A program made the translations under genes and the position numbers. A model generated the notes under the pieces. It worked only from the letters and a program-made list of their open reading frames with translations, had not been told where the DNA came from and did not search any database. Positions 1 to 64,000 of a stretch of DNA of 64,000 nucleotides are shown here, one piece after another. The DNA is from Pirellulaceae bacterium (GTDB lineage Bacteria > Planctomycetota > Planctomycetia > Pirellulales > Pirellulaceae), in NCBI GenBank assembly GCA_020852965.1, contig JADYZV010000111.1, positions 62,001-126,000 of the forward strand, in the 5' to 3' direction. Each line of letters begins with the position of its first letter. Positions within the stretch are counted from its first letter, which is position 1.

Positions 1-548
1 AAACGCAAGCGAAACCGAATGCGCTAGTTCACAATGAGCAGATTCCATGCCAATTCTAACGGCTCGATCTCGGTATAAGCTTTAGCAAGTTTGGCACAAT
101 TTAATTCTTATCATGCGAGCTCAAGTTGGCTGGGGTTTTCTGCCAATAAACTGCCCAAAACTGCCCCAGCGAGGCGGTCCGTTGCGCTGAATCGTTTGAT
201 AGGGAATACAGCCAACCTGCCAACAAAACTTTCCATTCCTGTTCGTGCGCGTAAACCCTAGTTTGCGTTGCCGCAAGCGTGCTTTACACGCCCGTTGCCG
301 TTCAACACTTCAAAGTAGCAGACACTGCGGGTTGCGATTTCACAACACACTTTTTTCAGCTTCTATGACGTAGGCGTAGGTGCTATCATCGATTGCTTCA
401 TTTTCATGGAAACTCATGAATCAACCGGGTTAACGAAAATAGCATTAACGCAACTGATGCATGTTCGGATAGGATTGCTCGGTGTGATTGAGCAATGGCT
501 TGGGAAGTATTCTGTCGACCTTTGTACTGCCTTTGCGTCCCTCAAGAA
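1..548. other. Window edge, no gene recognised
   Basis: No reading frame here has coding character, and no tRNA or obvious repeat was seen. The stretch is AT-richer than its surroundings. It lies downstream of the minus-strand PDZ gene that ends at 549, so it probably holds that gene's transcription end and the flank of a gene outside the window. Confidence 0.4.
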
Positions 549-1742
549 CTAAGGAGCGGCAACCGAGAAGAGCTGACGGAGTAGGTCGGTACGCGAATAA
601 CGCAGCTCGCCGTAACGTTGCATCCACTGCTGCAACTCACTTTGTGTCGGAGGTCGCTTAACAACTTGGGTAAAGATGCGTCCGAGCCATTCGGCATTGT
701 TGTTTCCGGCTGCGTCGAAATACTCTTGGCTGGCCAGCAAGTCCAACGGAACTAAGTTAAGGCGGTTTTCGATATCAGGCGTCGTTCGAAAAACGGCCAA
801 CTCGACAAACGTCGGGTCGCGATTGAGATACCTTCGATACATGCTTGTTAATCGCGAATCGACAGTATCGTAGTTGGGCCCGTAACCCGCACTAATGACG
901 CCTCCAGGATTGGAGTTATTGACGGACGCAAGCGTCAACTGGGCTTGGGTACCTCCGCCGTTGGTTAGCACGCGTTGCGGCTGAATAGTATCGGCGATAG
1001 TGCGGCCGCCCGATGTGATCGTTGCGCGTACTTGGTAGGTATCTTGACTATTGATGAACGTGGGGTCGTAGGCGATTTCGAAAGGGAAACTGTTACCGCT
1101 GCCAGGACGGAATTGTTTGGTTCCGTTGTGAACGCTGTAATAGGGACGTGTCACGTTTTCGATCTGTACCGTGACAATCGCATCGGCAGGCAGTGCGTAG
1201 CCGTCGCGATAGTTGACCGTGCCGACCAAGAGTGTGTTGGGATTATCGAGCTGAATGGGGACAGAGGCGAGTTGTCCGCTACGGTGATCTTGGATGATCA
1301 ATGTCACCGAACCATTGGGGTCGGCACGACGATTGATTTCTTCAGCCAAATCGTAGACTCGGCCTGCCACCATGCCGACTTGGAAACCTCCCACGTTAAC
1401 AATCAAGTCACCGACTTCGATGCGTGCGCGGGCGGCTGCTGAATTGTTACTGACGTTGTTGACGAGCACACCCGTGTCGCGATTTTGCCCGGAGACTCCC
1501 AGTCGCCAGCGGCGCTGTTGTTGAGTTTGAGTCCCGAGCCAATCGTTTCCCTGCCAAAGCGAGCTCTGTCCGAGCGATGGCATGCGATCGCGATCGGTCG
1601 CGCTGGTATCCCAGCGTGTCTGGGCCGAGAGCGACGTCGCGCTGGCTACGAAACACGCTAGGGATGCGACAACGAGTAGTGGACTCCATCGTGTCGAGCG
1701 GTTCGTAGCAAAGGTAGCATGATGGTCGGTGGGATGAGACAT
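549..1742 (-). CDS. Secreted PDZ-domain protein with YbaY-type domain
   Basis: The start is set at 1742 because ATG there is preceded by an AGGAAG ribosome site; the longer frame upstream runs through a palindromic repeat. The protein of about 397 residues has a hydrophobic export signal ending in SLSAQT, so it is probably secreted. A PDZ-like part (GVLVNNVSNNSAAARA, then EVGDLIVNVGG) occupies roughly residues 70-160. It is followed by a YbaY-like beta domain (GTVNYRDGYALPADAIVTVQ) and a C-terminal helical part (YRRYLNRDP...LLASQEYF) resembling DUF4214-type modules of planctomycete exported proteins. Function is unknown; binding or scaffolding at the cell surface is an inference. A family A repeat separates it from the PstS-like gene. 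Confidence 0.75.
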   Translation of the reverse strand: MSHPTDHHATFATNRSTRWSPLLVVASLACFVASATSLSAQTRWDTSATDRDRMPSLGQSSLWQGNDWLGTQTQQQRRWRLGVSGQNRDTGVLVNNVSNNSAAARARIEVGDLIVNVGGFQVGMVAGRVYDLAEEINRRADPNGSVTLIIQDHRSGQLASVPIQLDNPNTLLVGTVNYRDGYALPADAIVTVQIENVTRPYYSVHNGTKQFRPGSGNSFPFEIAYDPTFINSQDTYQVRATITSGGRTIADTIQPQRVLTNGGGTQAQLTLASVNNSNPGGVISAGYGPNYDTVDSRLTSMYRRYLNRDPTFVELAVFRTTPDIENRLNLVPLDLLASQEYFDAAGNNNAEWLGRIFTQVVKRPPTQSELQQWMQRYGELRYSRTDLLRQLFSVAAP

Positions 1743-1761
1743 GGCGATACTTCCTGTTTTC

Positions 1762-1900
1762 GATAGTCTTGACGAGACAAATTTTTGGTAGTGGACGAGG
1801 CCCGCGAGTCCGTTTGATTCCTTGAATTCGTTAACCGCTAGGGACTCGTAACCTCGTCCACTACGGCACAACCCTAAGTCCTAGCTTTGGCAACGCACTA
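1762..1900. repeat. Palindromic repeat family A, copy 1
   Basis: Imperfect inverted repeat of about 139 bp. The inner arms read GTAGTGGACGAGG...GAGTCC and GGACTCGTAACCTCGTCCAC. The outer ends start TAGT and end CACTA, matching copies at 10.25, 53.1 and 63.1 kb. The right end CTA (1898-1900) is, on the minus strand, the TAG stop codon of the PstS-like gene. The structure is MITE- or REP-like and no transposase is nearby. Confidence 0.8.
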
Positions 1901-3055
1901 ACGAATCGTTTGCGCGTTGAGGTTTTCTAAGCCAGCTCGGAGTAGCGGCAAATCGACGGGGAAGAACCCAACCAGGATGGCTTGGGTCTGGCCCGCTTGG
2001 CACATCGCATAACGCACGAATTCTTGACTGGCCTTGGCCTTAGCGTCGCTCTGTCCCAAATCGATAACCAGAGTCAACGGGCGCATCAGCGGATAGCGCC
2101 CACTGAGGACCGCTAGATCGTCGCATGGCACGATAGTTCCCCCCACGTCTAACTGCAGCGGCTTGACCAAACGGCCACTGCTGCGATACCCGCAGATAGC
2201 AATCCCTAGCGGGTCATTGCTAAGTGCTTCCAGCACCTCGGCATTGGAGGAAAACGAGGCGGTGGGCGAACGCATGTGCGAGCCACTGAAGACATACTCG
2301 CTCAAGAAAAGCTGCGTGCCACTATCTCGGGTGCGTGCAATCACATGTAGTGGCTCATTCTCCAAGCCGCCAGTTGCACCAACGGCGCTCCAAGTCAATT
2401 CATCTGGATAGTTATCCGTAGTAAACAGATCGCGAACTTTTTCTCCCGAGATGGAAGTCGTCGGATTGGAGCTATTTACAAAAACCGTTAGCGCTTCACG
2501 GGCGACCATGAAAGCAGTCGGCTGTTTCAACCCCAGTTTACGCAGCTCTTCCAACTCTTGTTCGGGAACCGGTCGCGAATACATGGCGATAGCGGTAGGG
2601 TTGGCGGCAAGCATTTTGGCAGTGTCACCCGAGCCGGCCCCAGAAATTTCGACTTTGCTGTTTGGGTGGAACTGCTTAAAACCGTTGACCCAGCCATTGG
2701 CCAGCGCATCCATGCTCGTCGAACCGACCACATGGATTGTTTGGGTGACATCAGCTTGCGGTCGATACGGTTCGATCGACTTGAGCATCGCCGTAAGTTG
2801 CTCGATCGCTGAACCGCGGTTGCTGCTATCGCTCGATGTCGCTGCGCGATTGCTCTCGCCTAGTCCCGTCGGCTGTTGTGCGGCGACCGGAGTCGCAAGT
2901 GACCACGCGAGGACTGCGATTGCTTGTATTACTGGACGGAGCGCGGGCCGCCGCTGGCCGCCTAAAAGCCGTCTGGGGCGATTCGAGTGGCCATGCCCCC
3001 TCGGCTGTTTGACTAGCCACGTCCAGACCTGGGTTGGGTAAAGTGCAGCAACCAT
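1898..3055 (-). CDS. PstS-like phosphate-type ABC substrate-binding protein
   Basis: The start at 3055 has a GGAG site eight bases upstream. The product of about 385 residues carries a long basic N-region, then a hydrophobic export segment ending near TPVAAQQ. The mature part has the PstS/SBP-like signature IHVVGSTSMDALANGW, GAGSGDTAKML, and later RDSGTQLFLSEYVF, LGIAICGYR and the PLTLVID strand, as in phosphate-binding proteins of PBP-like fold. In this family the protein binds phosphate or another oxyanion in the periplasm. No pstCAB genes are beside it, so its partner and ligand are unknown. Its last codon lies in the family A repeat. Confidence 0.75.
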   Translation of the reverse strand: MVAALYPTQVWTWLVKQPRGHGHSNRPRRLLGGQRRPALRPVIQAIAVLAWSLATPVAAQQPTGLGESNRAATSSDSSNRGSAIEQLTAMLKSIEPYRPQADVTQTIHVVGSTSMDALANGWVNGFKQFHPNSKVEISGAGSGDTAKMLAANPTAIAMYSRPVPEQELEELRKLGLKQPTAFMVAREALTVFVNSSNPTTSISGEKVRDLFTTDNYPDELTWSAVGATGGLENEPLHVIARTRDSGTQLFLSEYVFSGSHMRSPTASFSSNAEVLEALSNDPLGIAICGYRSSGRLVKPLQLDVGGTIVPCDDLAVLSGRYPLMRPLTLVIDLGQSDAKAKASQEFVRYAMCQAGQTQAILVGFFPVDLPLLRAGLENLNAQTIR

Positions 3056-3254
3056 CAAAAACACTCCATCGTTATGGGGACGGCCAGTCCTAACGAGGAA
3101 CATCCGTGAAAGACACTCCCTATAAAACACAGCCCCGGTGGGTAACAGCCCGCCGAAGCACCTATGCCTCCTTGGCCGCGCTGCCCGAACATTGTTGCCG
3201 CATTCTACGTATTTCCTCCTGCTGTGGCGATTGCGATTTGGCAGTTTTTTTACA

Positions 3255-3314
3255 CTTTCCGCGAATCGAGGAACAGGCGAATCGCATCGGTTTCTCGGCG
3301 TTTGCCGCTCGTAC
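3255..3314 (-). pseudogene. Decayed 5' end of a DGC-type gene after torD
   Basis: Directly after the TorD-like stop codon the minus strand can be read as VRAANAEKPMRFACSS. This matches the start of the intact DGC protein at 25629-26021 (MQAASDNKPILFACSG). By hand count about 33 of the first 45 bases agree. The ATG is lost and the match stops after roughly 20 codons. It marks the gene that once followed the chaperone here. Confidence 0.55.
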
Positions 3315-4115
3315 TCAATTTACCTCAATTTGATGTAGGTCCGGTGCACCGCACTCGTACGGATTGTCGGGATCGGTAATGGGTTGCATGTGATGCTCGG
3401 GCAATAGGTCGATGGGCCAAGCGTGCAAGTCGGTGAGCGACTGCCAGAGTACGAACAACCACTGGGAGGCAGCGGCGAAGTATTCGAGTCGGGTTTGTTC
3501 GCACATCTGCCAGCAGACCGACGGCAGCCAATCGTGCATGTGCTCGCGTGCGTACTTAGACAATGCTTGCATGACAACTTCATACGCTTCGCTGTTGGGA
3601 GCCCGCGAGGCAGAGGCCAACAGCATGCCTACGAACTCAAGCTGGCACAATAGATGATCGGGACGCTCTCCTAGTGACAAACTCCGCTGCCAGCCGAAGG
3701 CATGGTAAAAACCGCTTAGGTCTCCCAGGATCGTTCCCTTGTCACGGCGGATATATGAGGCTTGGTTCAATGGGCAGGCGGTCGCACCATCGAAAAGGCG
3801 GGAGTATTCGTCGGACCAAGCTTCCAGCTCGATACTTTTGGCACATCGCTGCACATCGGCCAAAGCGGACAATGGAGTGGTCCGAACTGCGTCAAGCTCC
3901 TGCGGTACACACTCTTCTGGCGTAAGGCAGGCTTGATCCGCAACGGACCCTAGGGCAGCGCGCAGCAGTTGTTGCAATTCTTCGGGCGGCAAGTCGAACC
4001 ACCTCCACTGGCCAGCTTCCTGGAACGCCTGAGGTGAACGCAACATATCAACGGTCAGAAGTACCAAGTCGGCTTGGGCAGCCAGCGCGACGGTATTCGC
4101 TTCGGAAGCGTTCAT
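3315..4115 (-). CDS. TorD/NarJ-like molybdoenzyme chaperone (delta subunit)
   Basis: The start is chosen at 4115 because ATGA there overlaps the stop of the gamma gene by four bases, typical of coupled translation. The protein of about 266 residues is helical and cytoplasmic. It has the TorD-family layout: EYSRLFDGATACPLNQASYIRRDKGTI in the middle, then a FYHAFGW turn and a DHLLCQLEFVGML helix. Such chaperones hold the Tat-exported alpha subunit until molybdenum cofactor and Fe-S clusters are in place. As last gene of the operon it belongs to the alpha-beta-gamma set upstream. Its final codons (HQIEVN stop) are repeated in the scar at 26022. Confidence 0.85.
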   Translation of the reverse strand: MNASEANTVALAAQADLVLLTVDMLRSPQAFQEAGQWRWFDLPPEELQQLLRAALGSVADQACLTPEECVPQELDAVRTTPLSALADVQRCAKSIELEAWSDEYSRLFDGATACPLNQASYIRRDKGTILGDLSGFYHAFGWQRSLSLGERPDHLLCQLEFVGMLLASASRAPNSEAYEVVMQALSKYAREHMHDWLPSVCWQMCEQTRLEYFAAASQWLFVLWQSLTDLHAWPIDLLPEHHMQPITDPDNPYECGAPDLHQIEVN

Positions 4116-5122
4116 GGATCGATCCTCATCGGAGTCCAATTGGTAATGTTCTTGCGGCCACCCCGATTGTCAGCCTGGCCATCCCACACGGCAAAGGCGA
4201 CCAATTGCTGGCTTGGATTCGCGTTGAAACGCTCGATCACTGGGTCAGCCGAGTCGATGGGACGATCGATGACCACATACCATTTACCCTCTTGCCACAC
4301 GCCGCGCCCGTGACTCGGCGTGGCATCGATATGGGTCGCGCTACCAAAGCCATGCGCGGTCAATTCCTCCACAGGGTTTTTGCGTGTGAAGTCGGCCATT
4401 GGATTGCCGGCCGATGCAGCGATCAACCATTGCTTGGAGGCCGGATCGTCGAACGACTTATCCATCGTGAAAGGCTTCTCGCCCGATGCAAACCAGTATA
4501 AATCCGCATCGGAGTTTGGATGAGTTTTGGCCCAGTCTTGAAAGCCAAGGTCGACATCTTTTTGCCAAGTAGCCTTCCAGTGCAGCATGCGCACTGGCAT
4601 CTGAGGACCACCCATTGTGTAAGGGGCTCCGTCGGTCAACGGAAACTGTACGGCCACCGCATCGGAGAACTCTCCCACGTCGCTTTGATCGGCCACGGTT
4701 GGTTGGTCCCAACTCAATCGCCAGACGTAGCGCACCCCATCGTGTACCGACTGGACTCGCAGGACTGGGACCGTGCCCGCCTCGAGCGCAGGTTGAGCTA
4801 CTTGTTGCGGCTGCAAGGGGACTTCGGCGACGGCGATCTTATCCCAAAACGGATCGAGTGGATCATCGGTCGTTGGCGCTCGGTCCACTTTGCTAACTTT
4901 GACTTCAGTTGGTGGAGCTTCGGACGTGGGCATGGTACCAGCCGCTGGCGACGCGCCGGCTAACGCCGACGCAGCCGGCAGGCTCTCGCTGGCGGCTGGA
5001 ACGACAACCACGACCGGTCGCCGCGTAACAATAAAGACCGATGCGATCATCGTCAGGAGGATCAACAGTGCGCCACCGATGATGCCCAACAGCATCCGGT
5101 TGTTTTCTTGATTACGTTCCAT
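4112..5122 (-). CDS. Haem-b gamma subunit of type II DMSO reductase family (EBDH-type)
   Basis: The start at 5122 is placed by an AAGGA site before ATGGAACG. The protein of about 336 residues has one N-terminal membrane helix (LLGIIGGALLILLTMIASVF), an Ala/Pro-rich linker, then a domain matching the ethylbenzene-dehydrogenase gamma/cytochrome c-552-like fold (RYVWRLSWDQPT, AVAVQFPL, HWKATWQKDV, GVWQEGKWYVVIDR). In this family the domain carries one b-type haem that passes electrons between the beta subunit and a periplasmic or membrane acceptor. The membrane anchor would tether the complex to the outer face of the inner membrane. It overlaps the chaperone gene by four bases. Confidence 0.85.
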   Translation of the reverse strand: MERNQENNRMLLGIIGGALLILLTMIASVFIVTRRPVVVVVPAASESLPAASALAGASPAAGTMPTSEAPPTEVKVSKVDRAPTTDDPLDPFWDKIAVAEVPLQPQQVAQPALEAGTVPVLRVQSVHDGVRYVWRLSWDQPTVADQSDVGEFSDAVAVQFPLTDGAPYTMGGPQMPVRMLHWKATWQKDVDLGFQDWAKTHPNSDADLYWFASGEKPFTMDKSFDDPASKQWLIAASAGNPMADFTRKNPVEELTAHGFGSATHIDATPSHGRGVWQEGKWYVVIDRPIDSADPVIERFNANPSQQLVAFAVWDGQADNRGGRKNITNWTPMRIDP

Positions 5123-5207
5123 GAGTGAGTTCCTTAGGCTAAGCATCGGCCAATTGTTGTCGTGGGGCACTTCGCAAACCAACGCCTGATCGCGGAGCGA
5201 TCAGCGA

Positions 5208-6335
5208 CTATGCCGTATTGTGTCGGTAGGCACCGTGCTGCTCGTCGAAATGCTTGCGGTAGTAGGTCGGCTCGGTAAACGGTACGCGGACAACTTCAAC
5301 GCCATCGACGTCCCAACCTACCGCCACGTCGCCTTGCACTTCGTATCGCGTGATGATGCGTGGGCTGGCACCAAACAACATCAAGGCACCGAGCAGTTGT
5401 TTGTCATCCTTCAAATTGCGATACATCTCCTTGGCCTCTTCAACGCCTGGGCCAAACAGTTGTTCAAGAAAGGGATCGGGGACGTGCACTGGCGGAATGT
5501 AGAACACGTTTGGTCCAGTTCCAAACTGTGGATAACAGGGCAATGCCAGTTTGCGGATCTTGATGATGTAGTCCAGTGGGTTATCCTCGCGGGGCTCCTC
5601 TTGAGTCGTCAAGAAACCGTGCAAACGGATCTTGCCGATGCACGATTCCACGCACAAAGCCACGTTGCCTTGTTCGACGCGCGGGAAGCAACCGATGCAC
5701 TTTTCACTGGCGCGATTGATGGTATTGAAAAAGACCTTCTTGTAAGGGCAGGCTTGCACGCACTCTTGATAGCCACGGCAACGCTCTTGATCGACGAGCA
5801 CAATGCCATCCTCCTCGCGCTTGTAAATCGCCTTGCGAGGGCAGGCTGCCAAACAGGCCGGGCTGTCGCAGTGATTGCAGATGCGCGCCAGATAGAACAT
5901 CCAACCGTTGTGGGTTCCATCAAAATGGGAACCCTTATCGATCATCTCCGACAGATCGTCTTCCCCCAGATTCGGCGACGAATAATCCCGTTCGCCCGGC
6001 AGGTGCCCGGCCGGTGGCTTGCCTTCTCCATTCTTCTCAAAGATGGTGATCGAATGCAGTTTCTTGCCGTCCCAAGTGGTATCGCCCATGATATCCATCA
6101 ATTTGCTATCCCAGGCGTGGGGATAGCCACCGTAGGGCTTGGTTTCGACGTTGTTCCAGAAAATCGTTTCCTGCCCTTTGCCGCTGGTCCAACACGTTTT
6201 GCAAGCCACGGTGCAAGTCTGGCACTCGATGCACTTGTTCGTATCAAAGATATAAGCGACTTGACGCTTTGGCGGCGGCGCGTCGTACGGGTACTCTTGC
6301 TCGCGACCGATGTGCCAGTTGAAGCGCTTGACCAT
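5208..6335 (-). CDS. nxrB: Fe-S beta subunit, nitrite oxidoreductase/nitrate reductase type
   Basis: A 375-residue electron-transfer subunit with the NxrB/NarH-like opening [16 protein letters not shown] and the conserved [12 protein letters not shown] segment. Four cysteine groups are visible: [38 protein letters not shown], and CIGCFP with CVESCIGK. Together they fit three [4Fe-4S] and one [3Fe-4S] cluster. There is no export signal, so it probably leaves the cell bound to the Tat-exported alpha subunit, as is known for this family. It sits 29 bp after the alpha gene. Selenate, chlorate or dimethylsulfide enzymes of the same family are alternatives, but the N-terminus resembles NXR most. 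Confidence 0.88.
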
Positions 6336-6364
6336 GGGGTGTTTCCTTGTTGGAATGCGGAATC

Positions 6365-9300
6365 CTAAGCCTTCTTGATTTGGCAGAAACTGCCAGCCAT
6401 AAACTTTTTCAAAAGCTCACTTTCGTAGGTAGGTCGCAAGCCCAAAGAGGCTGGCCGCCACAACCCTTGGCCACCGATCCCACCAGGCTCGGCGCGCGTG
6501 ATCTTGACCATCGCTTCACGCGGCGCACCGGTCGGGCAATGCACGTCCGGTACAAAGCCCTTGGTCATGTCCTGCGTCAACATCTCCTTGACGTTCAACG
6601 AGTCGGTCATCCACGTCGGCTTGATAAACCCGCGTGTGCAGCTTTGATGGCTTCCGTAGCGGAACATGGCCTTGTAATTGGTCGTCGGCGATTGCGCCAT
6701 ACCATCCGCCCGCTCCTTGGCACCTTGCACCGTGCCATAGGTCGCTCCGTGTGCGTTGTGCCACATGCGGGTAACACCGCGAGGCGTGCCGGGATAATAG
6801 CGTGCCCGCGCCATCAATCGCGCCATCTCGTAGGCTTCAGGATTGTGCTCCCAACCATGGAAGGGTCGATCCTTCGGATCGGCATCGATCCACACATAGT
6901 CACCTTCTTCGATGCCAAGTTTCTTAGCATCCAAGGGGTGCATGTCGACATACATCTCACCCACCATCGGCATGCGTCGGTCGGCGCGATTCATGTCACC
7001 AAACGGACCGAACCATACGGCGATGATGTCCACGTCCGTCGGCGTGGTATGCGCACCGTGCCGATACTTGGGGGTATGGAAGATGAATTCGTAACCGTAC
7101 CTCTTGAGTGGGTGTTCCGTCTTGAGCAGTTCTTCCACTGTCAAAATCACGTGCCGAGCCTGACGTGCTTCGCCGGAAAGGTCCTTGCGATCGGCGCCAT
7201 AATCCTCTGGACTTTTCGGCCTCAACAGCGGGTGCTGCTTGGCAACGATCACGTTCGGTTCGTAGAACGTCGAATCGATCGGTTCTCGATGCAACACCAT
7301 GTTCTCGCCACTATCCATGAATTCGGGCTCATCGCGATAGAACTCAAGTCTTCCGGTGCGGGTGTACCAAGGGCGATGCTCGTTCGATTGCTCCCAGCCG
7401 CCGACCTTGGGATAGGTCCGCGTCTCCATGATGGTCGGAATCCCCTGTGCGGCTTTGGCTTCCAGATCCTCGATGCGATGTCCGCGAGTCATATTGGAGT
7501 GATCGAGAATGCGCTGCAGATAGGGTCGCGAAGTCCCTTGATGAACGAACTGCCAATAGTCGACCATGCGTCGATCGTCGATCAACTTGCCCATCGCCGC
7601 GCATAAACCAGCCGCAACTTCAACATCTCCCTTGGTGTCGTGGATGCGAGGAAGCGACGTCGCTGGAAAGATGTAGAGAAACGGATTGGTGACACTGATG
7701 GTCATATCCGGATACTTCATTTCGGCCCAGCTATCGATTGGGAAAACAACGTCCGCATATTCGCAGCTAGCCGTCCACCACCATTCATTGACCCCTACGA
7801 ACTCGACACGCCGCAAGGTGTTGACCACAGTCTCGTAGTGTCCCTTGGCATTGCCGATCAGCGAGTTGGAATTCGATACGTGAATCGATTTGGACGGGGT
7901 GGGCAAGTGCGTCTTGCCTGTCAGTACCGCATCACCGTAGCGGAGTATGGTGTCTCCGTGATTGAAATAGTGGACCGACTCGCCACGAAAATACTTCTTG
8001 AAATTCGTCACCGGCTGCTGCGGGTCCAATTCGGGTTGGAAAGGATTTTCGGCGATGTATTGGCCCATGCCGCTGAAGAAGGCAGAGCGGTAGTTGCCTG
8101 CGTACGAGCCAACGTTTCCACCAACGAAACCGACGTTGCGAGTCAGCGCTGCGATTAGGAATACGGCGCGGTCCTTCAGGTCGCTGTTGAAGTATTGATT
8201 CGGTCCCATCCCAAGCACAAAGGAGGTCTTCTCGGGATTGGCAGCGATCTGCCGAGCCAAATTGCGGACTGCATCAGCGGGTGCCCAGGTCAGTTTTTCA
8301 ACCTGTTCGGGCGTATAGGAACCGTCGAGCAGTTCCTTGGTTACGTCATATACGGTGCGGCATTGAACCGTTTCTCCGTTCGCCAATTTGACCTCAAACG
8401 TCCCCGTCAACGCTGGCTTGATTTGCGTATCGGTGAAATACTGGCCCACCAAGTCGCGGTGAATGGCTTGTGGGCGGTCGCCAACCGAATCCCACAACAC
8501 GTAGTCGCCCCATTCCTCACGACGCACGCTGGTGAGAATCGCAGCAGGCTGCTCAAAGGGTTTGGGGGATTTTTCATTGGGCTGAGTTACGACAACTCCG
8601 TTGCGCAGCTCTTGCAGTTGATAGTCCGGAAAGACCTCTGCAGCTTGCAGCATTTGGCCGTTGTCCATCCGTATCAGCAGCGGCAGATCGGTGTGCGACG
8701 TAGTATATTGTTCGTCGTAGAGCTTCTCTTCCATGACCACTTGGGCCAGCCCCAACGCCAGGGCCGGCGTTGTTCCCGGTCGGACGATAAAGGCTTCGTC
8801 GGCCTTACTGGTTGTCGCGGAGTATTCGGCGGCGATGACTACGACCTTCGAGCCCTTCATGCGGGCTTCAGTTAACCAGTGCGCGTCGGGCATCTTGGTG
8901 CAGACCCAATTCATCCCCCACACCAAGATCAAGTTAGACTTTTCAACGTTGCACAAATCGAAGTCGACCGTCTGTTGACCCGTTACCATGGGATGGCCCG
9001 GTGGCAAGTCGGTGTGCCAGGAGTAGTTATCCCAACCGCGTGCGCCAATCGCCTGCTCCGGCTTGACCCCACGAACTTTGGCGTCGAGCAGAGCCATCGA
9101 GTTGGCAATGCGATACTGCGCGAAGATTCGCGTGGCTCCCAAGGCTGCCATGCCACCACGGAATTTTAGCGTCTGGGTGCCCGCACCTTCCGTGGCTTCT
9201 ACCATCAACGGATCATAGCCTTGGGCAAGCAAACGCTGTTGCCCTTCGGGACCGCTATAGGTGGCGGCAATGTTGGCCATGGCTGCGGCGGAGTAGTTAA

Positions 9301-9847
9301 AGGCCTCATCCCAGCTAACGGCTACCCAGGCATCGCGACCGCGATTCAAATATTTGTCCGCATCGACGGCCCCCGTTTGCGGATCGCGTGGAAAGCCCTC
9401 GTCGGCCCACTGCTTGAATCCCTTGCGAACCAGCGGTCGTTTGCAGCGACGGTCGCCGTAAAAGCGACGCACCAGCGCCAGCCCCTTTTGACATACGCGC
9501 GGTTCCCAACGCTGGCTGGCTTGATTGCCCTGCAAGTCGGTAGCTTTGGAAAAACCGAAAGTGGGACTGATGCGTGTCACCACGCCGTTCTTGACGTGCG
9601 CATTGAGTAAGCAATTGTGAGTATCGTTGGGAGCGCACAGAAACGTGAACGACGAGTCTGAGTGATATAGATCGCGATAGAGTTTTTCCCAGTCGCGGTT
9701 GGGATAACTACTAAGAGGATTTTCGACAGTCAGCGGTTCGATGCTGTGGACGGCGTCTTGAGCCCAACTATGAACCGCCGCAGCACTTGCCCCAGCCATA
9801 GTGAGTTGGTACAAGAACTGCCGACGATTCTTGCGATTCTCAGTCAT
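6365..9847 (-). CDS. nxrA: Molybdopterin alpha subunit, nitrite oxidoreductase/nitrate reductase-like, Tat-exported
   Basis: The start at 9847 follows a strong GGAGGG site. The protein of about 1160 residues begins with a twin-arginine signal (RRQFLYQL) ending in VHSWA. The FS0 cluster region reads CAPNDTHNC: Cys71, Asp75, Cys79 and Cys119 fall where NarG has His, Cys, Cys, Cys. An Asp in this set is what I recall for NXR of Nitrospira and anammox bacteria. HTDLPPGHP holds Asp280, aligned with the molybdenum ligand of NarG (WYCDLPPASP). The enzyme should catalyse nitrite/nitrate or another oxyanion conversion in the periplasm, donating to or taking electrons from beta and gamma. Direction of reaction cannot be read from sequence. 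It leads a four-gene operon. Confidence 0.88.
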
Positions 9848-9935
9848 CGAGAGTCCCTCCGGAAAGCTGACTTGCAACAGGTTCACGCGCGTGGAACCAT
9901 ACCAACGAAATGCGGAGTCGCAATTCGTGATCACC

Positions 9936-9965
9936 ATCCTATGGTTGATTGACGACACGCGTCAA
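9936..9965 (-). promoter_or_regulatory. nxr-type promoter with overlapping palindrome
   Basis: On the minus strand a TTGACG box (9960-9965) is followed after 18 bases by TAGGAT (9936-9941). The -35 box is half of a palindrome, TTGACG-N5-CGTCAA (9949-9965). The same boxes at the same spacing recur at 26209-26238 in a region that is otherwise diverged, which supports function. A repressor bound to the palindrome would cover the -35 box; the Rrf2 protein encoded beside the second copy is the obvious candidate. Confidence 0.55.
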
Positions 9966-10250
9966 GTCGCTACTCGACCACTTTCCGCCGAATTGGGCTG
10001 AGTGGTACAATTTGCCGCAGGCGCAAGCGCTGCATCGATAGTCTCGGGTGGTTGGATTCTGAGCCCACCCACACCAACAAGCGCCGCGTCTCACGCCGAG
10101 TTGCTCGATCAAGTATTCCTGAACGATGCTTGCGGAACCAAACGGATACAGTGACCAAGGTTGCCTTTGCCACCACGCATGACTGATGTCGAACAGAAGT
10201 TGCACCCCAGGGGCAACCGGCGGAGGGAATCAACGTCGCTGCCACATCGC
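9966..10250. other. Upstream region of the nxr-like operon, no clear gene
   Basis: The bases up to about 10020 match the upstream flank of the second copy (to about 26295), including the shared TGAGTGGTACAATTTG. Beyond that nothing matches. A minus-strand frame (10205 to 9939) would encode a Cys-rich peptide with CWCG and CSACACGK, but it starts with GTG without a ribosome site and runs through the promoter, so it is not called a gene. Confidence 0.35.
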
Positions 10251-10389
10251 CTAGTGCTTCGACCACTTCTAATCTTAGGATTTGGTGTAGTGGACGAGGT
10301 TACGAGTCCCTGGTACCTACTAAGTCGAAAGGACTCGTAACCTCGTCCACCCCAACCAACCCCAAAGTCTAATGTGGTCAAAGCACAAG
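10251..10389. repeat. Palindromic repeat family A, copy 2
   Basis: The best preserved copy, 139 bp. Outer ends are CTAGTGCTTCGACCAC and its near-complement GTGGTCAAAGCACAAG. Inner arms are GTGTAGTGGACGAGG-TTACGAGTCC and GGACTCGTAACCTCGTCCAC. The element could fold into one long hairpin. It lies just past the stop of the small membrane peptide gene and may also end its transcript. Confidence 0.85.
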
Positions 10390-10394
10390 ACGAT

Positions 10395-10529
10395 TCACTG
10401 TGGTAGTAGTTGCACCGGATCGAGATTGTAGTTGTGCGACGCGTTGATTTGCGCATAGACCAACATGGAAATTAACAAGACGGCCATACCGACCAAGCCG
10501 ATGATCAATTTGCGTTTGGAAGCTGACAT
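10395..10529 (-). CDS. Small single-helix membrane peptide, 44 residues
   Basis: The start at 10529 has a clear AGGAG site six bases upstream, so translation is likely despite the size. The peptide begins MSASKRKLI and has one hydrophobic helix (IIGLVGMAVLLISMLVYAQI) and a short polar tail ending in VQLLPQ. No family was recognised. It is divergent from the alternative complex III genes and sits between them and the nxr-like operon, so a role as a small subunit of a respiratory complex is possible but only inferred from position. Confidence 0.6.
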   Translation of the reverse strand: MSASKRKLIIGLVGMAVLLISMLVYAQINASHNYNLDPVQLLPQ

Positions 10530-10787
10530 GGTTTGCTCCTGATTGTTGGTTGCGCTGATTCGGGATGGCAAATCGTCGCAGGCTCTCTCGCCCCTATTGC
10601 GAAAGACCAAGGAAAAGGCCAAGGAAACGCAACGTCTGCGTCGCCCGAAAGGATTCTAATAGACGCCTGCGCGAGTCTTTTCGTTCAGTCGCGATTGTGT
10701 AATGCCGAATTGCAGAGTAGCATATCGGCAAATACTTTCAAGTACTTTACAAGCTCAAATCTGACGTTGGCATGATTGGGTTTTCAC

Positions 10788-11942
10788 ATGACTAGCAACA
10801 GCGAAACGGTGCCATCCGCCTCGACTACTGCAACGGCTCGCCGGCAGCGAGGAAGGACTTCGCTCGCTCTGGAATTCCCTGCAGCGCTGTTCGTTCCTCT
10901 CGCCGGCTTGCTCTTGTTGTTCTTGATTCTACTGGGCTTGCTCGTGGTTGTTTCCACAACCTATTTTGGTCCCCAGGCAGCTTCTAGCGGTCGATTGCTC
11001 GATCGCGGTTGGGCGCTGCTCTCCACATCGGCGCTTGTATGGGCAGTTGTTAATCTGTACTGGGCGCGCGCGGCGGTACGCGTGCTCGATCCGTTTGCAA
11101 TCTATGGGCACTTTGCCATGGCCATCGGCTGTGGACTAATTGCGCTTGGCATCCACGCCGTCCTCTTGGCTCGCGCGTTAGGAACGCAACCCATCGTAAT
11201 GGATTACGCGCACCTCGGAGACGTAGGTGCAGGGGCGAGCGGAGAGGCGGCAATGGTGGTTCCTGCGCAGGGGGATGCTGAAGAGGGGCGCAAAGCTTTT
11301 TCTACGGCGTGCATCACTTGCCATGGCCCCAGTGGTGGCGGCATGCCGAACTTGGCACCCTCGCTGCGCGGCAGTCCCTTCATAGCGTCCGCAGACGATA
11401 CGGCAATCGCCAACGTGATTCGTTTAGGACGCCCGGTCGGTGATCCGAACAACAAGACCGGCAAAGTCATGCCGGCTCGTGGTGGCAATCCATTCCTAGG
11501 AGACGACAAGGTTGTTCACTTAGTCGCCTTCATTCGCGCAATTCAAAAAGAAGGGGCGGTCGTCGCTCCCGGCGGCCAGGATGCGGGCGCTCCTCCCGCC
11601 GCACAACTGGCCAAGTGGGTTGTGCCCGCCGGTCCGGTCCCTTCAAGCCAGCTAGTGGAGCTCGATGCACGCAACGATATTGGCGACGCAGCCAGCATCG
11701 CAACGCGGAGCGATCATCGGCGGCAGCAACTCATCCAAACGCTCACTTTGGGGCTGACCGGCTTACACGGATTGTTCTTGTTCGGCGTCATGATCGTGTC
11801 GAGCAATGTACTCTTGCGGCGATTGGCGAATCGATCGTCCAAGTCGGATAGGTCGTGGTGGGAGCTAGCCTCGGTTGGCTGGGTTATCGCACTGGTGGCG
11901 TGGTTGATCGTATTTATTTTTGTTTTCTTGTGGCTCACCTAG
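10788..11942 (+). CDS. Membrane-bound monohaem cytochrome c heading the ACIII operon
   Basis: The protein of about 384 residues starts most simply at 10788 (MTSNSET); an ATG twelve bases earlier is possible, and neither has a strong ribosome site. Three membrane helices (about residues 30-130) precede a periplasmic cytochrome c domain with haem motif CITCH (residues 175-179) and a likely Met ligand in VMPARGG. Two more helices close the C-terminus. A haem domain set between membrane helices is unusual and not one of the standard Act subunits. The gene lies 53 bp before actA on the same strand, so it is probably co-transcribed and may pass electrons from the complex onward. Confidence 0.75.
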   Translation: MTSNSETVPSASTTATARRQRGRTSLALEFPAALFVPLAGLLLLFLILLGLLVVVSTTYFGPQAASSGRLLDRGWALLSTSALVWAVVNLYWARAAVRVLDPFAIYGHFAMAIGCGLIALGIHAVLLARALGTQPIVMDYAHLGDVGAGASGEAAMVVPAQGDAEEGRKAFSTACITCHGPSGGGMPNLAPSLRGSPFIASADDTAIANVIRLGRPVGDPNNKTGKVMPARGGNPFLGDDKVVHLVAFIRAIQKEGAVVAPGGQDAGAPPAAQLAKWVVPAGPVPSSQLVELDARNDIGDAASIATRSDHRRQQLIQTLTLGLTGLHGLFLFGVMIVSSNVLLRRLANRSSKSDRSWWELASVGWVIALVAWLIVFIFVFLWLT

Positions 11943-11995
11943 GATTTGTCAAAGGTCCGGGACGCAACAGTCACCGATGTAAAGTGGAGGCAAAG

Positions 11996-12700
11996 ATGGC
12001 GGAATCCGACGAAAGTGAAACGGACGAGAGCGCGCGATTCATGTTTCCGCGCTGGGCTAACTACCTATTTCCCGCTGCCCTGATCGTGGCCATCGGTGTC
12101 TTGACTTACTTGCCATTGTTGCTAACTCTTGGCTTGTCTCCCGAAACACGAGCCGTTGGCTACCGACCAGCGCAACCCATTCCCTTCTCGCACGCCGTTC
12201 ACGCGGGCAAGCTGAAGATGGATTGCCGCTATTGTCATACGACGGTCGAGCATGCAGCCTTCGCTGCAATTCCGCCCACGCAGACTTGTCTCAACTGCCA
12301 CGCCTCGATCAAGTCGGAGAGTCCAGCCCTGGAACCCATGCGGACCAGCTTTGAGAAAGGGACGCCACTTTCATGGATCAAAGTTCATGACCTACCTGAC
12401 TTTGTCTACTTCAACCATTCGGCGCATGTGAACAAAGGCGTTGCCTGCGTGACGTGCCATGGACAGGTCAACGAAATGGAAGAAGTTCGTCAAGATCAGC
12501 CGCTGTCCATGGCGTGGTGCTTGGAGTGCCACCGAAGTCCCGAAAAGAATCTGCGGCCGCGCGACCAGGTAACCAACATGAGCTGGGATGCGCTGGCTGC
12601 TACTGGTAAGTCGCCGCTTGAATTGGGAACCGAGCTGGCCGCGCAATACCACGTTCAGTCTCAACCTTTCATGACGAGTTGTAGCACATGTCATCGATAA
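11996..12700 (+). CDS. actA: Alternative complex III pentahaem cytochrome ActA
   Basis: The start at 11996 follows GTGGAGG; a longer frame upstream overlaps the preceding gene. After a short acidic N-terminus there is one membrane helix (LFPAALIVAIGVLTYLPLLL), then a periplasmic domain with five CXXCH motifs: CRYCH, CLNCH, CVTCH, CLECH and CSTCH. This is the hallmark of ActA, the pentahaem subunit that relays electrons in alternative complex III. The last codons overlap the start of actB by 13 bases, so the two are translationally coupled. Confidence 0.92.
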   Translation: MAESDESETDESARFMFPRWANYLFPAALIVAIGVLTYLPLLLTLGLSPETRAVGYRPAQPIPFSHAVHAGKLKMDCRYCHTTVEHAAFAAIPPTQTCLNCHASIKSESPALEPMRTSFEKGTPLSWIKVHDLPDFVYFNHSAHVNKGVACVTCHGQVNEMEEVRQDQPLSMAWCLECHRSPEKNLRPRDQVTNMSWDALAATGKSPLELGTELAAQYHVQSQPFMTSCSTCHR

Positions 12701-15700
12701 ACAAGCCTAGGTCGGAAGGGGCCCCGAATGACGCTGCGCCCAACGCGGGTAATAGTACCGTTGAGCCTAGTGGCCCGAAGTATTGGAGGAGCATCGAGCA
12801 CCTCGCGCAGTCGACCGAATTGCAACAATATCTGGAAAGCGAATTCCCAAGTTTCGCGCAGGCTGCTGCGACAGCGCCCGATCGCCGCCAGTTCCTGCGC
12901 TTGCTCGGAGCCTCGCTGGCTCTGGCCGGAGTCACCTCGACCGGCTGCCGACGCTGGCCAGTCGAAGAAGTACGACCGCACACCTCGCGACCAGAAGGCT
13001 TTACACCGGGAATCGCCGAGCATTATGCGTCCGCGATGGAACTCGACGGAGTCGCTACCGGACTATTGGTCAAGAGCTACGATGGTCGACCGATCAAAAT
13101 CGAAGGCAATCCCGATCATCCATTTTCACTGGGGGCGGCCAGCGCAATGGCTCAAGCCAGCGTGTTGGAACTCTACGATCCCGATCGCAGTCGACATGTT
13201 TGGCAGCAAACTTCCGGCAGTCGGCAGCAGCGCACTTGGAACCATTTCCAGGATTTCGCGACTCCCCACTTTCAGGAGCTACGCAACCGTCAAGGAGATG
13301 GGCTCGCGATGCTGGAGCAACCGACCAGCAGTCCCACTTGGAAGCGGCTAAAATCAGAATTGCAGACGGCTCTACCCAAGGCGCGCTGGTTTCAGTACCA
13401 GCCTCTGCACCACGATCAAGAATATGCAGGCAGCCGCGCAGCCTTTGGCAGCGTGTTGCGTCCGCAATACGATTTATCGCAAGCCGCGACCATTGTCTGC
13501 TTTGACGCAGACTTGCTCGGTAGCCATCCAGCCCATTTGAAACTCGCCCGCGATTGGAGCAGCGGACGTCGATCGGTGGATAGCGGTCGTATGAACCGTC
13601 TGATCGTCGTCGAGCCCAGCCTGACCATCACGGGATCCGCTGCTGACGTGCGGCTGGCGGTGAAGCCATCGAGCGTGCAGCGCAGCGTGGCCTATGTCGC
13701 ATATCGTTTGGGTGTTTTGCCCACGGCGCCTGATGGGCTCACCGAAAGCGAATTGTCGGTCTTGGATGCTGCTGTACAAGATCTAACCGCTGCTGGAGCC
13801 AATGCAGTTGTCGCGACTGGACCGGCGCAGTCGGCCGCCACTCACCAGCTCGTGCATACTATCAACGAGCGATTGGGGAGTGTTGGACGCTGTGTAAACT
13901 ACTCGACAGAGCCGCTCGCCGAAGCGAGTGGCTGCATGGAGCAGATTCGAGAATTGAGCGAACTATTGCAGGGCAACGTGATCCATACACTGGTTATCGT
14001 TGGTGGCAATCCCATTTACGATGCACCGTCTGACACACGCCTGAATTTGGAGTCAAGTGATTCGCGACCACTGACTTCGATCCATTTGAGTCTGCACGAC
14101 AACGAGACTTCCCAGGCTTGCACGTGGCATTTGCCCGCAGCTCATTTCCTGGAGAGTTGGGGAGATGGTCGCGCTTGGGATGGAACCTACTCCATTCAGC
14201 AACCGCTGATCCAACCGCTGTTCGACGGAAAGTCGTCAACCGAACTGCTGGCTCTGATGTCGGGACAGGCTTCCGCTGGTAGAGGACTAGTGCGCGCGAC
14301 CTACGATCAACTGTTCAGCGGAGCAACTGCGCAGGATTGGGAAGTCGCCCTGCACAGCGGCGTTCAAGCAGGAAGCGCTTATCCGCTCGTCAGCGCAAGC
14401 GTTGTAGCCATCGATGCTCAGTTTCCTTCGAAGCTCGACTTCCGTAGTCCACCTGCGGCATCGGATTCGGCATCGGATTCGGCATCGGATTCGGCATCGG
14501 ATTCGGCATCGGATTCGGCATCGGATTCGGCATCGGATTCGGCCTGGGAAGTGCGATTTGTGGTGGATAGCAAAACACATGATGGACGTTTTGCCAACAA
14601 CGCTTGGCTGCAGGAGCTGCCTGAGCCACTTACCAAGCTCACTTGGGACAACGCAGGGCTGATCAGCCAAGCCGACGCCGATCGCTTGCAGTTATCGACT
14701 GGGGATGTCGTTCGCTTGACGAACAAGACTTCGCAGGCCAGGCTCGAGATTCCGGTCTATGTCATGCCGGGACAAGCTCAGGGATGCATCACTCTCCCTT
14801 TGGGTTATGGCCGTGCACAGGCAGGACAGATCGGCAATGGCGTGGGAACCGATGTCTATCCGTTCCGCACGGCGAGCAATACCTTTGTCATCCACGATTG
14901 TCAGTTGGAAGAGACTGGCCGCACTCACGAATTGGTATCTACGCAGGTTCACCATCTGCTCGATGCGGTCGCCAATGCGGCCCTCGTAACGCGACTGGGA
15001 AAACGTGGCCAGCCGGGGCTGATCGTGCACGAGGCTCTGCTGGAGGACTTCCAGCACGATCATCATGCCGTGCATGGCGATGCGCATGCCGTCCATGCGG
15101 CCCCCTTGTTTAATCTCCCAAATCAGTTTGATTCGCCGCACAAGTGGGGCATGTCGATCGACTTGAATGCCTGCATCGGTTGCAGTGGCTGCGTCGTCGC
15201 TTGTCAAGCTGAAAACAATATCCCGGTGGTTGGCAAGGCTAATGTAGCTGTCAATCGCGAGATGCACTGGCTGCGCATTGATCGCTATTTCAAAGGGGAC
15301 ATCGCGCAGCCCGATGTGGTCCACGTCCCCATGGCGTGTGCGCAGTGCGAGAACGCCCCTTGCGAACAAGTCTGCCCGGTCGCGGCGACCGTCCACGATT
15401 CCGAAGGGCTCAATACGATGGTCTACAATCGCTGCATCGGCACGCGGTACTGCGCTAACAACTGTCCCTATAAAGTCAGACGGTTCAACTATTTCGACTA
15501 CCAAGCTACCGACCCTCGCACCCCCGCGAAACCTTGGCTCGGAATTCCCGACGAGCAACCGACGACTGATATTCCTACGCTCAAGAAGATGGTTCATAAC
15601 CCTGAGGTAACCGTGCGCATGCGGGGCGTGATGGAGAAGTGTACCTACTGCGTGCAACGAATAGTCGACGCGCGCATTCAAGCAAAGAATGGGCACGCAC

Positions 15701-15915
15701 AAGGCCGACGCGACTCAGACTTGGTGTCCGAAGGCGAGGTACAAACCGCCTGTCAGGCGACCTGTCCTACTCAAGCCATTGCGTTTGGTGACTTGAACGA
15801 CCCCAGCTCGGCGGTTTCGAAGGCGCGGCAAAACGCGCGTTCGTATGAGATTTTGGAAGGACAAAACTTGGGTGCGCGAACTACGTACCTTGGCAAAATC
15901 CGTAATAGGAACTGA
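12688..15915 (+). CDS. actB: Alternative complex III Fe-S/molybdopterin-fold subunit ActB
   Basis: This 1075-residue fusion has an N-terminal Tat/lipoprotein-like segment ([17 protein letters not shown]...TGC) at about residues 68-92. A molybdopterin-oxidoreductase fold follows that in this family lacks the cofactor. The C-terminal ferredoxin part has [38 protein letters not shown] and CTYC...CQATCP, fitting three [4Fe-4S] and one [3Fe-4S] cluster. ActB takes electrons from ActC and passes them to the haem subunits. The linker near residues 591-618 is replaced by seven repeats of Ser-Asp-Ser-Ala, an odd low-complexity insert. Confidence 0.92.
14460..14543 (+). repeat. 12-bp tandem repeat inside actB (Ser-Asp-Ser-Ala x7)
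   Basis: Seven perfect copies of a 12-base unit (gcatcggattcg phase) encode (SDSA)7 in the actB linker. The copies are identical even at third codon positions, which points to recent slippage expansion. Because the unit is a multiple of three, copy number changes keep the frame. Confidence 0.9.
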
Positions 15916-15923
15916 GACATACT

Positions 15924-17411
15924 ATGAGCTCCAGCGCTACCGTACCAAACAGCCAAAGCCAGTCGCAGTGGGAATTGCAACTCGACAATCCCAGCCAGCG
16001 CGTAGCGTTGGTGCTGGGTGACAACGACTTTACGACAGTGACCGATACCGTCACTGCGCTGGCTCTGCGACGCACGCCGCCTGCTTGGTACGTAGCCTTT
16101 GCCGTATCGTTGTCGCTGCTGTCGATATTGATCGTGACGGTCGGATACTTGTTGACGACCGGCGTGGGAGTGTGGGGAAATAACAACACGGTGAGCTGGG
16201 GGTTTCCTATCATCAACTTCGTGTTTTGGGTAGGTATCGGCCACGCGGGCACATTGATTTCAGCCATCTTGTTTCTGCTGCGTCAGAACTGGCGAACGGG
16301 CATCAATCGCTTTGCGGAGGCGATGACGATTTTTGCGGTGTGCTGCGCGGGATTGTTCCCCGGGATTCACGTGGGACGCCTATGGCTAGCCTATTGGCTG
16401 GTCCCCTATCCCAACGAATTGGGCATGTGGCCACAAGCTCGCAGTCCGCTATTGTGGGACGTGTTTGCGGTTGGCACCTACGCCACGGTCTCGCTGTTGT
16501 TTTGGTACATGGGAATGATTCCCGACTTGGCCACGCTCCGCGATCGGGCTAAGGGGCGCTTTGCACAAATGGCTTACGGAGTTTTTTCGCTGGGCTGGAA
16601 TGGCTCCAGTCGCCATTGGCTGCGGTTTGAGAAGGCCTATTTGCTGCTGGCAGCTCTAGCTACACCTTTGGTGTTGAGCGTTCACAGCGTGGTCTCGTTC
16701 GACTTCGCAACCTCGCAGGTTCCCGGTTGGCATACGACGATCTTTCCGCCGTACTTCGTAGCGGGGGCGGTGTTCGGTGGTTTCGCGATGGTCTTAGTTT
16801 TATCAATTCCCGCTCGTGAGTGGTTTGGGCTCAAGGACTTGATTACGCATCGTCACATCGAGAACATGGCCAAAGTCATGCTCGGCACGGGCATGATCGT
16901 GGCCTATGCCTATTCGGTCGAGTTCTTCACGGCTTGGTACAGCCAGCATCATTACGAGCAGTTCGTGTTCCTGAATCGGCCGCTCGGGCCGTATTGGTGG
17001 GCTTTCTGGATAATGGTTTTCTGTAATGTGGTCGCTCCGCAAGCCATTTGGTTCACCTGGGTGCGACAACGCGTTTGGGTCCTATTCGTGATTGCAGTGT
17101 TCGTGAATATCGGCATGTGGTTCGAACGGTTTGTGATCGTGGTGACTTCATTGCACCGAGATTTCTTGCCATCGAGTTGGGCGATGTTCACTCCGACCTG
17201 GGTCGACTTGGGGATGTTGATCGGTAGCTTTGGACTGTTCTTTACGTTGTTCCTATTGTTCTGCCGTTTCTTGCCGATGGTCGCCATGGCCGAAGTAAAA
17301 ACGGTCATGCCCCAAGCCCAGGCGCACGCCGACGAGCACTCGGGACTTGCCGATTACCAACCCTCGCCCGACACACCGCGCGAACTGCGTCGCGGGCATT
17401 GGTTCACATGA
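15924..17411 (+). CDS. actC: Alternative complex III NrfD-like quinol subunit ActC
   Basis: A 495-residue integral membrane protein of the NrfD/PsrC family, with about ten hydrophobic helices and conserved segments [33 protein letters not shown] and [19 protein letters not shown]. In alternative complex III this subunit binds and oxidises quinol next to the Fe-S clusters of ActB. It begins 8 bp after actB and its stop overlaps the start of actD (ATGA). Confidence 0.92.
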
Positions 17412-18052
17412 TTCATACCCATGCATCAGCAACACCACAGCAGGAAATAAGGGAGCTACAGTCCGTGAGTACTCAAACTACAACAGCTGCGCAGCGTCCC
17501 TACGCGCTGCTAGCTGAATTCGATACGGTTGCGGAGGTCATGCACGCGGCTGAAAAAGTTCGCGATGCGGGCTACATGATCTGGGATGTCCACAGTCCCA
17601 TGCCCATTCACGGCATCAACGCTGCGATGGGACTGCGACCGACGATCCTGTCGTGGATCACGCTGGCGCATGGCCTGGCAGGTGCCGCATTCGGTTTGCT
17701 GCTAACGTGGTGGATGAATGCGACGTCGCTGCCGGGACTATCGTCGAGTGTACAGGGCTATCAATTCCTGATCAGTGGCAAGCCGATCTACAGCTTGCCC
17801 GCCAATATTCCTATCATCTTCGAAACGACCGTGTTGTTCGCAGCCATCGGCACCCTGCTGGGCATGTTGGGACTGAACAAGCTACCCATGCTCTACAACC
17901 CGCTGAACAAGAGTCGTCGCTTCTTACGAGCCACCGCCGATCGGTTTTTCATCGTGATTGAAGCAGACGACAAGATGTTTGAGCTGCAAGCCACGCGCGA
18001 ATTCTTGCAAACGCTGCGACCGACTGCTATTGAAACGGTAACTGAGGACTAG
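17408..18052 (+). CDS. actD: Alternative complex III subunit ActD (DUF3341)
   Basis: The start is taken at 17408, where ATG overlaps the actC stop as ATGA. The protein of about 214 residues has an N-terminal soluble part ([35 protein letters not shown]) and two membrane helices ([40 protein letters not shown]). This matches the DUF3341 family, the ActD subunit. It has no cofactor motif; a structural role in the complex is known for the family. Confidence 0.9.
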
Positions 18053-18055
18053 TCG

Positions 18056-18802
18056 ATGACCACCTATCAAGACGAACGGCTGCCGGTTCCAACCCCCTGG
18101 CGGCTCATACGAGAACTCAAGTTGCGACGCCCCCCGTGGTGGATGGTGTTGGCGCTGATCGTGGCGGTGATTGGAACCTGGATACCACTAGCGTTGATCT
18201 ACCAAGCGCGAAGTAAAGACTCGCAGTTGCCGCGCGTACATTTCTTTCACGATATGGACAAGCAGGCGAAGTTTACCGCCCAAGCCGCGCATCCGTGGTT
18301 CGAGGATGGCCGCGCGATGCGGCAGCCGATCGAGGGCACGCTGGCACGCGGTCATTTGCACCACGACGCGCACTTCTACGATGGGTATACGCAAGACGCG
18401 ACCGAGGGCATCCAGTTTGTCACCGCGCTGCCCCAGCAAGTCGCTGTGGATGCCACGTTGATTGCGCGAGGGCACGATCGTTTTCAGATCTATTGTGCCT
18501 TATGTCACGGAGCTTCAGGAACCGGAGATGGTCTCGTGAATCAGCGTGCGCTGGAATTGAAAGAAGCCAAGTGGGTTCCGGCGACCAACCTCATGACGCA
18601 AGAGATCCGCGACCGCGCAGCGGGACAACTCTTTCAAGCCATTCGCGATGGCGTAAGGAACATGCCCAGCTACGGAGCTCAGATTACGCCACACGATCGC
18701 TGGGCCATTGTGGCCTACCTGCGCGAGTTGCAGTCAACATCGCCCGTTGCGCCCCCGATAACAGCGCCAACCGCCACAGCACCCGCAGCCACACCACCTT
18801 GA
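18056..18802 (+). CDS. actE: Alternative complex III monohaem cytochrome ActE
   Basis: A 248-residue protein with one membrane helix near residues 27-50 and a periplasmic cytochrome c domain. The haem motif is CALCH, and NMPSYGAQITPHDRWAIVAYLRELQ carries the likely Met ligand and the typical C-terminal helix of class I cytochromes. In the complex ActE carries electrons from ActA to the acceptor oxidase or soluble cytochrome. The C-terminus is a Pro/Ala/Thr tail. It is 3 bp from actD and 9 bp before actF. Confidence 0.9.
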   Translation: MTTYQDERLPVPTPWRLIRELKLRRPPWWMVLALIVAVIGTWIPLALIYQARSKDSQLPRVHFFHDMDKQAKFTAQAAHPWFEDGRAMRQPIEGTLARGHLHHDAHFYDGYTQDATEGIQFVTALPQQVAVDATLIARGHDRFQIYCALCHGASGTGDGLVNQRALELKEAKWVPATNLMTQEIRDRAAGQLFQAIRDGVRNMPSYGAQITPHDRWAIVAYLRELQSTSPVAPPITAPTATAPAATPP

Positions 18803-18811
18803 GAAGACTCA

Positions 18812-20251
18812 ATGACCACCATGACAAAACCGACTCAAAAATCAGCCGCGCCTGCACCAATATTCCTTTCCATTCCGCGCAAGGTCATTTTGGGTTTATG
18901 CGCGGGAGCCGTCCTGGGGGCCGTCCTGGCATTGCTCAGCGCGGTTTTGTACTCGGGTGGAATGCGGCGCGTCATGTTGGCTTATTTGGTTGCATTTGCA
19001 TTTGTGCTCAGTCTCTCGCTGGGCTCGCTGTTTTTTGTACTGATCCAGCATTTGATGCGAGCAAGCTGGGGCGTGTTGGTACGTCGCCCGGCTGAAATAT
19101 TCAGCTTGAATGTGATCAGCGTGGCAATACTATTCTTGCCGATTGCCTGGTGGGTCGTCGACGGCAGCGGACAACTGTATCCTTGGGCCAAACGAGACAC
19201 AGGTGCCCAGTTGCAACACGCTGGTGAAGGTTCCCAGCTCACGCCAATTGCGTTTGCACAAGTCGAAGAGAGCGTGACCGAAGCCAACGCATCACACAGC
19301 CACTCGCCAGAAGGTGTCCCTCGCGAACCACATACAACATCTACCGCAGAAGCTCCCCACAATTCCACTGACAGCTTATACATCCATCAAACCGTTGATA
19401 GTTTGACGCGTAGTAAGCAGGGGTGGCTCAACCCGGGCGCCTATCTGGTGCGTTCGGTTGTATTCTTCGGTGTCTGGATTGGAATTGCTACATTCTACTT
19501 TGTCCGCTCGCGGAATCTTGACCGGGTGGGGGGAGTTAGCGACACGCGACGGATGGAATGGTGGGCCGGAGTATCCGTATTCGCCTTTGGCATCACGCTC
19601 ACCTATGCGGCCTTTGATATGCTGATGTCGCTCGATCCACACTGGTACAGTACAATTTTTGGGGTCTATTTCTTCGCGGGTTGTGCGGTTGGCGGTTTCT
19701 CCGTGAATTTGTTGAGCATACTGGTACTGCAACAACTGGGTATCCTGCCCTCGATCGTTTCGGAAGAGCATCGGCGGGACCTGGGACGGCTGTTGTTCGC
19801 GTTTGTGTTCTTCTGGGGTTACATCGCGTTTAGCCAGTACATGTTGTTGTGGTACGCCAACGTGCCTGAGACGACGCGCTGGTTTGTGGTTCGCGGTGCG
19901 TCGATGGCAGAGGGCTACAGTAATAGTTGGGGGTATCTGGCAGTCCTACTCTTGTTTGGGCACTTTATCATTCCCTTCCTCGGGATCATGTCGCGCCATG
20001 TGAAAAGCAATCCGCGAGCTATGCTGTTTTGGGCTGGTTGGCTGTTGCTCATGCACTACCTGGATCTGGTCTGGCTGGTCATGCCCGAGCTGAGTCCGCG
20101 CTTGACAATCGGCTTGCCCGAAGTGGGAACGCTGTTGTTTGTGACTTGCGCGTATCTCTTGGGAGCTTCGCTGATTGCCACACGTACGTCGATCATTCCC
20201 ACGGGAGATCCGAGGCTGGGTGCCTCGCTAGCTGTAACCGAGGTGTACTAG
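18812..20251 (+). CDS. actF: Alternative complex III NrfD-like subunit ActF
   Basis: A 479-residue membrane protein resembling ActC, with about ten helices and the ActF-like segments YLVRSVVFFGVWIG, FGVYFFAGCAVGGFS and GRLLFAFVFFWGYIAFSQYM. A long soluble loop around residues 135-190 is rich in His, Ser and Glu. In the family ActF is the second NrfD-like subunit and may form part of a proton path. It ends the operon; the next 190 bp hold no gene, and no cytochrome oxidase genes follow. Confidence 0.9.
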   Translation: MTTMTKPTQKSAAPAPIFLSIPRKVILGLCAGAVLGAVLALLSAVLYSGGMRRVMLAYLVAFAFVLSLSLGSLFFVLIQHLMRASWGVLVRRPAEIFSLNVISVAILFLPIAWWVVDGSGQLYPWAKRDTGAQLQHAGEGSQLTPIAFAQVEESVTEANASHSHSPEGVPREPHTTSTAEAPHNSTDSLYIHQTVDSLTRSKQGWLNPGAYLVRSVVFFGVWIGIATFYFVRSRNLDRVGGVSDTRRMEWWAGVSVFAFGITLTYAAFDMLMSLDPHWYSTIFGVYFFAGCAVGGFSVNLLSILVLQQLGILPSIVSEEHRRDLGRLLFAFVFFWGYIAFSQYMLLWYANVPETTRWFVVRGASMAEGYSNSWGYLAVLLLFGHFIIPFLGIMSRHVKSNPRAMLFWAGWLLLMHYLDLVWLVMPELSPRLTIGLPEVGTLLFVTCAYLLGASLIATRTSIIPTGDPRLGASLAVTEVY

Positions 20252-20341
20252 GCGCTGATTTAAGGCAGCTCGACAAAAAATCGCACCCCCGCACAGCCAA
20301 TGGCATTTCGCCGCACCCATTGGCGACGAACACCCCATAAT

Positions 20342-20377
20342 CCGGATATAGACATCCGGGTTTCCGGGTTGTATACT
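20342..20377 (+). promoter_or_regulatory. Inverted repeat before the radical SAM gene
   Basis: CCGGAT and ATCCGG (20342-20347 and 20354-20359) form a short hairpin or operator, followed by a TATACT that could serve as a -10 box at 20372-20377, about 65 bp before the gene start. It could instead end the act operon transcript. No other copy of this palindrome was noticed in the window. Confidence 0.25.
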
Positions 20378-20441
20378 TGGGCATGCAGTATTTACCGGTG
20401 GAAACCGCTGTGATGACTTGGATTTCTCAGGACAGTTGATC

Positions 20442-21548
20442 ATGATTGCACAACAAGCCACAAGGCCCGCGCACATGCGCTCGCGAAAGTCATTCGACCA
20501 TAGCCCGATGCTGGTGTTTTATGAATTGACCCAAGCCTGCGACTTGGTTTGTCAACATTGCCGCGCGTGTGCGCAGAGTCGAAGTGATCCCGCAGAATTG
20601 AAAACGGCAGACTCGAAGCGGTTGATCGAGCAACTGACCGAGTTCCCCGAGCCCCCCATGCTGATCCTCACCGGCGGTGATCCGCTTAAGCGACAAGATA
20701 TCTATGAATTGGTCGAGTATGCAGTGGCCTGTGGCCTGCAAGTATCCATTACTCCAAGCGCTACGCCGCTGGTGACGCGTGACGCAATCCGCCGCCTCCG
20801 CGATGCGGGTATTTCAAGGTTGGCGATTAGTATCGATGGCGCGGATGCAGCCACGCACGATGCCAATCGAGGCGTCGCAGGGAGTTTCGCGCGTAGCTTA
20901 GAGATCTTGAGCGACGCTCGAGAGCTGGGAGTAGAAACGCAGATCAATACCACGCTGACACCTGCCAACTTCAATCAGATCGAATTGATGGCTGATCGTT
21001 TTGCAGACTTCGACATTGCTCTGTGGTCGATCTTCTTTCTCATTCCGGTCGGACGCGCTGGTCAGATGCCCAGGCTCGGCCCCGACGAGTGTGAGCAGGC
21101 CTTTGAGCGCTTGTGGCAGCAATCAAAAATACAACCCTACATGATCAAGACGACCGAAGCCCCACACTATCGACGCTACGTGATTCAGCATCAGATTCCC
21201 AAGGCAGCTCAAGGTGATGCGCGGCCTCGAGCCTTCATCCCAGCCGGCGTCAACGACGGCAAAGGGGTGATGTTCGTCAGCCACACCGGAACGATCCACC
21301 CGACGGGATTTCTACCTGTCGTGTGCGGAATGTTTCCCATGCAGAGCGTCGTGCAGGTCTACCAAGACTCACCCATTTTCCGGGGCTTGCGCAATTCAGA
21401 TCGACTGCAGGGCAAATGCGGTGAGTGCGAGTTTCGCAATGTATGCGGCGGCAGTCGCGCACGAGCCTACGCGGTCACCGGAAACATGTTTGCCGAAGAA
21501 CCCGATTGCAGCTACCAACCCAAAGGCTTGTTGGAGCCGGTCCATTAG
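20442..21548 (+). CDS. Radical SAM/SPASM protein (TIGR04053/AhbD-NirJ-like)
   Basis: The start at 20442 (MIAQQATRP) has AGGAC about ten bases upstream. The protein of about 368 residues opens with the radical SAM cluster motif CDLVCQHCRAC near residue 32, then LILTGGDPL for SAM binding. A C-terminal SPASM-type set follows (CGECEFRNVCGGSRARAYAVTGN...C). Relatives include haem-pathway enzymes (AhbC/AhbD, NirJ) and peptide-modifying enzymes. Because hemY follows 72 bp downstream, a role in haem synthesis or modification is likely. That would fit the large demand of the cytochromes encoded nearby, but the exact reaction is not settled by sequence. Confidence 0.78.
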   Translation: MIAQQATRPAHMRSRKSFDHSPMLVFYELTQACDLVCQHCRACAQSRSDPAELKTADSKRLIEQLTEFPEPPMLILTGGDPLKRQDIYELVEYAVACGLQVSITPSATPLVTRDAIRRLRDAGISRLAISIDGADAATHDANRGVAGSFARSLEILSDARELGVETQINTTLTPANFNQIELMADRFADFDIALWSIFFLIPVGRAGQMPRLGPDECEQAFERLWQQSKIQPYMIKTTEAPHYRRYVIQHQIPKAAQGDARPRAFIPAGVNDGKGVMFVSHTGTIHPTGFLPVVCGMFPMQSVVQVYQDSPIFRGLRNSDRLQGKCGECEFRNVCGGSRARAYAVTGNMFAEEPDCSYQPKGLLEPVH

Positions 21549-21620
21549 TTGAACACCATTTTATGATAGGCATCACATTTGGTCTCCAGCGATTCAGTTA
21601 ACCTCGAAACGAGTTCAACC

Positions 21621-23063
21621 ATGCGACAACGCGTAGCGATCATTGGTGGCGGAATAACAGGTTTGGCGGCTGCGCACCATTTGTGCGAAGTGGCACCGCA
21701 GCTCGACGTCGTTCTATTGGAGGCGACTTCACGGCTGGGTGGCGTCATTCAGACTACCAAGAAAGATGGGTTTCTTGTCGAAAGCGCCGCAGACAACTTC
21801 ATTACCACTTCGCCAGTGGCCATCAATCTCTGTCAGCGACTGGGGTTGGGGGACGAGCTGATCGGGACCAACCCGCAGGGACGCGGAGCCATGGTAGTCT
21901 GCAAAGGCAAGCTAGAACCGATTCCGGCTGGTTTTCTCGTAATGGCGCCCTCGCGTATCTGGCCCATTCTGACCACGCGCATACTGAGCAGCGTGGGCAA
22001 ATTGCGGGCAGGACTGGAATACTTCATTCCAAAGAGAAAGCAACTCGACGACGAATCCCTCAAAGCGTTTGTATGTCGACGTTTCGGCTATGAAATGTTT
22101 GAGCGATTGGTTCAGCCGTTGGTGGGAGGAATCTACACGGCGGACCCGAGCCGCCTGAGTATCGCGGCTACGATGCCTCGTTTTCCCCAAATGGAACAGC
22201 AGCACGGAAGTCTTCTGCGAGCGATGATGCGGCAGCGCCGTGAAGCCGGCCAGGCAAAGCCCGAGAACAGCGGCGGAGCGCGTTATAGTCAATTCATGAC
22301 TCTTCGCGGTGGAATGTCGACGCTCACTAGTGCATTGGCAAACTCGCTGCCGGCTGGAGCCATCCATCGCAATTCGCCCGTCTGCGCCATCGTCCCAGAG
22401 GAACAAGGCCGTTGGTCGATTCGTCTCGCCAAGGGGAATCAACAGTGGTTGGATGCCGATGCGGTTATCGTCGCCTCTCCGGCCAACCATGCGGCCAGCA
22501 TGCTGGCCTCGACCGATAAGAGTATCTCCGAAACTCTCGGTCAGATCGAATACGCGAGCTGTGGAGTCGTTTCGCTGGCGTATCGCCGAGATCAGATCAA
22601 ACACAAGTTGAACACGTTCGGATTTGTCGTACCCCTGGCCGAACACCGCTTAATCTTGTCGTGTAGTTTTTCTAGCTTGAAGTACCCAGATCGCGCTCCT
22701 GATGAACTCGTGCTGATGCGAGTCTTTATTGGTGGGGCATGCCAAGGTGGGCTTTTGCAACTTCCCCGCGAACAATTGATTCAACTGGCTGAGCGCGAGC
22801 TGACGGAATTGCTCGATATTAGTCAGCCACCGGTCTTTCGAGACCTGACGATGCAACTCCAGGCGATGCCACAATACCACGTTGGACATTGTGAACGTGT
22901 CGAGTTGGTTGAGAAGCGACTCGCGTCCCATCCAACACTCGCTTTGGCTGGCAGCGCGCTGCGTGGCGTCGGCGTGCCGGGTTGCATCGAAAGCGGTGAG
23001 AAAGCCGCCGAGCGGATAGCCAATGCCTTAGCCGCGTCGAATTGCGAAGTATGCCATAGCTAG
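21621..23063 (+). CDS. hemY: Protoporphyrinogen oxidase HemY
   Basis: The start is set at 21621 (MRQRVAIIGGGITGL) because the frame further upstream has only a TTG. The FAD-binding motif GGGITGLAAAHHL is at the N-terminus, followed by LLEATSRLGGVIQT and the family segment VESAADNFITTSP. The C-terminus carries LALAGSALRGVGVPGCIESGEKAAERI, typical of HemY. It oxidises protoporphyrinogen (or coproporphyrinogen, in coproporphyrin-dependent lineages) at the membrane face in late haem synthesis. It probably forms a unit with the radical SAM gene upstream. Confidence 0.88.
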   Translation: MRQRVAIIGGGITGLAAAHHLCEVAPQLDVVLLEATSRLGGVIQTTKKDGFLVESAADNFITTSPVAINLCQRLGLGDELIGTNPQGRGAMVVCKGKLEPIPAGFLVMAPSRIWPILTTRILSSVGKLRAGLEYFIPKRKQLDDESLKAFVCRRFGYEMFERLVQPLVGGIYTADPSRLSIAATMPRFPQMEQQHGSLLRAMMRQRREAGQAKPENSGGARYSQFMTLRGGMSTLTSALANSLPAGAIHRNSPVCAIVPEEQGRWSIRLAKGNQQWLDADAVIVASPANHAASMLASTDKSISETLGQIEYASCGVVSLAYRRDQIKHKLNTFGFVVPLAEHRLILSCSFSSLKYPDRAPDELVLMRVFIGGACQGGLLQLPREQLIQLAERELTELLDISQPPVFRDLTMQLQAMPQYHVGHCERVELVEKRLASHPTLALAGSALRGVGVPGCIESGEKAAERIANALAASNCEVCHS

Positions 23064-23092
23064 GTTATAATTGAGCAGGGAAACTCTTCTCA

Positions 23093-23755
23093 ATGACCAG
23101 CGAGCACAGTATGGCCACTGCAACTTCAGCTCTAATACCATCCATCGATGGTTCGTTGCTACGACTTGACCAAGTCTCATGGCAGACATATTGCGACCTG
23201 CGGGAAGCCCCCGAAAACCGGTATGTCCGCATGACTTTCGATCAAGGAAGGCTGTACCTGATGTCCCCTTCTCGATTGCATGAGCGGATTGCCGAACTGA
23301 TCGGACGATTGATTGCAACCTATACCGAAACCGAATCAATACCGATTCTCAGTGGCGGCAGCACGACGATGAAGGCCCAGTTCCTCAATCGAGGACTGGA
23401 GCCCGACAAGTGCTTTTACATTCAAAATGAGGCGGCCGTCCGTCGAACTGATCACTACGACGCGCAGACTGATCCTCCTCCAGATTTGGCAGTCGAAGTT
23501 GACGTGATGTCGTTATCGACGGTCCGCATGCCGATTTACGCTGAACTTGCTGTTCCCGAAGTATGGCGCTGGATCGATGATCAGATCGAAGTCTATCACT
23601 TGGTCGGAAACAAATATCAATCCGCAAACCAATCAGCTTGTCTGCCTGGCTTCCCGTTTGACAAAGCGGTAGGCGCCTTGAATGATCGTTTTGATAGGGA
23701 CGAAACAAGCTTGATTGCCGCGTTTCGCAAGTCGCTGATCGACCCCAGGACCTGA
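23093..23755 (+). CDS. Uma2 family (DUF820) PD-(D/E)XK nuclease-like protein
   Basis: A 220-residue protein with the Uma2 layout: VRMTFDQGRLYLMSPSRLHERI, then EPDKCFYIQN, then PPDLAVEVD, which supplies the Asp and Glu-x-Asp of the PD-(D/E)XK core, and ELAVPEVWRWID. These genes are numerous in planctomycetes and cyanobacteria; their function is largely unknown. The start at 23093 has AGGGAAA ten bases upstream; 23111 is an alternative. Confidence 0.82.
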   Translation: MTSEHSMATATSALIPSIDGSLLRLDQVSWQTYCDLREAPENRYVRMTFDQGRLYLMSPSRLHERIAELIGRLIATYTETESIPILSGGSTTMKAQFLNRGLEPDKCFYIQNEAAVRRTDHYDAQTDPPPDLAVEVDVMSLSTVRMPIYAELAVPEVWRWIDDQIEVYHLVGNKYQSANQSACLPGFPFDKAVGALNDRFDRDETSLIAAFRKSLIDPRT

Positions 23756-23795
23756 TTCAGGTTCAAATGGGACAGCGCCACATTGACCATGCAAA

Positions 23796-25286
23796 TCATT
23801 CCATGCTGGTGCTCAAGAGGCTACTGCCAATCGCGTTTGGTGGTGCAATTCCATTCAGTAGCCTCTCCACGACGTCAGCCGCCGCATAGCTGGTTGCCTC
23901 GGGAGACTTCAAGAACTGCACAATGCTGGCGACATCGTTGCCGCAGGTCACCAAAGGTTGCTCCAGTTCGCTGCCGTGTCGGCGCTGACCCATGCCGATA
24001 TTTGCCAACAAGCCATTGCAGACGCACTTGCGGCCAACGGTGTCGTCGAGCGCGCCACCTTTGTGCACATACGCTTTGACCGGTTCGCCAGGGCAACGCC
24101 AACCGACCGTTCCATCTTCTTTTCGGTAGCCCTGCCGCAGGAAGCCCAGATCGCAGACGCGTGTGCGCTGCTCGAATACCGTAGCATCGGACATCGAACC
24201 GTCGATTTGCAAGACCTTAAAGGGAAAGCCCGTGGGGGATGCCAGCGGATCGGTCAGCACATCGGGTTGGCCCTGGCGGCACTGCTTCAGCACCAGTTGC
24301 TTGATGTCGCCGCGAAACCCAGATTCCTCGCAAAAGGCAAAAGCCGTACCGACCTGGACGCCGGTTGCACCCAGCTCGATCGCATCGCGGACTTTTTCGG
24401 GTGATCCATAGGAGCCGGCCAGCCAGAAGGGTAGCCCCAATTCGGCGATGGCCGCCAGGTCAACGGCATCGCGAGGCCCATAGACAGGCTCGCCGCGTTC
24501 GTTCAGCGGCAACTTGCCTCGCGGCGGTGCGTTGTGTCCGCCTGCGGTTGGGCCCTCGATGATAAATCCATCGACGTGTCCGTTTGATTTGCGTGCCAAC
24601 ATGGTCGCCAGGGTCGTCGACGCAACAATCGCCAGAAACTTTGGACGATTCAACCAAGGAATGTCGCCGCCACCAAAGGATAGCGGGTCAAAGCGGCTAA
24701 CAAATTCGTCATCACGCTGCGCGCCGACGATGTGCAAGGGTAACTCGACCGGCAAACCTTCCTGCAGACGGTCCAAAATGCCTGGGATGGCACGAGGGAT
24801 GCCGGCGCCCATCAGCACGTAGTCGACGCCCGCTAACATAGCACCGTACAAAGATGGCAATGTTGGCGTTTGAATCTTTTCGAGATAATTGATCCCTATC
24901 CGCCCTGTGTGGCCCTCTTTGGCCAAGGTGACTTCGACGAAATTGGCGACGACCACTAGCTCCACTTCGGCTTGCGAGGGCTCATGTGACAATACCATGG
25001 TCGGCGCATGAGAAGCGTCGCAATCCATCCCTCCTTCGACGTAATAGCGATCGATAATTCGCTGAGCCATGTGGGGATACGGGAAGTCGGCCAAGGCGCG
25101 GCGCATGTGCCCCCCGATATCTCCCAGTTGCAATCGCCGTACGAGCACTACGTCAATCGCTGTGCCAGAGACAACACCCAACTGGCCAGTCAGGGAAACC
25201 GCGCGGGCTAGTTCCCAGTTAGATACCGCAACCCCCATACCGCCTTGGATAAGGGTTGGATCCGATCGCTGTTCTTTTTCCTGCAT
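23796..25286 (-). CDS. Nitronate monooxygenase/2-nitropropane dioxygenase-like flavoprotein
   Basis: The start at 25286 has an AGGAG site nine bases upstream. The 496-residue protein shows a TIM-barrel flavoprotein of the NMO/FabK group: IQGGMGVAVSNWELARAVS at the N-terminus, GADYVLMGAGIP-like segment (VDYVLMGAGIPR), IEGPTAGGHN, LPFWLAGSYGSPEKVRDAIELGATGVQVGTAF. It is longer than typical nitronate monooxygenases (about 320-350) because of a C-terminal part with several Cys (RVCDLGFLRQ, GRKCVCNGL) that could hold a metal or cluster. It is the last gene of the DGC-GYD-NMO operon. The substrate is unknown; a link to nitrogen oxides is suggested only by its neighbours. Confidence 0.75.
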   Translation of the reverse strand: MQEKEQRSDPTLIQGGMGVAVSNWELARAVSLTGQLGVVSGTAIDVVLVRRLQLGDIGGHMRRALADFPYPHMAQRIIDRYYVEGGMDCDASHAPTMVLSHEPSQAEVELVVVANFVEVTLAKEGHTGRIGINYLEKIQTPTLPSLYGAMLAGVDYVLMGAGIPRAIPGILDRLQEGLPVELPLHIVGAQRDDEFVSRFDPLSFGGGDIPWLNRPKFLAIVASTTLATMLARKSNGHVDGFIIEGPTAGGHNAPPRGKLPLNERGEPVYGPRDAVDLAAIAELGLPFWLAGSYGSPEKVRDAIELGATGVQVGTAFAFCEESGFRGDIKQLVLKQCRQGQPDVLTDPLASPTGFPFKVLQIDGSMSDATVFEQRTRVCDLGFLRQGYRKEDGTVGWRCPGEPVKAYVHKGGALDDTVGRKCVCNGLLANIGMGQRRHGSELEQPLVTCGNDVASIVQFLKSPEATSYAAADVVERLLNGIAPPNAIGSSLLSTSME

Positions 25287-25343
25287 TTCTTGGTGCTCCT
25301 TGCACTTTGTGGCTTAGTTCTCATTCAACACTTGTTGAAACTC

Positions 25344-25604
25344 TTAGGTATCAAAGACTCTCAGGGGACGAGTGCGAACGTTCCCAACCTTGGCGAACTT
25401 CACTAGTAACGCCGCACCCGTGGACTCATCGGACGCTTCAAAAACGACACAGCCATCGACATCGCCGATCGACCGGTATTGAGAAAGCAGCTTTCCGCCG
25501 GCGGATTGTACCGACTGCGCAAAGGAGTCTGCTCGCTGGAGCGTGTCGCCAGTGTTGCGAAGGCCTTGGTCAGTGAAACTGATTGGAGTGAGATAGCGAA
25601 TCAT
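25344..25604 (-). CDS. GYD domain protein, 86 residues
   Basis: A small cytoplasmic alpha/beta protein with the GYD family pattern: MIRYLTPISFTDQGLRNTGD, AGGKLLSQYRSIGDVDGCVVFEA. The canonical Gly-Tyr-Asp turn is here Gly-Asp-Val-Asp. Function of the family is unknown; members resemble dimeric ferredoxin-like folds. It lies 25 bp after the DGC gene and 58 bp before the monooxygenase-like gene, so co-transcription is likely. Confidence 0.7.
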   Translation of the reverse strand: MIRYLTPISFTDQGLRNTGDTLQRADSFAQSVQSAGGKLLSQYRSIGDVDGCVVFEASDESTGAALLVKFAKVGNVRTRPLRVFDT

Positions 25605-25628
25605 GAATTCTCTCAGTTTTCCAAGGGA

Positions 25629-26021
25629 CTATTTGTTGGCTAGGGCATCACCCGTTAAGCTCTGGCGACCGATATCTTGCAACACATCTTCGATCAATGC
25701 GTCCAAGGCTTCACCGGTGGGAGCGGTAGAGTTCTTTTTAATCCCCAAGTCGTGCAAGCGGATATGCACGTCGATATGCTCGTGAACTTGGTCGAAGACA
25801 CCCAGGCAGCAATGGATCGGGCAACCGTCGATGCTCCACACCGGGCGTTGTTTTAGCTTTTTCAGGAACAGCGGTTTGGCAGCGCCAATGCCAGCCAAAC
25901 AAGACATTTCAGCTACACCGCGGCGGTCCAATTCGTGAGCCACATCATTGGCCAACTGCCCCGCATTCGAACAACCGGAACAGGCGAATAGGATTGGTTT
26001 GTTATCGCTTGCTGCTTGCAT
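25629..26021 (-). CDS. Putative zinc-binding DGC domain protein
   Basis: A 130-residue protein with the DGC family pattern: CSGCSNAGQLANDVAHEL, CLAGIGA, then IDGCPIHCCLGVF. The cysteines are proposed to bind zinc; function is unknown. Its ATG directly follows a TGA that matches the end of the torD-like gene, so in the ancestor it was the next gene of an nxr-type operon. A decayed copy of its first 20 codons sits after the real torD at 3255-3314. Today it appears to be the first gene behind the retained nxr-type promoter at 26209-26238. Confidence 0.8.
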   Translation of the reverse strand: MQAASDNKPILFACSGCSNAGQLANDVAHELDRRGVAEMSCLAGIGAAKPLFLKKLKQRPVWSIDGCPIHCCLGVFDQVHEHIDVHIRLHDLGIKKNSTAPTGEALDALIEDVLQDIGRQSLTGDALANK

Positions 26022-26208
26022 TCAATTCACCTCAATTTCGATGTGCGCTGCGTCAACGCATGCCCCGCCCTGGTTGATTGGGTACAAGAACTGGCGGTGG
26101 TTCTCGCGATTCCCAGCCTTCGAGAACCACTCCAGAAAGCAGACTTGCAATGGCTTTACAAGTCTTGAATGCTTACCAGGAAACCCGGAGTTGCATTTCG
26201 TGAATACT
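26022..26208 (-). pseudogene. Operon scar: nxrA 5' leader and first codons joined to torD 3' end
   Basis: Read on the minus strand, the leader matches that of the nxrA-like gene, including CTTGCAAGTC and a GGAGTGG ribosome site. The start codon position (26118-26120) is now AAG. Codons for NRENHRQFLYP follow (intact gene: [11 protein letters not shown]; the Tat arginine pair has become His-Arg). The frame then passes through a short join and ends in IEIEVN-stop, matching QIEVN-stop of the TorD-like protein. Everything between, over 5 kb in the intact operon, is absent. It now serves as an untranslated leader of the DGC gene. Confidence 0.75.
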
Positions 26209-26238
26209 ATCCTACTATCGTTGGACGACATTCGTCAA
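26209..26238 (-). promoter_or_regulatory. Retained nxr-type promoter, second copy
   Basis: TTGACG (26233-26238) and TAGGAT (26209-26214) on the minus strand keep the 18-base spacing seen before nxrA. The palindrome is kept with one changed base (26222-26238). Since the coding part behind it has decayed but the boxes have not, it probably still works, reading into the DGC-GYD-monooxygenase operon. Confidence 0.55.
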
Positions 26239-26271
26239 GCTGCGACTTGGCCATTCCCCAAGAAATAGATT

Positions 26272-26287
26272 GAGTGGTACAATTTGT
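26272..26287 (+). promoter_or_regulatory. Possible rrf2 promoter -10 region
   Basis: TGAGTGGTACAATTTG is shared almost base for base with 10001-10016. TACAAT would be a fair -10 box reading rightward to the Rrf2 gene 60 bp downstream. No convincing -35 box was found. At the nxr locus the same segment has no gene to its right, which suggests a regulator gene was lost there. Confidence 0.3.
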
Positions 26288-26348
26288 CCTAGGCGCGAGC
26301 AACTTATCGCGAATGGATTTCAACAGAGGCTTACCCCAGACACTCAAT

Positions 26349-26798
26349 ATGATTCATCACAAGACTACGCAGAACGCTATTGCGGCCATGAGCCGTTTGG
26401 CGGAACTACACGCAGACGCTTCGCGAAGCGCATCGTCGCGCGAGTTGGCCGAGAGTCGGAATTTACCCGTTCCACTGGTGGCCAAGATACTGACGGTATT
26501 GTCGCGCAACGGCTTAGTCACCGGCTCGCCTGGCCCCGGTGGCGGCTACCGTTTGGCCAAACCACCTGCAAAAATTCGTTTGAAGGACGTGGCTGTACTG
26601 TTCGAGCGCGAGACCGAGGGACTATGCGCCTACGGTCCCGGATGGTGCGGCCACGGAACGCCATGCCCGCTCCACGATTCCGTATCTCAGATGAAAGAAG
26701 TCTTCGAGGAGTTTTTGAACAAGACCACTTTCGCCGTCTTTGAGAATAGCGATCCGAAGCCAGCCAAGCGCCGAGCGAGTACGAAAAGAAAGCCGTAA
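26349..26798 (+). CDS. Rrf2 family Fe-S transcription regulator
   Basis: The start at 26349 gives a 149-residue protein of usual Rrf2 length. A winged helix (SSRELAESRNLPVPLVAKILTVL, then SPGPGGGYRLA for the wing) is followed by a cysteine set CAYGPGWCGHGTPC, spaced C-X6-C-X5-C. This resembles the cluster ligands of IscR/NsrR-type sensors of redox state or nitric oxide. It is divergent from the retained nxr-type promoter. It is therefore a good candidate to bind the TTGACG-N5-CGTCAA palindrome at both loci; this is an inference from position. Confidence 0.85.
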   Translation: MIHHKTTQNAIAAMSRLAELHADASRSASSRELAESRNLPVPLVAKILTVLSRNGLVTGSPGPGGGYRLAKPPAKIRLKDVAVLFERETEGLCAYGPGWCGHGTPCPLHDSVSQMKEVFEEFLNKTTFAVFENSDPKPAKRRASTKRKP

Positions 26799-26810
26799 CC
26801 CGCTATCGTC

Positions 26811-26888
26811 ATCCGTGCTCTGGCCCTGCCATCCGAACGAGAGTTCATTTCCGTGCGCTAGCACGGTTGGCAAGGTCGGAGCACGGAT
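26811..26888. terminator. Nested hairpin between convergent genes
   Basis: An outer stem ATCCGTGCTC/GAGCACGGAT (26811-26820, 26879-26888) encloses an inner perfect hairpin CCGTGC-GCTA-GCACGG (26850-26865). It sits between the ends of the convergent rrf2 and flavoprotein genes, so it is probably a bidirectional terminator, though no T-run follows. Confidence 0.45.
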
Positions 26889-26907
26889 AGAATCGACGGG
26901 GGAGATT

Positions 26908-28179
26908 TTATACTTTGATCTCAGGTGAAGTGTCCGTCACCGGTTGCGGTACTGGCGTCATTTGTGCCAGAGCCTCCAAGAATCCGCTCATGTCTTTCTC
27001 CACCACGTCTCCAACTAGGCAATCGATCAGGGCCGAGCGCTGCTCCGGATACCGCTCGACGAATTTGTGGAAACTGAAACTTGGATCGTAGAACGCATGG
27101 ATCAACCTGCGAATGACTTCAATTCCATTCCACAAGGGACGTGTGAATCCTCCGAGTCGCTGTGCAGAGACGTCATCGGCCACCAAGGCGTCATGGATGC
27201 AACCAGCCGCTAACTCAGCCGATGCCAGCGCTAAAAACAAGCCAGACGAGTAGATCGGATCTAAGAATGCGGCTGCATCCCCGATCATTACCCAGCCATC
27301 GCCAGCGGTTTGGCGATTGCGATAAGCCATTCTTCGCAATCCGTGAATGCGATCGTCTCGAGTCGCTGCAGTCAACATCTCTTGTAGCGGGCCACACTTG
27401 GCAACTTCACGCGAATAGGCAGCCTCGAAGTCGGAATCCTCTGCGAACAGATACTCTGGCGACGCCACGACGCCGACGCTGACCATGTCGTTCGGGAGTG
27501 GGATGTACCAGAACCAACCGCGATCCTGGATCATAAACACGGTTGTTTCTCCAGCATCGATCCCTGGGCGGCGTTTTGCGCCGCGGTAGTAACTCCAGAC
27601 CGCTGCTTTGTCTAAACCTGCCACGTCTGTTTTGAGATCTAGTTGGGACCCGATCACGGTCGATCGGCCAGATGCGTCGATGACGACTCGACAAGAGATC
27701 TCCTCCGCTTCTCCACCGCGTGGTTTCGCCAGCACACCGCAGGCCTGTCCAGCCTCATCAAAGATCACTGTTTGGCATTGAGTTTGCGTGCGGACTTCGA
27801 CACCGTTTTCGCGGGCATGTTCCAAGCACAGAACGTCAAACTCCGAGCGCAATACCTGCCAGGTCCGCGCACCATCACCTTCAATGGTTTCCGAGAAATA
27901 GAACGGGTCGGACTCCTCACCCGATGGCGAAACAAATCGCACGCTGTGCTTGACGGGAAAATGCGACGCTCGCAGTTTCGGCAGCAGCCCCAAGCGATCG
28001 AGCGTCCCATAGGTGTGTGGAATGAGCGATTCGCCAATGTGGTAGCGCGGGAATTGAGTATTCTCGAGCACAACGCAGCGATGCCCCTGTCGCTGCAAGA
28101 AAGTGGCTGCGGCCGCACCGGCTGGCCCACCGCCAATGACGACTACATCGTAAGCGGCTGGAGTTACTGTGAGTGACAT
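26908..28179 (-). CDS. FAD-dependent halogenase/geranylgeranyl-reductase-like oxidoreductase
   Basis: The start at 28179 follows GGAGAGA. The 423-residue flavoprotein has GGGPAGAAAATFL for FAD at the N-terminus, then FPRYHIGESLIP, typical of the tryptophan-halogenase-like group. Near the middle is WFWYIPL, matching the WxWxIP motif that marks flavin halogenases, then GVVASPE and the second FAD motif GDAAAFLDPIYSSGLFLAL. It could halogenate a phenolic or carrier-bound substrate, or be a related reductase that kept the motif. It stands alone, convergent with rrf2; no carrier protein or synthetase gene is near. Confidence 0.72.
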   Translation of the reverse strand: MSLTVTPAAYDVVVIGGGPAGAAAATFLQRQGHRCVVLENTQFPRYHIGESLIPHTYGTLDRLGLLPKLRASHFPVKHSVRFVSPSGEESDPFYFSETIEGDGARTWQVLRSEFDVLCLEHARENGVEVRTQTQCQTVIFDEAGQACGVLAKPRGGEAEEISCRVVIDASGRSTVIGSQLDLKTDVAGLDKAAVWSYYRGAKRRPGIDAGETTVFMIQDRGWFWYIPLPNDMVSVGVVASPEYLFAEDSDFEAAYSREVAKCGPLQEMLTAATRDDRIHGLRRMAYRNRQTAGDGWVMIGDAAAFLDPIYSSGLFLALASAELAAGCIHDALVADDVSAQRLGGFTRPLWNGIEVIRRLIHAFYDPSFSFHKFVERYPEQRSALIDCLVGDVVEKDMSGFLEALAQMTPVPQPVTDTSPEIKV

Positions 28180-28771
28180 TTGGTTCTCTCCGAAGGGTTT
28201 GCGATTTCTCTAGCGTCGATAAGCTATCCAGCCAATGCAACGCGTCAGCTTCAGCGCCCCATTGCTAGAGCCACTGGGATGGAAGAGGTACGCTGCCGCC
28301 TTTCATGACCGTAGGCTCGAAATTCAGATATCCGGACATATGAATCCACAATAACGGGCTGTTAGGGCAAAGTCCAGAGGGCTGTCAGTTTTCGGCTACT
28401 CCGGGTGGTCTGCCAACAATCAATTTTCGCGGCAAGGGGCGAGGCTACGAGACCGTTTGATTCGTTTGCCGTCCTACGGAAGTCCCACGCGAAAATTTCG
28501 TAGCCGTTCACGCGTTTTGTAATAGCTTGTGCCATTTGCGTGAGAGAAACTAAGAATACGTGGACACGAGCAATGTCACTCTATGGCACCTCACACTTTT
28601 GCGATAGCAGCAGATTCATCGGACAAGCCAACTCAAAGGATGTTCGTCTGCGTAGAAAAACGTGAACAGTTACAAGTATTCCTCTTGGAGACTCCCTGGA
28701 ATACTACGGTCGCCGCTGCTACATTTAGGAATAGTGGACCGGTTATTCCAGAAGTCCAGCGAGTGGCTATC
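28180..28771. other. Intergenic, possible degenerate family A repeat
   Basis: No gene is supported before 28772, although an open frame runs from 28583. Around 28435-28470, GGGGCGAGGCTACGAGACCG and the following TTTGATTCGTTTGCCG resemble the middle of family A repeat copy 1, and a CGCGAAAATTTCG palindrome lies near 28490. The outer ends are not recognisable. Confidence 0.3.
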
Positions 28772-31141
28772 ATGGGTGATGAGAATACGAACCGCCAGGC
28801 AATACGAACAACGCCGACGGAGATTTTGGCGGTCGTCGAGTGGCGGTCGCGTTTGACCGCGCTGGCGACCGGCTATCTGTTGTTTGAAACGCTCACGGGG
28901 CTAGCCATTTGGCTGTTGCCGTTCAGTGCCTTGGCGCAGTTCTCGGTGCTGCTGCACACTGCTATCGGACTACTATTCCTGGCTCCCCTGCTCTGGTATG
29001 TGATCCGTCACTGGTGGATCCGTCACAAGGGAAACCTCAGTCACTATCAATTGCTTGGGTATATTGCCACGGCGATACTCGGCGTATGCTTGGTGAGCGG
29101 TTCTGTGGTGGCTTGGCAAGGCGTCGTTGGGCCGCGAATGACAGTGCTGTGGGATGTGATGCACCTTGTCACCGGACTGGGGCTGGTCGTCTTCGTCGTC
29201 GTGCATGTGCTGACCATCGCGGTTCGTAGGTCCAACAATGCGGATGTCCGACACCAATTGTCCACTGCTCGGCGGGCCTACTACACGAAAAGTCTTGCAA
29301 GTTGTGTTGTGCTGTCGCTTCCGATCGTCGCATTGGCGATGATCTATCACGAGCCACATGCTAACCGCAGTTTTCCCGACGACTACAACTGGAAGTTTGG
29401 CCAAGACCGCCCGTTCGCCCCCAGCATGGCACGAATTGAAGCGCCCTGGACGGATGAACTGCATAGTCAAATCGCCGACACTGTTGGCGATGAACATCGC
29501 GGCTTCGTGCTCACTTCATTATCCAAAGGCGTCGAGTCTCGCAGCACCGGCGAATCGCAAGGTGTGTTCGATCAAATCCGCTCGTGTACTTCGGGGTTGC
29601 AACTGAGCGATGAAAGTAAGACTCGAATCGAAGCGATCATGGCCGATGCAGCGAAGCGGGTGAAACGCGAAGGAGCTCTGCAGGCTCAGGATCTAGCTGG
29701 TTCGGCAAGTTGTGGCAGCAGTGGGTGTCATACCCAGATCTACGAAGAATGGCTGCCCAGCGCTCACCGCTATTCGTCGATGGATAGGATGTTTCAACGC
29801 ACTCAAGAATTGATGTCGGAAGAGACATCCCCCGAGCACACGCGCTACTGTGCTGGTTGCCACGATCCGATTTCACTGTTCAGCGGTGCCAAGAACTCGG
29901 GCAACATCACGCTCAGCTCGCTCGGTGCGGACGAAGGTATCTCGTGTCTGGTTTGTCACTGTGTCGTGCAAGCCGACGTGCAAGGCAATGGCGACTACAC
30001 CATCGCCTTGCCCGAGCGTTATGTTTACGAGAAGCACGAAGGCAAGCTAGCGAAATTCGTCAGCGACTTCTTGATCCGCACCTATCCTCGCCATCACATC
30101 ACTTCCTACTCGCGACCGCTCTACAAGACCGCCGAGTTCTGTGGTGCCTGCCACAAACAATACCTTGACAAAGAGGTCAATACGGACATTGGCAAAGTGC
30201 AGGGCCAGAACCAATACGACAGTTGGAAGAACAGCAAGTGGTATCACGAAGGCGATCCGACCAAGACAATCAATTGTCGCGAGTGCCATATGCCACTCAA
30301 CGACAGTGACGATCCCGCGTTTGGTGACGTGACCGATTACAACCGAACGGCCAACGATGGAAAACACCGCAGTCACCGCACACTGGCCAGCAACCAGTAC
30401 ATCCCACAAGTGATGAATCTCGAAGGCCACGAGACACACGTCGCGCTGACAGAGAAGTGGCTGCGAGGCGAGATCGAGATACCGGAGATTGCCGACAAGT
30501 GGACTACCGGGCCAGTGGTCCGATTGAGCATAACCGCTTCCGAAATTGCGAAAGCCGGGGAACCGCTGTCGATCCATATCAGTTTGATGAACAACAAAAC
30601 GGGCCACGATTTCCCGACCGGGCCGCTGGATATGATCGAAAGTTGGATCGAACTGCTCGTCACCGATGCGAATGGCAAGGCGATCTATCACACCGGTGCC
30701 GTTAACACGGATGGAACTGTCGATCGATCGCAAGTTTGGTTCAAAGCAGACGGGTTTGACCGACAGGGCGAGCTGATTGACAGGCACAACCTGTGGGACT
30801 TGGTAGGTGCTAGCTACAAGCGATCCTTGTTTCCCGGCGTCACCGATAACGTTAAAGTCGAGTTGCAATGCCCGTCGATGGCGCGAGGGCGTGTAATCGC
30901 CGCAGGCGACGAGAAGTTGAGTCCCGGCCAACGCGTCGAAGACTTTTCCATTCCAACTGCTAATATAGTCGCAGGTGACGAATTGAAGGTCGAGGCGATC
31001 TTGCATTATCGCAAGGCGAATCCCGAGTTCCTCAATCGCATTTATGGTGCGGAAAACGAAGTGCGATCGCCGATCACCGAGATGGCGCGCGAAACCGTAC
31101 GTATTCGGATCGAGGACGATGGCACAGCGAAAACTGAGTAA
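28772..31141 (+). CDS. Fusion of membrane cytochrome b-like domain and multihaem cytochrome c
   Basis: ATG at 28772 (MGDENTNRQ) best fits the domain start; the frame is open for another 63 codons upstream. Four membrane helices with conserved His (LHTAIGLLFLAPLLWYVIRHWW, MHLVTGLGLVVFVVVHV) form a cytochrome b561/NapC-like anchor. The periplasmic part has five haem sites: CGSSGCH (a CX4CH variant), CAGCH, CLVCH, CGACH and CRECH, as in the cytochrome c-554/NrfA-like superfamily. A C-terminal beta domain (TGHDFPTGPLDMIESWIELLV) is found in planctomycete multihaem proteins. It would take electrons from quinol to an outside acceptor, or the reverse. It overlaps the next gene by 23 bp. Confidence 0.75.
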   Translation: MGDENTNRQAIRTTPTEILAVVEWRSRLTALATGYLLFETLTGLAIWLLPFSALAQFSVLLHTAIGLLFLAPLLWYVIRHWWIRHKGNLSHYQLLGYIATAILGVCLVSGSVVAWQGVVGPRMTVLWDVMHLVTGLGLVVFVVVHVLTIAVRRSNNADVRHQLSTARRAYYTKSLASCVVLSLPIVALAMIYHEPHANRSFPDDYNWKFGQDRPFAPSMARIEAPWTDELHSQIADTVGDEHRGFVLTSLSKGVESRSTGESQGVFDQIRSCTSGLQLSDESKTRIEAIMADAAKRVKREGALQAQDLAGSASCGSSGCHTQIYEEWLPSAHRYSSMDRMFQRTQELMSEETSPEHTRYCAGCHDPISLFSGAKNSGNITLSSLGADEGISCLVCHCVVQADVQGNGDYTIALPERYVYEKHEGKLAKFVSDFLIRTYPRHHITSYSRPLYKTAEFCGACHKQYLDKEVNTDIGKVQGQNQYDSWKNSKWYHEGDPTKTINCRECHMPLNDSDDPAFGDVTDYNRTANDGKHRSHRTLASNQYIPQVMNLEGHETHVALTEKWLRGEIEIPEIADKWTTGPVVRLSITASEIAKAGEPLSIHISLMNNKTGHDFPTGPLDMIESWIELLVTDANGKAIYHTGAVNTDGTVDRSQVWFKADGFDRQGELIDRHNLWDLVGASYKRSLFPGVTDNVKVELQCPSMARGRVIAAGDEKLSPGQRVEDFSIPTANIVAGDELKVEAILHYRKANPEFLNRIYGAENEVRSPITEMARETVRIRIEDDGTAKTE

Positions 31142-32930
31142 ACGCTATCGGTTGATGTTGCGGTGGGGGATTCCCTCCGGACTGGCGACGCTCGTGTTGG
31201 GCTTTCTGGCCTGGACGGGAAGTGTGCGTGTCGACCCTTCGGCGATCGGCAAGGATGGTAAGGTCGGTGGCTTGACCAGTGTACTTGAGAGGGAGATTGC
31301 ACCGGAGATGGTGCGATTCACGTTCGCGGACGCGACGCATGAAGCGGGGTTCGACTTTCATCACTTTCCCGCCACGCGGCAATCGCTGTTGCCCGAGGAC
31401 ATGGGATCGGGGTTGGCATGGGGCGATTATGACAACGATGGTGATCACGATTTGTTTCTCGTCAACTTTCGCAGTTCTATTGTCGCGAGTGAAGCTTCAG
31501 CAGCCGAGAGTGGCCGTTGTGCCCTGTATCGCAACGATGGCGATGGCAGGTTCACCGATGTTGCGGAAGATGCAGGTGTGGATTGTTCCATCTATGGCAT
31601 GGCCGCTGCGTGGGGTGACTGTGATAGTGACGGAGACCTGGATCTCTATATCACAGCCTACGGCCCAAACATTCTTTATCGCAATGAAGGCAATAGCAGG
31701 TTCACCGACATCAGCCAGATCGCGGGCGTTGATGACGAGCGGTTTAGTGCCGGCTGTGCTTGGGGGGATTTCGATCGTGACGGGCGCATTGATTTGTATG
31801 TGACCACGTATGTGAATTTCCAATACAGCGACGAAGATCTGGCGCGAGTGAAACAGATCAAGGGCGAGGTCAATCCATACACGATCAACCCGTCATCGTT
31901 CGCTGCCGATACAAACGTCTTGTACCACAACAACGGAGACGGCACTTTCACGGATATTGCACAACAAGCGGGCGTGGCCGATCCAGAGGGCCGGTCCTTG
32001 GGCGCGATTTGGTTCGACTTCGACAACGACCAATGGCTGGATTTGTACGTGGCCAACGATGTCTCCGCCAACGGTGTATTTCTTAACAATGGTGACAGCA
32101 CGTTCTCAGACATCGGAGCGGTCTCGTTAGCTGCTGACTATCGTGGCGCCATGGGATTGGCGGTTTGTGACTACGGCGATGACGGCGACTTTGACTTGTT
32201 CGTTACCCACTGGATCGCGCAAGAGAATGCCTTCTTCCTCAACAATTCACTTGCCGCTCCTCCGTCGGGCGGCCGTGGACTCGTCATGTTCGCCGATCGT
32301 GCGGATGCTGTGGGTCTGGGGCAAGTCTCATTAAGTACGGTTGGTTGGGGGACCGGCTTTGTCGACTTCGACAACGACAGTCACTTGGATTTATGGGTAG
32401 TCAACGGCAGTACTTTGCAGGACCACGCAGACGCGACTGCGTTGGTACCACAACGACCGCATGTGTTTCGCCAGCAAGATGGTAAGGGTTTTTTTGAGAC
32501 TGGAGTACAAGCTTGCTCGCGACTTGGTGAACCGATCGTAGGCCGCGGTGGCGCGCACGCCGACTACGACGGGGATGGTAAAATGGACTTGGCAATCATG
32601 AGTCACGGAGGGCAACCGGTCCTACTGCATAACACGACCCCAGCACCGGGACATTGGATCGGAGTGCGGCTTCGCCAAACCACTGGCAACACATTTGGGC
32701 TCGGGGCCGTGGTAGTCGTCCGCACCAAGGATCGTGTGCAAACAGCGATTGTCGGTGCCGAGGGGTCGTATCTATCTCAGAGTCCAAGCGACTTGCATTT
32801 CGGAGTAGGCGACGCGGAGATTGTCGATTCGATCACGGTGCGCTGGCCTGATGGGACAGAGGAAACGGTTACGGATGTTGATGTAGATCGAGTATTGAGC
32901 GTGTCGCACGAGTTGGATGCCAATCGCTAA
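31119..32930 (+). CDS. CRTAC1/UnbV-like FG-GAP (VCBS) repeat protein
   Basis: The start at 31119 has GAGG five bases upstream and lies within the end of the cytochrome gene, showing translational coupling. After one membrane segment (LATLVLGFLAWTGSV) come at least six FG-GAP/VCBS calcium-binding repeats (for example GDYDNDGDHDLFLVN, WGDCDSDGDLDLYIT, GDFDRDGRIDLYVT). The ASPIC/UnbV domain follows (GNTFGLGAVVVVRT ... DSITVRWPDGTEETV). These are exported beta-propellers thought to bind calcium and ligands on the cell surface. The tight pairing with the multihaem cytochrome suggests they work as one surface complex. Confidence 0.85.
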   Translation: MAQRKLSKRYRLMLRWGIPSGLATLVLGFLAWTGSVRVDPSAIGKDGKVGGLTSVLEREIAPEMVRFTFADATHEAGFDFHHFPATRQSLLPEDMGSGLAWGDYDNDGDHDLFLVNFRSSIVASEASAAESGRCALYRNDGDGRFTDVAEDAGVDCSIYGMAAAWGDCDSDGDLDLYITAYGPNILYRNEGNSRFTDISQIAGVDDERFSAGCAWGDFDRDGRIDLYVTTYVNFQYSDEDLARVKQIKGEVNPYTINPSSFAADTNVLYHNNGDGTFTDIAQQAGVADPEGRSLGAIWFDFDNDQWLDLYVANDVSANGVFLNNGDSTFSDIGAVSLAADYRGAMGLAVCDYGDDGDFDLFVTHWIAQENAFFLNNSLAAPPSGGRGLVMFADRADAVGLGQVSLSTVGWGTGFVDFDNDSHLDLWVVNGSTLQDHADATALVPQRPHVFRQQDGKGFFETGVQACSRLGEPIVGRGGAHADYDGDGKMDLAIMSHGGQPVLLHNTTPAPGHWIGVRLRQTTGNTFGLGAVVVVRTKDRVQTAIVGAEGSYLSQSPSDLHFGVGDAEIVDSITVRWPDGTEETVTDVDVDRVLSVSHELDANR

Positions 32931-33247
32931 CTCTTCTTGGTATCTGCGTCGAAACAATTCGAAGCTCGCAGTAGATCCTAACCGCTTCCATGCATTCTTA
33001 AATTGACAGACGAGTGCCACTGGAAAAACTCTACTCGACGTTAGTACTAGACTGAAGTAGCCTGATTGGAGCTGTCAGCGCCCAACATCCTTGGGTGGTA
33101 ATATGCGAGAGAAGCGGATACCCTAACTGACATATGTTCGTTCTATTGGTATTGGATTGACGCTGACCGCTCCGTCGGTTATTTGCTATTCTTCTTAGGT
33201 CAACCAAGGATCGGCGGAGCGATCCACGACTCTCCTCAGGAACAATC
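32931..33247. other. Intergenic before DinB gene
   Basis: No gene was found. GACGCTGACCGCTCCGTCGG at 33159-33178 repeats the hairpin sequence found after the DinB gene (33752-33771), and GATCGGCGGAGCGATC near 33210 is a further short hairpin. It may hold the promoter of the DinB gene. Confidence 0.3.
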
Positions 33248-33742
33248 ATGAAAACGACTGACTACATCAAGATGGCGCTGGAAAACGGCAAGGCCTACAC
33301 GTTGGCATTGGTTGCCGACCTGAAAGACGCTCCGCTGACGCAGCCCACGCCCAACGGTGGCAATCATCCGCTATGGATAGTGGGGCATCTCGCACGATCA
33401 GAAAGCGCTCTGCTCGACGTTTTCATCATGGGTAAGCCCAATCGCTTTCCCGAGTTGGAAAACTGCAACGCAGGTAGCACACCGACGCCCAATGCCAGCG
33501 ACTATCCGTCGATGAATGATCTACTGGTAAAATTCGAAACCATCCGCGCAGCATCGCTCGCTCATTTGGCTACGCTCAGTGAAGCCGACCTTGACATGAA
33601 GAGTCATGCCCCTGAGAAATATGGAGCTTTCTTCGGCACGGTGGGCGCTTGCTACGCCGCAATGACCTCGCACATGGCGTTCCACGCCGGTCAAGTCGCC
33701 GACGCCCGTCGCGCCCTCGGACGTGAACGGCTGATGAGATAG
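33248..33742 (+). CDS. DinB family protein
   Basis: A 164-residue four-helix-bundle protein with the DinB-like pattern: PNGGNHPLWIVGHLARSESAL carries the first metal His, and MTSHMAFHAGQVADARRALG the last His pair. Members are metal-binding enzymes, some thiol-dependent transferases. AGGAACAATC precedes the ATG. A second, more distant DinB gene is convergent with it. Confidence 0.8.
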   Translation: MKTTDYIKMALENGKAYTLALVADLKDAPLTQPTPNGGNHPLWIVGHLARSESALLDVFIMGKPNRFPELENCNAGSTPTPNASDYPSMNDLLVKFETIRAASLAHLATLSEADLDMKSHAPEKYGAFFGTVGACYAAMTSHMAFHAGQVADARRALGRERLMR

Positions 33743-33751
33743 TGATAGTCG

Positions 33752-33771
33752 CTGACCGCTCCGCCGGTCAG
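33752..33771. terminator. Hairpin between convergent DinB genes
   Basis: CTGACCG and CGGTCAG form a seven-base stem with a short loop, ten bases after the stop of the first DinB gene. The same core occurs upstream of that gene at 33159-33178. It may be a terminator or a short repeat family. Confidence 0.4.
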
Positions 33772-33830
33772 TCGCTTGAACCCTAGTTCGCATTGGCAAA
33801 TCCAGCCAACGATCTTAGGGCACCGCCATG

Positions 33831-34337
33831 CTACATGCCTTCATCCGCAGAGGGACCGTACAGACCAGGAACGGGAATGTCGTTCACCCGCAAGTAGACG
33901 CACAGGTGCGCACGATGGTGAATGATGTGATTGATAACCCAAGTACGCAAGACGGCGATCTTCGGCATGGTGAACATGGTATTCCCGGATTTCAACAAGC
34001 TCCATGGTTTATAAAGCCCATCGTCACTGACGGACTCCAGCAAAGCTCGAGCCTGGCTGACGTTACGATCAAACTCGGCCAACACGTCTGCGGTACAATC
34101 GAACTGTGGCGTTTTGAAAGGCTCGCCCTCTTTGGGCATCACGTCCAGCGAGTCCGATTCGATTGTCATCGCGGCCCAAGATGGAAGATTGGCCAAATGC
34201 GAGGCAACCCAGCCGATCGTGTTCGATTTCTCGTGAATCTTCCAGCCGAATTTCTCGTCTGGAATCCGCTCCAATACCTTCCGCGTGCCAGCCATTTCGT
34301 TGTCAAATTCTGGCAGCATATTCTTTCCAATCGACAT
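33831..34337 (-). CDS. DinB family protein, second copy
   Basis: The start at 34337 (MSIGKNMLPEF) has GGAAGA at proper distance; two in-frame ATGs lie just upstream. The 168-residue protein has the DinB fold: TIGWVASHLANLP for the first metal His and WVINHIIHHRAHLCVYLRVNDIPVPGLYGPS at the end, with His-x3-His ligands. It is only distantly similar to the DinB protein at 33248. Substrate unknown. Confidence 0.82.
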   Translation of the reverse strand: MSIGKNMLPEFDNEMAGTRKVLERIPDEKFGWKIHEKSNTIGWVASHLANLPSWAAMTIESDSLDVMPKEGEPFKTPQFDCTADVLAEFDRNVSQARALLESVSDDGLYKPWSLLKSGNTMFTMPKIAVLRTWVINHIIHHRAHLCVYLRVNDIPVPGLYGPSADEGM

Positions 34338-34478
34338 ATTCATTTCTTCCAACCTGAAAGTGCTTGGTTGCATAGTTCGATGCGACTATTTTGATCATTG
34401 TGGCGTAAGTCGTCTAGCTGGGAAAACAGGTGCCGAAAGCCGCGATCAATTTCGGCGAAATGGAAGGACGGGAGTCGA

Positions 34479-35354
34479 TCAGAAATTGCACCACAGACAC
34501 TCTGTCTTCTTTTCCTTGACCTCGCCGGCAGCAGCTTTGTTGTCGATCTTAACCTCGTGCCGGGTCCAATTGTGCTTCTGTTCCCACTTCGTGTAGAGGC
34601 TGCTCGGATAACCACTGAGCATGAACTTGCCTTGGATGACCGATAGCGTCTCCAGCAATTCCTCATGCTCGACTTCGCCCATCTCAAATGCGTACTCGCC
34701 CGTCGTCGAACGGGACGCGTGAACGTAGGGAGGATCGCAATAGAACAGCGTGTTGAGACCGTCCTGTTTGCGAATAACGTCGGTAGCCTTCTGGTTGAGG
34801 ATGACGACGCCTCGCAACCGCCGATGTACGTCTGGCAAACCTTCGACGACATTGAGCCATGCGGAAGCTTGTTCGTTGATCCGGCTCCGAGTGCGATTTC
34901 TCGATAAGGTCGCAAAGTCTCTCATTAACCCTTGACGGGACTGTCGTGCCAGGATGAAGAACTGAACTGCGCGCTCGACGTCAGTAGCATCGCGATCGGC
35001 TTCACCGGTCTGGGAGAATTCGAACGCCCGATCAAATTCGGCTTCGCTAAACGGTGTCATCTCCATTCGTTGCCGAAATGAGTCGAAGTGTGCGGCGTCT
35101 TGAAGCACTCGCCAAAAATTGATCAGCTCACCGTGCAAGTCGTTGACGACTTCACTACTTCCCTTCAAGGCAGCAGGGAGCTTTTCAGTGCCGGTCGCCA
35201 GCCAGTCGCGATTCGGATCCCGAGCCAACAGAATTCCGCCACCGCCAAAAAAAGGCTCGACATAGTGCAGGTGTGGCGGCATCAAACCGACGATCCATTT
35301 CCGTAGATAGTACTTGCCGCCGTGCCATTTCAGAGGTTGGGTCAATTGTGCCAT
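34479..35354 (-). CDS. Dam-type (D12 class) N6-adenine DNA methyltransferase
   Basis: The start at 35354 (MAQLTQPLKWHGGK) gives about 291 residues, usual for the family. WHGGKYYL and YVEPFFGGGGILL form the SAM-binding FxGxG region, and FYCDPPYVHASR is the DPPY catalytic motif. It methylates adenine N6 in a short DNA target. No restriction endonuclease gene is adjacent, so it looks like an orphan or phage-derived methylase. The C-terminus ends in a Lys-rich tail with CLWC. Confidence 0.85.
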   Translation of the reverse strand: MAQLTQPLKWHGGKYYLRKWIVGLMPPHLHYVEPFFGGGGILLARDPNRDWLATGTEKLPAALKGSSEVVNDLHGELINFWRVLQDAAHFDSFRQRMEMTPFSEAEFDRAFEFSQTGEADRDATDVERAVQFFILARQSRQGLMRDFATLSRNRTRSRINEQASAWLNVVEGLPDVHRRLRGVVILNQKATDVIRKQDGLNTLFYCDPPYVHASRSTTGEYAFEMGEVEHEELLETLSVIQGKFMLSGYPSSLYTKWEQKHNWTRHEVKIDNKAAAGEVKEKKTECLWCNF

Positions 35355-35585
35355 GCGTCGCTCTTTCCCCCCTACGGAAGAATTTAGTCCATGAGTATCT
35401 GGTGTGAAGCAGAACATAGCGGCACGGCGGTGTTTTTCCCAGACGGCTAGACTAAAAACCTATCCCACTCATATTCCGCACGATGCTCAGTTTAGGGTTT
35501 GGTACGAAAATGTAGGCATGAACCCAAAAAACTCTCCTTTTTTCTTACCTAGCCCTGCCACGTTCGGCGAGTCGTGTTTTCCAGT

Positions 35586-35903
35586 ATGCACCGATACAAT
35601 TGTGAGTTAGTAGTCGGCCAGGGCGATTTCACGCTGTTCGAACAGACCTTGGCTGTTGAGTTGGAGCTTGAAGGACACGGGGGAAGCAGCGGGACCGCGA
35701 TTCCGGGAGAGATTTGGAGCGTGCCAGCCGGACGGCGATACCACTGTCACGCACAGGGCGACACGATCTCGTACGCGGTCGCCGAGTTTGGCATCGAGAT
35801 CGACGGTGAACGCACCAGGGGAGAATTGAAGCTGCTGGCCGGAGCTCGCGATGAAAAACTGCTGAGCCTTGTGACACACCTTGTCCGAGTGATCAAATCC
35901 TAG
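35586..35903 (+). CDS. Possible truncated AraC-type sensor domain
   Basis: A 105-residue frame with beta-rich, cupin-like character (GEIWSVPAGRRYHCHAQGD, ISYAVAEFGIEID) that recalls the N-terminal ligand domain of AraC-family regulators. No DNA-binding helix-turn-helix follows, since the frame stops at RVIKS. There is no clear ribosome site. It may be a remnant rather than a working gene. Confidence 0.35.
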   Translation: MHRYNCELVVGQGDFTLFEQTLAVELELEGHGGSSGTAIPGEIWSVPAGRRYHCHAQGDTISYAVAEFGIEIDGERTRGELKLLAGARDEKLLSLVTHLVRVIKS

Positions 35904-36071
35904 CTGGCAATCTTCTCACTTGCCTCAATGTCAAAGCAGTCAACACGCGTGGGCAGATAGATAGTCGATGCATGGAACGTTTCAAACTTGAACAGTGGAT
36001 GTTTGGGCGGGGCTGTACTATAGCAGTTCGAGCGAGCGTCACGAAAACGTAGGTTTTCAAACTTATTTGAA

Positions 36072-36562
36072 TTAAGGTATGGCGGCCGGTGTGTCCCAGC
36101 GAACTTTGTAGAGTCGCTCACCCGCCAGTTTCAACTTCGGCCTACCCGTGAATCGGATCGTGTCGCTCCACCAGTGTTCCTCGGTGGCTTGGTGAACTAC
36201 GATTCGATCGGACGCAGGATGGCGATCAACCGACTTGATTTTTGAATGATCCCCGAATCCGTCGGCGACTGTGAAAGTGAGCTTGTCGCAGTGAAACAAC
36301 AACACTTGCGTATCGGTCGTCACGTACAAGTGCTCGCCATCGTGCTGCGGTGACAAATCGTGCCCCCCATTGCTGGGGAGAGTCGTGCGCGTGAGCACCG
36401 ACCAGCGAGACTGGGGCTTTGCATCGGCATCGGCAACCAATGCGAGAAACTCCTTCTCCCCGAGAGCCCAAAGGCAATTGCGATTGGCATCCCAATCGGG
36501 ATCGCGATGAACGTAGCAATAAAAACCAACAGTCTCAAGTAAACAATTTTAGCAAGATTCAT
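36072..36562 (-). pseudogene. Small membrane-anchored protein, apparently frameshifted
   Basis: A frame starting at 36562 (MNLAKIVYLRLLVFIATFIA) has a good GGAG site and a signal/membrane helix. A second frame ending at 36072 carries a soluble domain (LTRTTLPSNGGHDLSPQHDG, LYVTTDTQVLLFHCDKLTF, DRIVVHQATEEHWW). The second frame stays open back to about 36545, reading DPDWDANRNCLWALGEKEF, but has no start codon of its own. A one-base shift between the two would give one exported protein of about 160 residues. No family was recognised. Confidence 0.35.
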
Positions 36563-36589
36563 TGCAGGTCTCCTATTCGATTTAAAGAG

Positions 36590-36700
36590 TTCACGTCAGC
36601 CGGCAGTGCGTAAATGCGAATCGAACGTTGCAGTTCAAACAACTTGGCATCCGGTCGAAGGACAACTCTTGAAGAATCAACGCGTAAATACGAACGTTCA
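36590..36700 (-). pseudogene. Possible remnant of a ThrE-type exporter gene
   Basis: On the minus strand AKLFELQRSIRI matches AELFELQRLIRS of the exporter encoded at 50173-51486. At base level 23 of 27 positions agree around 36611-36637 versus 51121-51147 by hand count. Weak similarity continues for about 15 codons upstream (LRVDSSRVVLRPD versus LRVYPGDTNLRRY). The fragment is short and chance cannot be excluded. Confidence 0.3.
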
Positions 36701-36940
36701 ATTCTATCACGTCGGATGTCCTGTTTCTGTAATCGCCGAAGAATCTGCAACGGATCCATGCTTTCCGATTAACGCGATGAAGGTAGAATGAAATAGGATG
36801 GGCTACTGGACTGCGACCCAACAACCGCGTTTCCCCACTGGGTTGTCGGGCACCTACAAACGCAACGCACGTTCGCCCTGCTTGGCTTGGATACAAGCTC
36901 AGGGGCGAGTCGTTGGGACAGGTTTGTCACTGCAAAGGCG

Positions 36941-37096
36941 TCAATCCGCTTGGGGTGCTTGAGCGTCCGCAGCAAGTGCTTGTCGATCACTCCACCGATT
37001 CATTGCGTTTCGGGCGGCAGCATAGACGTAGGCCCAGAGTAGTATGGCGGCGGTTATTGCTGCAGACCATTGAACGATTGCGACTAGGTTGCTCAT
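36941..37096 (-). CDS. Small single-helix membrane protein, 51 residues
   Basis: The start at 37096 has GGAG ahead of MSNLVAIVQW. One membrane helix (SAAITAAILLWAYVYAAA) is followed by a basic then Ala-rich tail. No family was recognised, and neighbours give no hint: a decayed region on one side and a broken two-component gene on the other. Confidence 0.5.
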   Translation of the reverse strand: MSNLVAIVQWSAAITAAILLWAYVYAAARNAMNRWSDRQALAADAQAPQAD

Positions 37097-37354
37097 ATTT
37101 TTCTCCAGCGATTGGGTCGGGGGAACTGAAATGCCTGTTACCAATGTCGGGCAATGCCCTAAAGCCTTGCTGAGGAGAATCTAAGACTTGCTTCATCTTG
37201 GAAAAATCGCTTGCCGATCTTGCAAATCCACTTTGACGATCCACCGTCTGACGGCTTGATGAAGAACTCTTTATCTGGGGCTTATGATTGGCTCATCGAA
37301 GTCAGCGATACTGTGTAGAAACCCGATGAATCGTATTTCCCAAAGAGACGCCGG

Positions 37355-38090
37355 ATGAGCATTCGCATTTTGATCGTTGAAGATGAGCCTGGAATTGCGG
37401 ATTTCATAGTCCGTGGGCTGTCCGAAGAAGGCTACACGGTCGCACACGCCGCTGACGGTCCTAGTGGGACAGATCGACGTGACCCTGCGTCGTCCACGTA
37501 GTGTGAGCGAGTATCAATCCAATTTGGAATTATTGCGAGGGCAAACGCAAACGCTATAGGAGATCGTCGAATCGCTACTGTTTCTGGCTCGCAGCCATAC
37601 AGAGCCCGAATCCGTGGCAACGAACCTGGTAAACATGAAACAATGGCTGCGAACGCATGCACTGACGTGGTCCACCCATCCGCGATTCAGCGACATACGC
37701 CTCGACGATCAACTGAACGAAAACTCATGCGCTGCAGCAAACCCAGTCTTGCTCGAACGCGTAATCGATAATTTGGTCTTCAACGCGTTGAAGTACAGTG
37801 AATCGGGCACACCCGTGACCGTGCGCGCCAGCGAAGCCAATGATCAGGTTCAAATTCAGGTCATCGACGCTGGCCCGGGGATTCCCAAAGCAGATCTGAC
37901 GCAGTTGTTCGATCCCTTCTTTCGATCGAGCGACGCACGTCGCCGAGGTATCGCGGGGACGGGTCTGGGGCTTGCCATTGCAAATCGAATCGCCATAACA
38001 TTCGGTGGCAGCTTGGAATGCGAAAGCACCGTTGGTAAGGGAAGTTGTTTTACATTGAGACTGTGTCGAGTCGAAGAAAGTGTAGGGTGA
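37355..38090 (+). pseudogene. Deletion fusion of response regulator and histidine kinase genes
   Basis: From 37355 the frame encodes an OmpR-type receiver start (MSIRILIVEDEPGIADFIVRG) that stops at 37501. From about 37465 another frame carries kinase sequence (GQIDVTLRRPRS), the part just after a phospho-acceptor His box, which is missing. It is interrupted by TAG after RGQTQTL and resumes with SLLFLARS, then the ATPase boxes VIDNLVFNALKYS, VIDAGPGIP, DPFFRSSD and GTGLGLAIANRI. So the receiver's second half, the whole kinase sensor and the His box have been deleted. The two-component pair is dead. Confidence 0.75.
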
Positions 38091-38115
38091 ATTTGTGCGT
38101 GGCCGTGAAAGTGGA

Positions 38116-38682
38116 ATGCCGATTCTTGAACAATGGGAGTCCTATTTTGATGCCGACGAAGTGGTGCGAAAATTGAGCCAACATGGGCAGCGCGACAAGT
38201 GTGTTGAGTTCGGATGCGGATATGGCACTTTTACACTCTCTGTCGCAGGTCTAGATGACGTGCAACAGATTGCGTCCTTTGATATCGATGATGAAATGTT
38301 AAAAACGACCGCTCAACGCCTCGGTGAAAGAGCGATCGCGAAAGTCACGCTGGGCGAACGGGATTTCTTGGCGGACGGTTGTGGCTTGCCTGATAGTTGG
38401 GCCGATTGGGGGATGATCTTTAATTTGTTACACATTGAAGCATCTTTGGATTTGCTTGCCGAAGCGCATCGTGTCATTCGGCCCGGTGGTACTTTAGCAA
38501 TCATGCACTGGCGACGAGACATCCAAACGCCACGAGGACCATCGATGGCAATCCGCCCATCGCGAGATCAATGCCAAAGCTGGGCTGAGCAAGCCGGATT
38601 CCAGTTTGAATCGGCCCCAACGTTTGGAAGAAATCCATGGCACTGGGGTCTGAAAATGAGTCGCCCGGCGAAGATGAAGTAG
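38116..38682 (+). CDS. Class I SAM-dependent methyltransferase
   Basis: A protein of about 188 residues beginning MPILEQWESYFDAD (a GTG 21 bases earlier is an alternative). It has the SAM-binding motif I CVEFGCGYGTFTLSVA, motif II IASFDIDD, and post-motif IRPGGTLAIMHWRRD. The class I fold is clear and the substrate is unknown. It may have been downstream of the now broken two-component pair. There is no obvious operon partner. Confidence 0.75.
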   Translation: MPILEQWESYFDADEVVRKLSQHGQRDKCVEFGCGYGTFTLSVAGLDDVQQIASFDIDDEMLKTTAQRLGERAIAKVTLGERDFLADGCGLPDSWADWGMIFNLLHIEASLDLLAEAHRVIRPGGTLAIMHWRRDIQTPRGPSMAIRPSRDQCQSWAEQAGFQFESAPTFGRNPWHWGLKMSRPAKMK

Positions 38683-38807
38683 AGTTTTGGAATCGCTTCA
38701 GCCAAACTTCATCCAAACTTCGTAGTGTTCATCGATCGCTCCCCCCAGCACGAACGGTTCGTGCCTGCGGTTGAGGTCAATCAACTAGTTGCCATGGAGA
38801 AACAAAA

Positions 38808-38900
38808 ATGAGTACGACACTACTATGTGCGCTCGCGGCCGCTGCCATGATTCCCATCGGTGTCACGTCGGTCGTTGGTACCGATGGTCCTCCACCGTGA
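38808..38900 (+). CDS. Possible 30-residue hydrophobic peptide
   Basis: ATG at 38808 follows GGAGAAACAAAA, a fair ribosome site. The peptide is hydrophobic (LLCALAAAAMIPIGVTSVV) and ends in GTDGPPP. It resembles no known family and may be a signal-peptide remnant of a lost gene or a true small membrane peptide. Confidence 0.25.
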   Translation: MSTTLLCALAAAAMIPIGVTSVVGTDGPPP

Positions 38901-38993
38901 CTGCTGGTTGTTGTCATGGCACGGACGTAAATACCTTTCGAGTTTCGCTAGCGCACGCGCAGTTCCAATCGTGGCCACCTGCCAGAATTCAGC

Positions 38994-39923
38994 TCAGTTT
39001 TTGATCGGGCACTCGAAATTGTCAGTTTTCAGCGCGAGAAGTGAACACTCAATTCGATCAAGCATTTGTTCAGCCGTGTTGCCGATCACCCATCCCGCCG
39101 CACCTCTTCGCGCTACAGTTCCCATGACGACTAGGTCAACTTGTTGTTCATGGATGAACGTGGGCAGGATATGGTCGGTGCTGCCCTTTAACATGTGTAC
39201 ATTCTTCGCCTGGGCGCTGGTCCCGTGCTTCTGCAAGAATGTGTCCAGCAGCTTCGTGAACCGCTCATGTACCTCATTCAGCAATCGCAGGAAATCTTTC
39301 TGACTCGTACGGGTAAGTAGAAATTCTTCGCCGAAGACTCTCCAGGCTTGCACAACCGATAGTTTCGATCCGTAGTATTGGCTGGCCAGCAGTGCTGACT
39401 CGTACACCTTATCATTTAGTTCGTCGTCCTCCGACTCTTCGCTCAGAGTGTCGATGCAGGCCATCACGTGTTGGTATTGGTGTGATTTGGCGGGTACCAC
39501 CAACCAGACAGCGCAGGGACATTCTCGCAACAGACGTACACCGGTTGTGCCGAAGCTCCCTTTCCGTTGACTATCTTTGCCCTTGGCAACTCGTAGCACA
39601 AGATCGTGATTGCCTCGCAAAACCTGACGAATAATTTCGACAGATGTTCTGCCGATCAGGACTTGCGTCTCGACGTGAACACCTTTCTTGCGAATCGGCT
39701 CAGCCAGCATTTCGAGCTGCTCTTGTTTCTCTCGCACCAGGGAATCGCGAATTTCATTGTGGTTCGGCAAAGTCATTCGAACGACCCACGAGAATACAGG
39801 AACGACATCGACCAACATCAGAGCCCCACCGCTTCGTCGCGCTAACACGACTGCTTCGTCAACAATAGGATGCTTATCCAAACGTGTGTCGGTGGCAACC
39901 AGAATATTCTTGAACGGTTTCAT
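38994..39923 (-). CDS. Tandem-domain universal stress protein
   Basis: A 309-residue UspA-type protein. The first domain is KNILVATDTRLDKHPIVDEAVVLARR; the second ends with the ATP-binding signature VDLVVMGTVARRGAAGWVIGNTAEQMLDRIECSLLALK (G-x2-G-x9-G-S/N type). It resembles UspE-like two-domain proteins. It is unrelated in detail to the UspA at 52223. GGAA precedes its ATG at good distance. Role in stress survival is inferred from the family. Confidence 0.85.
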   Translation of the reverse strand: MKPFKNILVATDTRLDKHPIVDEAVVLARRSGGALMLVDVVPVFSWVVRMTLPNHNEIRDSLVREKQEQLEMLAEPIRKKGVHVETQVLIGRTSVEIIRQVLRGNHDLVLRVAKGKDSQRKGSFGTTGVRLLRECPCAVWLVVPAKSHQYQHVMACIDTLSEESEDDELNDKVYESALLASQYYGSKLSVVQAWRVFGEEFLLTRTSQKDFLRLLNEVHERFTKLLDTFLQKHGTSAQAKNVHMLKGSTDHILPTFIHEQQVDLVVMGTVARRGAAGWVIGNTAEQMLDRIECSLLALKTDNFECPIKN

Positions 39924-40959
39924 TTCGGTACTTGTTCCTTGGTAAAGTGGTCACCAGCAAGTGGGCAAAGGGGAGATTCAACGACTTTCGAATCGCTTCT
40001 CGACTGTCTCCGATAATCTAGCTACAAAGCCGCCTGCTTCCCATCGCGTTGGTATTGGGATTCTAAATGTCGCACGCCATTCGCCAGATCGTGATTCGCC
40101 GATTTGGCGCCAGCCACGGTTGCCTAAGTATTAATTAAAACCTATGCGTGGGTACTAACCAGTCCGTAGAGCCAGAGGTTCACCCGAAAGCATAACCCGT
40201 TACGCCAACTGTAGTGTAGTCTGTTACGCAACTCCTGGACCGGCGCAGCCAGGATCCGTGTTCGATCGGCTTCGAAGCTAATGAAAAATGGTTCATCCAA
40301 CGAACAGCGCCTGCACAAGTTGTTCTTGTAGCCCGAGCCATCCCACAACTGGTCAACCCAAGTTGACGCAGCGCAGCGCGGGTGGGCGCCGACGGCAGAG
40401 GATTGCACACTACAGGCTCGCTCAGAAGTCTTGGCAAAAGTGAGTTTCCGTCGAGTTGGTATGCGCTTGCCTTATCGATCAACCACCCCGTTCATATCAT
40501 TGCCAATGCGAGCGACCGTAACAACTGCGGCCACGCTTGCGTCAGTCTATCGATGCCGTTAACCTTTGCATATGACAACTGACATATGGATAGTGACTTG
40601 CGTCGACGTCATTTTCTACGCCCGTTGCGTCACCAATCAACGCTTTGGTGGCCGGAGCGGGAAGCTATCGCTTCGGTGATTTTTTAAGGGTTGGCGTGCC
40701 CTTGAACTATTGGTTCTTTGTGCGAAACTCGCCGTCGTGCCATGGCTGTTTCCGTTCAATCCGTGAGTAATATTTTTGTATTGGAACGAGGTTTCCTGTG
40801 TGGTAAGCGGGCATATCAACTTCCACTCGCTCGGCGAGGCGGGTGAGCAGCACGAGATCGATTGAGATCATCCGAGCTTGGCACGACATTTGCGACAATA
40901 ATTCCAGTAGACGGACCAGTTAATTACCAACGCGCCCCTATATCAAGTTGGAAACCATT
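39924..40959. other. One-kilobase gap without a firm gene
   Basis: No recognisable gene. A minus-strand frame 40707-40898 has coding-like composition ([39 protein letters not shown]) but no ribosome site and no recognised family; it may be a gene remnant. A GAAGC...GCTTC hairpin followed by TTTTTT near 40663-40687 could be a terminator. Confidence 0.35.
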
Positions 40960-42486
40960 ATGCTCTTGAAGTACTTCTATGACGCAGCACTCGCGCATGC
41001 CTCCTACATGGTTGGCTGCCAAAAGACTGGCGAAGCGATCATCATCGACCCTGGGCGAGGGATTCAGCAGTATCTTGATGCTGCGGCGGACGAGGGCATG
41101 AAAATCGTGGCTGCTGCCGATACGCACATCCACGCCGACTACGTTTCGGGCGCCCGGGAGCTGGCCGATCAGCATGGCGCGAAGTTGTATTTGTCTGACG
41201 AGGGGCCAGCAGAATGGAAGTACCTATTCGCTGACCAGTATCCTCACCAGTTGCTGACTGATGGCGATACGTTTTCGATTGGTAAGGTCGACTTGAAGGT
41301 CTTGCACACACCAGGCCACACGCCAGAGAGCCTGTCGTTCTTGCTAACGGACCGCGGGGGTGGTGCGGATCAGCCAATGGGAATATTCACAGGCGACTTC
41401 GTTTTTGTTGGTTCGATCGGACGGCCCGACTTGCTCGAACAGGCGGCCGGAATCATGGGGACGGCCGAGCCCGGAGCACGTGATCTCTTCCATTCCGCCC
41501 AGAGGTTTATCCACCTTCCAGACTATTTGCAAGTCTGGCCAGCGCACGGTGCCGGAAGCGCCTGTGGCAAGGGACTGGGGGCGATTCCATCGAGCACCGT
41601 GGGCTACGAAAAGCGGTTCAACCCAGCATTGCAGTTTACTGACGAACAGGAGTTTGTAGATTACATCTTGTCAGAACAGCCTGAGGCCCCGACTTACTTT
41701 GCCGTCATGAAGCGTGTCAATAAGGTAGGCCCGACGGTTCTCGCTGACAGTAAACTACCCGCTGAAGTCGACGCAAAAGAAATTGAGCGCATCGCGTCCG
41801 AGCAGATGGTGATCGATGCCGGCAGCTCCTCAGCATTTGCCACGGCTCACGCTGTCGGCACCATCAATATTCCGATGAAGTATCTGGCGGGCTGGGCAGG
41901 CTGGTTGGTCGATTATGAGAAGCCTGTCTACCTGCTGCTGCCGCGTGAGGAGCTTGCAGAAGCAACGCGAATTCTCCGGAACATCGGTATTGAAAACATT
42001 GCTGGGTTCTTCGACGCAGGAAAAATCGAAGCTGCTGGGCTGAGAACCGAGTCCTACTTGGAGCAAACTCCCCAGCAGCTTGCGGCGAGCATCGAAAGCG
42101 GCGGCGTGATATTGGTCGATGTGCGCGGCGAGTCGGAATGGATTGAAAGTCACATACCACAAGCTCAACGATGTTTCTTGGCGAACCTACCGGAAAAGCT
42201 TAGTGAGTTTGATGGCGATTGCACTTTGGTTTTTCAGTGTCGCAGTGGCGGTCGTTCGGCGATTGCGGCAAGTCTAGCCAAAGCTGCTGGTGTGCGATAC
42301 GTCATCAACATGAGCGGAGGGATCAACGCGTGGATGGAAGCAGGCTTGCCGATCGATGCTGACACTTCTGAAGTACCTGGTCCGAATCATTCAGCGTCAA
42401 CATCCGAGGCCGCCCGTCAGAGCCAGGCCGTGTTTTGGAATGCGAAATGTCCATCACGTCCCAAGGAAGCTACTCTATCCACCTAA
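40960..42486 (+). CDS. Metallo-beta-lactamase/rhodanese fusion, persulfide dioxygenase-like
   Basis: The product starts at MLLKYFYDAALAHASYMVG, usual for this family, and has about 508 residues. The first half is a metallo-beta-lactamase fold with THIHADYVSGARELA and LHTPGHTPESLSFLL, the metal site of ETHE1-type persulfide dioxygenases. Two rhodanese domains follow: the first lacks the catalytic Cys, the second has it (LVFQCRSGGRSAIAA). This layout is like CstB, which oxidises persulfide and moves sulfane sulfur. Two YeeE/YedE genes follow 55 bp downstream, making a sulfide-detoxification unit. Confidence 0.85.
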   Translation: MLLKYFYDAALAHASYMVGCQKTGEAIIIDPGRGIQQYLDAAADEGMKIVAAADTHIHADYVSGARELADQHGAKLYLSDEGPAEWKYLFADQYPHQLLTDGDTFSIGKVDLKVLHTPGHTPESLSFLLTDRGGGADQPMGIFTGDFVFVGSIGRPDLLEQAAGIMGTAEPGARDLFHSAQRFIHLPDYLQVWPAHGAGSACGKGLGAIPSSTVGYEKRFNPALQFTDEQEFVDYILSEQPEAPTYFAVMKRVNKVGPTVLADSKLPAEVDAKEIERIASEQMVIDAGSSSAFATAHAVGTINIPMKYLAGWAGWLVDYEKPVYLLLPREELAEATRILRNIGIENIAGFFDAGKIEAAGLRTESYLEQTPQQLAASIESGGVILVDVRGESEWIESHIPQAQRCFLANLPEKLSEFDGDCTLVFQCRSGGRSAIAASLAKAAGVRYVINMSGGINAWMEAGLPIDADTSEVPGPNHSASTSEAARQSQAVFWNAKCPSRPKEATLST

Positions 42487-42541
42487 TCTTCCCAGTTCGC
42501 GTAGAGCCCATGATGGTTTTGCTGCGAGAAAGTGAGCACCC

Positions 42542-43039
42542 ATGACCGAATTCATAATGCAACCTTGGCCATGGTGGTTTTCGGGAGTCCTCATCGGGCT
42601 GACCGTGCCACTGCTGTTTCTGCTGGCCGGCAAGGCCTTCGGAATCTCCACGAGTTTTCAAGAAGCCGGTGCGATGTGCGCTCCTTGCAACTTGGACTAC
42701 TTGAAGAACCATCCATGGCGGTCTGGAATCTGGACATTAGTATTTGCGAGCGGAATCGCACTGGGCGCGCTCGTCGCCGCACAGTTTCTGTCTTCGTCGG
42801 CAGTCGAGTTCCTTCCCGAGTCGTTTTACAGCGTCGGCGGTGCCGCTCGTTTGTTCATCGGCGGAATTCTCGTCGGATTTGGAACTCGATACGCAGGTGG
42901 CTGCACTTCGGGCCACTCGATCACCGGAATTGCCAACCTGAACTGGCCAAGCCTAGTTGCCACGATTTTCTTCTTTGTTGGCGGCTTGGCTGTCACTTGG
43001 GGATTGGGCAATTTGATTTTTGGAGGATTCGTGCAATGA
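42542..43039 (+). CDS. YeeE/YedE family sulfur transporter, N-terminal half
   Basis: A 165-residue protein with four or five membrane helices. It has the YeeE pattern GILVGFGTRYAGGCTSGHSITG, including the conserved Cys used for sulfur-compound passage in TsuA-type thiosulfate channels, and an early AMCAPCNLDYLKNHPWR. It covers half of a full YeeE protein; the other half is encoded by the next gene, which overlaps by four bases. Confidence 0.85.
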   Translation: MTEFIMQPWPWWFSGVLIGLTVPLLFLLAGKAFGISTSFQEAGAMCAPCNLDYLKNHPWRSGIWTLVFASGIALGALVAAQFLSSSAVEFLPESFYSVGGAARLFIGGILVGFGTRYAGGCTSGHSITGIANLNWPSLVATIFFFVGGLAVTWGLGNLIFGGFVQ

Positions 43040-43557
43040 GCAGTTTACATGTCGAGCCGGTTGAAACGGGCACCACTGAAACGGATCAACGTCTATCCTC
43101 TAACTCAGAGCAAGCGGATCAGAAGTCCGATTCGTTTCCACGCTTATCGACGATCCTCGCTGTATTGCTAATCGGCGTTTATTTCGGGATTGTGCTGACC
43201 AAATCGGAAGTCGTGCGCTGGCAGCGAGTCCACGACATGTTCCTGTTCAAAGAACCGTTCATGTACCTGATCATTGGAATGGGAGTCGTTGTTGCCGGCG
43301 TCTCGATGTTCCTAATGAAAAGACTCCATGCAAAATCGATCTATGGAAAGCCGATCGAGTACAAGCCAAAACCGTTTCACACCGGCGTCGTATTGGGCGG
43401 GATGATCTTTGGTGCCGGTTGGGCGATCACCGGCGCCTGTCCTGGGCCAATTTACGCCCAGATCGGTGGTGGAGCCTGGATCGCATGGTTCACTCTGGCC
43501 GGCGCGATGACCGGAACGTTCTTGTACGCATGGCTGAAACCAAAACTACCGCACTAA
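43036..43557 (+). CDS. YeeE/YedE family sulfur transporter, C-terminal half
   Basis: ATG at 43036 overlaps the previous stop as ATGA. The protein of about 173 residues has a polar N-terminus and four helices. GGMIFGAGWAITGACPGPIYAQIGGGAW carries the second conserved Cys motif of the family. Together with the previous gene it should form one split two-part channel for thiosulfate or sulfite-like compounds, supplying or clearing sulfur for the persulfide dioxygenase. Confidence 0.85.
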   Translation: MSSLHVEPVETGTTETDQRLSSNSEQADQKSDSFPRLSTILAVLLIGVYFGIVLTKSEVVRWQRVHDMFLFKEPFMYLIIGMGVVVAGVSMFLMKRLHAKSIYGKPIEYKPKPFHTGVVLGGMIFGAGWAITGACPGPIYAQIGGGAWIAWFTLAGAMTGTFLYAWLKPKLPH

Positions 43558-43885
43558 GGATCGTTGGAAAAAGGAACTATCCATGCGATGGAGTTGCCAG
43601 CGGTCATGGATTGACTGATTGGACAGGCCAAAATTTCAGGTTAGGGCGTCTAGGTAACTTTACTAGCGCTTAGGTCCGCCTTTTTTCTGGTTAGCCCTAT
43701 ATTTCTTGGAAGATCGTTGACCAAAGGTGTCAACGGAGGTGCCAGAATTGTTTTCCCGTCCCGTCTCGAACGAATGTTAGCTGACCGCTATCATAACACT
43801 TGAGAGACAGTTCTGGGAACACATACACCTTGCCGAGGACGTCAATGCGCTGCCCCACACCCCTACGGTTCACTGCGAGAAAGTC
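43558..43885. other. Gap before the broken methylase gene
   Basis: No intact gene. From about 43775 a frame continuous with the methylase reads LERQFWEHIHLAEDV, so the gene may originally have started further upstream. A run TTTTTT near 43680 could end the sulfur operon transcript, but no strong stem was seen. Confidence 0.3.
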
Positions 43886-46800
43886 ATGACTGCTGCGGAA
43901 CTGCTACAGGCGTTGTAGTACCGCGATTCGCCAAATTTCTTTGACGCGAGCGATTCTGCAAACTTTGAGGACGCTGCGGACTTTGCCCATACATTTCGAC
44001 GTGCGTTCGATGAGCTAAATCTGCAGGGCGTCTATACGTTGCGGCAGTCGGTGCGAGGTACACGCGACAGTATTATCCCCGTTGTTTACGTTTGCGAAGT
44101 CGCAAATGAAGCGGACGCATCCTGTGTTCATCGCCAAGTCTGGAACCAGAACGTGGTTCCTTTCCTGATCGTTTCTGCCCGGGAATCCGTTCGACTCTAC
44201 TCCGGTTTTCGTTTCTCCGAGGGCGAAGCATCCGAAGTAGACTGCGGTGTGTTGCATGTTGCGACGGAAATGGGGGCAGCACTGGAAGCACTTTCGGCGT
44301 TTCACAGTGAGCGGATTGACGATGGTACTATCTGGGAAAAGTGGGGCAACTCTGTCACTCCAGAAACACGCGTCGATTGGAAGCTGCTTAGCCACTTGAA
44401 CGACCTTGACCACTGGCTTCGCTCCAACGGACTCGAAGATCGGCAAGTGTCTCATTCATTGATCGGGAAGTATGTCTACCTTCGTTAACTTCGCGATCGC
44501 GATATTCTTTCGGACAGTCGACTCGCGAAGTGGGGCCTTGTAGCCGATGACCTGTTCAGTCGCAATGCAACATTGAAGGCATTCTGGCAAGTCGTCGAGG
44601 AACTTGACGTTTGGTTGAACGGCTCGATGTTTCCGCTGTCACGTCATGGAGAAAATCGTCTACGGCAAGAACACCTACGCAAAGTCGCAGCAACATTTGC
44701 TGGCGATGACTCCAGAAGCGGACAGCTCTCGCTTGATTTCGAAGCATACGACTTTTCATTCATCCCAATTGAAACGCTGTCGGTGATCTACGAGCAATTT
44801 CTTCACGCGCCAACGACAGACGGAAGTGCAACGAAGGGACGGAAACAGGGGCCTACTATACTCCGATCCCCGTCGTCAACTTCATGTTGGAAGAACTCGA
44901 TAACCTGCATCCATTCAAGGATGGAATGAAGGTGATGGACCCAGCCTGTGGTTCGGGTGCGTTTTTAGTTCAGTGCTATCGCCGGATCGTCGAGCAAGAC
45001 GCAGAGTTCAACCCCAGCAAACCGATGCGTCCCGCTCGCTTGCGCGAGTTACTCCAACAGCACATCTTTGGAATTGATCGCGATGAGGAGGCCTGCCGAG
45101 TTGCCGAACTCAGCCTCAGCTTGACTTTACTCGATTACGTCGACCCACCCGACTTGATGAGGTTTGCAACTTTCCAGTTACCAAGTCTACACAACGAAAA
45201 CATTTTCCATGGAGACTTCTTTGATCCGGCAGCCGATTGGCGGTCAACGATCGAGGGGAAGAAATTCGACTGGATCGTTGGCAACCCGCCCTGGGTTGAA
45301 CTCACGGGAAGTCGTATTGAAGACGAGGGTCGACATGCTTGGAATTGGATTCAAGCCAAAGAGAACCTGAAAGCTAGACCCACGGGTGGCAATCAAGTCG
45401 CCGAGGCATTCGTCTGGGAAGCACTCGATTGGTGCGACGAAGTTGGAAAGATCGCGTTCTTACTTCCTGCAATGACGCTTTTCAAGAACGAGTCAGCGTC
45501 CTTTCGATCGCAACTGATATCTCAACACCAGATTGATTGTGTCGCCAACTTTGCAAATTTCTCGGATGTCTTGTTTCCAGGTCATCGCTACCGAGATGGT
45601 AAACACGTCGCGATGAAGAAGCCAACTCGCCCAGCCGTCGCGGTGATCTACGGTCACAGCGAAGTTGCTGACACTGACAAACTGATTCCGGTTTTCTCAC
45701 CATTCGTTGCAGATCAATCTGCCAGTCGTTCGCATCGTCCGAATCGACAAAAAGACGCCTGGAACATGGCGATTGATAATTCGCGAATTGCGTACCTGCA
45801 CTCACAGCAACTGGTAAGCGGCGATTCCTTGCCGTGGAAGGCAGCGATGTGGGGATCGCACCACGATGTGCGTCTGCTTCGTCGGTTAGAGCGTGCTTTT
45901 GAAGATCGTACTCTGGCCGATCTATGTTCGGCAAACGGCTTGCAAATCGCTGAAGGTTTGCAACTGAGAGCCGAAAGCGCGAATGAACCAGTAGAGCATG
46001 TCCCCGAGGTCGCAGGTGAACTCAAGTTAGAAATGAGCAAGCTGAAGAACTGCGGTCAAATTTTTACTTTCCCTGTTGACGCACTTTCGAGGATCTCTGA
46101 TTCGGAAGCCTTCGTTCGTCGAGGACGAGTGCGTTTGCCTTTGGCTGTTTCCAAACCGCCACATGTAATCGTTGATAAGTCTCGACGATTCGCCATTTAC
46201 GAGGATCGCTTCGTTGCAGTTCCATCGCGACAGATCGGAATCTCTGGAACCGACGAATTGATGTCGTTGCTCAAGGCAATAGCACTATTCTCCGTTTCTG
46301 AATTCGCGATTTACCATCAGTTTTTTACGACACCTGAGTGGGGAATATCAACGTCCATCTCCACGCTCGATTCATACAAGCGGTTGCCCGCACCACTCGA
46401 TTTATTAGATCAAGCGGAGTTGCAACAGTGGGAGCAACTCCATAAAGAAATCGTTCAAACTGATCAAGCTTTGCGAGATACGCTCGAACTCGATTGCAAA
46501 ACGCAGAACCAACTCAACGACTTGATAAAAACCCTCAACGATCGCGTCTACCACTTGCTCAAGATCGCGGACCACGAACGCTGTCTGATTACCGACTTGG
46601 TAAACATCAAAATGCAGCTCACTCGAGGGAAAGTCACGGTCGATGCGATTCGTTCGCCAACGTCGGATGAAATGCTAGCCTATAGTTTGATGCTTCGCGA
46701 TGAACTCGATTCGTTTGTAGATGACCAACCAAATTTCAAGCACAACGTGGTCGTCTCGAAGAACGGTCGCTCAGCAATTGTAGCCATCCGACTGTTGTCT

Positions 46801-47040
46801 GACAAGCGAAACAAGCAAGAGCCGCAAATCAAAGATGTGGACGAACAGACTACAACAGAATTTGCCGAGATTCGCAAACTAGCGAGACGACAACACAGCC
46901 AGTGGTTCTATTTCAATCGCAACCTGCGACTCTATCGGGGCAATGCGACTTATGTTTTCAAACCACTGTCGCGATTGCACTGGACACAGAGCCAAGCAAA
47001 GCAAGATGCCAGCACGATCATCGCCGAGACCCTTTCTTAA
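43886..47040 (+). pseudogene. Broken type IIG-like (Eco57I-type) restriction-modification methylase
   Basis: The reading can be followed from MTAAELLQAL at 43886 to 47040 with three lesions: TAG at 43916-43918 (in place of a Gln codon), TAA at 44486-44488 (in place of Tyr), and a one-base loss near 44842, where RETGAYYTPIPVVNF is expected. The N-terminal part (VVYVCEVANEADA ... NVVPFLIVSARESVRLYSGF) looks like a nuclease domain. The methylase core follows with MDPACGSGAFLVQCYRR (SAM site) and IVGNPPWVEL (NPPW for N6-adenine). A target recognition region and a basic C-terminus complete about 1050 codons. The 718-codon 3' part alone is open but lacks the N-terminal third. Confidence 0.75.
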
Positions 47041-47162
47041 ACGAGTCATTCCTGGCGGTCACGTCGCAAGCCCAACCCAACTCCGCGTCTGCGAACCGGC
47101 CACACTTCAGCGATAGCTTCATCCGCAGATCGTTGACCATACTGCAGTTCGGATATCTGCGT

Positions 47163-47450
47163 ATGAACGCACCCATGTTTTCAACTTTCGACGAAGAGGA
47201 CATCACCGGTGAATTGACCGCTGAAATGAATTCCGCAATAGAAGATGCGGCAGCACCTCGTTGGTGCAATCAGTTTTTCGTCCATGAGGAAGTGCGAGTC
47301 AATCAGCAAGGAAAGCTCGGCAAACGACGCAAGCGGGTTGATATCGAAATTGAATCTTCAAACGTTCGGCCTGCTGATGTAGTTGGCACGACATGTGCAT
47401 CTGCAAAGTGTATCTGCAAAGAGCATTTGCAACAACTGCGTACCCATTGA
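47163..47450 (+). pseudogene. Truncated nuclease-associated fragment
   Basis: Ninety-five codons starting MNAPMFSTFDEEDITGEL. The middle (RWCNQFFVHEEVRVNQQGK, then KRRKRVDIEIESS) reads like the start of a larger nuclease-type protein often placed after such methylases. After about 65 codons the sequence turns unrelated and Cys-rich and soon stops. It is 120 bp behind the broken methylase, so both probably decayed together. Function unknown. Confidence 0.4.
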
Positions 47451-47462
47451 TGGTGAAATAAC

Positions 47463-50015
47463 ATGGCCGACAACCCCCGTTTGCTGCATCCGCTCTATAG
47501 CTTGTTACCTGTTGAAATCGACGGTTTCGATTCTTTGGCGGAATTGGCCTTGGATCTTCGATCGTCGTGGAATCATGCGACCGATGAAATCTGGCGCAGG
47601 CTTGATGCGGAATTGTGGGAGCTCACGCACAATCCATGGGTGGTGGTGCAAACGGTGGCACGGCAACGGCTTGAACGTGTCCTGGGCGACGTCGAGTTCC
47701 GCGCCAAGGTGGACGAGCTGGTGCGAGTGCGACGACAGACGGCAGAACAACCAGCTTGGTTTCAGCAGGCGTACAAGTCGCAGTGTCCACTGACCTGCGT
47801 TGCCTATTTCTGCATGGAATTCATGCTCAGCGAATCGTTGCCGATCTACTCCGGTGGCCTAGGGAACGTCGCAGGGGATCAATTGAAAGCCGCCAGTGAT
47901 CTGGGAATGCCCGTCGTCGGTGTCGGACTACTCTATCAACAGGGCTACTTTCGCCAAATCATCGACCGAACGGGGCAGCAACACGCCTTGTATCCCTACA
48001 ACGACCCTGGCCAATTGCCGATCGCGCCGCTGCGAGACGCCGATGGCGAGTGGTTGCGGTTGAAGATGGAGTTGCCGGGCTACAGCGTCTGGTTGCGCGC
48101 TTGGCAAGCTCAGGTAGGACGAACGAAACTCTATTTGCTCGATAGCAATGATGCGGCCAACCTGCCCGAGCATCGCGGCATCACCAGCGAATTGTATGGC
48201 GGCGGTTCCGAACTGCGCTTGAAGCAGGAAATGATTTTGGGCTTCGGCGGCTGGCGTTTACTCGGAGAATTGGGAATTCGACCGGAAGTCTGTCATCTCA
48301 ATGAAGGCCATGCCGCGTTTGCGGTATTACAGCGCGCCTGGGAGTTCATGCAGGCATCGGGCCAGTCGTTTGAAGTGGCACTGGCCGTCACACGGGCGGG
48401 CAATGTATTTACAACTCATACCGCCGTACCCGCCGGATTCGACCGCTTTGCCCCCGAGTTGATCCGGCAGTACCTGGCCCGATATGCCAGCCAGGGATTT
48501 GGTATTTCCATCGACGAGGTGTTGGCGTTGGGACGGCAGAACCCACACGATGAGTCTGAGAGCTTCAACATGGCCTACCTCGCGATTCGCGGCAGCGGGT
48601 CAATCAACGGTGTCAGCCAACTGCATGGGCAGGTGAGCCGGCGTCTGTTCGAGCCGTTGTTTCCAGGTTGGCCGGAACACGAAGTGCCTGTGGCCCATGT
48701 CACCAACGGGGTTCATATGCCCAGTTGGGATTCGGCGGAAGCGGATGAGATCTGGACACATATGTGCGGCCAGCAGCGTTGGTTGGGCACCAGTGAGACG
48801 CTCGCCTGCGATATCGAGCAAGTGACGGATGAGAAACTCTGGCAGTTTCGAGTTGACGCCACGCACAGTTTGATCGACTACGCGCGAAAACGTCTGGCGC
48901 GACAACTCGCCGGTTTAGGGGCATCGCCTGAAGACATCGAGTATGCCAAGCATCTGTTTGATCCAAGCACTTTGACGCTCGGCTTTGCCCGACGTTTCGC
49001 GACCTACAAGCGGCCCAATTTGCTTCTGCACGATCCCGATCGGTTGATACGACTGTTGACCAACCCCGAGCATCCAGTGCAACTGATCATTGCCGGCAAG
49101 GCGCACCCTGCCGACAAGCTTGGACAGGAATTGATTCGTCAGTGGATCGAATTCATTCGCCAACCGGCCGTTCGATCGCACGTGATGTTCCTGAGCGACT
49201 ACGACATGCTGATGACAGAGAACTTGGTGCAGGGCGTCGATGTTTGGATCAACACACCGCGGCGGCCGTGGGAAGCGAGCGGGACCAGCGGTATGAAGGT
49301 TTTGGTCAATGGTGGCCTGAATCTATCGCAGCTTGATGGCTGGTGGGCCGAAGCCTACACGCCGGAGGTCGGCTGGGCGATCGGCGACGGCCTGGAACAT
49401 GGCGACGATCCCGCCTGGGACGGCGCCGAAGCAGAGCAGTTGTATGAGGTGCTCGAACGCGAAGTCGTGCCGGAATTCTATAGCCGCAACGCGGATGGGA
49501 TCCCCACGGCGTGGATATCTCGCATGCGCGCCAGCATGTCACAACTGACGCCCCAGTACTCCGCCGTTCGCACGGTTCGAGAATACGCCGAACAACACTA
49601 CCTGCCGGCAGCGACCGCCTACCGCAAGCGGGCCGAGTTCAATGGTTCGCTCGGTACTAGCATCGTCAATTGGGAGCACGCCGTCCGTGACAAGTGGAAC
49701 TTGCTAAAGTTCGGCGATGTCAACATTGAATCCAACGACGCAGAGCATGCGTTTGAGGTACAAGTCTGCCTTAGTAGTCTTGACCCCGCGTTTGTCAGAG
49801 TGCAATTGTATGCCGAAGCGACGCCCGATCATGCGCTCGTCCAAACCGAAATGACCCACCTCGAATCCAACGACAAAACGGAATCAACTTGGGCCATTTA
49901 TCGCGCCAGCGTTCCCGCCACGCGGCCGGCCAGCCATTTCACACCCCGCATCGTGCCATATCACTCAAATGTTTCCGTTCCCTTGGAAGTAAACCTGATC
50001 AAGTGGCAGCGGTGA
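47463..50015 (+). CDS. glgP: Glycogen/alpha-glucan phosphorylase, short type
   Basis: An 850-residue alpha-glucan phosphorylase of the TIGR02094 type, lacking the long N-terminal part of the E. coli enzyme. YFCMEFMLSESLPIYSGGLGNVAGDQLKAASDLG is the family opening; LNEGHAAFAVLQ and WEASGTSGMKVLVNGG, containing the pyridoxal phosphate lysine, form the active site. It releases glucose-1-phosphate from glycogen in the cytoplasm. About 50 bp after its stop lies a uspA scar, and a scar of its own 3' part sits at 52000-52172 before the intact uspA, so a glgP-uspA pair was once duplicated. Confidence 0.93.
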   Translation: MADNPRLLHPLYSLLPVEIDGFDSLAELALDLRSSWNHATDEIWRRLDAELWELTHNPWVVVQTVARQRLERVLGDVEFRAKVDELVRVRRQTAEQPAWFQQAYKSQCPLTCVAYFCMEFMLSESLPIYSGGLGNVAGDQLKAASDLGMPVVGVGLLYQQGYFRQIIDRTGQQHALYPYNDPGQLPIAPLRDADGEWLRLKMELPGYSVWLRAWQAQVGRTKLYLLDSNDAANLPEHRGITSELYGGGSELRLKQEMILGFGGWRLLGELGIRPEVCHLNEGHAAFAVLQRAWEFMQASGQSFEVALAVTRAGNVFTTHTAVPAGFDRFAPELIRQYLARYASQGFGISIDEVLALGRQNPHDESESFNMAYLAIRGSGSINGVSQLHGQVSRRLFEPLFPGWPEHEVPVAHVTNGVHMPSWDSAEADEIWTHMCGQQRWLGTSETLACDIEQVTDEKLWQFRVDATHSLIDYARKRLARQLAGLGASPEDIEYAKHLFDPSTLTLGFARRFATYKRPNLLLHDPDRLIRLLTNPEHPVQLIIAGKAHPADKLGQELIRQWIEFIRQPAVRSHVMFLSDYDMLMTENLVQGVDVWINTPRRPWEASGTSGMKVLVNGGLNLSQLDGWWAEAYTPEVGWAIGDGLEHGDDPAWDGAEAEQLYEVLEREVVPEFYSRNADGIPTAWISRMRASMSQLTPQYSAVRTVREYAEQHYLPAATAYRKRAEFNGSLGTSIVNWEHAVRDKWNLLKFGDVNIESNDAEHAFEVQVCLSSLDPAFVRVQLYAEATPDHALVQTEMTHLESNDKTESTWAIYRASVPATRPASHFTPRIVPYHSNVSVPLEVNLIKWQR

Positions 50016-50060
50016 GAGCACGGTGCGAATTCATCGCCCATTTCCCGGTGAGGTGACGTT

Positions 50061-50190
50061 GCTCGCGAAGGTCCGGCCCGTCGAAGTAGTTGACTTGATG
50101 GTCTCCTTTGCGCGAGCTCAGCACGCGAAGCCGCCTCGGAATTGCTGTTGTGGAAACTGAGCGGCGACACGCTTACCAGCGTTCTGAACT
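50061..50190 (+). pseudogene. uspA scar with internal deletion
   Basis: CTCGCGAAGGTC...TGGTCTC and then AAGCCGCCTCGGAATTGCTG...GCGGCGACACG match two separate parts of uspA at 52223-53125. The join is at CACGCG (50122-50127), a six-base word found at both edges of the missing 349 bp in the intact gene (52349-52354 and 52698-52703). This is a classic short-direct-repeat deletion. The right end runs into the 3' end of the exporter gene. Confidence 0.8.
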
Positions 50191-51486
50191 CCGTACCGAC
50201 GGAGCTATCACGTCGGTCAGTAGCAAGCCAGCGACGATGGAAACGGCGGTTAACATCATCGTGGCGATCAAGCCGATACCATTGGGAAGGTCTTGATGGA
50301 GCAAGATTTCGGACATCCCCGAGAAGCCAAGGCTTCCTGGAACAAGTAAGATCAGAGCCGGCATCAACATCACTGCGGCGGGTAGTCGCAAGCGGTGCGC
50401 CATGTGACTGCTAACGACCCCAGCCACGACGGATGCTATCCAAACGGCCGCGAAGGGACTTAAAAACAGGCCGGCTATTCGTAGCGACCCAAAGGCAGTG
50501 ATCGTCGCGACTAACAACCAGGGTATGTCCTGGTAACGTGTCCGAAAGAGGACTGCAAAACAGAGTCCGGTCGGAATGGTTATCGCTAAAGATGGAAGTA
50601 GATTGGGCGATTGTGGCACGACCGACGCTGGGATCACAGTTATCGCACTGACGAAGCCGTAGCCCATGTAGACGCCAAAGATCAGCGTTAGCAGTGTCGT
50701 GAGCGCACCGGCGATCCGAGCCGAACCGGAGGCGAGGTTCTGAGTTGCCAGTTCGTTGATGCTGATCGTCAAATTCAGCCCGGGAACGAGGACGATCAAT
50801 GCCGATAGAGTTGTCAGCTCAAAATGGCTCGGGGCAATCCACGCTTGAACCGAACACGCGATCGCACTTGCAAAGAATCCCGCGATCACGTTGATGAGGT
50901 GAGTCTGATAGTTCAGTCGAGTGAGTCCGATGACCAGCACACCCACTAGCAAGCCGATAAGACCAGACGAAAAAACGGCAGCCAAATTGCCACCGACCAA
51001 TATGCCGACGCAGGAGGCTGTGATTCCGTAAGACGCGATTGAGGCGACTGCGGGATATCCGTCAGATGATGACTTGATCACTTGTAGGCGTTGCCAAGCC
51101 TCGTCAATAGACAGAACGTTACTACGAATCAAACGTTGTAGTTCAAACAGTTCGGCGTAGCGTCGCAAGTTCGTGTCACCAGGATAGACGCGAAGCAAAC
51201 GCGTGGACTGATTGTCTTGATCGAACGTAACGAACAATGCGGTTGGTGTAGAAAAGAACGCCGTCGATCTTCCCAAGGACGCGGCGACCTGTTCCATATT
51301 CTGTTCGAGTTCGTACGCCGGCGACCCACAGGCATGCAGACTGCGTGCAAGTTCAATAATTAGTGTTTCAGGTGTGATCGCAGACTGCCTATACTTGCCA
51401 GATTTGATTTTGTTACGTACGTGCGGGCCGGTCGCTTCTAACTTAACATATTCTTCGGTGAGGGTAGTTCGAGGCGATGAGTTCAT
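50173..51486 (-). CDS. Threonine/serine exporter family (ThrE, DUF1212/DUF3815)
   Basis: A 437-residue protein with a soluble N-terminal DUF1212 domain (ETLIIELARSLHACGSPAYELEQ; FFSTPTALFVTF) and about ten membrane helices in two bundles, the second being the DUF3815-type half (IPTGLCFAVLFRTRYQDIPWLL). The family exports threonine and serine. Its last codons (SSERW stop) lie on the antisense strand of the uspA scar, so the C-terminus was extended or replaced by foreign sequence. A short related fragment appears at about 36600-36700. Confidence 0.85.
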   Translation of the reverse strand: MNSSPRTTLTEEYVKLEATGPHVRNKIKSGKYRQSAITPETLIIELARSLHACGSPAYELEQNMEQVAASLGRSTAFFSTPTALFVTFDQDNQSTRLLRVYPGDTNLRRYAELFELQRLIRSNVLSIDEAWQRLQVIKSSSDGYPAVASIASYGITASCVGILVGGNLAAVFSSGLIGLLVGVLVIGLTRLNYQTHLINVIAGFFASAIACSVQAWIAPSHFELTTLSALIVLVPGLNLTISINELATQNLASGSARIAGALTTLLTLIFGVYMGYGFVSAITVIPASVVPQSPNLLPSLAITIPTGLCFAVLFRTRYQDIPWLLVATITAFGSLRIAGLFLSPFAAVWIASVVAGVVSSHMAHRLRLPAAVMLMPALILLVPGSLGFSGMSEILLHQDLPNGIGLIATMMLTAVSIVAGLLLTDVIAPSVRSSERW

Positions 51487-51999
51487 TTATCCGTTAATTG
51501 AAGTCGCCTAGGGAGTCGCCTTCCCGCTTCGATTTGCGCCGTTGGGGGCAAACGTAGTGACTTAGATTGTGGTCATGCCAATAGGGTCCGCCGGAGTCCT
51601 AAAGAGTTTCCTCGACAAACGAGAGATACAGTGTGCCTACTTTGGCGTAGGCGCAGGCAGGAGCGGAGTTGATTGCAGCTCGCCACGAGACTATGCGCAA
51701 GAGGGTTTTGGGACTGCGGTTGGCAGTCGCAGGTGAGCTTATCAGTTGGCTGCCGTATGTGCCGTCGCCTGCGCAGGCCGCGAAAGTGGGTTGGTTTATG
51801 CTGTGGTTCGTCAGAGCCCCACCAGTTGACCAGCTCGCCCCCGCCCCAGCGGCCTGCTCCGTCTCGGCGTTAAACGATTCCCCCGAGTCGACGCGTATTG
51901 TTTAACTCGACCGGAACCTGCCAATGCTCACAAGCCAATTGTCCGCAGCAAACTTCAGACACTAGCTATCAAGGCGCGATTTATCAGGCAGTTGTATCG
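51487..51999. other. Intergenic between exporter and glgP scar
   Basis: No gene was recognised. Open frames here have no ribosome site or family character. It may contain decayed glgP sequence further upstream of the clear match that starts near 52000, but I could not align it. Confidence 0.3.
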
Positions 52000-52172
52000 A
52001 TTGGCCGTCGTGATTGACCCGCATGCGCGCCAGCAGGTGACAATTGACGCCCCAGATTTCCACAGTTCGCTCAATCTGAGAATACGCCGACCAACACTAG
52101 CCAGCAGCGACAGCTCAATTGCAAGCGGAGCTGGGACAGCGGAGCACTCGGCACGGAACTTGCGTCATTGGT
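52000..52172 (+). pseudogene. glgP scar upstream of intact uspA
   Basis: CGCATGCGCGCCAGCA, TGACGCCCCAG, GAGAATACGCCGA and CAACACTA occur in the same order and spacing as in glgP at 49521-49600. Weaker matches continue to about 52172 (glgP 49673). The rest of glgP is missing and the frame is broken. This corresponds to codons roughly 685-735 of GlgP. Confidence 0.8.
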
Positions 52173-52222
52173 TGTTGGATTATTACCAGTTGATTTGACC
52201 GATTGCCCACGGAGATACGACG

Positions 52223-53125
52223 ATGAAGATTTTATTGCCTGTTGATGGTTCCAAGGCGGCACGCGAAGCCGTTGATTTCGTTCGTTCACTCGCGAAGGTC
52301 AGACCGGTCGAGGTGGTTGTCTCGATGGTCTCTTTCGCGCCAGCTCAGCACGCGATGCAGCCGTACAGCTCTGAATGGAAAGAGCAAGAAAACCTGTACA
52401 TCCAAAAGGTTCTGGATAATGCCAAGCATGCATTGGACGTAGATTGCCAATCGGTTTCGATCATTCATGGTGCAGGCTCAGTGGTGCCTTGCATTCTGGA
52501 TCAAGCCAGGGATTCAAAGGTGGACTTGATTGTGATGGGGGCCAAAGGGCTTTCGACGACGAAACGCTCGCACTTGGGTAGCGTGTCGGACAATATTGCA
52601 ACTCGCGCGGATTGTTCCGTCGTGGTGGTTCGCCCTGGTCGAAGGAAGAATCAACATTTGGGTAAAATCCTGCTCGCCTTTGACAAGTCTGCCGCTTCAC
52701 GCGAAGCCGCCTCGGAATTGCTGCTGTGGAAACTGAGCGGCGACACGCATATCAGCGTTGTCAGTGTCGCACAAACCCCGAGTATCTTCACTGATGACGG
52801 ATGTGTCTCTTCGCCCCACCCGCTAACGCCCGAGCAAATCTCGCCGATCAACGATGCCGCCATCCGCATGGCGAGTCATATCGCTGAGCAACACGCGAAG
52901 ACCGATACGCAGACGCTGTCTGCCGATCATATTGGCGAAGCGATTGTAGAAGCTGCCGAGAAAGCAGAAGCTGATTTGATCGTCGTCGGCGATGCAGGGC
53001 ATAGTCGACGAGGCGACTTCTTCCTCGGCAGCACATCCAAGTACCTTCTGCGCCACGCTTCGTGCAGCGTTTGGATTTCGCGGTATCACTGGAAGACGGA
53101 CGCTAAGGAAGCAGCGCCAGAGTAG
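52223..53125 (+). CDS. Tandem universal stress protein UspA
   Basis: The start at 52223 has CGGAG nine bases upstream. A 300-residue protein with two UspA domains: MKILLPVDGSKAAREAVDFV starts the first, DLIVMGAKGLSTTKRSHLGSVSDNIATRADCSVVVV ends it; the second ends with DLIVVGDAGHSRRGDFFLGSTSKYLLRHASCSVWI. Both carry the G-x2-G-x9-G-S type ATP site. It is the intact partner of the scar at 50061. Its TAG stop (53123-53125) lies at the left edge of a family A repeat. Confidence 0.88.
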   Translation: MKILLPVDGSKAAREAVDFVRSLAKVRPVEVVVSMVSFAPAQHAMQPYSSEWKEQENLYIQKVLDNAKHALDVDCQSVSIIHGAGSVVPCILDQARDSKVDLIVMGAKGLSTTKRSHLGSVSDNIATRADCSVVVVRPGRRKNQHLGKILLAFDKSAASREAASELLLWKLSGDTHISVVSVAQTPSIFTDDGCVSSPHPLTPEQISPINDAAIRMASHIAEQHAKTDTQTLSADHIGEAIVEAAEKAEADLIVVGDAGHSRRGDFFLGSTSKYLLRHASCSVWISRYHWKTDAKEAAPE

Positions 53126-53265
53126 TCTGGCCTAAGTCTCTCAGGTCACGACATCGTCAACCGGATCGGGGCGCAACTGAGTCCTGTTTGAATCGTTAAC
53201 CGTTGGGGACTCGTAACCTCGTCCACTAGAATTAACCCGAAAATCCAATGTGGTCAAAGCACTAG
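53122..53265. repeat. Palindromic repeat family A, copy 3
   Basis: The right half is well kept: GGGGACTCGTAACCTCGTCC, then GTGGTCAAAGCACTAG at the outer end, identical in key bases to copy 2. The left half has decayed, keeping TAGTCTGG near the edge and GAGTCCTGTTTGAATCGTT in the middle. The left terminal TAG is the stop codon of uspA. Confidence 0.7.
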
Positions 53266-53368
53266 CTCGCGAATCATTTGCAAAGTACTCGACCTCACCA
53301 ATAGTGCTTGGTGATTGTTGCACATAGTGTGCCTGCGTGGACTGTTTGAGAAATCACAAGCTCGAAAC

Positions 53369-54976
53369 TCACACCACGTCGTGTTGCTCGAGCGCTTCCA
53401 AAGCGACGGACAACGCTTCTGGTGTGCTTCCGCTGGTGTCGACATTATGACTCGCCGCTTGGACCTTGGTGCTGAACGACTCCCAAGAGGCGACAGCCTT
53501 CAAATAGACCGACCAGTCCGCATCGGACGCGTCCCCTCGTCGCTTCGACAATCTTTCACGAACGACTTCGGCGTCGGCCTCACAAGTAAGAACCAAACCA
53601 CGCACGCCCATGCGCTGGGCTGCGTCAAGAAATCGCACACGGTCCGCGTCAACTCGGAAATTGGCGTCAACGATGACACGCTTTCCATCAAACAACATCT
53701 GCTCGGCCCGCTGTAAACATTCGTCGTAAGTGCGTTGATTCCACTCAGCGGAATACATCTCTTCGGGTGCCGTATGTCCCTGACTTACGGTCGAAGTGTG
53801 ATCACAGGCTGAACGCTCGAGCCACAGGCCTTTGCGAACCACGTCGGATCGGATGACCTCAAACTTGGCCTGCGTGGCCAACTCTCTCGCGAGTGTTGAC
53901 TTGCCCGTGCCTGGCAAGCCTATGACCAATAACAAGCATGGTCGCCGCTGCGGCGATTCCAGCTCGTCGAGCGCCAGTAGCCACGAGGCACGCGATTTCA
54001 ACATCGCCGTCGACCGATCGGTATCGGACATTTCGGGTCGCGAGAGTTTCAGCCCCTCCACCTTTCCGCGAACGACCGCGCGATACGCAGTGTAAAACGG
54101 CACCAGCATTCGGCCTTCCTCGTCCCCAGATGTCTGGATGTAGGCGTCCAAAAATTCACGCGCCAAGCCGCGTTGGCCTTGCAAATGCAGCCCCACTATT
54201 AAAAACGTTGCATCGGAAATAGGGTCAGCAAAACGAAAACGCTCGGCAAACTCGATGCAGTCGATGACGATCAAGTTGTCTGGCGGACTACGATCAGGAA
54301 AAACGTAAACATGGCCCAGTCGTAAATCGCCGTGCGTATCGCGAGTAACGCCACGCTCGGCGCGCGCCTGAATCATCAACCGATGGTCGGCGAGAGCTTC
54401 CTCGGTCAGCGTCTCGATTCGTGCGAATACTGTTTGGCTAACTGTCGAGCCGACTTGCTGGGAGGATTGCTCGAAATTCTCGCGTGCGTTGCCAGCGACC
54501 ACGTCGAACTTTCCGAATTTGTCGACGTGCGGGCCACGCTCGGCACCCGCGTGAAAGCTTGCGATTCGACGACCAAGCTCTCGCATAATCTCGCAGGAAA
54601 CGTCCTCATGCTGCAGTCGATACTGCAATGTGGCATCGTCCGGCAGACGCCGCATCTTTACAGCCCATTCCATTGGCTCGCCATCACTCTCAATACACAA
54701 CTGATCATCGCAGCGCGCAATTGGCACGACGCCCAAATAAACGTTGGGAGCGAGACGGCGATTCAGCCGAACTTCTTCGGCGCAATAGAATCGACGTTTT
54801 TCGAGAGTCCCAAAATCAAGAAAGCCGTAGTCAACCGGTTTCTTGACTTTGTAAACGAAATCATCGACCAAAAAGACGACCGAGATGTGAGTCTGGCGAA
54901 TTTCAATGTTGCGAGCGCCATTCGGATAGGCGGCGGGATCAGACAGTCCAGCGATTAGCTCGGCAAGGTCAATCAT
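53369..54976 (-). CDS. Bifunctional aminoglycoside-phosphotransferase-like and AAA/zeta-type kinase protein
   Basis: The start at 54976 (MIDLAELIAGLSDPAAYP) has GGGA upstream; the longer frame lacks support. The 535-residue protein has an N-terminal APH-like domain (VVFLVDDFVYKVKKPVDYGFLDFGTLEKR; THGDLRLGHVYV and VIDCIEF as catalytic loops). The C-terminal P-loop kinase domain has GLPGTGKSTLARELA and RSDVVRKGLWLE. This two-domain family is common in proteobacteria and planctomycetes; its substrate is unknown. It stands alone between a family A repeat and the NtrC-type regulator. Confidence 0.83.
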   Translation of the reverse strand: MIDLAELIAGLSDPAAYPNGARNIEIRQTHISVVFLVDDFVYKVKKPVDYGFLDFGTLEKRRFYCAEEVRLNRRLAPNVYLGVVPIARCDDQLCIESDGEPMEWAVKMRRLPDDATLQYRLQHEDVSCEIMRELGRRIASFHAGAERGPHVDKFGKFDVVAGNARENFEQSSQQVGSTVSQTVFARIETLTEEALADHRLMIQARAERGVTRDTHGDLRLGHVYVFPDRSPPDNLIVIDCIEFAERFRFADPISDATFLIVGLHLQGQRGLAREFLDAYIQTSGDEEGRMLVPFYTAYRAVVRGKVEGLKLSRPEMSDTDRSTAMLKSRASWLLALDELESPQRRPCLLLVIGLPGTGKSTLARELATQAKFEVIRSDVVRKGLWLERSACDHTSTVSQGHTAPEEMYSAEWNQRTYDECLQRAEQMLFDGKRVIVDANFRVDADRVRFLDAAQRMGVRGLVLTCEADAEVVRERLSKRRGDASDADWSVYLKAVASWESFSTKVQAASHNVDTSGSTPEALSVALEALEQHDVV

Positions 54977-55131
54977 GTCTACAATTCCCTGTGGCGTATG
55001 CTTGAATAGCGTGGATTGAAGTTGAGCAGGATTAAAATGCCGGTGTCTAGGCATTAGCTGATCCTCGTGCCACAAAAAATCGCCTAAAGGCTACACTCCA
55101 ACCTTTGCGACGATTGTAGCTCACGCCACTT

Positions 55132-56466
55132 TTATGAGATTCCGTGCTTTTCCATCATACGGTACAGTTTGCGACGCTCGATGCCCAATGCACGGGCGGC
55201 TCTGGATTTGTTGCCGTTCTCGCGTTGCAAGACCTCTGCAATGTGATCGCGTTGCAGGGCAAGTAGCGAGCCGACCGGCTCGTTTGAAATTCCGTCGGCA
55301 ACTGAAGGAGAGCGATGAAGCTCCTTCGGCAGGTCTTGCATCGTGATGCACGACGCATCGGCTAGTATCTTGGCACGTTCGAGCGTGTTGATGAGCTGAC
55401 GGATGTTGCCCGGCCAAGCGTAGGCGATGAGCGCGGCTCGGGCGTCGGGATCGAGTGTGTGTTGGTCACCAAGGAAAAAGTCAATGAGCGTTTCAATGTC
55501 CTTACCGCGATTTCGTAGTGCTGGCAACTCCAGCGACATCACGTTGATTCGGTAATACAGGTCTTCGCGGAAATTTCCGTTGGCAACCTCCTGGGCCATG
55601 ACGCGATTCGTGGCGGCGACAATCCGCACATCGACTTGGCGTTCCTTGGCGGAACCGATTCGGCGGAGTGATCCGTCTTCAAGAACCCGCAACAACTTCG
55701 GTTGTAACGCAAGCGGCATTTCGCCGATTTCGTCGATGAACAGTGTGCTGCCGTCAGCCACTTCGAACAAACCTGGCTTCATCGCAGTTGCGCCCGTGAA
55801 CGATCCCTTTTCGTGCCCAAATAATTCACTTTCGACAAGCTGTTCGGGGAGCGCGGCGCAATTGACGGTCACCATGGGGCGATTCGCTCGCGGACTTCCC
55901 GCGTGAATCGCAGCGGCGACTAGTTCTTTGCCCGTGCCGCTTTCGCCTTGAATGAGGACCGTTTTGTCGGTGGGGGCGACGCGGTCGATTAGCGAGAACA
56001 GCCTTCGCATCGGTGCGGAGTTGCCAATCATTTCGATGGCGGGTTTCTTGGTTCGCGTGATTACTTCGCGAAGTTGTGCATTCTCTTTTTTGAGTTTTCG
56101 TCGCTCGATGGCGGCTAAGCAGCGTCGTTCCAGTTCACCCATCGGAAACGGCTTGGTTTGAAAGTCGAACACGCCCAGTCGCATCGACTCGACTGCGTTG
56201 TTAATCGTACCTTCGCCGGTAAGCACGATGACTTCGGTGTCGGAGTGGGTTTCCCGCATCCGCTGGACGAGTTCGAGTCCGCACAAGCCGGGCAGGTTCC
56301 AGTCGAGAATAGCGATATCAAAGTCATGTTGGCTGCAAATATCCAACGCGTCTTGCCCGCTGGTGGACAGGGCGACGCGATAGCCCTTTTTCTCAAACCA
56401 ACGGGCGCACCCCTCACCAAAATCTTCGTCGTCGTCAACAAATAGAATGTTAAGCGGGTGCGGCAT
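55132..56466 (-). CDS. NtrC-type sigma-54-dependent response regulator
   Basis: The start at 56466 (MPHPLNILFVDDDEDFGEG) has AGGA seven bases upstream. The 444-residue protein has a receiver with acidic pocket DDDED and phospho-Asp in AILDWNLPG. An AAA+ domain has Walker A GESGTGKE, the sigma-54 loop as GSFTGA (usual GAFTGA) and FIDEIGEMPL. The C-terminal Fis-type helix-turn-helix is NKSRAARALGIERRKLYRMM. It activates sigma-54 promoters on phosphorylation. The divergent histidine kinase gene 280 bp away is the likely partner; the space between holds palindromic repeats. Confidence 0.9.
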   Translation of the reverse strand: MPHPLNILFVDDDEDFGEGCARWFEKKGYRVALSTSGQDALDICSQHDFDIAILDWNLPGLCGLELVQRMRETHSDTEVIVLTGEGTINNAVESMRLGVFDFQTKPFPMGELERRCLAAIERRKLKKENAQLREVITRTKKPAIEMIGNSAPMRRLFSLIDRVAPTDKTVLIQGESGTGKELVAAAIHAGSPRANRPMVTVNCAALPEQLVESELFGHEKGSFTGATAMKPGLFEVADGSTLFIDEIGEMPLALQPKLLRVLEDGSLRRIGSAKERQVDVRIVAATNRVMAQEVANGNFREDLYYRINVMSLELPALRNRGKDIETLIDFFLGDQHTLDPDARAALIAYAWPGNIRQLINTLERAKILADASCITMQDLPKELHRSPSVADGISNEPVGSLLALQRDHIAEVLQRENGNKSRAARALGIERRKLYRMMEKHGIS

Positions 56467-56483
56467 GTTGATTCCTAGTTGTT

Positions 56484-56679
56484 TTTGTGGGTTAAGCTTC
56501 CAGCTTTGCGTCGGTGAAGAGCGCAAGCTGGAAGCTTACGCCACTTGTCCGTATGTGCACACTCATTATGCGATAGTGCACAGGAGCTTCAAGTGGCGTG
56601 GCCATCCAGCTTGCGGTTATGGCTATTCCGCAAGCTAGCACCTTACGCTCTGGCTTGGGAACGCAAAGTGCGAGCCAGA
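56484..56679. repeat. Cluster of palindromes (family B) between two-component genes
   Basis: Three hairpins in a row. First, AAGCTTCCAGCTT/AAGCTGGAAGCTT (56494-56506, 56525-56537), ending in ACGCCAC. Second, GTGGCG...AGCTTGCGG/CCGCAAGCT...TTACGC (56594-56646). Third, TCTGGCT/AGCCAGA (56649-56655, 56673-56679). The first two share GTGGCGTAAGCTTCCAGCTTGC-type arms and form a repeat family; a further copy lies within the kinase gene. Confidence 0.7.
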
Positions 56680-56745
56680 ACGATTGCGAACAACCTGAAT
56701 ATGGCGATAATGGCAGAGAAATCTCTACCAATGGAGCTCCCTGCC

Positions 56746-57982
56746 ATGTCGACCACTTCCGAGCGTCACGAGCGATCTCGCCGCGCCGCCCCTCAACCTA
56801 TCGACACGGCTGAACTCGAATTGATACGACTCAACCTAGAACGCCGCAATCGAATCCTGGAACATCTCGTTCCTGGCGGCGCTCGTCAAGTCGTCGAGTG
56901 ACGCAATCTTTGGCACTGATTTGGAAGGTCGAATCACTAGCGCCAATCCGGCGGCGGTACGGCTAACCGGCTATTCGAGGGAAGAACTGATCGGTACCCG
57001 TGTTTGGGGAGCGAGTGCGCCAGAGGGTTGGCAGGAAGCCTACGCGGCGATCGAGCGTGCCCAGGAGGGCGGCACAACACTCGACAACGTCGAAGTATCG
57101 GTACTATCGAGAAATGGCGAGCTTCGTGATCTTTCCATTTCTTTTGCGCCGGTGCGCGAGGCTGACGGCAAGCTCATCGGCTCGGCAATCACCCTGCGTG
57201 ACCAAACCGAATTCAATGCGACTCGTGCGAAGTTGGTGCAGGCCGAACGACTAGCGGCTACTGGGCAAATGATATCGGCGATCGCCCACGAAAGCCGCAA
57301 TGCGTTGCAGCGAATTCAAATCGGCGTCGACATGCTTGGGTTCGATCTGCCCGAGGACGCGGACAGCCGACAAGATCTTCATCGGATATCGCGAGCCAAG
57401 GAAGACTTGCATCACTTGTTCGAGGATCTACGGAATTACGCAGCCCCGTTGAGACTCGAGTGCCAGCGATGTTCGGTCGCGAATATTTGGCGACAAGCTT
57501 GGTCGGGCCTGGAATCCACCCGCGCCGGTCGCGACGCGACTCTCATCGAGCACATTGGTGGCGTAAGTTTCCAATTTGAGGAGGAATCGATTTGCAATGA
57601 TGATCGCAAACTGGAGGCCCGCGCCACGAAGTTGGACTGCGAGGTAGATGCGTTTCGGCTCGAACAAGTCTTTCGCAATCTGTTTGAGAACTCATTGTCC
57701 GCATGCGATGATCCAATCGAAATCACCATTTGCTGCTGCGACACTTGGATTGACGACCGGCCTGCGCTTGCAATTCGCGTTGAAGACAACGGGCCGGGGC
57801 TGACGCCAGATCAACGTGTCAGATTGTTCGACGCATTTTTCACGACTAAACAAAAGGGGACTGGGTTGGGCATGGCAATTGCCCAGAGAATCATGTCGGC
57901 CCACTTCGGAACGATCAGTGTGGCAAATGCTGACTCGGGTGGTGCCTGCATCGAACTTGTTCTCCCAAGAAGTTTCTCCTGA
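56746..57982 (+). CDS. PAS-domain histidine kinase, with apparent frameshift near residue 40
   Basis: MSTTSERHERSRR at 56746 has GGAG eight bases upstream and leads into a coiled segment (LIRLNLERRNRILEHL). The frame then closes at 56901. The continuing sequence, in the +1 frame, reads LAALVKSSSDAIFGTDLEGR, the start of a PAS domain, and has only TTG as a possible own start (56921). A one-base shift near 56870 would join them. The kinase has AIAHESRNALQR (phospho-His), FRNLFENSLSAC (N box), VEDNGPGL and GTGLGMAIA. A 70-bp family B repeat is embedded between the dimerisation and ATPase domains. It likely pairs with the divergent NtrC-type regulator and the receiver downstream. Confidence 0.7.
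57558..57627 (+). repeat. Family B palindrome inside the histidine kinase gene
   Basis: GTGGCGTAAGTTTCCAATTTG and the facing CAAACTGGAGGC...CGCCAC form the decayed arms of the same palindrome found at 56484-56646. The reading frame stays open, adding about 24 residues (GVSFQFEEESICNDDRKLEA) between LIEHI and LDCEVDAFRLEQV, where related kinases have no insert as far as I recall. Confidence 0.65.
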
Positions 57983-58347
57983 TGGCTATGACGCGATCGC
58001 TACGAATTGTCGTCGCGGATGACGAAGTCGACATTCGCGACTATCTTGAAACACTGCTACCTCGCCTCGGTCATGAAGTCGTTGGGCTGGCCGAAAACGG
58101 ACATCAGTTGGTCGAGTTGTGCGAAAGTGAGCACCCCAACTTGGTCATCACCGATGTGACGATGCCGGGAATGAACGGATTGGAAGCCATTCAGAGGATG
58201 GCTCAAACGCAAGACATTCCCGTCATCATCATTTCCGCGCACCAGCGCGATGATTCTACAGAGAATCCGCTGATCGTCGAGTACTTGCTCAAACCGGTCA
58301 GCATGACAGAACTTTCCGACGCGATCGACCGCGCCGCGCTGAGTTAG
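57982..58347 (+). CDS. Single-domain response regulator (receiver only)
   Basis: ATG at 57982 shares its A with the kinase stop (TGATG), so the two are coupled. The 121-residue protein is a lone CheY-like receiver: ADDEVDIRDYLE for the acidic pocket, LVITDVTMPGMNGLEAI for the phospho-Asp, IIISAH for the Thr/Ser switch (Ser) and YLLKPVSM for the Lys. With no output domain it may act as a phosphorelay step or by protein contact, or resemble ANTAR-type regulators that lost the RNA-binding part. Confidence 0.88.
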   Translation: MAMTRSLRIVVADDEVDIRDYLETLLPRLGHEVVGLAENGHQLVELCESEHPNLVITDVTMPGMNGLEAIQRMAQTQDIPVIIISAHQRDDSTENPLIVEYLLKPVSMTELSDAIDRAALS

Positions 58348-58473
58348 CAATTGGCGCACGTGGACCATTGAACGCGGGCACCGGACGTCTCTCGACCACT
58401 TCGGCCTCGGTCTGTGTGCTGCGAGTCTTCAATCGTAGTCGCATCTGCAAAAAAAATTTGCGTCGATCCATTC

Positions 58474-61400
58474 TCATTTAGCCGCTGGCGGTAGATCCTC
58501 ACTTCTGCGAGCGAAGCGTCTTAGCACCGAGTAAAACACCGGCGTCAGGAATAGCCCGCAGATCGTCACTCCGATCATCCCGCTGAAAACTGCCGTGCCG
58601 AGAGCTCGACGCATTTCGCTTCCGGCTCCCGTCGCAATCACTAGTGGAATCACACCCAGAATAAACGCGATCGAAGTCATCAAGATCGGTCGTAGTCGCA
58701 GTCTCGCGGCTGAAATGGCAGCTTCGAATCGTGTCTTGCCGCTGTCTTCCTCTGCCTTGGCAAACTCGACGATAAGTATCGCGTTTTTGCACGCCAAAGC
58801 CACCAGCACAATGAAACCGATCTGCGTCAAGATGTTGTTGTCCATTCCCAGCACCCAAACACCCGCGATCGCAAACAACAGGCCCATGGGGACAATCAGG
58901 ATCACCGCCAGCGGCAGCAACCAACTTTCGTATTGAGCCGATAGCGCCAAGAAAACGAATAGCACACACAAAGGGAAGATGAATAACACGATGTTGCCGG
59001 CCTGCTTCTCCTGGTACGAAAGGTCCGTCCATTCATAGCCAAAGCCGTCGGGCAGTTGTTCGGCTAGGATTTGCTCCATCTTCGCCATCGCTTCACCTGT
59101 CGAGACAGTTGGCAGCGATGCGCCACTGATATCGGCCGACGGGTACATGTTGTAGCGAACCACTCGATCGGGAGCGGTCCGGCGTTCCAATCGCAGCACG
59201 CTGCCCAGTGGAATGACGGCACCCGTGGCGCTGCGAGTTCGCAATTGCAACACGTCATTTGGAGCACTGCGAAATTCAAAATCAGCTTGCGCAGTGACGC
59301 GGTAGGTGCGACCAAGGAAATTAAAGTCGTTGATGTACAGACTGCCCAGCGCCGTTTGCAGTGTGCTGAAGATGTTCGCCAGCGGCACGTCTAGAATCTG
59401 AGCCTTGGAGCGATCCACATCGGCGTACAATTGCGGTGTGTTGTTGCTAAAGCTGGTGTAGGCCATAGCATATTCAGGACTCTTCATCGCGGTCATGGCG
59501 ATGTCGAAGGCGACTTGCCCCAATGCATCGAGTCCGGCCCCGCTGCGATCTTGAATCTGCAACTTGAAGCCGCCACCGGTTCCGATACCGGGCACCGGCG
59601 GCGGAGGAATGACGATGATGCGGGCTTGGTCGACCGCAGCGGTCTGCACCTGCATCGCCCTGAGAATTGACTCCATCGAATGGCCTGCTTTGGCGCGCTC
59701 CGCTGCGGGACCGAACGTCAAGAACAGGGCTGCCGCATTGGATGATGCGGCGCGCGTGGCGCCGTTGAGCCCAACGATTTGCACAACGTGAGCGACACCG
59801 GGAACTTTGTCCGCAATTGCGCGCACCTTGTCGGCAACATTGCCAGTCCGAGCCAGTGAAGCTCCAGGAGGTAGCTCGATGCTAACGATTGCATAACCTT
59901 GATCCTGTGGTGGGATGAATCCGGCTGGCACGCTGGTGAACCCAAGGTAGGCCAGCCCAAGCAACCCGGCGTAGATCAGCATGCCGATCGCGGAGAAGCG
60001 AACGAGCCGCCCGACCATGGCGACATAAACGTTCGTGCTACGCTCGAAGACCCAGTTGAACGAACCAAAAAACCAGCGCAACGGCGCGGAAAGATGATGC
60101 GGGATATTCCTGATGAAGTGGATGACTCGTGCGCCGCGTGTAGCGGAAGTCGTCAAGACTTTTGGCGCGCCGCGAGACTCGCTTCCGTTCTTTTCCTTCA
60201 TGGGCTTAAGGAATAACGCACACAGCGCGGGACTGAGCGACAGCGACACGATCAGCGATATCGTCGTCGACACCGCGATCGTGATCGCAAACTGGCGATA
60301 GAACTCGCCGGTGATGCCGGGAATGAAGGCAGTCGGCACGAACACGGAAATCAACACCACTGTCGCCGCGATCAACGCCGACCCGACCTCGCTCATCGCC
60401 TTGTGGGATGCCTCGTTGGGGGACAAGCCTCGCTCGATCCAGTGTTCCACGTTCTCCACCACCACGATCGCATCGTCAACCACAATCCCGATTGCTAGCA
60501 CCAAACCGAAGAGCGAAAGGTTGTTCAAACTGAAGCCCATTGCCAGCAGCGCCGCGAAGGTCCCAATCAACGAGACGGGAATCGCAACGACGGGAATGAT
60601 CGTCGAGCGCCATTTCTGCAAGAATAGGAAGACCGTCAATACGACTAATGCCGTCGCCTCGAACAACGCCTTGATGACTTCGTCGATCGACTGCGATACG
60701 AACTCGGTTGGGTTGTAAGCCACCGCGTGTTCGATCCCCGGTGGGAACGTCTGGCTGAGATCTTCCATCAAGTTTAGAATGTTCTCTGAAGTCGCAACTG
60801 CGTTTGATCCTGGCCGCTGAAATACGGCAATTCCAACTGCTTCCTGGCCATCCAGAACACTGTTGGTGGAGTAGTCCTGGGCTCCCAGCTCAACGCGCGC
60901 GACATCTTGTAGCCGGACTAGACCCGTTCCGCTGCCCCGTTTGACCACAATCTGCTTGAATTCTTCGACCGACTCCAAGCGGCCCTGAGTCGCGATGTTC
61001 AACTGAAAGGCACCTTGGGCGTCATTCGATGGCGGTGTCCCGATCGACCCGGCGGCAACTTGCACGTTTTGCGAACGCAGCGCATCAACAATGTCGTTGG
61101 TCGTCATGCCCAGCGTCGATAGCCGATCGGGGTCGATCCAGATCCGCATGTTGTATTCGCGAACGCCAAAGATTTGCACATTGCCAACGCCGTTCTGCCT
61201 GGACAGAACGTCTCTGATGTTGAGCAGCACATAGTTGCTGATATAGAGCGAGTCGCGAGAGTTGTCGGGCGAGAATAAATGCACGACCATCAGGATGTCG
61301 GGCGAACTTTTCTGAGTCGTAACGCCAACTTGCCGGACCTCTTGCGGCAACCTCGGTTCCGCCAACGCCACGCGGTTTTGCACCAGCACCTGAGCTTCGT

Positions 61401-61698
61401 CTAGGTCCGTCCCTTTCTCAAAGGTAATCGTTAGCTGCATGGTGCCATCGGCGGTCGAGGACGATTCCATGTACAGCATGTCTTCGACGCCATTGATCTC
61501 TTGCTCCAACGGCGTGGCTACCGTTTCGGCAAGCGTTTCGGCCGTCGCCCCTGCATAAGCTGCGCGAACAACGACGGTCGGCAAAGCAATTTCCGGGTAC
61601 TGTGCAACGGGCAACACAAGGTAAGCGATCGCGCCGACAATCATGATTACAACCGAGATCACGGTGGCGAAAATCGGTCGGTTGATAAAGAAGTGCAT
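58474..61698 (-). CDS. RND efflux pump inner-membrane transporter (HAE1 family, AcrB/MexB-like)
   Basis: A 1074-residue protein of full AcrB length with twelve membrane helices in two halves. N-terminal FFINRPIFATVISVVIMIVGAIAY and QYPEIALP are typical; the proton relay aspartates are in LAIGIVVDDAIVVVENVEHW. LVALACKNAILIVEFAK marks the second half. It exports hydrophobic drugs or metabolites by proton exchange as a trimer. The stop of the adaptor gene lies 2 bp ahead, so they form one operon. No outer-membrane channel gene is adjacent. Confidence 0.93.
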   Translation of the reverse strand: MHFFINRPIFATVISVVIMIVGAIAYLVLPVAQYPEIALPTVVVRAAYAGATAETLAETVATPLEQEINGVEDMLYMESSSTADGTMQLTITFEKGTDLDEAQVLVQNRVALAEPRLPQEVRQVGVTTQKSSPDILMVVHLFSPDNSRDSLYISNYVLLNIRDVLSRQNGVGNVQIFGVREYNMRIWIDPDRLSTLGMTTNDIVDALRSQNVQVAAGSIGTPPSNDAQGAFQLNIATQGRLESVEEFKQIVVKRGSGTGLVRLQDVARVELGAQDYSTNSVLDGQEAVGIAVFQRPGSNAVATSENILNLMEDLSQTFPPGIEHAVAYNPTEFVSQSIDEVIKALFEATALVVLTVFLFLQKWRSTIIPVVAIPVSLIGTFAALLAMGFSLNNLSLFGLVLAIGIVVDDAIVVVENVEHWIERGLSPNEASHKAMSEVGSALIAATVVLISVFVPTAFIPGITGEFYRQFAITIAVSTTISLIVSLSLSPALCALFLKPMKEKNGSESRGAPKVLTTSATRGARVIHFIRNIPHHLSAPLRWFFGSFNWVFERSTNVYVAMVGRLVRFSAIGMLIYAGLLGLAYLGFTSVPAGFIPPQDQGYAIVSIELPPGASLARTGNVADKVRAIADKVPGVAHVVQIVGLNGATRAASSNAAALFLTFGPAAERAKAGHSMESILRAMQVQTAAVDQARIIVIPPPPVPGIGTGGGFKLQIQDRSGAGLDALGQVAFDIAMTAMKSPEYAMAYTSFSNNTPQLYADVDRSKAQILDVPLANIFSTLQTALGSLYINDFNFLGRTYRVTAQADFEFRSAPNDVLQLRTRSATGAVIPLGSVLRLERRTAPDRVVRYNMYPSADISGASLPTVSTGEAMAKMEQILAEQLPDGFGYEWTDLSYQEKQAGNIVLFIFPLCVLFVFLALSAQYESWLLPLAVILIVPMGLLFAIAGVWVLGMDNNILTQIGFIVLVALACKNAILIVEFAKAEEDSGKTRFEAAISAARLRLRPILMTSIAFILGVIPLVIATGAGSEMRRALGTAVFSGMIGVTICGLFLTPVFYSVLRRFARRSEDLPPAAK

Positions 61699-61700
61699 GG

Positions 61701-63059
61701 TTACTCCGATGCCTCCGGTGTAGCATCTTCAACGCCCAACACACTTTCGTCCGGCTCGATCGTCTCAAGCATGGATGTGACCCGGACTCCCGGTCGAACT
61801 CGCTGAATGCCCCCCACGACGACTTGATCGCCCGCGTTCAATCCTGAGCGCACGATCCGCAGCCCCAATGCCATGGAACCAGCCTCGATCGGACGCATCG
61901 CCACCGTGCCGTCGGCGTCGACGACGTACACGAACTGTTCCGACTGATCGGTGCCAACTGCTGCATCGGGAACCAACAATGCATCAAACGCAGGAGTCTC
62001 GGCGATTCGCAGTTTACCAAACATGCCCGGTGTTAAAATTCCGTCATCGTTTTCAAAAATAGCACGCGCCGTCATCGTTGCCGTGACTGGATCGAAGCGG
62101 TTGTCGACAAAGTCCAAATAGCCTCGATGCGGGAATCCCGTTTCATCTTCTAAACGCATGTAGGCAGGATACTTGACATCACGAGCACTTTTGCGAGCAC
62201 CTTCCAGGATCAATCGCTGAAAGCGCAATACCTGTTGCTCGCTGGCATCAAACAACATGTAGATCGGATCGAGCGATACGATGGTTGTCAGCACCACCGA
62301 TTGGTCATTGCCACCGCTGATCAGGTTGCCTTCGGTCACGTTCTTGCGACTGGTACGACCAGCAACCGGCGCGGTGATGCGAGTGTAGTCCAAATTCAAT
62401 TGAGCCTCATTGACGGCCGCTTGCGCAGTAACGATCGTCGCCTTGGCCGTGGAAATCGCTGCCCTGGCCGATGCAATCTCCGCATCGGAACCCTGCACCT
62501 GCGCGCTCGCTGTCTTATACTCGTTGCGAGCGCGATCGAAGTCCGACTGAGAACTCACGTTGCGTTGTTGCAAAGTCTTCTGTCGGTCAAACTCGCTAGT
62601 CGTGAATTCCAAGTTGGACTCGGCGGTCAGCTTGTTCGCAGCCGCAGTCGCCAGTTGAGCCTCCGCTTGCTCGCCACGCGCCTTCGCCTCTTCCAAGTTC
62701 GCTTTGGCGGTCTCCAACGCGGCTTCAAACGGACGCGGATCGACAACAAACAGTAAGTCGCCCGCTTCGATGAGTTGTCCTTCCTGGAACTCAACCGATT
62801 TCAAGTAGCCGCTCACGCGAGAGCGTATCTCGACGAAATCGACCGCTTGCAAACGGCCCGTGAACTCCGCCCACTCGACCACTTCACGCTCTACAGGAAT
62901 GGCGACACGAACAATTGGCAGCTCGGTACCCGCACTGGGAGGACCAGCGGGCGATGATTTCCGACTGCATCCCGCAATCGAGAATAGAACCAACGCTGTA
63001 GAGGAAGTCGCCACTACCACTCGGAAGGCGTGTGAGAGAAAATGTTTGAAAAAGCTCAA
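61701..63059 (-). CDS. RND periplasmic adaptor (membrane fusion protein) lipoprotein
   Basis: A 452-residue AcrA/MexA-like protein. The signal has a lipobox (LFSIAGC), so it is probably a lipoprotein. The barrel-lipoyl-hairpin order is clear: VEFTGRLQAVDFVEIRSRVSGYL, a long coiled hairpin (AKANLEEAKARGEQAEAQLATAA ...), then LNLDYTRITAPVAGRTSRKNVTEG. It bridges the RND pump to an outer-membrane channel. Genes downstream on the same strand: the pump itself. Confidence 0.92.
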   Translation of the reverse strand: MSFFKHFLSHAFRVVVATSSTALVLFSIAGCSRKSSPAGPPSAGTELPIVRVAIPVEREVVEWAEFTGRLQAVDFVEIRSRVSGYLKSVEFQEGQLIEAGDLLFVVDPRPFEAALETAKANLEEAKARGEQAEAQLATAAANKLTAESNLEFTTSEFDRQKTLQQRNVSSQSDFDRARNEYKTASAQVQGSDAEIASARAAISTAKATIVTAQAAVNEAQLNLDYTRITAPVAGRTSRKNVTEGNLISGGNDQSVVLTTIVSLDPIYMLFDASEQQVLRFQRLILEGARKSARDVKYPAYMRLEDETGFPHRGYLDFVDNRFDPVTATMTARAIFENDDGILTPGMFGKLRIAETPAFDALLVPDAAVGTDQSEQFVYVVDADGTVAMRPIEAGSMALGLRIVRSGLNAGDQVVVGGIQRVRPGVRVTSMLETIEPDESVLGVEDATPEASE

Positions 63060-63095
63060 AGGGAACTACCTTCACGAAAAGATTGAACGGGATGT

Positions 63096-63245
63096 CTAGT
63101 GCATCATCCAGCCTTATTTTGGGGTTGTACGCAGTGGACGAGGTTACGAGTCCAAAAAGTATTGCGAGTCCGTATGACTTGGTAGATGACAGGGCCTCGT
63201 AACCTCGTCCACTACCTACCATTCTTAGTGTGGATGATATACTAG
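63096..63245. repeat. Palindromic repeat family A, copy 4
   Basis: A 150-bp element framed by CTAG at both ends (63096-63099 and 63242-63245). Outer arms CTAGTGCATCATCCAGCC and its partner GGATGATATACTAG are distinct from copy 2 but match each other. Inner arms are GCAGTGGACGAGGTTACGAG and GCCTCGTAACCTCGTCCACT. It lies between the YceI and RND adaptor genes. Confidence 0.8.
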
Positions 63246-63247
63246 GT

Positions 63248-63856
63248 TCATTTCCCATCAGATTGCTGGACGGCCTCGATGTTGACTTCGATCGAAACCT
63301 CCTCACCAACCAACGCCACTCCCGTTTTCAGTACGGCATCGAAGTTCATTCCATAGTCTTTGCGATTGATCGTGAGCTTGCCTTCCAGTCCAATCCGAGT
63401 CTTGCCATCCTGGTCTTTAATTGGGCCATTGAGCTTGACCGGCAAACGCACGACTTTCGTCACTCCCCGAATGGTGAAATCCGCGATGAGCACGAACTGA
63501 TCGTCCTTCTTTTCCACACTCTTTGTCGTGAAGGTAATGACTGGATATTTGGTGGCGTCAAAGAAGTCCGCCGATCGCAAGTGATCATCGCGTTGCTTGA
63601 CACCCGTGTCGATGCTCTTAACCTGCATCGTGGCGTCTGCTTTCTTGATGGCCCCTTGGTCCAACACGATCGTACCTGCAAATTCGCCGAAATGCCCCCT
63701 GACATTGCTGATCCCCAAGTGGCGGACTGAAAACGCGAGGCTGGTGTGCGCCGGATCGACGCTGTAGGTTTCGGCCGAGACTGCGGTTCCCATGAGTAGC
63801 AACGCAGTAGAGGCAAAACCGATCATCAGTTTCGTTCGCATGGCTGAATCTTTCAT
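63248..63856 (-). CDS. YceI family periplasmic protein
   Basis: A protein of about 200 residues with an export signal (KLMIGFASTALLLMGTAVSA) and the YceI lipocalin-like fold: YSVDPAHTSLAFSVRHLGISNVRGHFGEFAGTI is the family's opening, followed by RDDHLRSADFFDATKYPVITFTTKSV. Such proteins bind isoprenoid or other lipids in the periplasm. ATGs at 63856 and 63841 are both possible starts. A DoxX gene lies upstream on the same strand, a common pairing. Confidence 0.9.
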   Translation of the reverse strand: MKDSAMRTKLMIGFASTALLLMGTAVSAETYSVDPAHTSLAFSVRHLGISNVRGHFGEFAGTIVLDQGAIKKADATMQVKSIDTGVKQRDDHLRSADFFDATKYPVITFTTKSVEKKDDQFVLIADFTIRGVTKVVRLPVKLNGPIKDQDGKTRIGLEGKLTINRKDYGMNFDAVLKTGVALVGEEVSIEVNIEAVQQSDGK

Positions 63857-63887
63857 ATTGTGAATTTTGCGTGTCGGTTGACGTTCT

Positions 63888-64000
63888 TTACTGATCGCTT
63901 GTTTCGACTCTAGTTTTGCAAAACAATCTCCCGTCCAGCGAGCAGCGGCCGGGGCCGGTGATGAAGATGACTGCGTAGACCGTCAGGAAGATAGCTGCTA
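63888..64000 (-). CDS. DoxX family membrane protein, C-terminal end only (partial)
   Basis: The last 36 codons of a gene that enters from beyond the window edge. The minus strand reads AAIFLTVYAVIFITGPGRCS, then LDGRLFCKTRVETSDQ and TAA at 63888-63890. The GPGRxSLDG ending is typical of DoxX proteins, small four-helix membrane proteins linked to redox stress. It probably forms an operon with yceI, 32 bp downstream. Confidence 0.65.
   Translation of the reverse strand, partial: AAIFLTVYAVIFITGPGRCSLDGRLFCKTRVETSDQ

Follow-up and report, generated by a model that had tools for sequence, protein, structure and literature searches.

We analyzed a 64,000-nt window (positions 62001–126000 of contig C111) of the genome G000, an assembly of 8.37 Mb in 199 contigs. 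At the locus under study, three genes for DGC-domain, GYD-domain, and NMO-family proteins lie on the minus strand behind a stretch, which we call the scar, that joins the promoter and start of an nxrA gene to the end of a torD gene. A gene for an Rrf2-family regulator, which an earlier reader's account of the locus had not included, diverges from the scar promoter. The regulator passes the Rrf2 domain cut-off (PF02082, 84.7 bits against a curated 30; TIGR00738, 79.3 bits against 73.3), and IscR chains are among its PDB matches. Because it falls below the cut-off of the NsrR equivalog model (NF008240, 29.2 bits against 182), we do not claim NO sensing for it. Comparison of DGC with solved structures gave no meaningful match.

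The same window holds an intact operon at 3315–9847. NxrA residues 8 to 1157 match residues 5 to 1146 of PDB chain 7b04_B, which we take to be Kuenenia NxrA, at 908.9 bits, while the next best chains score 182.8 bits. The catalytic subunit is thus close to a characterized NxrA along its length and the operon of the nitrite-oxidoreductase type by sequence, which does not give the direction of the reaction. Scored against the DMSO reductase type II subfamily models of NCBIfam, the A, B, and C subunits and the chaperone all fell below the curated cut-offs (best scores against cut-offs: A 299/984.75, B 275.1/480.7, C 123.2/169.85, chaperone 51.8/152.3 bits). The operon stands beside the Act (alternative complex III) operon, and PstS and PDZ genes lie to the left of its DGC remnant. 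An imperfect, REP-like palindrome with 64-nt arms is found at 10246–10394. With up to two mismatches allowed, the two strands of the genome together give 608 matches to its 20-base core, so its presence beside the intact block is not special, and we rejected movement of the block by flanking palindromes (1842 and 10290). A second NXR cluster in the genome (C131:8992–15769, order C-A-B-torD) was likewise rejected as the missing copy because it is of a distant type (39%). Three direct-repeat pieces at 49521–50183 and 52020–52759, at most 95% alike over 62 bases, represent a further local duplication.

Table 1. Features of the scar locus and of the intact operon, in window coordinates
Feature	Position	Strand	Basis
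NMO-family (nitronate monooxygenase-like) gene	23796..25286	-	PF03060 1.5e-15
GYD-domain gene	25344..25604	-	PF08734 1.2e-17
DGC-domain gene	25629..26021	-	PF08859 1.5e-26
Remnant of the last torD codons, ending IEVN-stop, with likely DGC ribosome site	26022..26060	-	
Proposed deletion junction, with nxrA reading in frame into torD	26045..26060	-	best chimera breakpoints 9788 and 3353
Remnant of nxrA codons 1–20	26061..26120	-	8 codons unchanged, 2 synonymous, 10 nonsynonymous
Eroded dyad, former putative Rrf2 operator	26179..26200	-	5/9 arm pairs
Core promoter TTGACG-N18-TAGGAT	26209..26238	-	both hexamers identical to 9965-9936
Eroded upstream box TAGGACAAAT (intact copy TGCGGCAAAT)	26282..26291	-	7/10 identical
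Rrf2-family regulator, divergent from scar promoter	26346..26798	+	PF02082 8.2e-24
Decayed first 15 codons of second DGC copy	3270..3314	-	DNA homology stops at 3270
torD-like chaperone	3315..4139	-	PF02613 4.3e-16
nxrC-like (heme b, EB_dh)	4112..5182	-	PF09459 1.6e-23
nxrB, Fe-S subunit	5208..6335	-	PF13247 3.5e-31
nxrA, NXR-type molybdopterin subunit	6365..9847	-	7b04_B, E 3.5e-272
nxrA promoter, leader, and first 20 codons (the scar's partner)	9788..10028	-	pairwise alignment and window self-comparison
Dyad CGAATTGCG-ACTC-CGCATTTCG, putative Rrf2 operator	9906..9927	-	8/9 arm pairs

The original prediction read the scar, on the minus strand, as the nxrA promoter, leader, and start fused to the end of torD and followed by DGC, and alignment bears this out. 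The stretch 26300–26061 is a diverged copy of 10028–9788 (72.8% identity over 243 columns, E 2e-28), and when the 64-kb window is compared with itself, this pair is the best non-self DNA match. In the same comparison, 26044–25977 matches the torD end and DGC start at 3336–3270 (79.4% over 68 columns, E 2.5e-8). Aligned pairwise on the minus strand, 26310–26050 and 10040–9780 gave a local score of 149, and 26065–25945 and 3360–3240 gave 64; the maxima of 1000 dinucleotide shuffles were 28 and 24. These scores and E values rule out chance similarity. When the whole 8.37-Mb genome was searched with 25629–26310, the only matches were the query itself and the two places in the intact operon. A chimera that joins the nxrA start, cut at 9788, to the torD end, cut at 3353, aligns in frame across the entire scar with a score of 208, compared with 149 and 64 for its halves, although in a 60-by-65 grid of breakpoints several alternatives lay within a few points of the best, so that the position of the junction microhomology is ambiguous.

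Two details of the prediction needed amending. The nxrA start codon, ATG at 9847, has indeed become AAG (26120–26118), but 20 codons rather than about ten precede the junction; and DGC does follow the torD end, but with no gap, the torD stop running directly into the DGC start (TGA-ATG). The decayed DGC start expected after the intact torD is present at the DNA level as 15 codons (3314–3270). A protein-level match to DGC residues 1 to 33 reaches 3204 (E 0.013) and was not counted because unrelated proteins match there as well (ActE 0.004, rSAM 0.010). No remnant of GYD or NMO to the left of the intact torD, and none of Rrf2 beside the intact operon, rose above noise.

Within the promoter region the two copies are 77% identical without gaps, with the core hexamers unchanged (12/12), the dyad at 17/22, and the upstream box at 7/10; given the overall identity, twelve unchanged bases are only weakly surprising. 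A promoter scan found the core site as the sole site in each region (chance expectation 0.4–0.5 per scan). TTGAC recurs in all eight promoters compared (the two window copies and six relatives), and 18 bases beyond the –35 hexamer five of them (G237, G213, G065, and the two window copies) carry TAnnAT. At this position G011 and G012 have TACAAC or TATAAC, while G113 has AAAAAC. The upstream box lies 42 or 53–54 bp before the –35 element in the intact copy and in five of the six relatives. In the scar itself the box is not significant (P 0.54), and a window search with a longer form gave 5 hits against 3.8 expected; the box is a post hoc motif, and the P values of both dyad and box are post hoc.

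Downstream of the –10 element the promoters share a dyad pattern, CGAATTGCG-N4-CGCAATTCG, of varying quality. Eight of nine arm pairs match in the intact copy and G237, seven in G012, G065, and G113, six (in a different register) in G213, and five in G011 and the scar; the shuffle P is below 0.05 in only three of the eight (intact copy, G237, and G065). In G012 and G113 the dyad lies 30 bases past the –35 element rather than 37–38. Because it is weak or shifted in several relatives, the five pairs at the scar are not proof of lost binding. A degenerate form of the pattern, itself built on the promoters of the intact copy and of G237, has one zero-mismatch place in G000 and one in G237, in both cases the nxr promoter; allowing two mismatches on both strands gave 18 hits in G000, with the reversed-pattern control not far below at 7. 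The locus suggests a dedicated putative Rrf2 operator for Kuenenia-type NXR in Pirellulaceae.

We compared gene order across seven family genomes with a full-length NxrA of at least 77% identity. By inferred name G237 is Stieleria sedimenti ICT_E10.1, G213 a Rubripirellula MAG, and G011 a Planctomycetales MAG; G002, which has only the 3′ part of nxrA, was excluded. Rrf2 diverges from nxrA in six of the seven (G237, G213, G011, G012, G065, and G113, not G177). Relatives were examined for an unsplit order, and partial orders were found: G237 has nxrA-B-C-torD-GYD-NMO contiguously, without DGC between, and G177 has torD followed after ~740 bp by DGC. The full order nxrABC-torD-DGC-GYD-NMO occurred in none of the relatives among the ten genomes with a close DGC homologue. 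GYD adjoins NMO in two of the 30 NMO loci examined, those of G000 and G237. The Act operon lies beside Rrf2-nxrA in G011, G012, and G113, with its cytochrome gene towards nxr as at the window's intact copy, and a tandem duplication may have taken in Act. Other fragments were seen in these genomes. In G177, a 24-codon copy of the nxrB start immediately precedes the full nxrB (L079, C1:1270796–1270867). In G002, nxrA from residue 733 abuts a divergent ActA matched from residue 80 (L035, C315:3497–5356, on a 5.4-kb contig), which may be a real fusion or an assembly error.

Together, these comparisons are best explained, at a probability of about 0.78 for the reading as a whole, by a duplication in this lineage followed by one deletion of ~6.4 kb at the regulator-linked copy. 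An Rrf2-regulated operon nxrABC-torD-DGC(-GYD-NMO) would have been duplicated in direct orientation. A single deletion from nxrA codon 21 to near the torD end would then have brought the nxrA start into frame with the torD end and left DGC-GYD-NMO behind the old nxr promoter, and the other copy, beside the Act operon, would have kept nxrABC-torD while its DGC was cut to 15 codons. The proposal that one ancestral operon existed twice, each copy losing what the other kept, holds for nxrABC-torD against DGC past codon 15. No remnant of GYD or NMO was recognized beside the intact operon, so reciprocal loss is seen only up to DGC codon 15. Common origin of the two loci and reciprocal loss up to DGC, as in an operon split by duplication and complementary loss, were thus both found. 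The scar is probably the original site and the intact operon the relocated copy because Rrf2 and GYD-NMO stand at the scar as they do in G237 and because Rrf2 diverges from nxrA in six of seven relatives.

The alternative that survives best, although we consider it unlikely, is that a sole operon lost nxrABC-torD and that a close relative with the same torD-DGC junction later donated a new operon, which came to lie beside Act. Horizontal transfer is in fact likely here because most genes of the cluster have nearer counterparts in other genera (NxrA 89% to G237 and 88% to G213) than in the same-genus G011 and G012 (77%). ActD, however, matches the two groups about equally well, and the best matches to rSAM and AmOx are in G011 and G012. 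On the side of reacquisition, the operon abuts PstS, which among 40 genomes searched is matched at E ≤ 1e-60 only within the genus (12 of 14 other same-genus genomes, 0 of 25 others), with the PDZ gene adjoining it in 12 of 12. Against reacquisition, a donor with both IEVN-stop and the torD-DGC junction is required, and none was found: both torD ends in the window read IEVN-stop, while G237 has IRSH and G177 IQT. The two promoters are, moreover, sisters relative to G237 and G213. In a quartet of 214 common columns, 32 informative sites group scar with intact copy and 4 and 4 favor the alternatives; the two are 71% alike and each 49–55% alike to G237 and G213, so that the quartet rests on noncoding sequence with only that much similarity between the window and other genera. 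Because the promoter copies are sisters and both torD ends read IEVN, we place the duplication within the G000 lineage, and it looks younger than the split from G237, G213, and G177.

A further reading takes the in-frame nxrA-torD fusion at the scar to be a functional leader peptide through which translation is coupled to DGC. No stop codon interrupts the frame between the old nxrA start and the torD stop (KAGNRENHRQFLYPINQGGACVDAAHIEIEVN-stop), the DGC ATG comes directly after, and an ATG further upstream would yield 69 codons. The start codon is lost, however, an in-frame junction has a one-in-three chance, and 10 of the 12 changed nxrA codons are nonsynonymous. Since only two changes are synonymous, the peptide is, by its codons, decaying rather than kept, and we regard a working leader as very improbable. 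Least credible of all is that no second full operon existed and DGC-GYD-NMO merely captured a short copied fragment of the nxr promoter. The scar does hold only small nxrA and torD pieces, but the torD end and DGC start occur in both places, the pieces join like the deletion of one contiguous operon, and the scar has Rrf2 as its neighbor, just as nxrA does in relatives.

Under duplication and deletion, the core promoter would probably still drive DGC-GYD-NMO through the decayed leader. That the old nxr promoter now does so, perhaps without Rrf2 control, is plausible because the –35 and –10 elements are unchanged and no terminator-like site was found at 25900–26450. If the dyad is the Rrf2 operator, its erosion would have loosened control at the scar while nxr kept it. 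We tentatively raise, as a possibility that we hold to be considerably less probable than not, that the locus is a fossil of regulatory subfunctionalization, in which the nxr genes kept the Rrf2 promoter and the NO-linked DGC-GYD-NMO kept the regulator neighborhood and core promoter but lost the operator.

The contexts of DGC homologues bear on what these genes may do. Close homologues were found in six of 241 family genomes (E ≤ 1e-35) and eight of 396 order genomes (E ≤ 1e-40), overlapping sets that share four and total ten genomes; weaker homologues in G065, G052, G021, and G023 and a second one in G177 were left out. DGC lies near nxr in G000, G177, G095, G044, and G412, and within ~3.2 kb of qNor or RIC in G237, G189, G095, G017, G059, and G329, so that besides G000 all nine genomes place it within ~3.2 kb of nxr or qNor/RIC (a raw count). 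RIC and flavohemoprotein owe their names to NCBIfam matches above cut-off, and qNor to its Pfam NorB and COX1 domains; a neighbor provisionally called NnrS proved YwiC-like and was rejected. Three of these loci involve distant-type nxr (L144, L143, and L047): DGC follows nxrC-A-B-torD in G412, precedes nxrC-A-B-torD in G095, and lies on the opposite strand in G044. G059 has qNor-DGC-NMO, and in G000 RIC is present elsewhere in the genome. The G237 DGC lies away from nxr in the order hmp-(qNor remnant)-DGC-RIC, where a similar scar stands ahead of the same gene: directly before DGC is a gutted qNor (L074, C235:58430–58900) with residues 31–94 joined out of frame to 755–803 and ~660 codons gone. 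Because DGC homologues lie near nxr, qNor, or RIC, we infer from gene context that the handling of NO or nitro compounds is the probable role of DGC-GYD-NMO.

Gene order alone is the usual basis for inferring that an operon has broken up. The present locus allows a base-by-base comparison, since it offers the junction of the deletion, the promoter in both copies, and the regulator linked to it, and a relative has most of the unsplit operon. The titles listed in a literature search included no description of a readable operon scar or of the present one, although such a listing cannot prove that none exists. That operons can split through duplication and complementary loss is a known concept (PMC2213666). 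The present case resembles duplication-degeneration-complementation acting on an operon, the two copies jointly holding the full gene set after each lost part; what differs here is that the point of joining can still be read and that divergence extends to the regulatory sites. Passages of PMC10732223 describe Kuenenia-type NxrA relatives in non-anammox Planctomycetota MAGs, with NrfD/ActD gene clusters in the text and an iron-dependent regulator in a figure legend; the present locus, with its order A-B-C-torD, divergent Rrf2, and split operon, may differ from the clusters in those MAGs.

In this planctomycete genome, then, an old nxr promoter stands ahead of three small accessory genes, DGC-GYD-NMO, and the contexts in which DGC recurs suggest that the DGC family is tied to the handling of nitrite and NO. 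If the subfunctionalization reading is true, two functions that were once coupled would now be set independently.
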